64,000 nt of DNA, taken from positions 10,629,001 to 10,693,000 of the forward strand of contig OX485807.1 in the NCBI GenBank assembly GCA_950295325.1, read 5' to 3'. A program made the position numbers and the translations under genes. Origin of the DNA: Polytrichum commune. Lineage: Eukaryota; Streptophyta; Polytrichopsida; Polytrichales; Polytrichaceae. Positions 1 to 64,000 of this stretch are shown in pieces (the first letter of the stretch is position 1; each line of letters opens with the position of its first letter). The notes below the pieces were generated by a model that was not told the DNA's origin, ran no database searches, and saw nothing but the letters and a program-made list of their open reading frames with translations.

Positions 1-873
1 TCAAAGGGCATTTGTTTTGAAAGAATCGAGAGGACTCAAGATGATGTACTTTTAATGCTCCAACGTTGTTTAGACTAAAGGAAAATTGCTTATGATTCAT
101 TTAAAGATTGCATCCATATGGCTGACAGCTAAATTTTACATCTCAGTGATAAGTAAAAAAATAAATGTGCATAAAATTTATTTATTTATTTATTTTTGTG
201 GGACCATTCGTAACAACTTAGCAGGGTAATATTCGATGTAATTATTTGTCAAGGTTCAAAAATAATTTATGTACAATAATAGTTCAAAGATAGAAAAATA
301 AACTATTTGTAGAAATGACATTTTAAAATATTCAAAATTTCATAGACTTGTACATAGCATTTCTTCAATTACTTGACTGTATTTGCGATAAGCATGTTTG
401 ACAATTTTTTCTCGAAGTGTTGTTCTTTTAAGGTGACACATGAATTTTTATAGAGGATCCGTCTAAACAGAAAAGTGGGACGTGGCACTTTGCTCATATT
501 TTGAATCGATTTGTGTTCAACTTGCTTATCACCTACTATAATCTCATATCATTTTGAAAATCGGATCTTACTGAAAAATAAAGCTATTTCGATAAGAGTT
601 AATAAAACGACTAAAGATAGAATTTTCAACAGAAGCTTTTGTTGATTGTTTTATGTAGAAAAGTTCTGGTCTCCAATGCCCCGTCAGAAGCTTTTTTGAC
701 GTTGAAAGGTTAAGATGGAACCCGTCGACTACATACATGCAGTATTGATTGACATACCGGACTTGCATGTTAGTAATTATTTGGAATGATCCAGTAGACT
801 TACAGAGTTCCCAAACAGAATTCAATGAACAATGATGGCCCAATCTTGGCTGGCAATAAAGGTGTCCAACTTA
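1..873. other. Intergenic, AT-rich, no gene seen
   Basis: No open frame here has codon structure or motifs that I recognise. The only structured part is a short repeat near 630-733 that recurs inverted at 21.4 kb. Confidence 0.6.
630..733 (-). repeat. Dispersed repeat, inverted mate at 21403-21502
   Basis: The reverse complement of this stretch matches 21403-21502 over about 100 bp. Shared blocks include CTTAACCTTTCAACGTC, TCTGACGGGGCATTGGAGAC and ATCAACAAAAGCTTC. I see no terminal repeats, so the family is unknown. It could be a piece of a larger element or of a decayed exon. Confidence 0.65.
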
Positions 874-881
874 CTCTATAC

Positions 882-1100
882 CTATGATCGGGGAGAACCG
901 GCAGTTAGTTACAAATGCACCGGTTGAGTTTGAGAAATAACCAGTTGAAGTTCAAGACTTCAGGAAAATCATTTTATAGGAATTTACAGAATATACCCCA
1001 CTTCAATAAAGGAAAACCGGAGGATGTCAACATGTAACCGGTTGGACTTGCAAACACTAGGATCTCAACCAATTATACCCAACAATCTCCCCAATCACTG
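882..1100. mobile_element. hAT-type MITE, copy 1 (219 bp)
   Basis: The element starts CTATGATCGGGGAGAA and ends TCTCCCCAATCACTG. The ends are imperfect inverted repeats in the C...G style of hAT transposons. The 8-bp sequence CTCTATAC sits directly on both sides (874-881 and 1101-1108), the target duplication length of hAT elements. The interior closely matches the copies at 15359 and 42020. It has no coding capacity, so it must have been moved by a transposase encoded elsewhere. Confidence 0.85.
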
Positions 1101-1108
1101 CTCTATAC

Positions 1109-4100
1109 AATACAGCTGAATCTGCTCCAGAACCGTAACCATATGACTCAACTTAACCTAGATCCTGAGCTCAATACTAGGTACTAAGCGAAAGTAAAAT
1201 AATGCTTTTCCTTCCCAAAAAACGTAGATTCAACTGTCATCCAAACCCGAAAGTTGCTTAGTTATTTCACGAATATACAGTATCATGGTTTCGCGTCTGC
1301 GTGAATACAATGCCTTTACAGGTCTTTTGTGCAGGCGCCCAATATTACTTTAAGCGCAGCAGATCATATGTAAGCTGTAACGAGGCTCATGCACAATCTT
1401 ATTTCTTGCAGAGGTTTCACTAATTTGTGCAAGATTTTGCAGTATTCAGATTTCATCTCCACCAAAGGAGTGTGGATGGGCTTATACTAAAACTCTGATT
1501 CATTGACATAGTGATGATGATGGTGACGCAAACCTAATTAGGACACCAAGAATCCATTGGTGTGGACTCTGTAGAAGATCAGTATTCTTAAATAAGTTAC
1601 ACTTTTGGAATGTATTGGCACGGCAGGATTAAGAGATTACATGTCAACCTAGTCCAAACTTTTGAATTCAACATTATGTCCGTGATAGTATAGAGAGATC
1701 CACTTCATGAGCTAGACGAGAAGTGGGAGGAGTATTTGATCATGATATTAAATTGACGAAATCACCACAATGTGGTGGGTGACGTAAGTTATGGGTGTTC
1801 TTTGTAAACATGGTCATGGGGACATCCTCCTAAAAGAGTTTGAACTCTCCACCTTGAGTCAAATTGAAGGTTTCATTTTCCGATAACACGGTTTTCATAG
1901 TGACGTGTTGTACCATGTGCTCAATGCCCGGCACATCATTGTGCAAATAAATGTTGAATTACCACACACACTTTCCCCACATTTTCGCGTTCATTGAGAG
2001 GCTTCTCTTTCTTGCAATTTGATGTCATGATGATGAACAATAACATGACATGTTGTAACGTGTGGATGTTGTATGCCCAAATCAAAGGTAAATTATCACA
2101 CATGCTTTCCCTACAAATTTATATCTAGAAATGATAATAATATATTATTGGAATAAAAGGTATAATGGAGTCCATTGGAAATTTCTTTTTCTTGCATATT
2201 TGATTCATGATGACAAATGATAGCATGTGCTCAACATCACATTTTCAGTAAAGTTAGACAAACTTACACACATTCATTAGGAATCCAAAAATTGATTTCT
2301 TCACATTAAAGTATAGATGTATTTTGAAAGATCTTAAATTATTCACATATATACCTAAAAAAGTAATAGGTTGGTTACTTGTTTAATAACCAATTTGACC
2401 GGTGCTATCCTAATCAATTGCACTTGTGATCCCTCCATCTTTCTAGAACAATGGGCAATGGTGAACAACAATAACGCCACCACCACCACCACCACCACCA
2501 CCATGTTGTTCATTGTATGTTAGATTGAGAAAAAATATATCATTTCATGTAGAATGTACTAAACGATCTATGATTTAGTATTAGTGCGTGCTCAACAACA
2601 CATGGCTTGCTAATGGTAAGGATCTCTTTCTCACATACACACACAAAACATCATGTTAAAAAACAGGATATTTCAAGCGCTTTCAATCACTACGTACACA
2701 TTTAAGCATCCTTTGGTGACTTCCATACCATCTACTAGTCCACCTCAAGGATTGAAATCTACCAAGCCAATGTGGTCGATATGAGGATTGCCATTGTGAA
2801 CTTATGCACTTTTGAAGTTCAGTATTTGGAAGGTTCCTTCCCTGAAGACTTATGTAATATAGAAGTTGCCATGCAAGTGCCAACATTGAGGTCAAGCGGC
2901 AAGCCAAGCCTTGGGAGCCAAGCCAACACTACGAAGCCAAGCATGGGGACAAGGGTTTCTATAACCACACTATTTGTCCCCGCGGTAAGTTGGTGTCTGC
3001 CATAGTATAATTGCCGTCTAACTAAAATAGGCCAAACCATGGCAAGCCAACGCTAGACACCGACCTCTTTGATTAGGGCCACATCATTATTACCCAAGGT
3101 GAAAACATAGTCAATCATTTATAACATGTTAGTTTCTTTTTATTATTACAGAAAAATAGACCTCGGAATCAATATGAAAGGTCCATAATTAATCTAAAGA
3201 GACCTACTTCATATGATTTAACCATAGTTTTATGAGGTTAATTTTCATACTATACCCCCTTTACCTGGGTAATATCAATAGTGGTGAGGTCCATCTCAAA
3301 GAGATGGTTGTCTAGCCCTGGTCGCCAAGGCAAGTACTAAATGAATAGGTGGCCCAGTCATGGATTAATAACACAAGTGGTACAGTCCACAAGTTTTTGC
3401 ATTGAGGTTTCTATTTGTTAAAAAAATGACATTTGCAATACAACATTCCAACAAGGGTTAATGGCAAGCAATAAGTGACATCAATTTGGATGGGGATCTT
3501 GTGGTTACTAGAATTTGACATTAAAAAGTGTTATGACACAACTAACCAACATTGCTTGGCCTTCATGCCTTCAGAAAAAATAAATCCATCATTAACGGCC
3601 AATTGAGTGGATATTGACAAACACTAATGTATGAAATTAGGTGCCCCATGCTAATTTGTTGACATTCTGTGTTTTAAAAAAAAATCGACCATAATGATAA
3701 ATTATAATAATTTTGTTCTAATGTGATTACTATACAAATGATCAACAAAATTATACATTTTTGTGATTGGGATTTAATCCAAGGCAATTTGCATGCATAA
3801 AAAGGCAACCAATTTCCGAAGGCAACCTAGTTGCACATATTAGTGTGGTTCGTTTAGACAGATAGAGAGACTCGAGACATGCCGCACCCAAGGGGGCAAG
3901 CATACACCGAGAGTCTTCTTCACTTGAGAGATACTGTCACTTGTTGATGATGGACTCTATGACCTAGACTGTCGTAATTTACTTACTAGGGATGATTTTG
4001 GGGTGGGTTGTTAAGAGTACTTGGGACCGGGGTGGACTATAAAGGTGTGAGGGGCGGGAATACCTTGTTCATAAAAAATGCAACATGCAACTAATGCACA

Positions 4101-4790
4101 TGGGAGTAGGGCATCACACACAACTACATGAACACCTTTCGCTAATTGGGACATCATATTTTGCATATTTTATGGGTCATGATAAGTGCCATACCAAGTA
4201 TACTACACCGTTTATGGTATTCAATGTCATGTACACTATTTGCGAAGGGCGTAAACTAGATGTCTAGAGGTTTCAAAGTGTCACGCTCGCTGATTGTCAA
4301 TATGATTCAATCGTCAACACAAATAAATCTTCATAAGTGAAAAAATATCTACATTATGATATTTTGAGTAGCACATTGGGATATTTTTATATGACAATTT
4401 TGTGTTTTAGTATGCAAAGGGAAGATAGTTTTGAGCGTACTAATGGCAAGTGTCATGCATTTACGTTTTGATACGCAAGAGGTCGAAATTCTTGAGCATA
4501 CTAATGGCAAGTACCATTTGTGTACACATTAGTTAACTTATAGATCATTGTGTAACATAGGCATGCACCTTATAACATAGTTGAACATACTCATGCCAAG
4601 ATGTTAGTAAGCGCACTTGATAGTCAAGTGTCATGAGGTGACAATTATGGTGAAGTTGTTAATTATCAGTGCAACCTAGCATACGCCTCAAAATATGGTA
4701 AGGGGCACTATTACACATGTGGCACTAAAATGCCATAAATGGTGAAGTCCAATCCAAAGTTACGTCAAGCCGTGCAAGTGCTAAATAAAA
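1109..4790. other. Intergenic with degenerate local repeats, no gene seen
   Basis: No supported coding region. About 1880-2290 holds three diverged copies of a unit of roughly 130-160 bp, with shared words such as catgatgatgaaca and acacacactttcccc. About 4400-4600 has two copies of a block around gcatactaatggcaagt. The short open frames near 2.7-3.0 kb lie on both strands and overlap, and look like chance. Confidence 0.5.
2476..2503. repeat. CAC/CCA trinucleotide microsatellite
   Basis: About nine consecutive CAC/CCA triplets in an otherwise unstructured AT-rich stretch. Confidence 0.9.
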
Positions 4791-5310
4791 ATTATAACGT
4801 AAATGTGCACATTGATATGGTCAGGCAAAGGTGATTGCCTGGACAAAATCATCCCCTTCAACCTTCAAGAGTTAATGCAATGACACACTTTTGTTATAAA
4901 TAGTTAATGTCATGAAACCTTATATAGGGTGTTCCGAGTGGAACGAGACAATGTCATCATATATCATGGCACCCTAAAATATGTCATTGGAACAAAGGGC
5001 TTATGTCACCGGAACAAAAGGTTTATGTCATGACACCTTATTCCTTCACACTTTTGTTCCGGTGATGACATCCAAATCAACCCAAACAAGTCACATGTGT
5101 TTTAGGGTGCCATGACATATGGGGGGACATTATCTTGTTCCACTCGGAACACCTAATATAAGGTGTCATGACATTAACTCTAAATAACAAAAGTGTGTCA
5201 TGACATGACACTTTATAAGGTTGCATTAACTCTTGAAAATTGAAGGGGAGGATTTTGTCCAAGCAATCACCATTGCCTGACCATATCAATGTACACATTT
5301 ATGTTATAAT
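4791..5310. mobile_element. Foldback element with about 190-210-bp arms
   Basis: The left arm (4791-4979) and right arm (5101-5310) are near-complementary along their whole length. The left arm includes TGATATGGTCAGGCAA and GTTCCGAGTGGAAC; their complements occur in order in the right arm. The 120-bp loop carries a smaller hairpin built on CACCGGAACAAAAG and its complement. I saw no clear target duplication. There is no coding capacity. This fits a foldback or MITE-type DNA element, or a source of long double-stranded RNA if transcribed. Confidence 0.75.
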
Positions 5311-5629
5311 CTTTCAAATTTTAATATTGCCTCACCCTTTGCTCCTGTGATAGCTACCAAATCCAACTGGTACATAAAATTAGAGGTCTACGATTGCATG
5401 CACAGTGACATGGTCTCCTCCAACTTGAGACACCCTATTCCCACCTCACCATGTGCTCTCTCATAGTTGCCAAACCAATTGGTTCATAAATTAGAGGTCT
5501 CAAGGATTGCATGCACGGTGAAAGGGTACACTTCCACTCAAGTCCCTAGTTCATACACATTGCCCCCGTCATGGTAACTACCAAACCCAACATGTTGTGG
5601 GGAAGAAGGTTCCATGCATGGTGCAAGGG

Positions 5630-6150
5630 CATGGGTAGATCACTCTAAGGCATTTTTGTGCACCACGTGCGGCTGGGGGTTTTTTGTTTTGGGGCTATTT
5701 ACCTTCAAGGGCTGAATTAAAGCCTCCCTATAATTACTTAAATTTCAAAAATGGCCCATTTGTTTGCACCCTTCCATTACTTATATTTTCCAAGTCACTG
5801 CAATTTTTTGTACTCTATATTCCTTTTAACGATGGCGCGTTCCCTATTCATCCATTTTTTACAACGGAAATCCCAATTATCATCCATCCCCGTGAGTCCT
5901 AAACCCATTTACATGTATACCATACTAAACATACCTTCTAGGATCCTTATCTTCAGCCCTTATATTAATTTTACAAAAAAATAATGGCCCACATTTTATG
6001 TCCATCTAACTTACTTATAATGGGATTGTCTACATTTAATGGCCCCTTCATTATTTGGAATTCCTTTATAATTTTTATTTCAAATGATTTTAATCCTCTC
6101 TATATTATGCCGCACGTCGTTTTTAAAATGCACTAAGTGATCTACCCGTG
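5630..6150. mobile_element. hAT-type non-autonomous element (521 bp)
   Basis: The left end reads CATGGGTAGATCACT and the right end AGTGATCTACCCGTG, so the terminal inverted repeats differ at one of 15 positions. An 8-bp direct repeat TGCAAGGG flanks it at 5622-5629 and 6151-6158. Both features fit the hAT superfamily. The AT-rich interior encodes nothing recognisable. It sits inside the repeat family of 5.3-7.7 kb and so is younger than that repeat. Confidence 0.85.
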
Positions 6151-6654
6151 TGCAAGGGTGTCCTTCCACAGACGACACCCTATTCATGTGCACTTGTCAC
6201 CCATCATGGTGATTGGCCATGTGCGGTTGCTCTTGCTCTCCTCCCATGGTCGATGCCAAACCCTTGAGCGTATCACGGAAATAAGGTGTCGTTCGTGGTG
6301 ACAGGGTGCCCCTCCAAGTCAAGGTACCTATTCTTGCACAATTTCCCTCAATGTAATTGCCAAACTGACAAAACATGGTATTAGGGTTCCAATAGCGGTA
6401 ACATACTTTCCTTCCACCCAAGACACCCTATTTCTTCACACTTTGCTCTCCTCCCATGGTAACTGCAAATTTCCCAAACCCTTGAACATGTCACGGTAAT
6501 AGGGTTGAATACATGGTGACGGGGTCTTAGTGTGCCTTATTCCTACATAGGTTTTCTCGGAGTCATGGTTACTGCCAAACCCAACATAATACGGGAGTAG
6601 GGTCCTATTGGTGGTAACTATTTCTTGAGATATTGAATTATCGCATAAGATTGT

Positions 6655-6870
6655 ACGTTTCATCCATCCAACATCATAAAAGCTTGACCACCTATGGGTT
6701 TGTGGCAGTTTCATCTCAAATGACTTGAATTAGAGTCTAGACTAATCCGAGGTCTTCAAAGCTAATTCCATTGTTATATCAACCCAAAAAGGTAATCTTT
6801 GGGTTGCATACAATTTTTAGGGTTTATTTTAGATGAATGAGAGGTACATTCATGCAATAATTACATGTGT
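6655..6870 (+). repeat. Dispersed repeat also at 25766-26130
   Basis: The order catccatccaacat, catctcaaatgacttg, gtctagactaatc, ggtcttcaaa recurs near 25766-25960 and again in a shortened form at 25990-26130. The matches are diverged and in the same orientation. The family is unknown. Confidence 0.55.
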
Positions 6871-7349
6871 GCTCCTCCCATGTGAACTACCAATTTGCCA
6901 ATCCTTCAACGGGTCATGGTCATAGGGTCACATGTGTGGCGACATGGGTGTCATTGCACTAAGCACACCTATACATGCAAAGGTTATCCCCAAAGTCATG
7001 TAGCATGCCCACACTAGGACCAATGACTGGCCCACAATAGTGGAAGTTTTTCCTTGATAGGATTTTCCGTCTTATACGCAGTGAAGTGAATGGGCAAAAC
7101 TATGGTACAGTACACTCGGGGAGGTTAATGTGTGTAGGGAAAAAAATCTTTACTAATAGAATAAAGTTTGGGAAATAGATGAACTTTCCCAATCAAGATA
7201 GACTCCTTATGATAGCAAGGAGCAACGACCAACCTTAGTGTGAGCATGCTAATAGTGCTACCAACCCCAACATAACACATGAGTAGGGTCTATTAGCAGT
7301 AATAGAGATTCCTACCGCTCGAGATGGCCTAACTTATCACTACTAGAAG

Positions 7350-7461
7350 TTGTGGTCCTAGAACACACTTCCCATATGAGATGAGCACATGACCCCATTA
7401 ACATGTTAAATGGGGTCATGTGCTCATCTCATATGGGAAGTTGTGTTCTAGGCCTCACAAC
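7350..7461. repeat. Long near-perfect hairpin (about 112 bp)
   Basis: The arm CCTAGAACACACTTCCCATA (continuing to 7397) pairs with 7411-7452, with a single extra base over about 42 bp, then a few more pairs beyond a small bulge. The loop is about 13 nt, around TTAACATGTTAA. The shape fits a very small MITE or a young inverted-repeat small-RNA precursor. I cannot tell which from sequence alone. Confidence 0.7.
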
Positions 7462-7750
7462 CCTAGACTTTATAATACATTGATCATCCCAATTAGTGCA
7501 TGTTACTAATCGGAGTTACACAATGCAATAACATCTTACGTAGAAAAGTTCAATAGGTAGGACATTATAGAACATAAATGACTTTGCTTGGTGAAATATT
7601 ATGTTCTCATTAAACAGTTATAGCACTCTGTAACTCCGATAGTAATTGGGATAAGCAGTGTTGTGAACTTTCTGCACACACTGTTGCTGTCTTCCACAGT
7701 AGACTGCCAATTTGCCAAAGCCTTGAACGGGGGACGGGGATAGGGTGTTG

Positions 7751-8622
7751 CATGCACGGTAACAGGAGGCGGAGAGAAAAGGCGCCCTTATCCGCGCAGC
7801 TGGTTCCTCGTCCCCGCTCCCGCTGCGGCTCCGTTCGTGACGTGGCGCTTCGCAGGAACGGGAGCTCGATAGCGCCATCGCTAGCTAGCTGCCTGACTTA
7901 GATTGGGGCCGCTGCCTCTAATGGCCCTCCCTCCGTGTGGCTATAAGACACCCTACTTGTGTACATTCCGCCAGGGGGACGTTGCGCTTTCTGTTGACAT
8001 GTATGATTTGCCAGCGCTGGACTTTGAATGTGGACTGGAGCAATTGGAGCCAAGCGCCGCACCTCCGCCCTCGGGACAATCAATACCGCTACCTAGCTCG
8101 TCACCACCTCCTCCCCGGCCATTGCTCTTGAAGCGCTCATAGTACCGGAAGCTTGGTTGAGTATTTGATTTGGAGGTGGAGGCGGGGGGAACTTTGATGG
8201 TGGTGTTATTTCGATGGGGCTGATTTTTTGTTGAGGTAAGGTAAGCTTAGCGATTCGGGTGGGAAGAAAATTGTTCACGAGGAGGCGAGGTTGACTACTC
8301 ACGGGTCAGCTGATAGTGGGAGTGGTGCCTGGGTCCTCGCTCTCTCGCAGCCTGTATATTTGGAGACCACGGTGACATTGGAAAGAGTTCGGTGATATCC
8401 TTGATGGCGGCTGCTCGGTACCTGGATTGTTGGAGTGAGTGATTTTGAAATCGACCGTGGAGTTGCGGGGATTGTTTGTGTTTCTGTTTGGAGGATAAGT
8501 GGTGCGTGATTTTTCTGTGGAGGTGGAGGATTAGTGGTGTGGAGGTGAGATTTCTTTTTCTTTTTGGGAACAGGTAATTGTTGGATTTGTGAAACCGGCG
8601 GGGGAGAGGCTCAAGCCTTGAA
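7751..8622. promoter_or_regulatory. Upstream and likely 5' leader region of the carotene hydroxylase gene
   Basis: GC content rises sharply from about 7.74 kb, with CT-rich and G-rich runs, as is common around plant transcription starts. No open frame joins the downstream coding frame. I cannot point to a single TATA box or start site. Confidence 0.4.
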
Positions 8623-11600
8623 ATGGTGGTAGGTCGGGGCTGCACCGGGGGGCTGCTGCAGGGCGCGTGTGGTGCCAGAGTGTTGATCAATCCTAACTTG
8701 CTGCATGCATCGTCTGTCAATCCTGGAAACCTGCGTAATGTGGTATGGGGGCCACCTGCACTAGAGTTTCACCCTTTGACCTCGAATCCGAGAAGCAGAA
8801 AAAATACAAATCAGACACTGCTTCCAATCGGATTATGGGCGCCGCGGGGTTCAAGGAGTGGAGTGGTCGGAAGACCCGTGCAGTGTGCTGCGAATTCGAG
8901 AGGGCCGGTGGAGCCTGAGGCGCATCGAGGTCGAGAGGCGGCTCCTGTGGATGAGGCCGCCACACAACAACAGCAGCAGCAATCTTACGATGAGAAGGCG
9001 AAGAAGAAGCGATCTAGGAACAGGAAAGGCGAGCGTACCGTCTATCTGCTGGCCGCTGTCGCCTCCAGCATTGGCTTCACCGCCCTCGCCGCTGCCGCTG
9101 TCTACTACCGTTTTGTGTGGCAAATGCAGGTCCAAACTTCTCTCTCTCTCTCCCCATACCCTCGGGCTTGCCTCCACACAAAACTTGAGCTCAAGGTCAA
9201 GCTTGCAGATTTTGTGCGCCAAGGTATTAGAATTTGGGACCTTACATGCATGTGCCTAATATAGATGGCGGAGCCTTGTCTCAAGGTTGGCCTCGGGTTT
9301 TTTTGGATTGGTTTTCAAGTTTGGCACGTCCGAACTTGAACGTGTAGTCTTTTTTAATTCCGATGGCGTGTCAAGTGCAAGTTTGGGCTTGAACAGCAAT
9401 TTAAAGTAGCAAGGAGCAATCTACAGGTTGTTTCTTGTACTTCTATCTTCACCGCCAATGTGGTTATTTCGCGATGAGCGATTTAGGGAACGGATAGCTA
9501 ACTTCATTTATACTTGAGCTAACTGTGAAGTATTTGACACATATCAGTTTTTTAAATCAAGTCATGGCCAACAACCCACACCGATTACTTCCTGTCAACT
9601 TCAAATCAACGGGGAGGATGTGGAAACAACCGGTGAAATTCAAATTTCCCCTTAGAGTTGAAGTGAGTAGGATTTTGTGGATATTAGAGAATTATCTACA
9701 ATATTTCTTTGTAATGGTCGGATTGTTATTCCCCAAGGTTTGAAAATTTGAATTGGTATTGTGGGGCTCTCCTCGTACAGTGGTCTATCCAGGCAAATTG
9801 TCCTATCGATTTTCTCATTCGAGCTGCCTCCTCTTGCCATATCATTGGGCTCCCTTAATTTCCGTGACTATCAGAATCCAAATTTGTATTGTCGGCAATG
9901 TCCTCACACGAAGGTGTATGCGAGAATCTTAGGTGTTTTAGGTAGTTGCGGGTGTATTGCGAAACTTCTAGCAAAGTAGTCATATCCTTAGTGCCTTTGA
10001 CACATTTGATGACGGTGGAGCAGGAGTTGAATCTCCCGTGATTTCAGTACTTTTGCTGCAATCTTGACTCAGTTCTGATTTGGATTGTTGTTTGTTCATG
10101 ATGCCAACATTTTGTAACGATCTCCAAGGCGATTGTACGGGGCGTTGTGGAACTGTAGGTTTAATCGTTTTAATGTGAAGAGTGCACATTGCTTCTACAG
10201 TTGACAGGCTAATATTGAGTGGTTTTTTTGTTCTGGTGTCATGGCTCAATACGTAGAGAAAGTTGCAAGGCATAGAAATTATCGTCCAGAACGAGAACTC
10301 AGGAAGCACTGAGAAGGCTGAATTATTATCAATTCAGCTGATAGTTCCTCAATTGTTTGAAACCTCTGTTGTGGATGTATACTGGAGGTGGGAAATATCA
10401 ACAAATTTAACAAAACGTGAAGTACACAGTTCTTCATCGTTGGGACTCCGTTGTAACGTATAGCTGAATCTGTAATTCTTGACTTTGGCAGGGTGGCAAT
10501 GAGATCCCTTACGTGGAGATGCTGGGGACATTTTCATTGGCCATTGGAGCTGCGGTAATATTCAATGGATAATATTTGACCTGTTTTCTATCTGCAGTCC
10601 TGCGTAGTAACGAATTAACTTTTGTTTGAAACTGGTCGTACAATTTCGAGCATATAATATATCTGTGTGAGTGGAAGCTTATCTTTCAAGCAGTACATTT
10701 CTCTTTGGGAATTAACTGTAATTATTTGTTTTCGTTCAGGTGGGTATGGAATTTTGGGCACGTTGGGCTCACAAAGCACTTTGGCACGCCTCTCTCTGGA
10801 ATATGCACGAGGTATAGATTTTATAATTATCCTCGTTTTTGATTTCTTGCAAAAAGCTGTAGAGAGCTACGACCCATCTGGTTCAACAAATTGAGTGTCG
10901 AATTGAAATTCCAATTCAAGAATCTTTAGTATCCTAACCGATGCGTTAAAGACACTTGGCGGTTTTGTTCTGAAAACTACTATATCATGTCGAACCAGAT
11001 AGGCAACTGCGGTAAGTTATAGTTTACCTATTGCCTCCTCTTCTGGAGAGAGTTTTAGATTTGGTGCTGATTATTATTGCGTATGTATCTTTTGCAGTCA
11101 CATCACAAACCAAGAGAGGGGCCATTCGAACTGAATGACGTTTTTGCAATCATCAATGCTGTTCCAGCCATCGCACTTATGGCATTTGGTTTCTTCAACA
11201 AGGGCTTTATTCCTGGTCTCACGTTTGGAGCAGTAAGTGGTGTTTTTTGTTAATTTAGTAGGATAGGAACTCTTGTAAGGAGCAACTTATTCTGAAATAT
11301 TTGCTCGGGGACTAACTCCCTTGTAGGGATATAAACCATGTACATAAAGGGGTAATTTGCAAGAAGGCTAGGAAGTTATGCACATATTCATTTGATGTTC
11401 CATATATTTGATGATGATTTTTTTGGAATATATCTAATATTTGCAAAATGAATTTCTTAGGACCCTATATTTATGCAAGTGTTTCTTAAAATTAGCTCCT
11501 TTGGATTTTATTTCACCCCTTAATTTTTTTGCACTATTGTTTTTAATAACTTACAAATAGTGACTTCCTCGGGAATCTTCGCCATTTATTGACTTCTTTC

Positions 11601-12730
11601 AAGCATAATGACATTTAGCCATCTTGTTAACACAAATTGATTGCATTGTGCAGGGTTTAGGTATTACCATGTTTGGTATGGCATACATGTTTGTTCATGA
11701 CGGTCTTGTCCACAGACGATTTCCTGTTGGACCAATTGCTGATGTTCCATACCTCCAAAAAGTGGCAGCTGCACACCAGGTATATGTTTCACCTTAGCAC
11801 TTCAATGGAAAATTTGTGCAATGCTTTTGCAAATATTAAATGTTGCACTGACTTAATCAATTATACAATCGATGATGTAAGATGCTGAGGTTGTATTATC
11901 TTGGATTGTGTGTGCCGCAGTTGCATCATGCAGATCTATTTGGTGGTGTACCATACGGTCTTTTCCTTGGCCCAAAGGTATGCTCTAATAGTAACCCTAA
12001 TCAACCCACACATTTCTACGCTATATTTGTGTCATGTTTAAGAAAAAAGTAGGACATAATCATGATGTTGGATGTGTTGCAATGAGACAAGCGAAAGTGA
12101 AATGTCTGTTTTATTTTCAAAGTTGTATTCTCTGCTTGCACATAGATAGATAGATAGAAACACCAGCCTCAAATGGAGGCATGTGTGAATGAAAGGTTAC
12201 CTCTCCTGTAGACTACTGCTGCCACACCTTGGTGGTGGGCTCTGCTTGCAAGGAATGCCGCATTGTAGAGTGTCGGCACTAGATAATTTCTGCTATGGAT
12301 TCTGTCTGACTGATCGAACAGGGTAATCTGAACCATGAGATAGGAGTTAAATAAGTGTTCCAATACTCCCAAACCCTTTAAAATATATTGCAAATCCACC
12401 CAAAAATGGCCTCTTAGTAGGGGTTCTCTCCTCAATAAACCCTCCCTTAGAATTGGGTCGGTCCATGTCAGTCCGGCTTATAAAGAGCCCTCCATCAAAA
12501 TATGGCAGTAGGCGGCAGGCGAAGAGGCTCTTTATTTCATGCTTGTTTTCTCGGGATGTCGGCGATATATCTTGTGCCTACCTCACTAGGTGCCAATTGC
12601 ATATTAGTTCTCACAAAGGCGTTTTATTGGGCAGGAATTAGAGGATGTTGGAGGGGAGGAGGAGCTTTCAAAGGTGCTTTCTTCCAGGAACAAGGCACGT
12701 GAAGGAGATAGACAACGGGTAAATGTGTGA
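8623..12730 (+). CDS. Beta-carotene 3-hydroxylase (non-heme di-iron), chloroplast
   Basis: Adds hydroxyl groups to the beta-rings of beta-carotene to make zeaxanthin in plastid membranes (xanthophyll synthesis). Seven exons, all with phase-0 GT-AG junctions: 8623-9129, 10492-10554, 10740-10811, 11098-11232, 11654-11779, 11921-11977 and 12635-12730. They give 351 residues and a TGA stop. Exon 1 encodes an Arg/Ser-rich N-terminus without family similarity (likely transit peptide), a Gln run and the first membrane helix, ending VYYRFVWQMQ. The fatty-acid-hydroxylase histidine clusters are intact: HKALWH, HESHH, HDGLVH and HQLHH. EIPYVEMLGTF, GMEFWARWAH and VPYGLFLGPKELE match plant family members almost word for word. 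The start is the first ATG of the open exon-1 frame. An upstream leader exon is possible. Family members are usually about 300-310 residues, and the excess lies in the N-terminus. Confidence 0.95.
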
Positions 12731-12894
12731 AGTGAATTTTAGATAGCTTCAGAGGTTTTCGCATTTGAGAGACTCAATTTTTTAGATTCTTGGGGATTGA
12801 GGAGACTCATTTTTGAGGTGACGAGGTGAGGGAGAATCCCTTGAGGAGTTGTCCAGCAAAGCATTCATCTGAGCATACAAAATCTACGCAGCGG
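12731..12894. other. 3' flank of the hydroxylase gene
   Basis: Probably contains the 3' untranslated region. No clear polyadenylation signal stands out. Confidence 0.35.
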
Positions 12895-13440
12895 CAGAGT
12901 AACGACCTCTGCATGCTGAGTAGTTTTCGGCACCAACAAGTATTCAGAATTCATGTATACCACACAATTGAGAGAGTTGTACAATTACGAAGGCAGGTCA
13001 TTGATGTTCAAAACCTTGTATTAAAATTAGGACATTCATTCTCACTCACCAATTGCAGTTGGAATCTTGTACAACATCCGTGTAGTCAAAGTTGTTACTA
13101 TCCATATAACAACATTGCTATTCTGTACTGTACTTTGATCTTCAGACTTACGTGAAGGCGATTTTTCCAATTATACCCAATCCACTTGGCCGATATTTTT
13201 TTGGTGAGCTATCTGTTCAGAAGGACAAAACACTTCAGCCTGACCGATTGCATTTATTTCTTTGTCAGCACCTGTTTTTTGGACATCTGCTTGCATGCTC
13301 AGTAGTGCATAAGTTCCAATTAACTGAATTTGGCTTGTACATGTGGTGTGTTCTGTATGTGTTTACTATCATCAGCAATGTGATTCACAAAGCGCTAAAA
13401 TATGTCCTCCCCTCTGTGCAGTGACTTAAAAACTTATTCA
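12895..13440 (+). repeat. Duplicated segment, mate at 16035-16570
   Basis: About 540 bp matches 16035-16570 in the same orientation, with moderate divergence and small indels. Shared blocks include TTTTCGGCACCAACAAGT, ACACACAATTGAGAGAG-like, TCTCACTCACCAATTGCAGTTGGA and ACTTTGATCTTCA. It begins just downstream of the carotene hydroxylase gene, so part of that gene's 3' flank seems to have been copied. No conserved reading frame is shared by both copies. Confidence 0.7.
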
Positions 13441-14940
13441 TGTAGTGAATACAGTGTTGAATTTGTAGGTGGTTGCTGTATCCTTATGGTCTAAAGTATG
13501 CATGTTATGCCTGCCGCTGCACAATTCAAAAATTCTTCAACTTCATTAGTGTACACAACACAAATCGATGAACTGGACAGAGGGTGCAAGCAAAAAAGTT
13601 TAGGGTGTACACACGATAGTTGTAACCACATACTTATCAATCGTACACTCTACATTAAATTGAAGCATGATTTCCAGGAACTGTGGCTCTCAACATTGCA
13701 AAGTAACCATCAAATCCTTGAAGCGATTTAGACTTATGCACTCTTAAGTGTACAAGTTATTGTGTGAAAATCCATGTCCTGAAGAACATGCATTGAAATC
13801 ATCCTTGGTTTTATGGATAAACCAACCCAGAATACAGTTGAAATAACGTCACCATTTTCAGTAACCCATTCTTTGAACGATCCAAAGTAGGTGTTACTTT
13901 AAAGCCTCAACACCTTAAGCCAGGTATCACAGCTTAGCAATTCCACAGCTTACAGGCAAAAGCTAAAAACATTTTATCAAGCAACTTAGAATCCCATCTT
14001 CCAAGTCCACATCTATTAATAATAATAATATTATTATTATTGATATGGATAAAGATTTGGTGAAGCATGCCATGTGGCACACTGCTACAGAAGATAGTAA
14101 AAATACCAATTCAATTCTTTTGATGCTCACCGAAGTGGGATGCCTAAGTAGGTGGTCCCCATCCTGGTGGCAAAGGGATGGTGAGTTGTGATCAATTCCT
14201 CAGGAGCTGCAATCAGGTTTCAACATTTCAACGGATTCATCTCATAATTGTTAACAAACTAGAATTCATCAGTGTCAAAAATTCTCCTGGCTGGATTTCT
14301 TTTAACATGTACACAAGTGTTACAACACTGGATGGATATTATGGTCTGTCAATAACATATGAGAGATTGTTCACCCAAAACCAGCTCACATGCGGTTTCT
14401 AATGTGATCAATCTATAAGGTTTGTGGGTGTCTTTTGGTTTGTATTTCATATTCTCCAACTTCTACTGATTAGAGTTTACACAACAAAACTTGTGTTGCA
14501 TTAGCAAATCTATTTTATTTGATGAAGCACCAACAAAATTTGGATTGAGTATCAGACTTCCTCTGATTTAGTTATGGTTATTGGAAGTGCGTGCTTGTTG
14601 ATTTCTTGACTAAATACAAAGGTCCTCCCAATTGTGTTGACTATAAAGTGTGGAGCACGTAATAAAATTTGAAGACGTAGTCCAATCTCTTTAAACATGT
14701 GTCTTCATGGTGTTTGTTCTTTGATCCACACTAAACCACATACCAATCAAAAATAATGGTTTGATTTAAAAAAATTGTCGAGTAGTACATGCATACCTTA
14801 TAGCATATAACGTGGTGGTGCTAGTGGCCTATTGCTCCACCATTCCCCAGTGGAATGGCATGGGGATCGCGTTAAAGTGATGTGTTATTCTGTGCAGGTG
14901 CAAAGGGTTGTTGCTAGTCACTTACATTCTACAATATCCA
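13441..14940. other. Intergenic, AT-rich, no gene seen
   Basis: No supported coding region. A short (AAT)n/(ATT)n self-complementary run lies near 14016-14041. Words near 14440-14480 (CATATTCTCCAACTTCTAC, CACAACA) recur around 29265-29310. Confidence 0.5.
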
Positions 14941-14961
14941 AGTGCAATTCACTCACTTGCC

Positions 14962-15335
14962 TCAGGAATTGCTGACCCTTAATGGCAATGATAAGAATCG
15001 CCTTGTTGCTGTGGTGTCAGCAGAACCTAAGTTCCAAGTTGTTGGCAGGTTGAACAAAAATGCAAACCATATGAGATTATTCCAGATTCTTGCTGAATTT
15101 GCAGGTGCATTGAGTTTCATCTCCACTACTTTTTTGACAAGTTTCATCAGCCTGTGGGATTGCAACACATGAACTAGGGAATTAAAGAGATCAAAATTCC
15201 TCTCGGAGAGTTCCATTACCTCCTCAGCGACTCCTTGTAGTATATTGTCTCCAAGACCCTGCAGATCAAGCTCCTTTGTGGAGAGACTTCTGGACACCTC
15301 TTCTTTGAAATCATTATTATTCCAATATGCTGCTC
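14962..15335 (-). pseudogene. Exon-like open frame, function unknown
   Basis: A minus-strand frame runs open for about 120 codons and begins after a possible acceptor (gagcag). It has a convincing amino-acid composition: NNNDFKEEVSRSLSTKEL followed by a charged, probably helical stretch around DLQGLGDNILQG and AEEVMELSER. It has no ATG of its own, and the sequence on either side gives no matching exons. I read it as an isolated exon or gene fragment. I do not recognise the family with certainty. The hAT-type MITE at 15359 lies just outside its upstream side. Confidence 0.3.
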
Positions 15336-15358
15336 AGCCAGATCAAGCTCATGCTAAC

Positions 15359-15584
15359 CAATGATCGGGGAGAACTGACAGTTAGTTACAGATGAACCGG
15401 TGGAGTTTGAGAAATAACCGGTTGAAGTTCAAGACTTCAGGAGAATTACCGATCACTTTAGAGGAATTTATGGAATAAACTTCAAATTAATATAGAAAAA
15501 CCGGAGGATGTCAACATGTTACCAGTTGGACTTGCAAACACTAGGATCTCAACCGATTATGCCCAAAAATCTCCCCGATCACTG
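15359..15584. mobile_element. hAT-type MITE, copy 2 (226 bp)
   Basis: Starts CAATGATCGGGGAGAA and ends TCTCCCCGATCACTG, with an 8-bp target duplication ATGCTAAC at 15351-15358 and 15585-15592. The interior is the same family as 882-1100 and 42020-42240, with AACCGGTTGAAGTTCAAG and AAAACCGGAGGATGTCAACA. It is non-coding. Confidence 0.88.
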
Positions 15585-16034
15585 ATGCTAACCTTATAAG
15601 AAGAAAACATTTGGTCACCATGGGCCCATCGATTAATTGGAACTACATAAATCAAATAGTTGACATTGGCACAGCAGAATAATCATGTTCATTGGACTTC
15701 ATGGACTGAGGATCTTACGGTATCGGAAATTTAGTTTGAGAATGTACCAGACATATTGCAATAATATTCATCAAACATGCAGAGTTTCCCATGATCGATA
15801 CACATTAATTTGTAGCGCAAACCACTTTGAATCTCGTTGGCGTCTCATGTCCTCATTGCACACAAACACGTCAATTATAGACAGTAGCGCACTTTCCTCG
15901 CAACATGGTCATTGCTATGTCCAACATTTTACATGTGTCACCTTCAAGTTGTCAGGGGTTGTAGCAAGGTTTCTTGGGCTATTACCTCGTCGTTCTTGCA
16001 ACTCGGTAGGTAGCACAACTATGCCTTACTACAA

Positions 16035-16570
16035 CCTCTAGCAAAACTCCACGTGTACAACTTCTACATGTTGAGTATTTTTCGGCACCAACAAGTCAAA
16101 TTCAGACTTCATATATAACACACAATCAAATGTATTGTACAATTACACATGCGGGTTATTGGATTTAGAAATCTTGTAATTAAATTAGGATAGTCAATCT
16201 CACTTACAAATTGCAGTTGGAGTCTTGAACATAGTTGCTACAATCCATAAATTGACATTGCTATCATGTTATGTACTTTGATCTTCAAATGTATGTGAAT
16301 GTATGTTTTCCAAGTACATTCAATTCGTTGTTGGTTGATATTTCCTCAAGGAGCTATTTGTTCACAAGAACATACACTTCAGGTTGACCAATTGCATTCC
16401 TTTCATTGTTAGCACTTGTTTTGGACATCTGCTAGCATGCTCAATAGTGCATATGTATTCATCTTGTACATGTAGTGTTCCATATGTGTTTTTATCATCA
16501 ACAACGTGATTCACAAATTGCTAAAATATATGCTCTCTTTGTGCACCGACCTAAAAAATTTAGGTAAGAT
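16035..16570 (+). repeat. Second copy of the 12895-13440 segment
   Basis: Same orientation and block order as 12895-13440, more AT-rich and with small deletions. The 118-codon open frame just before it (15685-16041) has no recognisable domain and is not called. Confidence 0.7.
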
Positions 16571-18930
16571 TGAATATGTGTTGGATTTTAAGATGGTTGG
16601 TTTGTGTGCATGTTAAACTTAAATCAATGAATAGGAAAGAGTAGAAGATGCTATACATAATAGATGCAACCATAAATTTCATCAATTATGATGCCATACA
16701 TGTAAATAAACCCACAATTCCAAAAAATTGTGGCATTCATCATCACCAAGAAAAGATAAAAAATTGAAAGTGATATGAACATATAGAGGGGTGGGAATTC
16801 TCCCATTGAGAACAATTTTTTGTGACTTGTAGTACTTCTAATGAATTGATGATTTATTCTTTTACAATTAGTAGGAGAAACATCCTTGGAAAGAGGGTGC
16901 CCATCGAGAGGAATATACTGATGTGATTTGTGTTCCCATTATAAAACATTTGCTTTCAAATGTCATTTTTAGAACAAATTGGAACAAATTCCTTTAAATA
17001 AGGGGCCAATATTTGGACCCCCTAGGTGTTGATTTCACTTCTAAGAAAACTTCTAAAAAACTGAGATTTTATGACAAATGAAAATGCTTATATTGCAAAA
17101 GTAGCTCCCAAATCAAGAATGCGTCTTAAAAACTATCTAACAACTCCAAACCATGCTACTCTAAAGACGGTGACCCTTGCAAGTGCTATTGATAGTTGCC
17201 ACCCTAGCGAACATATATACTGTCAATAATTGTGTAAAAGTCCATTTCAATATTGAAAGTATGCATGCATTGAGTTCATGCTTGATGTGTTTGCATAACC
17301 AAGCTATTAGAAACAAAGCTATCTTACCATTTCATCATGTGGGATTATTATATCTATTATTATATATGTTCATGATTTTGAGATGAATGGATCCAATGGA
17401 TATTTTGAGCATGTTTTTAGTGTAGGTTTTTAATTGATGAAGTTTACTGTGGAGGTTTGTGCAACATCATAAAAGATTTGTGTTAGTTATTGAAGACTAC
17501 TGCCACCTTGAAAGTCACATTGCCAATGATATTGAAGATTAAATAAAAATCAAATGTATTGATTGCTACAAAATTCTTTTGGAAAGATTTTATGTTGAAG
17601 AAAAAAAATCAAGCTTTCTATGTTGTTGTATGTCAAACAAATCATAGTCTAGACCACAACTTTGTTGGCGTTCCCAAACCTTGGTTCTTGTTCCCACAGT
17701 CTTGTTGATGTTCCTGAATCTTGGCTCTCATTCTCATGGCCTTATAGGTGTTCCCAATCTTGGTTCTCATTCCTGAGGGGATGGGTACTTTGTCTCCCTC
17801 CCTCATGCTTTGGTTGTGCTCCTCCTTTGTTGTTTTTAGCTCCCTCGCGCTTCTGCATGCTCTTGCTAGTCCTTGTGAAGGCTTGCTTGGTGACTTAACA
17901 CTCCTCTTAATGTTTTTCATATTCAAGCTCCCCTCCAACCTTAAGACCTCACTCCTTTCCTCTCAATGCTTCTTGGTTATAGTTCTCAATTCCCTCTCAT
18001 ACCTATTGTCTCCCCTCCATGAATCGGAAAATGTCATCCGCCTCTTGAAGATGCCTCCATATGTACGCTCCATATTACTGACGTTTTGTTTGTATGGACG
18101 AGGTTATCAACATCCTCCAACATTGATTTTTTCTAACCTAATTATATCAACACTCCTAGCGTAGATAAAGTTAGCTATGTTGATTAAAGTATCATTTACA
18201 TAGGGCTAGAAAGTACGCCTCTTATGACAACATCCTCATTAAGTATATTATTGGTTATTTAAACCATTGGCTTTGTGTTCTAGTCATTCATTTCGCCATG
18301 CCCCTTACTTAGATGTTAATGATTATACTAATCTAAAATGTGAGATATATTTATTGTGAGGTACCAGTCCCATGCAAGCAATAATTATGCACACTTCTAT
18401 TTTGCTATCTAATTAAGCTGACATTATTCATAATCAAGTAGGCACCTGTTTTAGTGGTTTGCTTATTAGTAATACCCATAGTTTGGGCCAATTGCCTAAT
18501 ATGACCACATATATTAGTCTCACAATTGTAATACATGCTTAGTGTTAATTGGTTTGCTTATATTTTGAACCAGTGATTAGATAGTTACCTTATTCTAGTT
18601 TTTCATTGATCATATCCTATATATTCAACCTCGTTTAAAAATAAAAATCTAATTCCCACTTTATTTTATATCAACAATTATAAATTATAAATATTTTTTT
18701 ATTGAAATATTCTATTAATCCCCTTCGCTTACTCTTAAGTGATTGGCTCCCAACGGTTGGTATAGATATTTGCAATGCTAATGAAACCTAGGACATCATT
18801 CAACCCTGATGACTACGATCCCAATATTATAAGGCCTCGCAAATCAATAGACGATGACAAACATGGAACTTATGCCTTGTAATTAATCTTTGTTGGCAAC
18901 CACTACATCTTTTCTTGGTTAGGCTGATTC
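16571..18930. other. Intergenic, no secure gene
   Basis: AT-rich with long homopolymer-like stretches. At 17640-17940 the minus strand has an open frame of about 98 codons, rich in Lys, Gln and Arg and with internally similar words (RMRAKIQEH, CGNKNQGLG), overlapped by a plus-strand frame of similar length. It could be a retroelement remnant, but no domain is recognisable. Confidence 0.45.
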
Positions 18931-19380
18931 TTTGGAATCAATTCTCTATTGGGGTCGCTCCCTTCTGCAACTTCATCAGATTCCCCGCCCTTGTTGTGGG
19001 GGATAACCTTTGCTTATTATGTCTCATTAGTGGGAGTTTCGTTGACTTTGGCAGCTGACGCTTGCCTTCTTACTGTGGCCTCCCTTGCGAGGCCAAAGTC
19101 CCCCGGCATCTGTTCCCTGTTTCTTGGCTCTCGAGTTGTTGCCGCTGTCGATCTAGCCTCAAGGATGTTGCCTAGCTCCCCAAGCTTACCTCGCCCGAAC
19201 TGCAATCCTGCTTGATCTCTTGGTTCCTCATACTCCTTCTGATTCTAGGGGGGTTTCTCTTTGAGCTTTTGGTTGCCTCCCTCTATTCCCAAGTTTGTTT
19301 CCTCAAATCCTCGTCCACCTCATCAAATATGTTTCTTTTTGTGCCTTTTAGGTTTCTCGCATGTTGAAATCCATCTAGAT

Positions 19381-20308
19381 CTACAAATAGCCCTTTACAT
19401 TTTTCTTGTTGTTGTGTAAAATATGATTGTGGTGGTCGTCTTGCCCCCTTATTGGTTTTTTCCAAATTTCCTCACGCTCACTTACTTTTGTGCTTCCAGC
19501 TATGGCATGCTTTGCATCTAATAGGTAGTTAATCATAGTCCACCAACACCTTTTGGGGTGATGAGATCCCCTCCTCACTTTCCAGATCTGTGCATGTTAC
19601 CCACCCTTTATTGACCTTTAGATTAATGCAAAATTTCGGATCTAGGGTTGTTCGTTTGCTGTATCAATGCCAATTACTTCCCCCAATGTTTTGGCGATAG
19701 CAATTGCTTGATCATGGTGTTCATAAGGTAGGTTCCTCAAAGCAACCCATGTTGGAAATGCTAAGTTGCTAGGGTTATTAGGGTTAAAGCCTGACACCCA
19801 ACTCTGGATCATGCATGTGCCCCACTTGGATTTGAAGGGTGACAACATGAGGGCATTGTGTAAAGCATCTTTGTCATCTCTTGAAAGAAAAAAAGAAACC
19901 TTTCCCTACATTCCTACACAATGTCAATGAGCTACCCCTTAACTCCTTGTTTAGAGCTTGTAACCACACCTTCAAAACTTGAAAGGGGGGCTTGGGCCCC
20001 ACGAACTTATCAATTAGAAGTTGGTCTTTTAATAAGGCAATGCGCTCTATCAACTTTTGTGAGTTTACCTTGGAAGTAATGGGATCCTTTCGCATGAGAA
20101 AACCACGAAAATTCCTCTCCAAGTTCGATGGGAGGATCTCACCGTATTGTTCTTTGAATGGGTTCAACTCGTCTCCAAATCCCTGATTGTTGGCCTCAAC
20201 CATCACTTCTATCACCGCATCCATCATCTCCACGTCATGCTTTGGCGCTTCCCCCGAGATCCATCCACCCCTCTTCCAACATCGGGTCAAACCGTGGTCC
20301 ACTACCAA
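19381..20308 (-). pseudogene. LINE-type ORF1 remnant (DUF4283-like domain)
   Basis: Plant L1-type LINEs encode an ORF1 protein with a DUF4283 region followed by a zinc knuckle. On the minus strand 20308-19874 gives LIERIALLKDQLLIDKFVG, then KPPFQVLKVWLQALNKEL and GKGFFFSFKR. A frameshift follows. The frame resumes at 19848 with MIQSWVSGFNPNNPSNLAFP and PTWVALRNLPYEHHDQ, the classic W-pgF-P ... WV-L-LP pattern. Further down, RRGSHHPKRC resembles a decayed zinc knuckle. At least two frame breaks and missing cysteines mark it as dead. No reverse transcriptase is seen nearby, so this is a truncated copy. Confidence 0.6.
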
Positions 20309-20845
20309 ACCTTACTTTTTTTGCAAAAGTTTCCATCTTTTGTTACTGTCTCTTCGATCGTGTCTACTGCTCCTTTCTCTTCATCCCCGTGCCGATCTAA
20401 GTACATCAATCTACTCCACATTCATATCTAAATGAGATCTGAATCCACACTATGTTTTCGTATGTTTATGTACTAAAATTCCTTAAACTTCTTGGTCAAC
20501 ACTAAAAACTCTCTAATCTACACTTGGATCTATTCACCTTGCCATACAATACTATGGAGTCTCAGATCTCAAGGCGGCCGAGGCTCCACCACCTCCTCCT
20601 CCATCAGGCTCTCTTCTGGGTCCATGTAATGGAGAGATTGAGTAGAGTACAAAACATGATTGAATTTAAAGAGGAACGGGCTCCCATTCACGTCAGGGTA
20701 AAAGAAACCCAGACGTTGTTTTTATTTTATTTATTATATGATTGAATTTAAAAAGGTTTAACTCAATATTTAAGTACTTTTTGAAACCTATAAACATATT
20801 GGGCCCATAATTCCTCCCCTTGGTGAATTGTCCTTGACGCACCAA

Positions 20846-21240
20846 TCATAACAAATTTACTAATGGAATGATGTAGCCTATGATGCCCAATGTATCATTC
20901 CTATCATTCAACATTAGGGATATTAGAAGTGCCCGCACTTGAATTAATATAACCCACAACATTACCATAAACATGCAAATTACAATAAAGGATTTCATCC
21001 AAAGGCATTTTTTTGTCATGCACAGCATGCAAATTGTATTCCAAGCCCCATGGTCTCATAGAGGGTACATATTCCAACAATTTGTGCCAATCTTTAAAAC
21101 TATACAATGGTCCAAAATATGGAAAAGTTCCACAAATGAACCATCCTTAACAACCAAATATTCCTCCAAAAATAGACCATAACCCATGCTAGGATTAGTG
21201 GCACACTTGATCGAGTACTTATGGGCTCAATATGTGAATG
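20846..21240 (-). pseudogene. SET-like gene fragment, frameshifted
   Basis: Minus-strand frames give ATNPSMGYGLFLEEYLV, then after a frame change FKDWHKLLEYVPSMRPWGLEY, HAVHDKKMPLDEILYCN and GNVVGYINSSAGTSNIPNVE. The order (G-G-L entry motif, then a G-x-INS/H segment with NxE) resembles a small SET-domain-like family often found in repeat-rich plant and algal genomes. The reading requires at least one frameshift and lacks both ends. The family assignment is from memory of the pattern and is tentative; the broken state is seen directly. Confidence 0.4.
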
Positions 21241-22847
21241 TGGAGTTCAAGGGAATGGGGGTAGGGGGATCCAAAGCTCCCTAACATTTGGGCATAATGG
21301 AGTTGAAGAAACTATCAATATGTGGTGGTACTTGAACTTCCAGTTTTCTTCTAATTGATATACTAAATTATTTATTGACATACTCATTTGTTGATATGTA
21401 GTTGACGGATTCTATCTTAACCTTTCAACGTCCATAAAAGTTCTGACGGGGCATTGGAGACATGATTTTTTTTTTCAAAAATCAACAAAAGCTTCCGTTT
21501 GATGTTAAGCCTCAAGGACTTGGGAGTGGGGACCCATGTGAAGCTGCCCTGATTGGAGGTTGTGAGCATCCTGTGCCTGCCAATGCACAATACGTTGAAG
21601 TTCGCTTGCTTGCTTGCCAGCCGCACTTGGGCAGCAGCAGCAACAACAAAGCGAAGCTGGCTCTGAAAGGAGATCAATGTGTGTGGCTTCATGAGGAGCC
21701 TGCATTTGGACTCCAGTTGTGGCCCGAAGCCCAAAGCAGCAGCCAAGGCAAATGTATTCATTTGCAGCTCCTGTCGGAGCTCCCACTCCCTTTCCCTTCC
21801 CGTTCTCATCTGCACTCTCTCCTTTTCCCATGGCATATAGGGCTAACCTGGCATTCCCAGAAGCCATTGTACTTTGATGACATGGCAATATACTGGTTCG
21901 GGAGCACGTGGGAACACTGTGGAGTGGCCACGCAAGCAGGCCCTTTCTTTGCTTGACGATAAGGGCACATATCTTATGTGGGCCTTTGCAGTCGCTTGGG
22001 CCTCTTGAACCGGAAGCCTATGCTTCTGAGTGGTATTTCTCAACGGGTCTAGTGAACCCTCCAACAGTCAAAGGGTGTTCTTTTGAGAGCTGAAATGACT
22101 TTCATATACATTCTGGGAGACTTTCTATGCTCTAGCGTTGTTTACATCAAAAGAGACGTTGTTTCAAATCACTTGAAGAATGGGTGCATTAAAGATGGTA
22201 TTTAGTGTCACCGATTCTAATTGTCTTGCCCAATACTACTTGTGAACCGCTAAATGTTAACCCCACATTATTTGTCATTCCTTGTAATTTTTTTGGGGAT
22301 TATAGATTTGCAGTGTTGCAAGTATGATCACTTACCAATTGATTTTTCATCCAAATTTCAAATCCTCCATGACACAATAATTCATCACAAGTTGCTGACA
22401 AGAGAAGGTAGGCTTTTGGTCAATGAATGTACTCATCCATCATCCATGACAATATTTGTTCACTTTTTCATAAGAAGTGTCATCCAAAAAGTAACCATAG
22501 TGACATTAAATACCATATGACACTAAATATCATATTTATTGTAGTGATTTTGGTTCTTCACTTGAATAGCCTATGAGCATATGTGCGTATGGTTCAAAGT
22601 TAAATTTTGAATCATGACATGTTAGAAAGATGTGTGCATGTGTAAAAATGGCAATTACACACATTTATAATTTCAAAGTAAGATTTTATTATTTTATTAA
22701 TACATATGAAGTGGTGTCCCAAGATTCAAGAAACTAACTTGTTTACGACATAGTCTGATACAGTCGTGTGTGAGACATTGGTGACCCCAAAGAATAGATA
22801 TTGCATAGGGTTGTACTTGGATTACTTGATGTACTTGACCATTCTTA
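21241..22847. other. Intergenic, one unassigned open stretch
   Basis: 21403-21502 is the inverted mate of 630-733. At 21462-21956 both strands are open for more than 120 codons (plus-strand frame 164 codons). The composition (Cys, Gln and Ser runs) gives no recognisable domain. It may be a gene relic, and I do not call it coding. Confidence 0.4.
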
Positions 22848-23193
22848 GAGCATCCTCAGTCAGACGACCCGTTCTCCCGGCAACGGTAACTGCCGGGATT
22901 AGTGAGCCCGGGGTTCGGGCCAACGGCCTCGCTACCCGTCCTGTTATGGAGCGGGTCCCGTCAAAAGTACTCCCGCTCTCGGCACTTTTTTCGAGTTTGG
23001 CGTGAGAATTTGTCCTCCCGCTACTGCTAATTTGAGAACCCTATCTGCTAAACCCGGGATCCACCTGTGTGTCGGGGGCGCTTGCCGGGCGCAAGGCTGG
23101 ACCCCCCTCCCGCCTCTTCCGCCCTCCCATTCGCAAGGCTCCCTGCAAACGGGGCTGCCGGGAGCGACTACAGGGAACGGGCTGAGGATGCTC
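22848..23193. mobile_element. PIF/Harbinger-type (Tourist-like) MITE, GC-rich, 346 bp
   Basis: Begins GAGCATCCTCAG and ends CTGAGGATGCTC, perfect 12-bp inverted ends. TTA lies on both sides (22845-22847 and 23194-23196), the standard 3-bp target of Harbinger elements. The interior is far richer in G+C than its surroundings. The open frames inside overlap on both strands and follow from the high GC, so they are not called. Confidence 0.85.
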
Positions 23194-23196
23194 TTA

Positions 23197-26100
23197 CACC
23201 CCAAATTTCAACCTACTCTATCAATCAAAGAACATCACATGACAAACAAAATACTATTCTAAGATGAATTTGTTTTTATAAACAAAGACTAGAGATGAAG
23301 TTATCGATAATTTTTTTAATTTTTCCATCTCTTTAAAGTCATGTTGAGATTTTGTGTCGTTTAGAGATTAAAAATGGACACCAAAAACCATGATGTGTTA
23401 CAATTGTTCTCAAAGATTTGACCATTCTAAGTTGACACAGATAACATAATTGGAAGGGCCTACGCGGATGTTTAAGAAAACAAAAAAATCTTTATGTCAA
23501 CCTTTCCCTTTCCTTTTCCCTTTCCTTTGGAAGGTTTATCCAATGATGGGAAGTCTAAGTATTGTCATCCCAACTCACTTTTAATTCATCCGAATGCCAA
23601 TTATTGAAACAAAGTTTATTATATTTTGCATCCTAACATTCATGTAATGAAATATTGTCATGAATGATTGAAGTTTGAATGAAAAATAACTTAGTAAGTG
23701 AGGGTAATTGCACATTGTAAATCTACAATGCCCAATTTTTCAATGAGACAATTATAATGAGCAAGACAAATAGAATTAGTGACAATTAATACAATATTCA
23801 ATGTAGTGCACCAGGCATGCCTGATGATCTAATGGTGTGGTGTTCTTGCCATTGTATATTTGTGTAATTGTAAAGCAAATGTGTTCACAAAACTTACACA
23901 ATCAGTGAGCATGGCCCTAGTGCTTTCACGGTATTGGGTTATGGTCTCCTGGAAGAGAAGTAAAGGTAACGGTTTTTGAGTGAATCAAACAATGGCAAAC
24001 TAGAAAATGGAGTTTGAGAAGTGCAAACCAAGTTTTGCAAGCAAAGGTGCATAGTTCCACCATTCACAGAAATTACACACGTCTAGGAGAGACGTTATCA
24101 TGCACAAGACTGACTTATGAAGAGACCTCAGTTGATTCAGGTGCAGCAGCTTGATTCAATTCAATTTGATTTGCTTCAATTCATCAAACTTTTCATGCAA
24201 TTAAAGTGGCCACATGTGTGCTAACAGGATTTGCGGGAGAGTACTAATGCATGTCTTTGTCCATGCACAATCACATATGATGCATGAAGGCCATGTAGAA
24301 GGTAGAACATTAGATTGTTCGTAGCCATTTGACATGTAATGGAAGAGGCATGAGAAACAATAAGGTTAGAATAAGGCTACAATGCTAATCCGGAGAGGGA
24401 TAAGAGTTATCCCATGTTGTTTGTATGAACCAATGGAAAAAAGAAAAACGATAAAAGACAAAGCAACGAGAGCATGAGACCATCCCACTCCAAGTATTGT
24501 TCACATGCCTTTGTGTATGTATATATGCTTGTGCAATCTTATCTTTATTCCTTTTCATATTTAATAGGTTATGGGCCCACCATGCAAGTTAAGTACCTAA
24601 AGATTTGATTGCTTTGAGGTTGCGGAGTGGATCTTGAGGGGTTGGCGCTTTGGAGCGTTGGAGGTGTCCAAGGGTTGGAGGTAAGTGAGGTATCAAAGAC
24701 CAAACTGTATATTCATCAACAATGTTGATTTAGTGTGGTGTAACACATCAAAGGATCTTGATTTTCCCTCATGACACTTAGAATATAGAATCGAACATAA
24801 GCTTGTGGATGTTTTGATGAGGTTTTACAAGAGAAGAACTTGAATGCTTAAAAATCAAATAGGGATATAAAAACTTAAAGATCACAATCTTAAAAACTCT
24901 AGTAAGAGTGCTATCTATGAGCAATTGCCGCTCGATGGTCTCTCGACAATTCACAATAGTAATGTAAAAGTCATAGAACTTTTGGTAATTACTACAAAAA
25001 TAATTAAGATTACCCTCAATTTTTTTGGAAAAACTAATGCAAAAGATAGAAATTGTATAATGTACATTGTACATCAAAAATTTGTACAAATTGTACATTC
25101 TATATCAACATGTACATTGTTATTGTATTAAGTAGTTTATATTTCTTATATCTTATTCTTATTTATGTTATGAAACATCTTCTCACTAGTACAAATCATA
25201 ACTCTTTTGCACACAAAAAGTAGTTATTTTAAAACAAAAGGAGCCATTTTAACTAATGCTTAAAACTTGGTCCATGGTTTCCAGTTGGTCCAAAAAATGT
25301 TGTTCGGGTCGTGTTCTAAGGATCATGCCCCCCTTTGATAGAAACCCCATCCTATTGTTGGCCTTGTCAGATTACTCAGGTCCACCCCAAATTTCATGAC
25401 AAATTAATTCTGATGGATCTTGACACAAATTTATTCTTGTATGCAAACGGTAATGTCATTTTTAATACTTACCAAATTCATTTTTCTGACATGATAACTT
25501 TTGATTTGCGGTAAATTTCAACGGTAAATTTCAAAAACTGAATACATTCATTTGAAATCAGATCTAACACATAAGTAGGACCCTTCCCACCTGCAAGATG
25601 AGGGCAAAGGGGTGCTAAGCCATTTGAACCTTGGACCTCCTAGACCTATTCCAATACCTTGGCTACCACCCATAATACCTCCCATGTACAAACAATAGGC
25701 TTTGAAGCTCTATATATGTGAAAAATGCTTTTACCTTGTATTGTAAGATTATAGAAAGTAAAATACCTCTCATCCATCCAACATAAAAACTTGTCCCTTA
25801 TGGATTTTTTATGGATTCATCTCAAATAACTTGGACTAGACTACTTTGGGGTCTTTGAACCTAAATATGGCTTCTAACTGTCTAAAATTAATAAAATGTT
25901 GCTTGTGTACTATTTCAAGGTTTTGTTGTTGGATGAGTGAAAGATATTTGCATGTGGTAATTTCCTTTCTCTTTCTCATTGGCAACACTTAAGAAGGTGA
26001 CTAGACTAATTTAGGGTCTTTGAACCTAAATCTGCTATCAAATTGACTAAAAATAGTAATACACAGCTTGTTTCTATTTCAGGGCCCTTTGTTGGCTGGA

Positions 26101-26660
26101 TGAAAGACACTTGTATGCGGTAATTCTCTTTCTCCCTCTCACATTGGTAATTATTTATAAAGGTGATTCACATCTAGATCTAGACTAGATCTACAAGATT
26201 TCTAAAATTAAAACAAAGATAGAACATTCCTTCATGAACATTCAATAATAAACATGGAATCTAGTGTGTAAGCTTTAATGAATAGCCAAAAATATAACAA
26301 TTGAAGGAGGGGACATACATATATAGACAACTATAAAAACATATCTAAATTAAATAAAGTGAGAACATAAGTCTCTTTATATTGTACATCCAAAAATATG
26401 TATGAAATTATTACTAATAAGTAGCCAAAAATATAATTGAAACTTCATGGACCTTACGCATGGCCAACAAAATAGCAAGACGACACTATGGCCCACAAGA
26501 ATGTGATTATAATCTACAAGATTAATAGCATAACTTTAGTGGTAGCCCGTATGCCTAAATGGCTCAATGGCGGTCCAAAATAAACGTGGTCCGGACAACA
26601 CAAATGACCATTGTGTTCATTCTAAGTGTACAAAAGAGCCGTGATCTCTACTAGTGTCTC
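23197..26660. other. Intergenic, AT-rich, no gene seen
   Basis: No supported coding region. About 25050-25110 is rich in the word TGTACATT and its complement. 25766-26130 holds two copies of the repeat also seen at 6655-6870. Confidence 0.5.
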
Positions 26661-28205
26661 TCAATGACTTTGGTTTTGTTGCCAAGAACTCAAGAAGATA
26701 CAATAATGTATATCCAATGGTATCTTATTTGACATAGTTGATTTCCATGGGCACTAGACAATAGACAATATAAGAAGAATAAGAAAGTTCATTATGCATG
26801 GGCCTTAAGATAATAAGAAATCTCAAAAAGCTTATATCATAAGAACATGCATTATCGAGTCTTATTATGACTTATTATATCTTTCTTTTTTACATTTGCT
26901 TGTCAACCATGTCCTCATTTGAAGCTCTTTCACAATTGCAAATGGAAATTTGCCTACAGTGACTGTTGCTTGTGTTTGTCTCCACAACTGTTTTGCAATT
27001 GCAAATCAAGACACCGAGAAACTGTGTTACTTCAATCACTAGATTCACATCTGAATTCCACTTCAACTTAATACACTTCTAGAGAAACAAACAATTTACC
27101 TATGCACTAGGTATGCACCCTACAGTTGGAGAGAACGCTTTACTAAACTTTACTTTCATTAGCCAATAAACTCCAATGCAGACATCATTGCAGCCATTCA
27201 AATTGTATTCACTGTAAAGACTTCACAGTGTGGAATTCAAAAGTAGTAAATATGATACCAGTAGTGTTCGTGACACATCAACATATGTTTGTGAAATCAA
27301 AATGCATGGGAATGGCTCAGGCAGTGGGTCTCACGTGGCTCAAGTTAGTGTAGTGTTCTCATTGGAGATAAATTTTCTCTACAGACATGCCTGTAAGTGA
27401 GGATTAGGGGACAATGATCGGAGTCTAGCAACAATGAGGTTACTTCTTCTCCATTAACAATAAAAACAAGAATGTCTGTACTCAAATTGAGAAGTACAGA
27501 CTCGGACTCTTTTAACTTTTAGTTTTGTACAGACAACCAGTGAGTTTCTGTATTCCAACTGGATTATAAAATGATGGTCAAGAACAACTGCTGGTACCAT
27601 TCTCCCTCTTTAGTATGACAAGTTTGGGAAACACAAAAAAAGTTGTATTATCGAGGTGTCGTCTTCTCATTAATATGACAAATGGCGTAAACTTGTCATA
27701 TTATTGAGGGAATATGAAAACATAAGTAACATGAGCTTAAAAATATATACAACAAGTTTGAGTAATATAGATGGTATGAAATAATAACTTATAACTCCAA
27801 ACAAATATAAATATTTTCAAGGACTCTTGAAATAGGAGTCCAAAGATTTATGGTGTTGCATGTCACTCTAGCCCTAACCATGTCCATTCGACACTAATGA
27901 CTCTAATTTTCATTAAGTTCCCAATGATAAGTGAAGTTCCTAAGTAGTTCCCAAGTGAAAATGAATGTATTTTAGATGTACATAACATAGATGAAAGAAA
28001 TTTTAGCATTAACTACCTCTTTAATATGACAAAACGGAGATTCTAAATGTTGCATTATCAAGTGGCAGAGTCGTATAAAAGAATGACTTTTGAACTAAAA
28101 AGTTTGGTCTCGCAAAAATGTGTCGTAATATCGAGGATGTGATATAAACAAGTGTCGTATTAATGAGGTTATACTGTACTAACTAAAAGTCATCACATCA
28201 TGGAG
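26661..28205 (+). repeat. Long dispersed repeat, copy A (mate at 41250-42415)
   Basis: Aligns in the same orientation with 41250-42415 at high similarity, starting near CTCTCAATGACTTTGGTTTT and ending near AAAAGTCATCACATCATG. The two copies differ by two insertions: this copy holds a 580-bp pogo-like element (27597-28176), and the other holds a 221-bp hAT-type MITE. No coding sense or terminal repeats were seen for the repeat itself. Confidence 0.8.
27597..28176. mobile_element. Pogo/Lemi-like (Tc1-mariner) non-autonomous element, 580 bp
   Basis: Flanked by TA (27595-27596 and 28177-28178). The right end read inward is CAGTATAACCTCATTAATAC, very like plant Emigrant/Lemi1 and pogo ends. The left end CCATTCTCCCTCTTTAGTAT aligns with it at most positions of the following 24 bp. 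Further inside, ATTATCGAGG/TCGATATTACGACA words recur as subterminal repeats. The related repeat at 41.25-42.4 kb lacks the block, supporting insertion here. There is no open reading frame of note. Confidence 0.7.
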
Positions 28206-29700
28206 AGCCGATCACACTAAATGGAAAGCTCATTTTTTGTAGATGAATAAGTCTCCCACAGTAATTTTCATGGTGGGCCATCACCGTCCAACTTGCATGA
28301 CGGTGTTGGAGATGGCCACCACCTACACTCTCACATCCACGTTCGGATGTGCGTAAGACATGTGGGTCCCCCACCACTCAAAACGCGTCGGATGTATGAG
28401 TCCTTCCACCACCAAAAATGGCAGTCCTTCCAAGATTAGCCTCTATTGGTCACTCTCTTCCGGTTCCTACACATTGGAAAGTTTCTTCTAAGACACTTCC
28501 TCATTGTGTTGTGCATCTCTACATTCAACACAACTCCATGTTAGTTTCTTCAACTCTTCATGTTGGTTTCTTCAACTCTTCAGCTTAGTTTCTTCAACTC
28601 TTAAACTTCAAGGGTTATTATTTGTTTCATGTGTAATGCCTAGAGCTTCCTTTAGTAGATCTGGCCTGAAGCTCTTTGGAGAGGCATCAAGACTCTGAAA
28701 TGCATATGTTTTCTCAAGAAATACAGAAGATGTTCAAGATCGATATAGGTCATAGAGCTTTAGAGAACACCATAGGTCTTGATGATTATCTTGTCCGGGA
28801 CTACATCAGACTCCGATTGGATTGTGTGATTTGCAGAAGGAATAAGAGCACAGATAGTTACAGGATTTGAGTGAGCTAGATTTTAGTCCATAAAGTGGAG
28901 GCTGAAAACGTCTGAGTTACTGCTCCAGATCATTTCAATTTCTAGAATAGATCACCATACATAGCTTTAGAGAGATCAACCACATATATACCCTCTAGAA
29001 CAGAACATGAAGAAGATGCTGGAAATACTTCAGCGAGATGGCTTTCTGAAACTTTTAAATACATGTTCTTTGTGAGAGTAAAATGCTTTCAACATGTTGC
29101 CTGTCATGCATACGTGAAGCAACGAGCTTGTCAAGTCTAGGCTAAATGGTTCAGTCACTTCTTCTGTTAATACTTGCAACTTGGTTTGACTTATTGCAAG
29201 CATCCAGAAGGCCCGTCCGGCTTCAGGTTATAGACGTTAATGTGTGCGGGTGTTCGGTTTATTTTTCATGTTCTCCAACTTCTACCAATTCATTTACACA
29301 ACAGACTTTGTGCTGCACTACCAACTCTACGATGAAACGTTTGAAAAAACTGGTTCATTATAGGATGAAGCATAATTATCCCCAAAAGTCTATGCCAACT
29401 CATTTGGCCGGTCATGACGGTGGCCACCGGCCGTCAAAACCAGATGTTGGTGTGAACAACTTGGCATCATGGCATCCCAATTATTTCACATCGGAAAGTT
29501 GACGGGAAGTTGGTGTGATCGGGGCAGACTTCCTTCTCCCTCCTTTCCTCGGTGCTCTCTTTTCCTCGATATTTCTGCATCAACCTATGACAAGCAATGT
29601 GGGACCTTGTTGCATTTCCTCGATGTTTCTCCCTCCTTTCCTTTTCGGTACGTGTCGGACATCTGAACCTTATGGTCGTACCCCCGGGGTAAAGTATAAA
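28206..29700. other. Intergenic, no secure gene
   Basis: Short open frames of 60-120 codons show no recognisable domains. A ctcttca/cttcaactc block is repeated three times near 28550-28610. Confidence 0.45.
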
Positions 29701-30720
29701 TTTCATGCAATTTGGGGTTTAATTATTTCATTGTTCCCCAAGCTCTGTACACTTTGGAATTTGCGAGAGGAGGAAGTGAATGATTTTAGTGGTGATGGGA
29801 CAACGTCATTCGGATATCGTTGTGTCGCAATGAACGGAGCAGTTAATCTTAGCAAACAGTCCATCTTCTTAATCTTCAAAAACTTGGAGCAATAAATTCT
29901 CATGGTTTGGTAGGTGATGAGATTGTGCTCATCGAATGCAGTCCATTGGCACCCTTCCGATCGAAATTGGAGTTTTAGTGAGTGAGATTTCAACTTTATG
30001 GGAGAGCCGGAGTATTCTGGTTCCTCGGGGTACCCCATAAGGTTCACTGTGTTTGAGATCATATGAAGACTGTGATTGACTTGACCATCAACGTGTAGTG
30101 CACGAACATGGAGAATGCAATGTAGAGCGCATTTAAATCTCCATTTGATATCCTGGAAGATAGATACTAGCAGTTGCAAAAAAATCGCATGTTTTAATAT
30201 CTCTATACTGCTCTGGGATGAAGTTGGTCAGCATATGGCTGTCATATCGAAAAGAGCGAAGTTCGAGTGTGGATCTTAGAGGCTGGATGCGGGAAGGAAT
30301 GTAACTTCTGCGGGGAAAGATGATCTTTATGGCATGATCACAAGTTTTACACCAAACACAAACACAAAGGGGTGCTAAATCGGGGGGAGTAGTCTCAATA
30401 TCGGTCCCAGATGTTCACTAGATATGAGCTTTATAAACTGCGGGTCTCGTGATCAAAACTAATATCTTCCAACACACAAGGCCTTACGTACATACATAGA
30501 AATAGTTGAAGTTAAAGATTCTATCTGATCAATGAGTGTGAGGTATTAGTAGTTGATTCACTTACAGAGGATTTGGAACTCACCGTCTAAAAGTTGAATA
30601 TTTGAAAGAGTGGAAAGCTTTAGAGGGAGAGACCCCTCAAAATGAATTGGTGGTATGGAGAACGTGTGGGAGCCTCGTTTGTTAGAAACCCGCTGTAAAT
30701 TGGCGGTAAGGGTTTTCAGG
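29700..30720 (-). pseudogene. Possible decayed leucine-rich-repeat gene
   Basis: Minus-strand frames contain pieces that look like LRR units: FEGSLPLKLSTLSNIQLLDG at about 30660-30590, directly followed by a GTGAGT donor, and YIPSRIQPLRSTLELRS with MLTNFIPEQ at about 30315-30210. The pieces are in different frames with stops between them. The 158-codon frame at 29703-30179 does not continue the pattern clearly. This would fit an old receptor-like gene, but the match is short and could be partly chance. Confidence 0.3.
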
Positions 30721-30980
30721 GGTGTGTTGATAACGGGCGAACATGGTCGACCTCAAATTTGCAGCTGATATATGACCTCAATCAATGCAATTGTGTGGCA
30801 TTCATGACGTCGTTTACTCCCTGATCTCCATGATCAGCTGGAGTTTGCTAGGAGCAAACATTTAGTTGAAATTAACTCGTTCACATCCTCGAGACTAGGT
30901 AATTGATCATAGGACTGTCAGAGCTGAATCTCTGATCCGACTGGTCACTCGATCATCGTCATTAAAATTTGGTGTTAATC

Positions 30981-32729
30981 ATGGCATCATGGTGTGCAGC
31001 GAAGAAGTGCCCAGCCCAAGATGATTGCAGAGGCTACATCAACAAAAACTATGGCAACCAGACCGCCCAAAACTTCGTTGCATGCTGCGAGATTCTGTGC
31101 GGCCGATCGGCCAACGAAATGTTGGTGGCTCTCCGATGCGGCGGTGCCACGACTGCGACAGCGTGGGGCATTATCTTCTACTTGCTGCTCCTCTTGTTCG
31201 CCGGGGTGTACATCCTGACCGTGGGGCCATTTGTGAGAGCCAAGTCGGTCACATACTGGTTCGTCACGATCGGATCCCTTATCTTCACCACGGGAACGGG
31301 CGTGTTTGTGACGACAGCCACGAGCCCCTTCCGTGTACTCCAGAGCGTGCCCGCGTTGGGGGCAATGAACGTCGCGGTCTTCTTCTACTTCTACTCGGGG
31401 TTCCAGTATGCGGTGGGGCTTGCGTACGAAGGCGGGCCGCTCTTTGTTTTCATCGCCACAGCATACGCGATATGCAAGGAGGTCGCAGAATTGACTCCTG
31501 AAAATACGTTCATGCGTGATGCCAACAGGGTCGCTCTGGCGATGTTAGTGATAGCGTTCCTCTGGATCGGTCACAGCGTATGCTACCGGCTTTACGGATA
31601 CCGAGTGGATTGGAGACTGCAGGAATCCTTATTGCCTATGGATAGGTTGCTCAGGAGAGATGAACGCCTGAATCCAAATTTCCAGCTCGGCGCCGCGCAG
31701 GGCCACCCTACATGGCGAACACCTATGGGCCAGAGCTCGAGCGTGGTCTTGACTGCTCTCGCGTGGACCGTGAACATCCTTGTGAAGGAAGACTTGGCCC
31801 ACCAGAGATGTAGACCGGATTGGGTGTTTTATGTCATGTTATTCGGTGCTCCGTGTTTAATCTCTGTGACTATTTTGTGGAACGTGTTCAGCGGGACTCG
31901 CTGCCGAAGTATAAAAAACCTCGAGAGGCTGGAACACTATCCTGGAGCACCTAACCCAGAGCCTTCTAGGGGAAGACGAGATAGGTCCTTCAAAGGATGG
32001 ATTAGATCCGGCCTCAAATATTTCTCACGTTCTTCTTCTGCGCCACCTGTTGATGATGAGACTACTCATACCACCGTGACCACTCGTAAAGCGTATTACC
32101 CAGGTTCAAAAGCCTACGTGGATTACATGCACCATTTCTCAAATATTAATGATGTCAAGCAATGGAATTCTAAGGTGTGGAGTGAATATATCCAAGCTGC
32201 TGCATTACAAAGGATGGGAAGAAATACTTTGTTTGTAGAGAGTGTTCCTCCTGATAGACTGGAATGGACCGACAAATTCATTGGCTTTTTAGCATGGTTC
32301 TCAGCTCAGGGAGGCTTGGTGATGTCCATTCCAGGATTCTTAATTTTAATGTTGGTGACAGAGTTGTTGGCAGTATGTTTTGAGTCTGTTGGTTACCGCA
32401 TAATGGTAGAGACAGAGGTGACCCTGTCAGACCGCTTTGGGTTGGCCAAAGTGGTGGACGAATGCCATGTTGGAAAGAATCTGGAAGCGACACTAGATAA
32501 GGAACGTGCTTTTACTGCAATGTGTGAGCAACTTTTAAGAGCTGATGGGGGAACTGGAGCACGTGGTGTGGTATCAGAGAGAACTGCACGAAGTATTAAC
32601 CTGCACACGCTCCTTGACAACACAGGCCCATGCGAGCTATACAGTTTGCAGCATCAAATTTCAGTGTCTGCCGATCAAATGCACCATCTTTCCAATGGAA
32701 GCCACAAGCAGACTAGTCGAAGACACTAA
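30981..32729 (+). CDS. Intronless gene for a multi-pass membrane protein, function unknown
   Basis: One uninterrupted frame of 582 residues. The first ATG of the open frame is used; upstream codons in frame are only TTG/GTG. The N-terminal 55 residues are Cys-rich (CAAKKCPAQDDC, ACCEILC) and may be extracellular or lumenal and disulfide-bonded. About six to seven hydrophobic segments follow: roughly 60-80, 87-110, 125-165 (one or two helices), 183-205, 283-303 and 425-455. The loop between the last two is long and soluble, with a basic Ser-rich stretch (about 325-355). The C-terminal 120 residues are soluble. I do not recognise a family. The first part is GC-rich and the 3' part after about 31.8 kb clearly richer in A+T, as if the two parts had different histories. 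No neighbour suggests a role. Confidence 0.75.
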   Translation: MASWCAAKKCPAQDDCRGYINKNYGNQTAQNFVACCEILCGRSANEMLVALRCGGATTATAWGIIFYLLLLLFAGVYILTVGPFVRAKSVTYWFVTIGSLIFTTGTGVFVTTATSPFRVLQSVPALGAMNVAVFFYFYSGFQYAVGLAYEGGPLFVFIATAYAICKEVAELTPENTFMRDANRVALAMLVIAFLWIGHSVCYRLYGYRVDWRLQESLLPMDRLLRRDERLNPNFQLGAAQGHPTWRTPMGQSSSVVLTALAWTVNILVKEDLAHQRCRPDWVFYVMLFGAPCLISVTILWNVFSGTRCRSIKNLERLEHYPGAPNPEPSRGRRDRSFKGWIRSGLKYFSRSSSAPPVDDETTHTTVTTRKAYYPGSKAYVDYMHHFSNINDVKQWNSKVWSEYIQAAALQRMGRNTLFVESVPPDRLEWTDKFIGFLAWFSAQGGLVMSIPGFLILMLVTELLAVCFESVGYRIMVETEVTLSDRFGLAKVVDECHVGKNLEATLDKERAFTAMCEQLLRADGGTGARGVVSERTARSINLHTLLDNTGPCELYSLQHQISVSADQMHHLSNGSHKQTSRRH

Positions 32730-33554
32730 GTCATTTCAAGAATAATTTGCAGTGTAGCGTAGTGGCTACAATTAATTCATGTGCAGAGAAATTCCAGCCT
32801 CTGTGAGATTGCCTGCATTAAGGTAATCAGATGCTCTAGCAATTCAGGATTACAAGTTGCAGCTGTAGATTACAATCAACCATTTGTAGGGTAGCTGTTA
32901 CTACTAAGGGATTGCAGAAACTGTTTCAGTCATGATTTTTAGACTTGTTCTAATTTGTTTGCAAGCAATGTGATTTTTACGCAGGATTCCACAGGGTCGT
33001 TAAAATGTATGACTAAATTCTTGAAACATGATTCTTCTAGTCTGAACCAAAGAGCAGTATACGGCATGTGGATGGTTGCACATATAACAAAGCACTTGCT
33101 GAAGAAAAACCTTCACTCATACATATGCAACCTAATCCAATCACAAACATGATATACTGTAAATACAACATAGTTCCACATATCATCATGGGACCACAAA
33201 TATATCACAGTATAATATCAACACTCCAGTTATATTCCATTTGACTGTCTATAATTCCAGTCACTAAGTGAAACCCTAATACAAACCTTTCATAACCTCA
33301 TGAAAATGTTAGAAAGTAAGGAGGAGCCTATTTACAATAGTGGCACCCGCCACACAATACCCAAGCAAAAGTCCCTCTAGAAGTCTGCGCACTCACTAAC
33401 CTACAAGGATTTCATCATTGTGAAGGGCCTGTGAGAAGAAGTTCCATCACGGGAACCAACGTTACCTACCATGTATGTCTTAATGATATAACTGGATGGA
33501 TTTCTTTTATATGCATAGTCCAAAATGTCTCCGTTTTCTGTATCCCTTACCAAC
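32730..33554. other. Intergenic between convergent genes
   Basis: Contains the 3' flanks of the plus-strand membrane-protein gene and of the minus-strand tail-anchored gene. No further feature seen. Confidence 0.5.
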
Positions 33555-35816
33555 TCAGCGCCTGACAACAGCTGATCTCTTGAAAAGAACTATAGCCAAA
33601 ACCAGCACCGCAAGCATCATGCAAGCTTTGAGAGAGCGATCGGATAACTTAGACTTCTCATTGTCAGCACCATTCTTCTCCGCAGTATCAAGCAGTGATG
33701 CCAAGAATTCTTGAAAATTCTGAATGAATCTGGAGAAGACCTTGTGCTCCAAAAGAGTTGAAAGAAAATGTTGGAGGTAGTGTGAGAACTTTTTCCCTCC
33801 TGTTCTGAATCATTCTCAGGAGAGGCTGCAGTGAATAAACAATACAACTAACAAGCTCATGAGATGATGCAAGAGGTATTAAACCTGACCTCCTCAGGAT
33901 TCTGGTAGGAGCCTTCACAACTGGACCATTTGACAGGAATTGAGAAAAAGGTTACAAACAGTATGCAAAGGCATCATAGATCCTAAACATGTAGTCTGGA
34001 GATTGAGAAACAATGCAATCACACAAAAGATGAAGACCTACCCTTGAGTTCATTGTTGAAGTTTCGACGAAATTCTTGTATTTTTTCATTGGCCAACACT
34101 GCCTCCCACACTGCCTTGTCGGTTGCCAGGGCGGCCACCATACCCTGAACCGGCCAGCCAAAGGTTCCCTCTCAATACCCAAATGAATGTGCTTATGAGA
34201 ATCGTACTCTTCTGCACACCTCAATATTCATATCTTCAGATATTTAAAAAATATGGTGCACTCTCTCCCATATTGACAACAGAAAATATCGCACCTTCAT
34301 CCAATAGTGTGACTAGTTCTACGTAATTGTGTCTCTTGTGTCCTCACATCCTCCTCCAAATGGCACAGGAAAATGCATTCACCTGAATATTAAGGTTCCA
34401 TACCTGGATCTGAGGGTTGTGCTGGAACTGGTGAAGGGCCTCAATCATTGCATTGCTTGGAGCCTCTACGGTGTTGGCCGTCACCTGGATCGACAGAGGG
34501 TCCACCCACTCGAGCTCTGTGGGAGGCCCAAAAAGGTCTGAATAAACCTCCTCCACATCTCCGACTGTGGCCGGTAACAGTTAAATTCTCAGTCACCTCC
34601 GTTACTTCGACGAATCGTGGTGAGCTTCCTACTTGAGGTGTGCGAGTAGGAGTGACAAAGCCTCTGCAAAATATGCACACAAGACACACACGTTCCCACG
34701 AAACAAAACAAAATTAACACCAGAAGTTCGTGAAAGACTCAATACCAATTACTGTTATATTAATTCACAATTATGCACAACTGACTAGAATGATCAGATA
34801 ACTCCACGAGCAATTCCCGTCCAAAAAATAATAGCAGTACATACCAGAACGTTAGCATCTAACGATCCAACCGAAACAAACAATACTTCGAAAGACAATA
34901 ATAAGCCTACTGTCGAACCTGATGTCCTAAATTTGTCTGCCAATTCATGCACGGACATCACACCTAAACGCACTATGTGGCTGACTTTTGAAACAGTTGG
35001 CATCCACCTAGCCTCTATGAACCACAACCACTTGCTCTTCACACAACACACAAGAAGGGCACTAGGGTTGAAGAATCTAACGATCCAACTGCAACACACA
35101 TTACTTCGAAAGACGATAAGAACCACATTATCGATCCCCGATCTCCTCAATTTCGCTGCCAATTCATGCACCGACGTCACACACAAAAAAGAGCACTACA
35201 TAGCTGACTTGCGAACAATCGGCGTCCACCTAGCCTCAATTAACCGCAACCACGGACTCTTCACATAATATATAGCAGTGCATACGTATTGTTCCAAAGT
35301 ACGTGATAATAGCATCACAGGATAGTACATCTAAAGATCCCACCGCAGCAGACATTCCGTTGAAAGACGATAGGAAGCGCATTGTCGATGCCGATGTCCT
35401 CAAATTCGCTTCCAATTCATGCACCGACATCACACACAAAAAAAGCACTACATAGCTGACTTTCGAACAATCGGCGTCCACGTAGACTCTACGAATATAA
35501 ACCACGTGCTCTTCACACAATACACAAGGAGATTAGGGTTTTAGGCAAATGAAGCATACAAGCGAAGGGCGTTCTGCAGATCCGAGGACGCTTCTTCGAC
35601 TTCCTTCAACGTCGGAGGAGCTCCAAACACGTAGTGATCCCGCTCCTCGTCTCCCTCGAACTCCCAGTCATGGAGGCCCCAGAATTGCTTAGGCCCGAAT
35701 CTCACCGAGCTCGCACCCTGGGCCTGCTGTTGCTGCTGCACACCGTGAGCGCAGCGCGGCAAGTGCAGGACGGCACACGCATGGAGGTCGGGGCTGGCGT
35801 GGCCGCGCAAGCGCTG
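33555..35816 (-). pseudogene. Plant-specific tail-anchored protein gene, five exons, one frameshift
   Basis: Exons on the minus strand: about 35816-35560 (5' end uncertain), 34663-34404, 34144-34042, 33920-33890 and 33804-33555. Junction phases agree (2, 0, 1, 2). The protein has FGPKQFWGLHDWEFEGDEER and VFGAPPTLKEVEEASSDL, then FGPPTELEWVDPLSIQVTAN, MIEALHQFQHNPQIQ, ALATDKAVWEAVLANEKIQE, then LASLLDTAEKN and a single C-terminal helix ACMMLAVLVLAIVLF before a basic tail. It resembles an uncharacterised plant family whose conserved core is the LATDKAVWEAV segment; this is from memory. The terminal helix predicts a tail-anchored membrane protein. Exon 2 needs a one-base shift near 34570-34590 (between VTENLT and VGDVEEVY). 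It is therefore either a recent pseudogene or a sequence error. No ATG was found in the first exon, so an upstream exon is missing from my model. Confidence 0.6.
34845..35525. repeat. Three tandem copies of a 220-250-bp unit, inside intron 1
   Basis: The block CCAATTCATGCACGGACATC recurs at about 34939, 35159 and 35407. Around it the shared order is aagacgataagaa, ccaattcatgcac, cacacaaaaaa, tagctgacttt and cggcgtccacctag. The copies differ by substitutions and small indels. The array lies wholly within the first intron of the tail-anchored gene. Confidence 0.8.
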
Positions 35817-35829
35817 CAATACACTGCGT

Positions 35830-36893
35830 GGGTGGCCGCAGCTCCCACGGCGCGAGCCACGCTTCTAACATACTCAAGTCAACTGGTTTGGATCATCTCA
35901 CTATGGATGCTTGTCCATGTGACAAACCATTATACTATGGTTCAAAATCGGAAACCTATACATGTGCATCATGTGGTGCATCAAGGTACATGATAAAATA
36001 CTCAAGGCAAACACGTTTCGAGAAAGGTTAGCGCACAAACCCGATAAAACATCGATGTGATTTATGTTCATGATTATGAATTTGGATCATGAAGATTGTT
36101 ATAATTTTAGGTTTTATGTTGTGGGAGTATGTGTATAACATCCTACATGTATGTTTATGGCATAAAATGTTTTATTTCCTCTTAATACCTCAATAGCAAG
36201 CCTATCTGGGATGTCTGGCATTATCAACTTTAATGAAGTGGCATAAGCAACATAGGAAAGATGATGGCATATTAAGAGGTCCTTATGATGGTAAGGCCTG
36301 GAAAAAAAATGAAGTATTATGAAGTTTTTTAAAAGATGGACGCTAGACATGTGCATTTAGGAATGAGCATGGACAAAGTTAACCCAGTTGGCTAGGAACA
36401 TACTAATCCTTCAACTTGGTCCATTGTCCTAGTTAATTGCAACTTGCCTCTGGACTTGAGCACAAAACCTAAGCATATCCATTTTGATTTTTTTTTATCA
36501 ATAGTATCATATATGATATTCAATATACATTGACTGGTAATATTATGTAAGTGTTTTCGGAGGTAGGGCAACCCTCTCTCTAGTAAGAGTTGCTAAATTA
36601 TTCTCTTTGACATTGAACCAAGAGTGAATTACCCACTCTCTCAATGATAATCACCCTCATTAAGTGGACTTGTGACTCAACACACTCTTACCATATGTGG
36701 GAGAGGATAAAGGATTAAGAATGTAATCAAGACAATACTACATGCACACCTCATATGGTATCCATGCTCACATGATCTCTTTGTCATTTCTAGATAGAAT
36801 ATAAAAGACATGAACCTTCTTTTGAGATAAAATACTTTACTTGCTAAGAAAGTGGGTGTGCGCACATATGAGGGTGCATTGTCACCAACTCTT
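35830..36893. other. Intergenic, no gene seen
   Basis: May hold the promoter and first exon of the tail-anchored gene in its first 200 bp. The rest is AT-rich without structure that I can name. Confidence 0.45.
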
Positions 36894-37306
36894 CAGGGCC
36901 GGTTTACACTATGGATCATGAAGTCGGACCATGGAAGATGGCCTTTGTCAATGGTCTGAGTTCATGGTCCAACTTCCATGGTTTGACTTCTTTAAAAATG
37001 AATGTTGAAAGCCTTGGGCCCCTCACTAGGTGCAAACCAAATGTGGACCAAGAAGAATGACCATGCACCAAAAAGTGAAGGTGCTGATTTTTTTAATACA
37101 TGCCCAAAAAAGGCAGTTTTGAAGAATTTTTTTTCAAGTTTGACCATTCTCTTGTCTTCTCTTGGGGTTCACTTGTCTTCCCTTCTTGTTGAATGTGTCA
37201 AAGATGTGGCTTGCAAATCTTCTCACAACAAATTTTCAATAAAATAAGCAATTTAATTTGTACATGTTCAATGTAATTTATATATGACATATTCCTTGTG
37301 TTGTCA

Positions 37307-38132
37307 CTACACTAAATAGGATATTTAGTGTTTGTTTATATTTAATGTTGTTACCAACCTACCTTTCTCCACACTAAATTTCAATTCTTTGATAATTAGT
37401 GTTAGAAGATATGTTGGAATTCTCCTTTTATCAATGTTATTTATTTTTATATCCTTACTAACACTAAATTCAAACACGTAACTTCCACATAATACCCCCG
37501 GGTACGCAACTCCCGTATTATATGGTCTTGATTATAATCACTTATAATGCATTTTAGTCCAATATTGAGTGATACAATTTGTTTTAATGTAGGAAACCCT
37601 TGTAGCCTTTCTAACAAGGAATCCAAAAATGTAATTATATATAGGAAATGAATATATTTTGAAGCATATAATTGCATTAAAAACCTAATTATATGAATTT
37701 TTTAATACATGTACCATAGGTCAAACTACCCAACTTTTTGGACTTTTTAATAAAATTTTAACATTGTGAATGAATTATAATTTTAATGGGAGGCAACTAT
37801 TTGTGGCTTATAATTTTAATGGAAGGCTTAATAAATATGCAACCCAACTTTTTTTTCATCTCATTTTATTTAATTTGGTCTTCACCCAACTTTTTTATCA
37901 TTTTAATTTGATATAATTTGATATAATTTTTACAAAAGCCGTCCTCTAAGCCGTTTTAAGTACGATGCCCCCTGCGTATAATATGGGAGTTGCATACCCG
38001 GGATAATACCATAGTTGATATTTAGTGTTTGATTTTACATTTAATGTTACTTACTTTCATAGGATTATTGATATTTAGTGTATGCATACGTATTTAGTGT
38101 ATCAAACACTAAATATCCTATTTAGTGTAGTA
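37307..38132. mobile_element. CACTA-like MITE nested in the 36894-38751 element
   Basis: The ends share CTACACTAAATAGGATATTT and further bases, about 28 bp in all. The left end reads CACTACACT, so a CACTA family is likely, though the right end has one mismatch in that pentamer. The word ACACTAAAT occurs repeatedly near both ends in both orientations, like CACTA subterminal repeats. It lies inside the hAT-like element and is therefore younger. Confidence 0.65.
37490..38010. mobile_element. Third-level nested inverted-repeat element
   Basis: GGGTACGCAACTCCCGTATT near 37500 is repeated inverted near 38000 (AATATGGGAGTTGCATACCC), with the flanking ATAATACC word conserved too. The arms are about 30 bp and the interior AT-rich and non-coding. 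It sits within the CACTA-like MITE. Confidence 0.6.
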
Positions 38133-38751
38133 GAAAACTATGTGAAAAAGAACCGCAATCGTTTTTCCATTGCGGTTCTTTTGACCACCCTGATCTACAG
38201 TCACTAAACAACTACAGATTTTTATTTTTCATTTTGCAACTATATTTTCTTAAATTTCCTAGATTTGTAATATACCAACGGTATATTACAAGCCCCAAAA
38301 TTCCAAAAAGTGCAGTTGGTAGACCAAAAAAACAAAACTGCGCTTGAATTCTTGAGTTCTAGATGTCCCACGTTGTTTGGTGAAACACGTGGGAGCCAAT
38401 TTAAGGGGTAGGGCAAGGTAGTAATGGTATGTCTCATGGGCTATGATATAATTAAGGGTTATAATGGGTAGGTTCATTGGAAATTCATTAAAATGCTATT
38501 TCTCTGACATAGCCTTAGCCTTTTCTTACTAAACCACCTCTCTTGCCTCTCTCATTGCAAAACCTGTTGAACCATGTCAGTGCATTTATTAGGCCTTTAA
38601 AAAAAACATTTTGGGGACCTCAACTTTCATGGTCCTTCAGCCATTTTTTCCTTACTGTAAACCGAAGTTGTCCCGGGACATCTTCAGCAGCCAACAGCTA
38701 CCTTGCAGAGCCCTGGTCCAACTTCATGGTCCATAGTGTAAACCGGCCCTT

Positions 38752-39748
38752 CACTTTAGTGAATAGAGACCCACACCCACTCTCTAAGCAGAGCGGGTCG
38801 GGTTGAACATGGGGGGAGCCCCTAATATAAGTTGGTGGTTTTGTATAGCCTCCATGCAAACCCTCTCTCCTACGGTTGTCACATCTCTGACTTGTTGCGC
38901 TGACGCCACGAATGTGCTTGTGCTTGTGCTCGTGCTCGTGCTCGAGCTCGAAGTAACTCTTTTGTGGCCACCGGAGAAACGGTCACCTTTCTGTTAGTGT
39001 TGTCCGTCTCCTCATTTCTCGGCCTGCCAGTGCCTGCAGGTTGTATGGCGACTCCATCTGTTTGAATTCATCAACATCTTCACGACGAGCATCTTGCTCA
39101 CTCCAGGTCTGCCTTGTGACCCTCCGTCATCAGCTACAACTCCCAGATTGCTTCGTTCCTGGAGCTCGCACAGTCGTCTCCCTGGCTGGCGTTCTCACTT
39201 TTCTCATGGGAGGTGAGTAATTTTCGTCAGTACCCCTCGGTGCGAGGCTTGTCTTTCTGTTGTTCATGTAAAGCATCTTGTGGAAACACTCACAATGGCC
39301 CTGAAATTTATCGCCTCTGTTCCAGTATCTAGGATATAGGTATATGGTACCAATGGTGAGTGAAACTTGAAAGTGGTGTATGTACCAAAATCTTCGAAAT
39401 TGGGATAGAGAGCCGACAGAGGTGATGAACAGACAACTTTGCATCCTGGTCTAGGGTTAAGAATGGATCAGTGGGCTTGCTTCTCGCCATCCGTTTGTTA
39501 TGTGGACATGTTGTAATATTCCTCAGAATTGAGTACCCTACACCCTCAATCGTAATCAATTTTTGTGGTCAAGGATTTGACTACTAACTAAATTAGATTG
39601 TGCAAGTGGGAGCATTATATTCGAAATAAATAAGAGCAGGCTATCGAGAACACATAACTCGTTTTGATGGTTCTCTACAACGGTACCGCTTTGCAAATCT
39701 TGCCAGCCATGGTTTTGTAAGTCGGGGATATCCTGTGCCAACATGCAG
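38752..39748. other. Upstream region of the glucanase gene
   Basis: Contains a short GTGCTC hexamer repeat (about 38908-38948). A GTGAGT donor at 39213, preceded by a frame encoding SLAGVLTFLMG, is a candidate end of a signal-peptide exon for the downstream glucanase. Its start codon is not clear. Confidence 0.4.
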
Positions 39749-40737
39749 ATCTCATTGGAGTAGACTACGGCCGACTTGGCAATGATCTACCTTCGCCTTC
39801 TGAAACAGTGAAGCTCCTAGTCGATCTTGGCGTGAAGAAGGTCAAGATCTATGATACTGACCACAACGTCCTAGAAGCCTTTCAAGGCTCGGGAATCAGT
39901 CTCTCCGTCGCGGTGCCCAACGACCACGTCGTCGAAATAGCCGACAGCCAAAGGGTAGCGAACCATTGGGTCGAACAGAACATTGTGAAGTACTCGGGTC
40001 TGATTAAATCAATCGCCGTGGGCAACGAATACTTGAGCGCGAACAACACTGCATTCCCGCCATCAAAGCTCGTCCCAGCAATGAAGAATGTGTACAACTC
40101 GTTGAAGGCCAATCACCTTGAAGACCACATCCGAGTGTCGACCCCTCACGCCATGTCCATCATTGATACCCCAGGATTCCCCCCTTCCCAGGGAAAATTC
40201 AAAGATGAGACAGTGATGAAGGACGTCCTGCATTTCCTGCACGCTACAAAGTCTGTCTTCATGTTGAATGTTTACCCATTCTTGGCTTATGCACAGGATC
40301 CACACGGAATCAACCTCAACTACGCCTTGCTGCAGGACAACGCTACGATAGTTACGGATGGTGGGTTGACGTACGACAACATGTTTGACGCCATGCTGGA
40401 TACCGTGATTTCTGCCATGACAAAAGTTGGGTACAAGGATATGCGGATCACGATCACTGAGACAGGGTGGCCAAATGGCGGGAGTAATCGGCCTGGAGTT
40501 AACCCCAAAAATGCACAAGTGTATAACCAGAACTTGATCAGGCACGTGCTGGCTAAGAAAGGGACTCCGTTGCGGCGTAACGAGCGCTTTCCGACGTACA
40601 TCTTTGCGTTGTATAACGAGAACTTGAAGAAAGCAGTGGGCGGAGGAGGGGAGCAGAACGAGGAGAAGCATTGGGGTTTGTACCATCCAAAACCATTGAA
40701 ACCTGTTTATGAAACTCCGTTGAGATTTAAGGGGTGA
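39749..40737 (+). CDS. Glucan endo-1,3-beta-glucosidase (GH17), main exon
   Basis: Hydrolyses beta-1,3-glucan (callose, fungal glucan), normally secreted to the wall. The exon opens after a gccaacatgcag acceptor (phase 1) and reads LIGVDYGRLGNDLPSPSETV, the usual mature N-terminus of the family. Both catalytic glutamates are present: the proton donor in SIAVGNEYL and the nucleophile in ITITETGWPNGG. TPHAMSIIDT, FMLNVYPFLAY and HWGLYHPKPLKPVY are further family signatures. The exon encodes about 329 residues to a TGA stop, the usual size of the catalytic domain. There is no C-terminal CBM43 or GPI region. The signal peptide must come from an upstream exon. A candidate ends at 39212 and joins in phase as MG|D-LIGVDYG, but its ATG is not secure. 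If no such exon is used, the copy is 5'-truncated. Confidence 0.88.
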
Positions 40738-41249
40738 CTTGATGACCCGTTAATTAGCTGTTTCGGGTTCTAGCTGGTGTCTGTCGGAATTTATGGAGTA
40801 GAGCTTCAAATTAATTGGGTAAGTATCTTATAATCTAATTAGGGAGGTTTGAACTTTGAAAGGACTCGCTGAGTGCGAGATCTACATCTATACTCATTTG
40901 CAAATCTTTTTATAATGGCACCATGACATTAGATGCGGAAAATACCAGAACCAGAATAGCATCCACTAATTACATATAAACTTGTGCCAGATTTTGAAGA
41001 ACTTACTACTTATATTAATGCTTCATATGCTATCACGTTGCAGTGTTGAGTGTCGAGTGATCAAGGATTATTGCAAAGTCAATGATGGAATATATACTTT
41101 TCATTTTGCCAGTATTTCATCAACTTTACTAGGCACTGGTTGCACAAGCATAAAACCATGTGCAATGCCTGGGGGTGAAAACTTCTTTTTGTTGTTGTAC
41201 TATGTAATTTATACTTCTTATTTCTTATTCTTGTTTCTTTCATAAAACT
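40738..41249. other. 3' flank of the glucanase gene
   Basis: AT-rich, no further gene. It ends where the long dispersed repeat begins. Confidence 0.45.
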
Positions 41250-42415
41250 TATTCTCTCAATGACTTTGGTTTTGTTACCAATAACTCAAGAAGATATAAA
41301 CTGCATATCCAATGGCATCTTATTTAACATAGTTCATTTCCGTGGGCACTAGACAATAGACAATAGAAGAAGAATAAGAAAGTTCATTATGCATAGGCCT
41401 TAAGATAACAAGAAATCTCAAAAACCTTATTACATGAGAATATGCATTATTAAGTCTCATTATGACTTATTATATCTTTCTTTTTTACATTTGCTTGTCG
41501 ACCATGTCTTCATTTGAAGCTCTTTCACAATTGCAAATGGAGGTTTGCCTACAGTGACTGTTGCTTGTGCTCACCTCCACAAATGTTTTGCAGTTGCAAA
41601 TTGAAAGACACTGAGAAATTGTGTTACTTCAATCACTAGGTTCACATCTGAATTTCAATTCAGCTAAATACACTTCTAGAGAAACAAATGATTTACCTAT
41701 GCACCAGGTATACACCCCACAGTTGGAGGAAACGCTTTACTAAACTTTACATTCATTAGCCAATAAACTCCAATGCAGACATCATTGCAGCCATTCAATT
41801 TGTTTCCATTATGAAGACTTGTGTGGAATAATTCAAAAGTAGTAAATGTGATACCGGTAGTGTTCGTCACACGTCAACATATGCTTGTGATATAGAAATG
41901 CCTGGGAATGGCTCAGGCAGTGGGTCTCATGTGGCTCAAGTTAGTGTAGTGTACTCATCAGAGATAATTGTTCTGTACAGACATGCCTGTGAGTGAGGAC
42001 TAGGGGACAACGATCGGAGCTATGTCCGGGAAGAATGGCGGTTGGTTACAGATAAACCAGTTGAGTTTGAGAAACAACCGGTTGAAGTTGGAGACTTCAG
42101 GAGATTTACCGATCATTTTAGAGGAATCTGTAGAATATACCTCCTCAAATGAATAAAGCAAAACCGGAAGATGTGAACATGTAGCCAGCAGGATCCTGAC
42201 TGACTATGCCCAAAAACTTCTCGGGCAGTGGATCGGAGTCTAGCAACAATGAGGTTACTTCTACTCCATTGAAAATAAAAACAAGACTGTCTGTACTCAA
42301 CTTGAGAAGTACAGACTCTATAACTTTTAGTTTTCCACTAGCAAGCAGTGAGTGTCTGTATTCCAACTGGATTATAAAATGATCGTCAAGAACAACTCAC
42401 TAAAAGTCATGGCAT
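41250..42415 (+). repeat. Long dispersed repeat, copy B (mate at 26661-28205)
   Basis: Same orientation and block order as 26661-28205 at high similarity, including GGGCACTAGACAATAGACAA and GCAGTGGGTCTCATGTGGCT. It lacks the pogo-like element of copy A and instead carries the MITE at 42020-42240. Confidence 0.8.
42020..42240. mobile_element. hAT-type MITE, copy 3 (221 bp), with an empty-site partner
   Basis: Flanked by the 8-bp duplication GATCGGAG (42012-42019 and 42241-42248). The ends are CTATGTCCGGG and CTCGGGCAGTG. The interior matches the copies at 882 and 15359. The related repeat at 26.66-28.2 kb has the uninterrupted site once (GACAATGATCGGAGTCTAGC near 27412), which is the pre-insertion state. 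Confidence 0.9.
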
Positions 42416-42436
42416 CATGATTAATGCCTTCACTGG

Positions 42437-42959
42437 AGCGGCCGCGTCACTGAGGCGCAGATTAGGGAGCCGGGCCTGTGGCCGGCTCCCACAATCTGAG
42501 CCGTTCACTTCTAAACATTCATCCAACGGTTGATAATATCCTAGGTGGCGGGCGCCCATGGTCGGGCACGGGTCCCAAACGCAAGGGGGCATGCAAGGTC
42601 CGGCACGGATCCCGGAACGCAGCTCCCCATTAAATGTGGTCCAAATTAATTGATGTCAATTAATTCTAATGCCCTCTCCTCATCACTTGACATCAATTAA
42701 TTTGGACATCAATTAATTCTAATGCCCTCTCCTCACTTGACATCAATTAATTTGGACTGCAGTTAATGGGGAGATGCGTTCCGGGACCCGTGCCGGACCT
42801 TGCATGCCCCCCTGCGTTTGGGACCCATGCCCGACCATGGGCGCCCGCCACCTAGGATATTATCAACCGTTAGATGAATGTTTAGAAGTGAACGGCTCAG
42901 ATTGTGGGAGCTGGCCACAGGCCCAGCTCCCTAATCTGCACCTCAGTGACGCGGCTGAG
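42437..42959. mobile_element. Foldback element with 190-bp arms
   Basis: The left arm 42437-42628 and right arm 42768-42959 are inverted copies at over 90% identity by eye. The outer end is GCGTCACTGAGG and the inner end GCGTTCCGGGACCCGTGCCG. The GC-rich arms enclose an AT-rich loop with a duplicated block around GACATCAATTAATTTGGAC. Because of the symmetry, the two strands encode the same spurious peptide (PTMGARHLGYYQPLDE). No clear target duplication. Confidence 0.8.
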
Positions 42960-43613
42960 GCGGTGGCCACACAGGGTGGGAACTGGCACACTAACGCCGC
43001 CATATCCCCGAGATCCGGCGACTGTTTTAAAATGTAGATTCCTTGTTAGACTGTCAGCTTGGAACGGGGGTTTGCCTCCCCACTAAACTGTCAGCTCTTC
43101 AAAAGTGATGGAGGAAAAGCACGGCCCATCATTTTGGGAGCCAATAAGAATGCAACATTGGGGTGTACACATTTAAAATTAATATGCTGGTCTATTTACG
43201 TAGGTAGTTAATTTTTGAGGTGGGTCAGTGCCCGCAATTAAGTTTCTCGTATTTTATCAATATTTTAAAGGAGTTGTATGGAACTCTAGAAGCTCATTAA
43301 CTTGCTTACTTGGAGGCTAAAAAATCAGAAACATTTATATGCATTTGTGACTTGAAAATCTTGATTTTTTGGGTGATGTTTTGAACTGTGTTGGTCTACT
43401 TCTAGATGCGCTTCTATAGTACTTTTCCTTATTGGATTTCGTTAAGAAATGAGGGAGATAGAGGGTTGAAAATATTCATGTCAAAACATACACTTGTTTC
43501 CATTTTTTTGAAAAAAAGGATCATATGGTTCCATTGAAATTTGCACCTGGTATTAATTTTCAAAGTTTGGGATATATTTGAAATGTTTAATTATGTGTTT
43601 ATTGTGTAGCATC

Positions 43614-44522
43614 ATGGCTCCCAAAACTACCAAGACTTACACAAGTTCAATGGTGAGATGGGAAGATGAACAAATTATTTCTTTGCTCAAAATTTATGAA
43701 AAGCTTTACATAACTCACTTTAACCGCAACAACTTCAAAGTGCATCAATGGTGTGAGATTGTCAATATGTTTAACAAAAAAATTGACAAGACATGGACCA
43801 TCAACAACATTCAATCGAAAATTGATTGGTGTAAGCAATACCACAAATATGAACAGGCCAAGGTAGTTAAGGTTATTGGAGGGGTGCCATTGGAATAGCC
43901 ATGGTATGACAAATAAAACTATTTATGGGGAGCTATTCCAAAAAATGCAAGCATGTCAAATGCTTATGACATTGGAAATAAGGTACATTTCACTGCCAAT
44001 GTCATAAATTTAGATGACTATGAGGGTATTCAATTTGGTATAGATTTCAATTCCAATGTTATGGAAAGTCCCGAGCTGATGTTTCTTAATCCTGATGAAA
44101 TTTTAGGTAACACACATTCATCCCCACATAAAGATGTCATTGAAGAATGAGTCCACATGTAGCATCATATTCATTCAGAGAACAAATTTGTAAGTTGAAT
44201 AATGTTGATGGCAAGGTTAATTAGACAAAGATTTTGATATGCAAGAGGGGGCTCTAATAGCTTTGATATTGGAAAGGTTTGTGGACACCTACAAAGCTAT
44301 AAAGGAGACAAACTAAAATTGGCAAATGATCATATGGGCTTGGCTGCAGAAATGCACCATGATAGGCAGAGCTTCGAATCCTATTTGTATAAAAAATACT
44401 TTGAACATGAAAAAAAAATCAAAAGGTCCAAAGACCTTAAATTCCAACTTCTTTGTTTGATATTGAAATGCAGAAGAAATGGACAAGGTCATGGATCTTT
44501 GGCATCAAGTGGACTTGAATAA
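43614..44522 (+). pseudogene. Decayed Myb/SANT-like (trihelix) gene, possibly Harbinger ORF1
   Basis: Starts ATG GCT CCC AAA shortly after a tgtgtag acceptor-like sequence. Reads TYTSSMVRWEDEQIISLLKI, then FKVHQWCEIVNMFNKK and NNIQSKIDWCKQYHKYEQAK. The spacing of W residues and the final K-I-D-x-x-K-x-x-Y fit the Myb/SANT-like domain of plant trihelix-type proteins and of Harbinger transposon ORF1. Stops at about 43896 and 43914 break it. The same sense continues through SNAYDIGNKVHFTANVINLD to about 44148, and a further piece follows at 44319-44522 (EMHHDRQSFESYLYKKYFEH). No transposase was found next to it. Confidence 0.6.
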
Positions 44523-45539
44523 AAGATAGACACGTATGTTGAGATATTATTCCAAGTATACATTTAGGTATTGGTATATATTACAAGTTAACTCGAAAGT
44601 CAAATTTATATAGATAGATAGATTACACCTACATATTTTTTACAATGTTCTTATATTAATATTATAATAAATATTAATATTATAAGGAGTTACTTCACAA
44701 TTTTACAAATGGAAATTCACCCTAAACCCTTTGAATTTTTATTATTACAATTGCCCAATGTGAAAAGTATGATAAAATTATAAGCATGGTGATATTTTCT
44801 TAACTTTTATCTTTCATTTAGGTTGGTCTTTTAGCCAATCTTGTGAATGATCTACATTGTTCATAATATTCATTGTCACTTGCATTGTTGGCAAATGGTT
44901 GCATAATTACTTGGAGTCTGGAAATGTTAAGTCCACTATTTGTTAACATAACACTATAGTTCAATACAAGTAGCTTTATGAAAGTTTTTTTTTTGCAATA
45001 TGACATTAACACTATATTCGTTAAATTGAGACTTTCTCTAGTCTCAAATTAATATATGGATCAAACAACATTCCGTGTTCCGAAACTATATTGCGAACAA
45101 TCTCAAATATATTATATGTTCTAATATCCCAAATCTATTATGTGTGTACATAAGCACATATGGTAGAGCACTCAACATCAACTTCATCAACAAAAACACT
45201 TTGGGTAGAGCACTCCAAACTAGTTTCACCCAAGAAACATATAAAATGATTTCTATTATTAGCATGGTCAATAAAATATAGACATTGCAACATACAAAGT
45301 ACATGCAATAAATGCATTTTTCTTCACTGGAAAATTTAGTCCCAAACTTAATAAAAAAAATGAACTTCACAACTGCATTGAAATATAGTAAATGGATATT
45401 CATCCAACCCCAAACAATATAGCATTCGCAAGCTCTACCCAAACTTTGCCCCAAGTTTGAGGAGCACACATATGAGTAATATATATTTGTCGAATTACAT
45501 ATTACACTATAATCATGCTAACACAATCCTACCAACTTC
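44523..45539. other. Intergenic, AT-rich
   Basis: No supported gene. It contains the hairpin-bearing block at 45019-45064 that recurs at 51.95 kb. This is the 3' flank of the DUF7869-type gene. Confidence 0.45.
45019..45064 (+). repeat. Hairpin block, mate at 51945-51991
   Basis: ATTCGTTAAATTGAGACTTT followed by tctctagtctcaaattaatatatgga matches 51945-51991 with few changes and in the same orientation. Each copy can form a stem of about 10 bp from (T)AATTTGAGA and TCTCAAATT. The pair brackets the DUF7869-type gene and its array (about 6.9 kb). Confidence 0.65.
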
Positions 45540-48500
45540 TCATTCAACGTGGGTTGCTTCTTCTGCGATCCGAGCAAGGTTGTCTTTTGCAAAAGTTATG
45601 TACTTTTGAGGGATGGACACTGATCCACTATGATTTTTCCGTGGTTTCCATGCTATGAATATGGAATCTGTATCTACCCAAGATGGACCGTGCTCAGAAT
45701 CCACCTTCCACCGAAAGTGTTGGTTTGTATCCCAGCCTGTATAATGCCGAACAACATCTTCATTCCGTGCTGTCGGTCGGTAGTACTCCACTTGTATTTG
45801 TCGAAAATGAGGGCTGGAAGATACAAAATTTGGATTGGACAAAGCTCTTGCCACCCACACTGGCTTTGCATATGTCTCATCTCCAGGATGCAAAATGAGC
45901 ATATAACCTTCATGACAATCCACTGCAATGCGGAAAGATGGTGGCGGACGACTACTAGCAGGCCCCACGTAATGGTCGTCCACATCAAACTCCTCTCGAA
46001 CCTCTCCATTTCCCAAAAGACTAGCCTCCGAAGCTTGTACATTGACACGTGTTTGTGGCCAAAACCCATGCCTTAAAGTAAGGGGTGTATCTTGATGAAG
46101 GTTTGCCAAAGCGCCACGAACACGTGTCCAATATTGTATCCAACTTCCGTAACGAAGCCAACACGATCCACCAACATCCGCTACCCTCAAACTCTCCCAA
46201 TATTGTATGAAGCCTGATATGCCTTTACAAATGTCCTCCAAATTCTTCATGGGTATTGGTTTGCAAGGCTTAGGCTCTCCGTCAGGCAACATCGTCCTTC
46301 CCTCCCCATCAACACGCCATACAAGGAGACCCTCCGGCGGGCTCCAGTCTTGTGACGTGCACAACAACTTGTATTGCATGGCGGGGACACCATCGTCACG
46401 CACGTAGAACCGAAATTGTTGTGCCTTCGTATGTCCGATCAATCGGTGAGCTCCGCTTCGAATATACGGTTCTATAAATGCCTTGAAGTCGGGAACCTCC
46501 TCGATCATATGGGGGATGACGGGAATGTTCTCCAAATCCATGTACGACTTCATCAACAATGGGATTGTTGGAAAATCCTCCTCGCGCAACTTCATGCTCC
46601 ACCGCCCAAAAGATGCATCGATATCGTCGTGCGTGTGGCCTACCAATAGAAAGGACACAAAAACCTCCTTGAAAATGTCTTTCGCAACCAACAACGACCA
46701 ATATGCAAAAACATATCTACTTTTATTGTCCTTCGCACAATTGTCCAATTGGACACGCAGAGTTGGGGGCAAATTCTTGGCAATCACATCTTCACTTGGT
46801 GGCTCCGGCAAGGAGTGCACGCATACATCTCTTCCATCCAAGACCGCTTCATATAGAGGTGTTGATCCCGAGTTTTCAAATAACAATCTTGATGAATAGG
46901 ACGGCGGTTTCTCCAAATCACGTAAAAGCTTTGCAAATGACCCTATCGTGTGGTTTGAATCCGCCGGATACAAATCAAGAGCATAATGAGCATACTTGAC
47001 ATCACCATGTCCATGTGCAATCATCCCTGCAAAGCCAACGCAATGGTTTAATATTCAACTATGACACCAAAAAATTCACCTGCTGTACATCTATGGTCCC
47101 AAGTACAAACCTAAAGCACAAATTTGTGTTTAGGTAATGCAATGCAATTGTTATTGAAATCACCTGTAACCGATACAGGAAGCTTAAAAAGGCCGTCCGT
47201 GGCTTTGATTCGATTTGCAAAACATGGTGAGGCTGTTTTGGCATGGTCCATTTTGTCATGGATGATTGTAAGGACCTCCAAAGGCCTAGAGATGGACAAA
47301 GCTCTATTTGTGTAGTAATCATTACGGTGTGCCTCTTGCATGTTCACATGCTTGAAATAGTTCATTTGATGTGCGGCATAGGACTCTGTCCCCATCGTGT
47401 GTGCATCTCGAAGGCGTTTCAACTTCTCGCATTTGGAACAACGGGCAAATTTGTCGCCTCGTCTTTTTGTGATGTATTCGCTAAAGTGAGATTTTTTTAT
47501 TGCACTCAGTTTCGACAACGAAATAGGGTCCAACCCAGCCTTCTCGCCAACTGCGTTTACGTCCAACAATATGTCTTTCCATTTCGTGCCTGTAGGAAGA
47601 ACCTTCTCCACAACCTTTTCACCGGTTGCGAGTGTGCGTGTTTTGTACGGCATTGCATCGGCAAGGGGGACAATGATGGTTGCCAGAGTGGCGGTTGCTT
47701 GTCTCGTTGCTTCCCTTGGTTTCTTTAAGCCCGTATTCCCATGGTGATGGGACCGGCGGCCTTCCTTGGCATACGCGGCTTGTCTATAAAATTCCGCTTT
47801 CGACACACCGTGAATGATGTACCATGCGGTACAACACATGTCTATGCTCTCAAGGGTGATGACCTTGCGACCCGCTCCGTTCACATGTATCGCCCTATGG
47901 ACATCAAGCTTTTTGGTGGATCTTAGACGGAAATCACCAAGCCACATTTCCTCGCGGATGGCCTTCAATTTATCCCTTGGGAACAATTGGCAACAACGAT
48001 GTACACAACAATCCTTTGTGGCAACTTCTCTAATGGACTCCTCACAAAGCAACCTTTGACGTTTACACTCATTTGCAGACGGAATAGGACGTGCCAATGT
48101 ATCGTACTTCCGTAGGCCTTTGCGTGGCCGAATGTTTGCTTGGAGCTCCTCTTGGATTTGGATGTGTCGTCGCTCATGCTCATGCAAATTAACCCCATCA
48201 ATTGTCACATTCCTCAACGGCCACCTTCGCAACGAGAACCTATGAGTTGGATTAACTTCGGAATGTACGAGTGATTCCAATATAACAACTCCAACGTCCT
48301 CGGTGCCAAGGGGGTTTTCATCAATGCAATCTTGTGGATGTGTGTTACGACAAATACCCTCCGCCACAGCAACTCCACTGTCATTAACAAGTACTACATC
48401 CAAATTCACCCATGAAGCTCGTGAAAGCCCAGCACATTCCACAGTGGGGCAAGAAGGGGCAGATGGCGAAGGACTCCCCAAGTCACCTTCATCTGCACTG

Positions 48501-48628
48501 TCATCAAAACTATCCTCCCCAACAATGTCTAGCTCATCCCCAGACATAGATTGGGTGTTGCCCATGTCGTCAGAGAAGGAATCCCCTCTTCCACCAACTC
48601 CCTCCATTGCGCCTACACACATGCACAT
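45540..48628 (-). CDS. DUF7869-type protein, probable transposase-like, two exons
   Basis: Exon 1 48628-47164 and exon 2 47026-45540, joined by a 137-bp GT-AG intron in phase 1. Joining restores FKLPVSVTG|MIAHGHGD exactly and gives 983 residues without a break. The start could also be the ATG at 48607. N-terminal 100 residues are acidic. Then come CCVHRCCQLFPRDKL, VITLESIDMCCTAWYIIHG, SHHHGNTGLKKPREATRQ, HFSEYITKRRGDKFARCSKC, LEVLTIIHDKMDHAKTASPC, TLRVQLDNCAKDNKSRYVF, and FLLVGHTHDDIDASFGRWSM. These are the block order of the DUF7869 family. Aspartates in IIHDKMDHAK, QLDNCAKDN and HDDID could form an RNase H-like DDE/D triad; this is inference. The intact frame in decayed surroundings suggests recent activity or selection. 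A tandem palindrome array begins 179 bp upstream, in the promoter position. Confidence 0.8.
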
Positions 48629-48806
48629 GAAACCTCAACACACATGGAAAGAATGTAAGGGTCCAAAAGAATCAAATATCGGAAAATGCAAGACACCATG
48701 ATCAATGAGGACACCGAGGATGAAGACATTTCCAACACAACTACAATGTGAACTCCCAACACTGTGTGCAAGTCCAAAACAAGTTCCAGGAATTATTTTG
48801 GTGCAG

Positions 48807-49698
48807 GTTTGGGTCGACCGGCCCAAACCTCATAAGGGTCGGACTGAACCCCTAACACACTGGGGTAGGGGTTTGGGTCGACCGACCCAAACCTCACAAG
48901 GGTACATCCACCCACACCAGGTAGTGATTTGGGTCGGTCGACCCAAACCTGATAAGGGTCAGAAAAAAAACCCTAACACATTGGGGTAGGGGTTTGGGTC
49001 GACCGACCCAAACCTCACAAGGATACATCCACCCACACCAGGTAGGGGTTTGGGTCGGTCGACCCAAACTTGATAAGGGTCAGGAAAAAACCCTAACACA
49101 CTCGGGTAGGGGTTTGGGTCGACCGACCCAAACCTCACAAGGGTGCATCCACCCACACCAGGTAGTGGTTTGGGTCGGTCGACCCAAACCTGACAAGGGT
49201 CAGAAAAAAAACCCTAACACACTGGAGTAGGGGTTTGGGTCGACCGACCCAAACCTCACAAGGGTACATCCACCCACACCACGTAGGGGTTTGGGTCGGT
49301 CGACCCAAACCTGATAAGGGTCAGGAAAAAACCCTAACACACTGGGGGTAGGGGTTTGGGTCGACCGACCCAAACCTCACAAGAGTACATCCACCCACAC
49401 CATGTAGTGGTTTGGGTCGGTCGACCCAAACCTGATAAGGGTCAGGAAAAAAACCCTAAGACACTGGGGTAGGGGTTTGGGTCGACCGACCCAAACCTCA
49501 CAAGGGTCAGACATAAACCCTAACACACTTGTGGACAGGTTTGGGTCGGTCGACCCAAACCTGATAAGGGTCAGACAAAAACCCTAACACACTGGGGTTG
49601 GGGTTTGGGTCGACCGACCCAAACATGTTAAGGGTTAGACATAAACCCTAACACACTAGTGGACAGGTTTGGGTCGGTCGACCCAAACCTCATAGGGT
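48807..49698. repeat. Tandem array of 120-121-bp units carrying 15 palindromic sites
   Basis: About seven head-to-tail units. Each has two copies of the 22-bp inverted repeat (arm GTTTGGGTCG). The first copy has spacer AC and the second spacer GT, so the sites alternate orientation strictly after the first one. AC-type starts: 48871, 48992, 49112, 49233, 49354, 49475 and 49603. The text between sites alternates CCTCACAAGGGTACATCCAC and CCTGATAAGGGTCAGAAAAA forms. The array lies immediately upstream of the DUF7869-type gene. It is not a CRISPR: the repeats are palindromic and the spacers are near-identical. Confidence 0.92.
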
Positions 49699-50429
49699 CA
49701 GACTCAAAACCCGCCAACACTAGTGTAAAGGTGAAGGTTCGCCCAAGTACACCACAAAATCCGGCGTATAATGCGGCGGATATTGCGTGGTGTGTTGAAT
49801 TTGAGCTCATTGCAAAGTTCACGGTGGGCTTGCATGGTGTGGATAGGTGCTCATGAACTTGCATGCTATGGATAAGTGCTCATGAACGGCAGCATGCACG
49901 AACCTTGAAGTACAGCTCCTACTAAGAGTTCTCTCTACGAATTCGACAGCGGGAGAAGAGAAAAAAAGGACCGACTTTTGGGGGGTGCGCCTTTTTATAC
50001 TATCCACCTCCGCTTCCCAGACTTAGTCATTGGATGCCTTCCCCGCCTTCTTCTCTTGCAGAGGTTATTTCAAACCTCTTGACAGAATTCCCCGTTTTCT
50101 GTTTATAGTAGAAAAATGCGCATCTATCAATGCCCCTCTGATACCCCAACCGTCATATGACTTAGTCTATGTTATTTAATCTATTTGTTTTGTTTTGTGT
50201 GGATATGACATACGCCATTGGGAGGAAGGGTGGCGACCACATTAATTTTTTCAAGTATCATCAAGGTATATTTTAACCAATATGTAGACCCAAACACAAC
50301 TCCATTCAATGCTTTCAAGTGTAAACCTATTTAAGTGGGGTTTGGGCCATTTGGAGGCTGCAATTATGAGAGAGTTTCCAAGGCTTGAGGCCATTGTCAT
50401 GATGAATAGAATTATTTATTTGTCCCCCC

Positions 50430-50455
50430 TAAACCCTAAACCCTAGAACCTTGCT
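50430..50455. repeat. Short telomere-like run (CCCTAAA)n
   Basis: Three consecutive CCCTAAA-type heptamers. A second run of the same kind lies at about 51177-51205. CCCTAAA is the usual plant telomere unit. Runs this short are common inside chromosomes and do not show a chromosome end. Confidence 0.7.
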
Positions 50456-50589
50456 CTATTATCTCGCATGCAAGAGTGGCAATGACGAACGTATGTGGAC
50501 GTTGTTAAGGGGATACTAACTACCAATGTCCCTTTCTAGTTCAATCTTTTAATGTTACTTGAATCCATCCTCAAGTTCACTTCAAGTTT

Positions 50590-51430
50590 ACTAATGTGTG
50601 AGAGCAAAACATCCAAGATTGGACCCTAAACCCTTATAACATCCACAACATGAAATACGCATTGACTAAATACAAAACCAATTAGGATATCATGTTTAAA
50701 CGTCCCATATAACATATTAACATGATCAAGATTGTATTTACTATGACCTTCCGATTAGACTCTTCTTCATAATATTATGCAAACAATATCTGTTATATCT
50801 TCCTTCATTATCTAATACACGTGGAGAGAACAATGAATAACAACATGATGTTGTGCTTCTCCGATTTACTTTTACATGACATTCCATATATTAAATACAT
50901 CATGAACGATGGTTTATTAGCGACTAATATGTGATTCCCTAAAGTGAGCGAAACATCCAAAGTTGGACCCCTAGCCCCTATTAACATCCACAATATTTCA
51001 TGTTATTTGAATAAACACACGACCAATCAATATATCGCGTTTAAACGTCTCGAATAACAAATTAACATAATCAACATCGTCTTCACTATAACCTTCCTAT
51101 AAGACTCTTCTCACGAGTAAGACAATGTTATACATTGACATTGGATAGATTAATATGTTATAACCCTATCTCCTATCTCCTAAACCCTAAACCCTAAAAC
51201 CTAAACACCAAATGTAGTTGTGGTTCACTGATGCCCCCATATACAAACAACATCTATTTTATCTTGCGCCATCATCTAATATACATGGAAGGAACAGGGA
51301 ATAACAACATGATTGCTTGAATGGCTTCATTTGATGTTGTGCTTATCCCATTTACTCTTATATCACAATCTATATATTAAATAAATCATGAACCATGATT
51401 TATTGGCGACTATGTGATTCGTGAAAGTCA
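50590..51430 (+). repeat. Degenerate tandem repeat, unit about 340-460 bp
   Basis: The block order aaacatccaagattggacc, ttaacatccacaa, gtttaaacgtc, gactcttct recurs at 50605 and 50948. The following block atcatctaatacac, gaataacaacatgat, tatattaaata recurs at about 50800 and 51270. The second unit is lengthened by the telomere-like insertion. Confidence 0.65.
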
Positions 51431-53389
51431 CGATCTAAGGGATGTACTTAAAACTTGAGCATGTTCGCATTTTCAAATAAGGATCGTGCATTTCAAAACC
51501 CTTGCAAAATGCAGTTGGGGAAGGTATTCATTTATTAGGCTCCACACTCAATTATTCTAAATTGTTCCACATGTTGGGGGGTGTGGGTAATCTTTTTTTT
51601 TTCATTCAATATCGTGTGAATTGTTGGCATCATTGGTAAGGACTAAATGTGAATGGTTACATCGTTAAATATAACGCAATTATATGGTTTAAATTTTCTA
51701 ACATGCTCAAACAAAAGAGAAACCAATGCCTTCAATGATTTTGGAAAATTTAGGGTATGGTGTCATGTAAGTAGGGGATAAGTATTAGTTTAGCATAAAG
51801 TTTTGTTGTAAGAATGCGCTGGCTATATAAATGGTTAGTTTTGTAGAATAACACATTTTATGTAGCACCTTAGGGTACTCCATAGTTCTTTTGAAAAAAC
51901 TAATAAGGGTTTAGAGCAGGGTCCAAAAGAACCTAAACCCTAAAATTCGCTAATTTGAGATTTTCTCTTCTCTCAAATTAATATATGGACCACAACAACA
52001 TAGTGTAATGTTTGGGTCGTCCTACCTAAACCATCTTCATATGAGATCTTAATTGCGTTCTTGATATGAACACCTGCTTCAAAGTATTTGCATCTTACAA
52101 CATTCTCCAATGTACGTGCGATTTTATCCATGTTCTTATATTTGTAACTTTCTCAAAATGCCGAAAAAATCCCAAATTAACGAATATACCGATTAAAACA
52201 AATGCAGCCTACAAAATTAGTGACTTAGCCTATAAAATTTTGAAAGTGTAGGACAAAGAGCCTATGGACAATTTAAAAACATAGGATATCAACCTATGTG
52301 ATAAAAACATTTAGGAAATTTTGCCTAAATTTTTTTAAAAGAAAGGATTTTAGCCATTCATCCTTCTTCAAATTGGGAAATTAGTTGGCCTAAGTACATA
52401 TCTTTAGGCTATATCTTGCAGGAAGAGTAGAGGTTGAATGAGAACATGGTGAGAACTTTCACCCTTAAACTCATTTGAATTTTAGCAACCTTTCAAAACT
52501 TATAATCAACTCTTTAAAAAAGACTTGGTTAATCCTTGGCCTTCAAACGTGGTGAAAGGCTTAGCCAGGTTCAATTCCTGCCAAGGATCCCACTTAGTAC
52601 TCAAATTTTGATTTTAAAACCTACAACATTAAAAGATATGAAGGATTTTAACCTACTAAAATTTAGTTTTGAGGCAATTGGCGAGGAACTTACAAACTCA
52701 AAAGGTTTTCAACTTACAAAAAGTTGATATTGTAGAATGCAACCTATGCTATGAGGCAAATAGCCTATGTACTCTTAATGAGGTAGGCCCGCTAAGGGTT
52801 TAGAGTCAAGCGTTATGATTTAGGTTTTAGGGTTCCCTGTAACCCTGTTTCCGTGGGTGCCCTAATCCTGTGGGCACCCTATTCATGCGGTTGGGGGCCA
52901 ATGCCCGAGGTAAACAAAACCCCAACCGTCGCATTTCTCATTTCTTTCTCTCTCTCTCTCTCCGCGCCTCGCTTGGAAGCGCCGCCTCTCCTGAAGCGCC
53001 GCTTTCGCAAAGCGCCGCGGCGAATCAGGCTTGGTGTAGGTTAACCCTTCATTCTCCCGCGTTCATTGCTTTCTTCTGCATCTTCTTTTCCCTCCTTTCT
53101 TTTGCTCTTCAATAGAATAGCCCTTGTGCAATCTTAGAAGTTAGGAAGAGTTTTGAAAGAAACAAAAACATACGGAGGAAGGTTTTAGAGCGTGAGAGTG
53201 AAGGAAGTTAGCAAAAGAGTGTTGAAGAGTATTGGAAAGTGCTGAAGGAAGTTAGTAGAACATTCGGTAGTAGATAAAGCTTCGGTTTGGGAGGTCCAGG
53301 TGTTTGTACTGGAAGTTTTAGGAGTGCTTGTGAAATTCAAGAGTTCTTTAAGAGTATCAAGAGTTGTTTGAGAGTTTTCGAAGTCGTTT

Positions 53390-53600
53390 GAGAGATTCAG
53401 TAGTTTTGTGAGGGATTCAGGAGTGGGTTTAGACATTTCGAAGTCTTTTGAGAGGTTTAGTAGTTGTGTGTGAGATTCAGGAGTTGGTTTGGACATTTCG
53501 AAGGCTTTTGAGAGGTTTAGTAGTTGTGTGTGAGATTCAGGAGTTGGTTTAGACATTTCGAAGTCTTTTGAGAGATTCAGTAGTTCTGTGTGAGATTCAG
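53390..53600. repeat. 60-bp minisatellite in the putative 5' leader exon
   Basis: Three to four copies of a 60-bp unit containing GAGATTCAGGAGTTGGTTT and ACATTTCGAAGTCTTTTGAG. The minus-strand frame across it encodes a 20-residue repeat only because 60 is a multiple of three, so it is not called coding. The region probably belongs to the leader exon of the ParB-like gene, which would end at the GTATTG donor at 53751. Confidence 0.7.
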
Positions 53601-53750
53601 GAGTTGGTTGAGAGATCCAAGAGCTATTTGAGAGAGTTGATACTTGTTTGAAAGTTTCTCATTGAACTTTCTCACAGTTTGTTTGATATTGAGAATTATT
53701 GGAAGAACAACCTGCTCTACTCCAAATTGTCTGCACAACATCTTTGAAAG

Positions 53751-54329
53751 GTATTGTGTTTTATTTTAACCAATATGTGTTTGTATATTCACGGTTTTGT
53801 AGCATACACAATGCATAAGCATTGTATATGCTAGATGCCAAGTTTAAAAAATATATTAAAATAATATTGTTTGGGGAGACGACCCAAACACAGCCTCTTG
53901 TTTGGGTCGACCGACCCAAACACAACCCCAAACACAGCCCCTTGTTTGGGTCGCTCGACCCAAACACAAAACAAAGCATCATGTTTGGGCCGAACGACCA
54001 AAATATAACACAAAGCATCATGTTTGGGTCGAACGACCCAAACTAAGTCTTCTAATTATAAACTCATAAAGAAATCCATGATTTTTGCATCAATATAAAA
54101 TTCACATCAACCCAAAATAATAATCAAGGAATGCATCAAGGAAAAGTATCAAGGAATCCTGCATGTCACAAACAATATAAAATGCAAATCCACCCAATAA
54201 TCACAACATTCTTATTATCATTACAAATGATGCTGAAATATATAAATACACAATCCACCTAAACCTATTCATGTCGTAGATGTTTGGGTCGAACGACCGA
54301 AACTAACTTTGCACATTATTTTCTTACAG
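53751..54329 (+). promoter_or_regulatory. Probable 5'-leader intron with six palindromic sites
   Basis: A tttgaaag|GTATTG donor at 53751 and a ttttcttacag acceptor ending at 54329 frame an intron that stops exactly at the ATG. Palindromic sites lie at 53869 (degenerate), 53900 (spacer AC), 53944 (CT), 53983 (degenerate), 54022 (AA) and 54282 (AA, one arm change). They sit upstream of the second element gene, as the tandem array does for the first. Confidence 0.65.
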
Positions 54330-55664
54330 ATGGCTCCAAAGAAAAGACCCGGCGAAAGGTGGTTCATGCCTGCACCGGACATGTTGTGGCAGGAGCACGA
54401 AACCCCGCAGGATGACTCCTATTCCCCTAAGGACGGGCTTGTCCTCGCTTGGTCTATTCAAGTAGTCAAAGCCTCAACATACAAAATGATTTTTGTTGTC
54501 AAGGTGGGAACCGTGGAGAAACACACCTGGGCGACCCTTACGGGATGGGAGGTCGCATCGGTACAGTCTCTTGGAGACTATACCGACGTCATCCTCGAGA
54601 ACTCGGCTGTGCAGAACGCGCATATGTTCATGCACCAGTTCTCCGAGCCTTTCGACGCACTCTATGCAAGAGAGTCCTGTGTCGAACCGGAAGTTATCAA
54701 GCCGGAGACAATATTTATCGATGGGAGTACATCGAATACCAAGGTCTCAAGCCGGTTCACAAAACTAAAACATGCAATAACCGTGCTGAACAGGGGCCTG
54801 CAAAGCAAAACCAAATCACAGCAACCTGTGAGGCGGAAAGCTCCCACAGAGGAAGGAGCAGGGTCGTCAAGACCTCAATCGGTGAGGATGCCGTTACCAG
54901 TACCGGCTGACTCGCGTAGGACCACTCCCTCCCAAACACCTACAAATAGTGAGACCCCTACACCTTCTGGGAGCCATCAAACAACTCCATCCAAGAGGGC
55001 GAGAGAGTCATCTGTGATGACTGACGAGCCAGTCTCACCGGAGTTGCGCATGCCGAAGCCCGGCGAAGAGGTGGATGCAGGGGAGCTGCAGAAAATCGTG
55101 AACAATTTCACGACGAAATGCTCCCACTGTTTTTTCATGGGCAGGGATTTCAAGTTCGACGTGAACATCAGCCAGTGCCATCTAGCGCCACCGGAGAAGT
55201 GTGTCCGGGCAAAGGAGGACGCCTACGTTGACTAGATAATCGCGCAGATCGTTTGCGAGCAGTTTAAAGACGACAGGCAAACGATTGTAGTGATGCCACA
55301 GGGTCTCAAGAAAATGCCTACACCTGAAATGTGGCCAACAATTCAGAAGGGCGATTTTTGGCTGATAGATGGCCAACACAGCGTGGAGGCATCCAAGAAA
55401 ATCCAACTCATGAATGAGTGGGACGATCCCAACAATCAGAAGGAAAAGCTGAAGGTTTGGAAGGCACTGGTGGTGTGGTCTGACGACGAGACCAAGCTCA
55501 GCGACATCTCCCGGTACTTCAATATGGGAAACAAGAAGAGGGCCTACCAAGCTTCCTGGATAAGGAATATCATGACCTCGCGGGAGGTGTGGGAGTTCTA
55601 TGGTAGGCCTCCCAAGGAGAGGGAGAATGCGAAGGACAAGAATCCCAAGTGGGAGGTGAGTATT

Positions 55665-55882
55665 GTTTGGGTCGACCGACCCAAACTCCTGGTGCAGTCT
55701 TGTGTTTTTTTTTAGTTTGGGTCGATCGACCCAAACAACTGTTGCAGTCTTGTGTTTTTTTAGTTTGGGTCGATCGACCCAAACAACTGTTGCAGTCTTG
55801 TGTTTTTTTAGTTTGGGTCGATCGACCCAAACAACTATTGCAGTCTTGTGTTTTTTTTCAGTTTGGGTCGACCGACCCAAAC
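55665..55882 (+). repeat. Five tandem palindromic sites in intron 1
   Basis: Copies start at 55665 (spacer AC), 55715 (AT), 55763 (AT), 55811 (AT) and 55861 (AC), with a period of about 48-50 bp. The text between them is the same each time (aactgttgcagtcttgtg, then a T run). The AT-spacer forms are perfect 22-bp palindromes. Confidence 0.92.
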
Positions 55883-57332
55883 TCTTGTTGTAGATGTTGG
55901 TCATGATATGGTTTGGAAATCACATGTACTTAACTAACACGCATTCAAATGTTCTGTTTTGTTCACGTGCAGGATTTCAAATACCAAATGATCAACAAAT
56001 TCTCCTCCATTGATAATTCGAGCTACAAGCAGAAGAAATACAGCGACCTGAAGGGGGAGATTTACTTGATTACAGCATCGGACTCAGTTTGGAGGAAGTG
56101 GAAAACCGTGTTTGAAAAGTACGAGACGGGGGATTTGATCGACCCTGACACTGGCGCTTTCTTCAGCCTGGCCTCGCGCTTCAAGCAGATGAAGCCTTTC
56201 GTGAGAGAGATCTTTAAAACTCTTCAAAGGCTGTCAGAGACGGAGGTGGAGAAGGCGGCATCGCACATCCTGCACGTGGCACCCACGGCCAAGAGGTGCT
56301 GGGTGCACCCGAAGATTGTCTTCGTAAAGCCCAAATCCTTCGTTCCTTCATGCTACACCATGAAGGAATGGACGGAGAACAGGAAAAAGAAGACGACTAT
56401 CGTGCAGGAACTGCATAAATTGGTGCCAGAGAGGAATATTGTCGTGGACGGCGAGGTTCATGGGGCTAACTGGAGAGCATTCAAAGATGAATATAAGTTC
56501 ACCAGTGCCTCCATGGCGGCTCTAATAAGGGAAGCGGGGGACGACTTCTTGCGGGCCAAGATGGTGAAGGGTGGGAAGAACCGGGCGCTTCCGGATCACA
56601 CAGCGCGTGCGTTCTCGAACTTCATCAAGGAGAAGAAGATTGTCCAGTTTGAAGGGGACGCTTACTTCAACCTTGTCACCTTCGAGCCTTTGAAAATTCA
56701 GGGCTGGCCAGGTCAAGACGCCAGAATGGCGATAAGGACGAAAGCAAGGGACCGCTTTCCTTTTGGGATGATTGATTTTAGAAATATTCCTGGAAGCTCA
56801 TTTGAGGGCACGATGAGCACCCTCTTCTACGACCCCTTCTTAACTAAGTTCGTCGATTATGCAAGCCCTAAGTTCAGGGAGGTAGATATCTGGCTTTGGA
56901 TAGTCGAGGATAGAAGGGCGGAGCAGGTGTACGAGCTTGTCCGGAAACTGCAGCCGGAGTATGCAGTGTCCAAGTCTCACTACATCGCCGCACCGGCGGA
57001 GGGGGCTTATACGACGTTGAAGGACAAGAAGACCAAGTTCGTCAACGTCTTGTGTTTGTACTTCGTGTACAAAGCGGAGTTGCTGAAGGTGCCAAACCAC
57101 CCTATATCCCGGATGGACAAACTCTTCCAAGTTCCAGAAGGGTTGGGTGCGAACAAGTGCCTCTACGACGAGGCTAAATACGCGAACTATCCTGCAGATG
57201 AGCTGCGGATGGAATTTTACATGAGAATGATGAGGACGCTGACGAGGAGAGGGGACTGCATCTTCAACGTCTTCGGAGGCTCAAAACCTGTCTATGCTGC
57301 TATGGTAAGTGACTTTCTATAGCTCGTAAGCA

Positions 57333-57390
57333 GTTTGGGTCGATCGACCCAAACTAGGCTCTTTGCAGGTTTGGGTCGACCGACCCAAAC
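57333..57390 (+). repeat. Two palindromic sites in intron 2
   Basis: Copies at 57333-57354 (spacer AT) and 57369-57390 (spacer AC), inside the 160-bp intron 57305-57464. Confidence 0.9.
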
Positions 57391-58575
57391 TACACATTGT
57401 ACTTAGTCTTGTTTATGTGATTGCCTCGACAAATTCTAATTTCCCTATAACTTGGATTGTGTAGATGTCGGGGCTGAATATATACTCCTACATAGAGGAT
57501 GGCGATCTGCCATTTTACAGGGTGCAGAAATCGCTGGCGAAGAAGATGGACATCCTCGATTGGATCCCGGGTAGCTACGTCGACGAGGTTGTTCAGGGTG
57601 GCGAAAACCCTCTTGATAGGGTGAGGCGCATCAACCCGGAGGAAATGGCCATGAGGGCCACGACCCAAGTTCCCGAACCTCTGGTCGGGTTGCATCCGGG
57701 CAATCCGTCCCGCACAGAAGGTGGCGAGGTTGAGGAGGAGGAGGAGGAAGCAGAGGAACACGAGGAGGCGGAGAAGGAAGGCGACGTCGAGGAAGGGGCA
57801 ACGGGCTTCACGCAACAATCCGAAGCCCCTCAACGGAAGAAGGCGATGCGGGCGGCAACCCCGCAGAGTAAGCTCGTGCCTGTCCTGACTGTGGACGATG
57901 CCGGGACATGTACTCCAGGGACGCGACCGCCACGTTCAGGGAGAGGAGGAAGTTGAAGGGGAAGAAGCTGTATGGCGACTACTCCGTGGAGGAGACCATT
58001 GCCATAAGCAGCGAGGACGACGATGATATTGAGCTCGCCAAACGGCTCAGATCAGATCCCCCCTCCCCGACAGCGTTCGCTGGCATGGTTAGGGTGAAGC
58101 CCGAGGTCCTGACTGTGGAGGAGGCGAACGAGAAGATGAGGAGGGACGAGGAGCAACGCGTCCGTCTGCAGAAGGCTGCCGCTGAAGAGCCCTCAATGCG
58201 GAACGAGGTAGCAGAGCTGAGGGCTCTCCTGTTGGAGCGACAGAGGGCGATGGCCCAACCTCCGTCCCACGCCGAATTGATATCACAAGTGATACAAGGA
58301 ATGTGGGCGCAAGGTTTGGTGGTGGCTCCCTCCAGCTCCTTCCCGCACTTGCCCCCCGGCTTCCCTCCGCAGAGCATCCCTCAGCAGCCTGTGCCGCAAT
58401 CGTCTTTCAGCTTCCAGCACTTGATTCGGCCCCACCAAGTTCCGTACGCGCCGGTCCAGCAAGTGGATGACCCCAACATCTGGCGCGTCTCTGGAGCCTC
58501 CTCCCCTTTGGGCCCTCCACCACTTCGGCCCCCCATAGTCATGGCGCCCCCTCACCAAGCGGACGACCCCAGGAT

Positions 58576-58666
58576 GTTTGGGTCGACCGACCCAAACCCA
58601 CCATCCACTGGAGTGTCCGAAGGGCCCTCTCCAGATGCAGGACAGTTTGGGTCGGGCGACCCAAAC
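58576..58666 (+). repeat. Two palindromic sites within coding sequence
   Basis: Copies at 58576-58597 (spacer AC) and 58645-58666 (spacer GG). Both lie in the same reading frame and encode FGSTDPNP and FGSGDPNP. The spacer change falls in a codon (ACC to GGC), leaving the arm-encoded residues unchanged. Confidence 0.85.
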
Positions 58667-58967
58667 CCCGTTGCAGCGCAGTCCTCCCTTGACCAACATG
58701 GGTGTCAACTAGACACGGCCATGCTAGATGTTGAAGGCCTGCAAGGGCCTGGTGATACCTCTACTCCTAACCAAATCGATGAACGCATGCATGATGCACA
58801 TGCGGAGATTGGTTTAGGACAAGGGCCTGATGCCGATCGTTTGCAGGAGAAAGTTCCTGACGTCGTCGGAGAAGGCGGTGGCGAGAGAGGCGGGGCAGCG
58901 GGGACGGTGGAGGCTTCCACATCGTCGAGACATGACCAGGGCGAGGTAATACACTGAGCCCTCCCCA

Positions 58968-58989
58968 GTTTGGGTCGACCGACCCAAAC
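58968..58989 (+). repeat. Palindromic site after the ParB-like gene
   Basis: One copy with spacer AC, 10 bp after the TGA. If the GTAATA at 58946 is a real donor, the site lies in a third intron leading to the FCP1-like exon. Confidence 0.88.
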
Positions 58990-59483
58990 TTCCTGGGTCA
59001 TTGTCTTGTTGGCGTGGTCGTGTCCCCCTTGCTAGGAGGAAATGCACACCCCCTGCCCCCCCCATGCTCTACACTTGCTCCCCCTCCCCCCAACGTGCCC
59101 CCCCCGCGATCCCCTTCGTCTCACCTGCACTCGACTACGCTCGACCTTGGCGGCGCGCAACCAATTTTGTAGATGTAGAATTAGGGTAGTGTGAATGCCC
59201 TCGTTCACCGCGGTCCCCCCCAATGAAATTGTACATAGAGATTTGTAAAAATAAAATTATTATTTTTGGCGCCCATATGTTTGCATCCGTGTCCCAATGT
59301 ATGTTGTTCCCCTTGTATGTTTTTGTTGCCACCAATGGTCCAATTCTTCTTGTGTTTGCACAAAATTTCCGTTCTGCTTGAGATGGACATAGCATAACAT
59401 AGTCCTCGTCCGCCTTCTCTCGCTCGTCGCCGCAAGGTTCGGAGCATAGCGTCGCAGCTCCCCACCGATCCTCTCCGAGGAGT

Positions 59484-60248
59484 GTGGAGGACAGCGCGGT
59501 GGTCCCCCCGATTTTGCCCTCGCCACCTTCGCCTCCCAAGACCCGGTTCCTGGTGCTAGACCTCAACGGGGTCCTTGTCCAGTGCGTGCATTGTCCGAGG
59601 GTCCCTACGGTGCCTTTCTGCAAGCCCGAGGACGCCAACTACGATGGACCCCCCGCGTACATCAAAAGCAAGCTAGTGTACCTCCGCCCGTCCCTTCGGC
59701 GCTTCCTACAGGTCGCCCTATCCAAATGGTGGGTGATCATTTGGAGCTCCATGAAGTCCGAGAATACCCAGGCCGTCGTGGAGTTCATCTTCAAGGGACT
59801 CCAACCCCCGTGCTTGGTCCTAGGACAGGATTCTTGTAAAACATTATACACCCCCGAGGGCAGGGTTGTGAAGAAGCCCAACAACCCCGCCGTAAACCAA
59901 TTTCTTAAGGTCTTGAAGCCAGTCGTATGGGACCAGCGTCCGACCATGGTCGGCTGTCCCTACGACGTTCGCCCCACCCGTGACAACACGTTGATGGTGG
60001 ACGACAGCGCTTCCAAAAACATTTTGAACCCGACCTCGAACTTCATAGTTTGCCCCACGTGGACGGTCGAGAAGGTCCGAGACCGCTTTTTGTTAGACCT
60101 ACTTAAGTACATTCAAACGCTCGTGGGGAGCGGACTACCCGTGCCCCGGTTCCTTAGTTGTAATCCGATAGGCGAAAGATACATGGATCCGAAGGACTAT
60201 ATGTATAGAGAGTTGTACGCTCACGCGAAATATAATAAACTCATTTGA
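59484..60248 (+). CDS. FCP1/NIF-like HAD phosphatase-domain protein
   Basis: The frame is open from before 59484, which is a GTG with no ATG upstream in frame. This stretch is thus most likely an exon, with a possible acceptor in the 59440-59460 region, perhaps of the preceding gene via a 58946 donor. HAD motifs of the FCP1/NIF type occur in order: RFLVLDLNGVLVQ (motif I), LVYLRPSLRRFLQVAL, WVIIWSSMKSENTQAVVEF (motif II region) and NTLMVDDSASKNI (motif III). The second motif I Asp of the DxDx(T/V) signature is Asn here, as in a plant group with DxNG. Whether it keeps phosphatase activity is uncertain. The protein ends at TGA 60248 and encodes about 254 residues, the size of a free-standing domain. 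Codon use is GC-rich like the gene before it. Confidence 0.65.
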   Translation: MEDSAVVPPILPSPPSPPKTRFLVLDLNGVLVQCVHCPRVPTVPFCKPEDANYDGPPAYIKSKLVYLRPSLRRFLQVALSKWWVIIWSSMKSENTQAVVEFIFKGLQPPCLVLGQDSCKTLYTPEGRVVKKPNNPAVNQFLKVLKPVVWDQRPTMVGCPYDVRPTRDNTLMVDDSASKNILNPTSNFIVCPTWTVEKVRDRFLLDLLKYIQTLVGSGLPVPRFLSCNPIGERYMDPKDYMYRELYAHAKYNKLI

Positions 60249-60689
60249 AATACTACATGGTGTGCCATTGTGTGTGATATATTATGCCTCAATTGTATAT
60301 CGATTTTCACATGCTCCCCCCTCCCCCTGTGAGGCCAAACCCCCCACCCTTAAGCGTCCGTAGTCCGAGTAGTGGGTTTGGGCTCACATTCCTCCGCGGT
60401 ATTGGATTTGGACTTGGATGAGTCCATAGTGCAAGGTTCACCCTTCAAGTGGTCTTGGATTTAACTTTGGTCTTTGTTTCCTTTGTCTTGCCATCGCGAG
60501 AGTGCTCCACATTCTCCATTAATTTGTGCACGTGGTTTATTTTTAAAGAGAGGATGCAAGTGTTAAAAAAAACACTATTCTCTATAGTCAATCTCAAATA
60601 CATTTACTTGTGAAAGCCACCATAACACTAACTAGCATAATGTAACTAACTACTTGTCTATGAGCTAATTAGGTAGGCTATCTACTAAG
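60249..60689. other. Intergenic
   Basis: 3' flank of the FCP1-like exon. No gene seen. Confidence 0.45.
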
Positions 60690-61215
60690 CTCCTTCATGA
60701 ACCCATCTCTTTACTTTCTAATTACATAAACCTAGCTCCTTCATAAACCCAGCTCCTTCATAAACCCAGCTCCTTCATAAACCCAGCTTCTTAGCTTCTA
60801 ACTAAACAAACCCAGCTCCTTCATAAACCCAGCTCCTTCATGAACCCAGCTCCTTAGCTTCTAACTAAACAAACCCAGGTCCTTCATGAACCCAGCTTCT
60901 TAGCTTCTAACTAAACAAACCCAGCTCCTTCATAAACCCAGCTCCTTCATGAACCCAGCTTCTTAGCTTCTAACTAAACAAACCCAGCTCCTTCATAAAC
61001 CCAGCTCCTTCATGAACCCAGCTTCTTAGCTTCTAACTAAACAAACCCAGCTCCTTCATAAACCCAGCTCCTTCATGAACCCAGCTTCTTAGCTTCTAAC
61101 TAAACAAACCCAGCTCCTTCATAAACCCAGCTCCTTCATGAACCCAGCTTCTTAGCTTCTAACTAAACAAACCCAGCTCCTTCATAAACCCAGCTCCTTC
61201 ATGAACCCACAACTT
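60690..61215 (+). repeat. 63-bp tandem repeat, about 6-7 copies
   Basis: Each 63-bp unit is composite: two 17-bp forms of ACCCAGCTCCTTCATAA, then a 29-bp block ACCCAGCTTCTTAGCTTCTA plus actaaacaa. Early units vary and the later four are nearly identical, suggesting recent expansion. The frame shows no meaningful coding. Confidence 0.9.
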
Positions 61216-62415
61216 TGTAGTTGTAATCCCCAACTACCTCACTAATTATTCAAGCCCTTAACTAATCTTCCTACCTAATTTCCCTAATTCTACTAACAAC
61301 CCCTTTCTAATCACACAATTCTTCTCTAATCCTAAAATCCTAAAATCCTAGAGAGGAGAGGGGGAGAGAGAATTTCCTAACTTCACTAAGACTAACTAAT
61401 CCACACAAGTATATTTTTGCACTCATCACAACATCAAGTGCTCAACTCTTAAACATGGAACTTGCAACCACGTGTATTCAAAACATGAACTTAAAGTACC
61501 ACAAATTGGAATTATGAATTAACTTTAAAATCCTTCACGTCAACACTAATTCTACCAAGAGGTCAAGCCCTCTTCAAGGCTAACAAGCCTTGGCTCTCAA
61601 ACTAAAAACTAAGCACACACATGTGCTCCAATATGGCTTCCCACACCCACACTTATAACTCGTGGGGTGCCTTGGAGCACAAAGGAAAGAGAGGATGAGT
61701 GAGGGAAGAATGAGGGATTATATAGTAAGCTTGAGGGGGTGAGCACCCTCAAGGCTCACGATAAGCCCTTGAGATTTCCTCCTACTTAGTAGGCGCCAAT
61801 CCTATCTTCTAAGCCTTCCTCCCTCAAATGATCAACAAGGATCCTAATTCGAACATTTAACTAGCCTTGGCTTTCTACCTACCACACTTTACCAAACTTG
61901 GGATGCTTCAACCCAAACTTAGCCTCCTTCGCTTTCCGCCGCCATAACTTTCTCCCCTTACTTTCCCAAATCGTCGCTCACCACTTAATTCAAACCACGA
62001 TGCTTAACTCGTGATTTGATTGGTGCTTTGAGAATTTGTTTATCCTCCACCTTGCATTCTTCCTTGGGCCTTCCCCATTAAGTGGCCATGATGAGGTGGT
62101 CCACTTGTGCGCTCCATGTGATCCTCCATTCATCCCAATTCGAATGCACTTGCCTCTTGAGTCACTTTGGTTGTCTCCATCCATTTGTACTAGCCTACTC
62201 ACTAACTACTCAATCCAAGTTCTCCTTACCTATCCTCATTCACTCAAATCCTTCCGAAGGTAAAAACACAATAACAACTCACATCCTAACATGGTACTTC
62301 TAAGACTAACATTTCACTCTTTTTATATTTTTGTGAAGTAACATGCTACTTCAAAGTGCATCAACTAACGTTTCAAGGGTCTAAGACTAAATGTGGGCAC
62401 CCTTTTGGGCTCACA
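61216..62415. other. LTR-like stretch ending at a primer-site-like sequence
   Basis: Contains a TATA-like TTATATAG near 61719 (plus strand). It ends GGGCTCACA at about 62415, followed by taat and TGGCGACCATCGGGGG. An LTR ending in CA followed a few bases later by TGG is the usual start of an LTR retrotransposon body (primer binding site). The neighbouring pol gene reads the opposite way, so this LTR may belong to another nested copy. Only one LTR is visible. Confidence 0.35.
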
Positions 62416-62476
62416 TAATTGGCGACCATCGGGGGATGAATCCAAACATCTCTTGCTCCAAGGGTAAGTTGCCTAG

Positions 62477-64000
62477 TCAAGCTCGGTACTCCTTACATCT
62501 ACTTCCCGATGTACGGGTAGGAAAGAGCTCACCATTCAACGTTTCCAATTGAATTGAATTATTAGGAAAGACCTCATAGACAAGGTAAGGTCCTAACCAT
62601 ACCGCATTGAATTTCGCCGGAAATTCAAGCTTTCGTGCGTCTTGAATCATGACCATCATTCCCGGTGTTAGGGCCCTTCTCTTATGTCGTTTGTCGAAAG
62701 TAATCTTTCTCCTTCTTTGGATTGCCTCAATATGTTGAGCCGCCATTCTCCTCCCTTCGTCAAGTGCTTCCAAATCGGTTAGTCGATTTCGTAAGGATTG
62801 ACTTTCGGTAAGTCTCGTACTCACGGCCACCCTAAGTGACTCGACTTCATATTCGATTGGTAGTGTCGCTTCAAGACCATAGACTAAGGAAAATGGTGTA
62901 GCACGCGTAGTTACCTTATAGGTTGTACGGTATGCCCAAAGTGCCGCCGTTAGTTTCGTATCCCAATCCCGCTTCGAGTCTATAACCGTCTTGCGTAGTA
63001 TACTCACCAAAATTCCGTTAACCCTTTCCGTTTGTCCATTGGTTTGTGGGTGGTAGGGAGTAGTCTTCCGGTGATCAATTTTAAATTTCTCTGTCATCTC
63101 TCGAATCAAGTCATTCAAAAAGTGAGTACCCCTATCGCTTACTAGGATCTTCGGCACCCCGAACCGCGAAATTATGTTTTCGTACATAAATGTTGCCGCG
63201 TGTTCCGCCGTGTCGGTCTTCACCGCTTTGGCTTCCGCCCACTTGGTGAGGTACTCGGTTGCCACCACAATATATTTCATTCCTTTTGAAGATTGGAGAT
63301 GGACCTCACCCACATAGTCGATGCCCCATTTTTCGAAAGGAATTAAGGGTAATGATACATGTAAAGGCATCTCCATTCTAAGGTCGTTTCGGGCATACCG
63401 TTGGCAAGCGTCGCATTTCCTTACATAGTCATGGGCGTCCTTAAATAGTGTAGGCCAAAAGTAGCCCGCTCTAAGTACTTTTTGCCCGGTGAGTTGACCT
63501 GAGAAGTGACCGCCGCAAGCGCTATCGTGGCAAGCGATTAAAATCGCTTCAACCTCCGTTTTTGACACGCATCATCGTAAAATACCATCGGACCCCCTTC
63601 TAAACAACCTATGGCCCACTACAACAAATTGCCTACTATTTACCCTCACCTTCCTTCTCTCTTCTTTTGTCCACTCTTTGGACAACTTGTGGGTTGTTAG
63701 AAATTCCACTATGCCCGCATACCACTCCGGTGTAGAAGTGACCACAAAGAGGCTATCATCTACTAACATATCATTTACCGGATTTTTTCCTATCTCCTCC
63801 GACAACCTAGACAAGTGGTCCGCTTGTAAATGCATACGACCCGGTTTATATTCCACCGTGTAGTCGAATTCTTCTAATAACAAAACCCACCTAGCTAACC
63901 TACCACTTAACTCCGCCTTGTTAATTAGATACTTGATAGCCATGTGGTCAACAAAAAATACAACCGGGTTGCACATGAGGTAATGCCTAAACTTTTTAAC
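62477..64000 (-). pseudogene. Ty3/gypsy pol fragment (RNase H, integrase), one in-frame stop
   Basis: A retrotransposon polyprotein read on the minus strand, entering from beyond the right edge. 63976-63800: RNase H end (FFVDHMAIKYLINKAELSGR, YKPGRMHLQADHLSRL). Then an H2C2 integrase zinc finger (CHDSACGGHFSGQ, VRKCDACQ) and the integrase core with D (WGIDYVGEVH), D (ILVSDRGTHF) and E (PQTNGQTERVNG), all present. The chromodomain is not evident. The frame ends TGA at 62477. A single TGA at 63572-63574 interrupts the frame between RGSDGILR and CVSKTEVEAI with no shift. It could be a CGA-to-TGA change. Order RNase H-integrase is that of the Ty3/gypsy group. Confidence 0.85.

Follow-up and report, generated by a model that had tools for sequence, protein, structure and literature searches.

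What kind of DNA carries one short palindrome many times over, and what might recognise it? The question arises from a moss sequence of 64,000 bases, the whole of which is referred to here as the window.

Results

A palindrome with fixed arms and a free center

The palindrome has the form GTTTGGGTCG-NN-CGACCCAAAC. There are 26 exact occurrences in the window and a further five with up to three mismatches, and all 31 are confined to positions 48807–58989, with none in the remainder. The preliminary description had reported about 31 copies restricted to this region, with fixed arms and varying spacers (AC, GT, AT, CT, AA and GG), and both statements are confirmed; the arms are constant and the 2-nt spacer is variable. 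No palindrome was generated in 100 dinucleotide shuffles of the window. The sites, none of which is assigned a strand, are distributed as follows.

48807–49688: array A, 15 palindromes, 13 of them exact; period mostly alternating between 56 and 65 bp, then 64 bp; 121-bp repeat unit
52010–52031: degenerate palindrome with two mismatches, between the two genes, in a relic of element-end sequence (about 51945–52188)
within 53751–54329: five palindromes, at 53900, 53944, 53983, 54022 and 54282, in the leader intron of the ParB-like gene
55665–55882: five palindromes, in intron 1 of the ParB-like gene (55656–55972)
57333–57390: two palindromes, in intron 2 of the ParB-like gene (57305–57464)
58576–58666: two palindromes, at 58576 and 58645, within the coding sequence of the ParB-like gene
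58968–58989: one palindrome, directly after the stop codon of the ParB-like gene

There is also a half-site at 53880. Our counts agree with those given earlier for the introns (five and two), the coding sequence (two) and the end of the gene (one). Six sites had been assigned to the leader intron of the ParB-like gene, where we find five; the sixth is either the copy at 52010 or the half-site at 53880.

The region is a copy of a giant DNA transposon

A giant DNA transposon of about 16–17 kb is represented here by one copy, and the palindromes are a conserved part of it. Its left end, the limit of homology with other copies and one of its genes are placed as follows.

45008–45035, + strand: left terminal inverted repeat (TIR) AACACTATATTCGTTAAATTGAGACTTT, with its partner outside the window
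59484–60248, + strand: NIF/FCP1-like phosphatase open reading frame (ORF) (PF03031, E = 1.7e-13)
60321–60326, no strand: end of homology with other copies, followed by an LTR-like repeat (60327–62415)

In copies c2 and c6 the right end is the reverse complement of the left TIR at 28 of 28 positions, and the 26-base core of the TIR has 678 exact occurrences in the 408-Mb genome (332 forward and 346 reverse). A 4-bp target site duplication (TSD) is present in seven of the eight copies for which both ends were found, L071/L072 having none; in four others no right end lay within the sequence retrieved. The TIRs, the 4-bp TSDs and the 678 exact TIR ends therefore support the proposal of an element that is mobile, self-contained and equipped with a repeated site of its own. 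The element extends from 45008 to beyond the window, with its last 1.4 kb outside. The phosphatase ORF falls within the homology common to copies c5, c2 and c6, and is thus inside the element. A truncated right end in the window was ruled out; the LTR-like repeat is a separate insertion, because d616, a divergent copy of the element, contains the same repeat as a solo copy. Damage to the window copy is evident as a stop codon and a broken frame in the ParB-like gene.

Elements of the CACTA (En/Spm) class have termini that start CACTA and a 3-bp TSD. This assignment was ruled out, as the TIR here starts AACACTA and the TSD is 4 bp. Sola elements, including Sola1, have a 4-bp TSD, and the element agrees with Sola1 in this length. 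Viral contigs were scanned for the site, for exon 2, for the DUF7869 ORF and for the ParB-like part, and no relatives were found. A tblastn search of phages and plasmids gave no convincing match, and neither did PDB sequence searches.

The genes of the element

The element carries a DUF7869 gene and a divergent ParB-like gene in addition to the phosphatase gene. The features of the DUF7869 gene are these.

45540–47024, − strand: second coding ORF, candidate transposase (PF25273, DUF7869, E = 1.1e-40)
47111–48628, − strand: first coding ORF, from the ORF list, with no Pfam match
about 48613–49903, − strand: probable leader intron, containing the 15-site array; TATA box, donor and acceptor conserved in d616
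49990–50001, − strand: TATA-like box, GTATAAA in the window and in d616

The match to PF25273 scores 139.8 bits against a cut-off of 26 and is the sole Pfam match of the candidate transposase, for which 87 scored genome copies are 97–100% identical. From our reading of the splice signals the two coding ORFs appear to be joined by an intron. Array A had been placed upstream of this gene; the number of 15 stands, and the signals in common with d616 indicate that the array is probably in the leader intron of the gene instead. A search of the open-licence literature for DUF7869 by name found no papers.

The ParB-like gene is divided as follows.

53751–54329, + strand: leader intron, with five palindromes; splice signals read from the sequence
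54330–55655, + strand: exon 1, with a DGQHS motif; stop codon at 55233 in the window copy
55973–57304, + strand: exon 2; 95 scored genomic copies 91–100% identical
57465–58957, + strand: exon 3; reading frame broken in the window copy

Within exon 2 the third codon position varies more than the first and second. At the break point in exon 3 a single frame is kept in the other 29 of 30 aligned copies, 11 of those 29 having a stop elsewhere in the slice.

The ParB-like part of the protein matches phrog_1033 below threshold (E = 0.023, 0.1 and 0.3), and has no ParB match in Pfam or NCBIfam. The P-motif of the ParB-CTPase fold is GxxR (PMC12704722). At this position GQHS is found in 26 of 30 copies and a gap in one, and arginine in none. 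The name ParB-like, given in the preliminary description, is thus kept here as a weak label. The end of exon 2 resembles, by eye, motif I of DNA methyltransferases. Profile searches, including Pfam and PHROGs, gave no methyltransferase match for the element protein. Structure prediction by AlphaFold2 without an alignment was too poor to use for either piece, with a mean pLDDT of 34.5 for the ParB-like piece and a pLDDT of 41 for the second, methyltransferase-like piece, which had no Foldseek match at E ≤ 0.001.

The arms are conserved when their surroundings are not

The divergent copy d616 has 36 exact sites in the corresponding parts of its genes. Its main array has a period of 78 bp, and the flanks align poorly with those of the window copy. 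In the arms of three 3′ sites the window copy and d616 agree at 60 of 60 bases, compared with 134 of 192 (70%) in the 40-bp flanks. Within the arms of the coding sites the third codon positions are unchanged at 16 of 16, compared with 192 of 325 (59%) elsewhere in the ORF. Among 30 close copies, variability is lower in the arms of the intron sites than in the remaining intron sequence (0.0083 versus 0.0175, p = 0.017), and the arms of the coding sites show no such reduction relative to the remainder of exon 3 (0.0457 versus 0.0393, one-sided p = 0.9999).

In the complete genome there are 9,231 exact palindromes with a 2-nt spacer, and none of the reversed control. Spacers of 3–20 nt, all lengths taken together, account for no more than 169. 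Each of the 50 distinct places listed for this class is a 31-bp hairpin whose spacer has 11 nt, and almost all have the same sequence. The shuffles, these genome counts and the conservation of the arms in d616 rule out chance or a simple repeat as the origin of the palindrome. Of the first 100 sites listed, 77 lie inside three elements of this transposon family that occupy about 2.5% of the span, the size of one being taken as 18 kb as only its left TIR is listed. The possibility raised at the outset, of a site abundant throughout the genome and unlinked to these genes, thus holds as to abundance and fails as to linkage. Among the 23 listed sites outside the elements, eight are in clusters tied neither to the element nor to the second gene family described below.

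A second gene family preceded by the same palindrome

Arrays of the palindrome are likewise found ahead of copies of another high-copy gene family, f2. Arrays lie 3.4–4.5 kb before the f2 genes at C1:482260 and C1:2163336, and the palindrome is present in three of five further slices upstream of f2 copies. Two of the five are free of the site, one of which is nonetheless homologous in the stretch adjoining the array. The f2 protein has a ParB-like motif, read by eye, followed by a methyltransferase-like part. Its pieces, which we joined before the profile search, match the DNA methyltransferase family phrog_67 (E = 9.5e-9) and PF01555 (E = 5.7e-5; 23.6 bits, below the cut-off of 26.7); a single exon alone matches PF01555 with E = 0.019. 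The best match of the f2 exon in a PDB sequence search is the adenine methyltransferase DpnA (E = 0.16). No ParB-like match for the ParB-like part was found in Pfam, PHROGs, NCBIfam or PDB sequence searches, and direct comparison of the element and f2 proteins gave no alignment. There is no significant match to DUF7869 in the 9.76-kb f477 locus (best E = 0.17). The ORFs beside the site at C1:438279, which we took to be MULE-like, have no Pfam match, and that label is unproven.

Discussion

The fixed arms, free 2-nt center and strict spacing are what a dimeric DNA-binding protein would select, as first suggested. We propose that a dimeric, sequence-specific protein would bind the palindromes as double-stranded DNA. 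The binder may be the ParB/methyltransferase-like product of the element itself, because the sole other gene identified beside the arrays belongs to a ParB/methyltransferase-like family. Binding in leader introns, introns and the 3′ end could keep the noncoding DNA of the element open for expression against host silencing, as VANC does for VANDAL elements. The effect would probably be exerted by the bound protein without catalysis, since two catalytic motifs that such a protein should have are missing or degenerate. From the analysis as a whole, we give close to an even chance that a dimer of the ParB/methyltransferase-like protein binds these palindromes and shields the element against silencing in the manner of VANC. 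A wider proposal, which we regard as distinctly speculative and rather unlikely, is that two high-copy families without detectable protein similarity came to use a single palindromic address code, by convergence or by inheritance. Its readers would be repurposed ParB-methyltransferase proteins with altered catalysis, and more than 9,000 sites would thereby form a common trans-acting licence to escape host silencing.

Might the protein act catalytically? It could bind the sites and methylate the DNA of the element at N6 of adenine or N4 of cytosine, thereby marking it as self or as active. The f2 family matches N6/N4 methyltransferase families, and the same has been proposed for algal elements (PMC12477816). 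The element protein itself, however, matches no methyltransferase profile, and inspection by eye of the element and f477 proteins shows that neither has a canonical DPPY-type motif IV where one would be expected; we consider methylation improbable. This motif is the catalytic one expected of N6/N4 DNA methyltransferases.

The DUF7869 protein or a TnpA-like partner might instead bind the palindromes, for transposition or for autoregulation of the transposase. The largest array is in what is probably the leader intron of the DUF7869 gene, and related degenerate palindromes are found close to the right end of c6 and of d616. Yet the exact sites are not subterminal, lying kilobases from both ends of the element, and arrays precede f2 genes also, with DUF7869 reaching only E = 0.17 at the f477 locus. 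We give this a smaller chance than methylation. Slightly less probable again is that the DNA-binding protein of the element is an autorepressor or a control of copy number, damping both genes through their leader introns. Both divergent genes do have sites in their leader introns, but at least 87–95 near-identical copies and 678 TIR ends indicate strong recent spread, which fits escape better than restraint.

It is very unlikely that the palindromes are RNA hairpins or cruciforms (in splicing or as small-RNA triggers) or neutral tandem repeats arising by slippage, despite being perfect inverted repeats, mostly intronic and often in tandem, and despite coding-site arms at least as variable as their exon among close copies. 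A hairpin should accept loops of various lengths and compensating substitutions in its two arms, whereas here nearly every spacer has 2 nt, and at most non-exact sites the substitutions affect a single arm or are asymmetric. In neutral repeats the arms should not have stayed constant while the flanks diverged and the array periods shifted.

Transposons of algae have previously been reported to carry ParB-methyltransferase genes (PMC12477816). Here a putative target is visible, with more than 9,000 natural copies, free central bases and many near-miss variants, and binding, specificity and effect are therefore directly testable. Should binding prove to open chromatin, VANC would be joined by a further anti-silencing system with sequence specificity, based on a fold best known in bacteria and phages.

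Comparison with known systems

The bacterial ParB/parS segregation system, in which ParB acts at clustered inverted-repeat sites, shares with the element the name of the protein family and clusters of such sites. The site is different, however, the listed moss sites are in transposons and repeats, and nothing in the analysis points to the role in segregation that had been suggested.

In phages a ParB-CTPase fold is fused to an N6_N4 methyltransferase (PMC12704722). The f2 protein has the same order, a ParB-like motif and then a methyltransferase, and matches the phage family phrog_67. The moss genes differ in being eukaryotic, intron-bearing and located on transposons or repeats, and in the element GQHS replaces GxxR.

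The VANC motifs of Arabidopsis VANDAL elements form tandem arrays in noncoding regions (PMC5735166). The motifs named comprise 8–9 bases that differ between families, and the VANC6 motif is also found in the unrelated transposable element AT9TSD1 (PMC5735166, PMC10398659). The two systems thus resemble each other in having arrays of short motifs in introns and noncoding parts, a second gene that is not the transposase, and a motif in common with an unrelated element. The moss palindrome, by contrast, has 20 bases and is kept across copies that differ by about one quarter in the ParB-like gene, and Pfam finds no DUF1985, DUF287 or MULE domain in the proteins of the element. VANDAL elements have a MULE transposase and a DUF1985 protein, and binding by VANC is accompanied by loss of DNA methylation.

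The closing comparison is with the Ectocarpus transposon Sola1-1_Ec32, in which a ParB-methyltransferase gene lies opposite the transposase; accessory genes with ParB-like and N4/N6 methyltransferase parts are also cited for transposons of green and red algae, and it has been proposed that the algal proteins bind the element that encodes them and mark it (PMC12477816). Both are giant DNA transposons with an accessory gene on the strand opposite the transposase, encoding ParB-like and methyltransferase-like parts. The passages describing the algal element name no binding site, whereas the moss element has a visible palindrome, with 31 in a copy and 9,231 in the genome. The moss protein is too diverged for the profiles used and is without the arginine of the P-motif, and the element adds an ORF for a NIF-type phosphatase.

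The window holds one copy of a giant DNA transposon

The region under study is a copy of a transposon. Within the genome (407.8 Mb, 64 contigs), homology to the window begins at 45005-45008 in three further copies (c2, c5 and c6) and extends to 60321-60326, c2 being rearranged relative to the window. Beyond this homology c2 and c6 continue for 1.4 kb to an end that is the reverse complement of the window left end, AACACTATATTCGTTAAATTGAGACTTT; this comparison uses c2 and c6 only, as the c5 sequence taken stops short of the right end. Ten more copies were probed at both ends, together with c6 and the divergent full-length copy d616 (C1:610501-632000). Both ends were seen in eight of the 12, the right end lying outside the stretch taken in the other four, and seven of the eight sit between the two copies of a 4-bp duplication (TAGT, ATAC, TTGT, AATA, TATA, AACA and AAGT). 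The remaining copy, at L071/L072, has both ends and no 4-bp duplication.

Genome-wide there are 332 + 346 occurrences of the TIR core, corresponding to ends for about 340 elements. Pairing used the 100 of 678 TIR places that were listed; the 90 of these on contig C1 include 35 neighboring +/- pairs, and in 21 of these the two ends are separated by 14-20 kb (median 16,992). There seems to be a nested transposition at C2:7206001-7226000, with one copy lying inverted inside another at a point corresponding to window 50312. In both c6, a close copy, and d616, a divergent one, the last 390 bases or so before the right end contain three degenerate palindromes (GTTTGGATTGCCCTACCTAAAC or similar), which are perhaps a second, end-specific site.

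Gene content and state of the element

The span common to the copies encloses three genes. The DUF7869 gene (PF25273, E=1.1e-40) runs on the minus strand and the ParB-like gene diverges from it; the third is a phosphatase ORF of NIF type (PF03031, E=1.7e-13). Splice sites were placed from sequence signals and the similarity between two copies. The DUF7869 ORF has 1,867 genomic candidates, and identity is 97-100% in the 87 that were scored; ParB-like exon 2 gave 1,227 at first look, the 95 scored being 91-100% identical.

The window copy is damaged. It has a stop at 55233, found in two of 30 aligned copies including its own. In exon 3 of the ParB-like gene its reading frame is broken at a point where the other 29 keep a single frame; 11 of those 29 carry a stop elsewhere in the compared slice. 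Across the 30 copies, exon 2 differences at codon positions 1, 2 and 3 are 0.0105, 0.0084 and 0.0221, a pattern of protein-level constraint on the family in this exon.

An LTR-like repeat is inserted in the right part of the window copy (60327-62415) and contains a tandem repeat array (60725-61209). Pieces of it, of 139 to 1,500 bases, recur at C1:436-477 kb, and d616 has a solo copy. Other ORFs in the window are:

62477-63568, minus strand: integrase ORF (rve PF00665, Integrase_H2C2)
39808-40737: ORF resembling plant glucan endo-1,3-beta-glucosidase (GH17), by eye

The integrase ORF is probably a Ty3-type retrotransposon adjoining the LTR-like repeat.

Distribution of the palindrome

The 64-kb window contains 26 exact copies of GTTTGGGTCG-NN-CGACCCAAAC. 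The preliminary description had placed about 31 sites at 48807..58989 and none elsewhere in the window, and this is borne out, with 31 at up to 3 mismatches, all within 48807-58989. Dinucleotide shuffles of the window sequence contain no palindrome, and the 9-base half-arm occurs in the window only once apart from palindromes, at 53880. In the region of the 15-site array (48800-49710) each intact site has two CpG dinucleotides, and only three CpG starts fall in the 581 bases outside sites. A relic at 51945-52188 fuses a left-end-like piece of the element to a right-subterminal-like piece, with a degenerate palindrome at 52010 and no match to c6. A 20/60-bp tandem repeat (53357-53616) lies upstream of the leader intron of the ParB-like gene.

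Genome-wide the palindrome with its 2-nt spacer has 9,231 matches, and a reversed control pattern has none. The preliminary description had suggested testing whether site clusters co-occur with DUF7869 and ParB-like genes. Among the first 100 listed of the 9,231 places, 77 sites lie in three elements making up about 2.5% of the span covered, and 23 lie outside. (The second element, C1:1174920, was assigned a length of 18 kb, its right TIR not being among those listed.) Fifteen of the 23 form two clusters 3.4-4.5 kb before copies of a second gene family, f2 (C1:482260 and C1:2163336); the other eight were tied to neither the element family nor f2. The f2 family has 1,458 genomic candidates, the 150 scored being 59-100% identical. 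Five further copies from these 150 were examined over a 1,351-base upstream slice; three have 3, 6 and 2 exact sites, and two have none. The arrays adjoin members of two high-copy gene families. One lone exact site (C1:436779-439800) has a long minus-strand ORF on either side; the two ORFs are possibly MULE-transposase-like, and Pfam gave no match for them.

Conservation of the palindrome as DNA

The palindrome is kept as DNA across copies. By blastn against the window, d616 shows 84-92% identity across DUF7869 and 74.5% over the stretch that runs from the ParB-like gene through the phosphatase ORF. It has 36 exact sites in corresponding positions: 16 precede the DUF7869 gene and 10 the ParB-like gene, introns of the latter hold four and three, its coding sequence holds two, and one follows it. 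The sites correspond even though the main array of d616 repeats every 78 bp and its flanks align poorly. In three alignable 3' sites the arm bases are unchanged at 60/60 positions, against 134/192 in the 40-bp flanks. The two coding sites keep all 16 of their third codon positions, against 192/325 in the rest of the ORF. Among 30 close copies, intron arms are less variable than other intron bases (0.0083 vs 0.0175, p=0.017); coding-site arms show no such reduction relative to the remainder of exon 3 (0.0457 vs 0.0393).

Spacers of 2 nt were compared with those of 3-20 nt. The arms occur at the longer spacings 169 times genome-wide. Among these, 50 distinct places were listed, and each is a hairpin of 31 bp whose spacer measures 11 nt; nearly all share one sequence (GTTTGGGTCGAGCAAAATGCTCGACCCAAAC, e.g. 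C1:1020527-1020557), the rest being near forms, and it is possibly part of another repeat. Site abundance, the 2-nt spacing and arm conservation favor a protein that would read both arms of double-stranded DNA at fixed spacing. An RNA hairpin would have no need of a 2-nt loop.

A candidate reader and its known parallels

The DNA-reading protein would be an element-encoded, dimeric ParB/methyltransferase-like protein, whose binding in leader introns and introns may keep the element expressed. The f2 product, its pieces joined, matches the DNA methyltransferase phrog_67 (E=9.5e-9) and PF01555 (E=5.7e-5, just below the curated cut-off). Upstream of the methyltransferase match lies DGNHR, a ParB-like motif recognized by eye only. 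Direct comparison of f2 with the element ParB-like protein gave no alignment. A C-terminal stretch of the element protein resembles methyltransferase motif I by eye, and neither profile searches nor the model supported this. Binding is preferred over catalysis for the reader, at low certainty, because the P-motif Arg is lost in the element (GQHS in 26/30 copies, Arg in 0/30) and canonical motif IV is absent, by eye, from both proteins.

Fusions of ParB with methyltransferases are described as frequent in phages (PMC12704722). Among working systems VANC comes nearest to the proposed role: within VANDAL21 it binds a 9-base motif located in introns and other noncoding regions. Its targets often lie in tandem repeats, its binding leads to loss of DNA methylation, and the VANC6 motif is also present in an unrelated TE (PMC5735166, PMC10398659).
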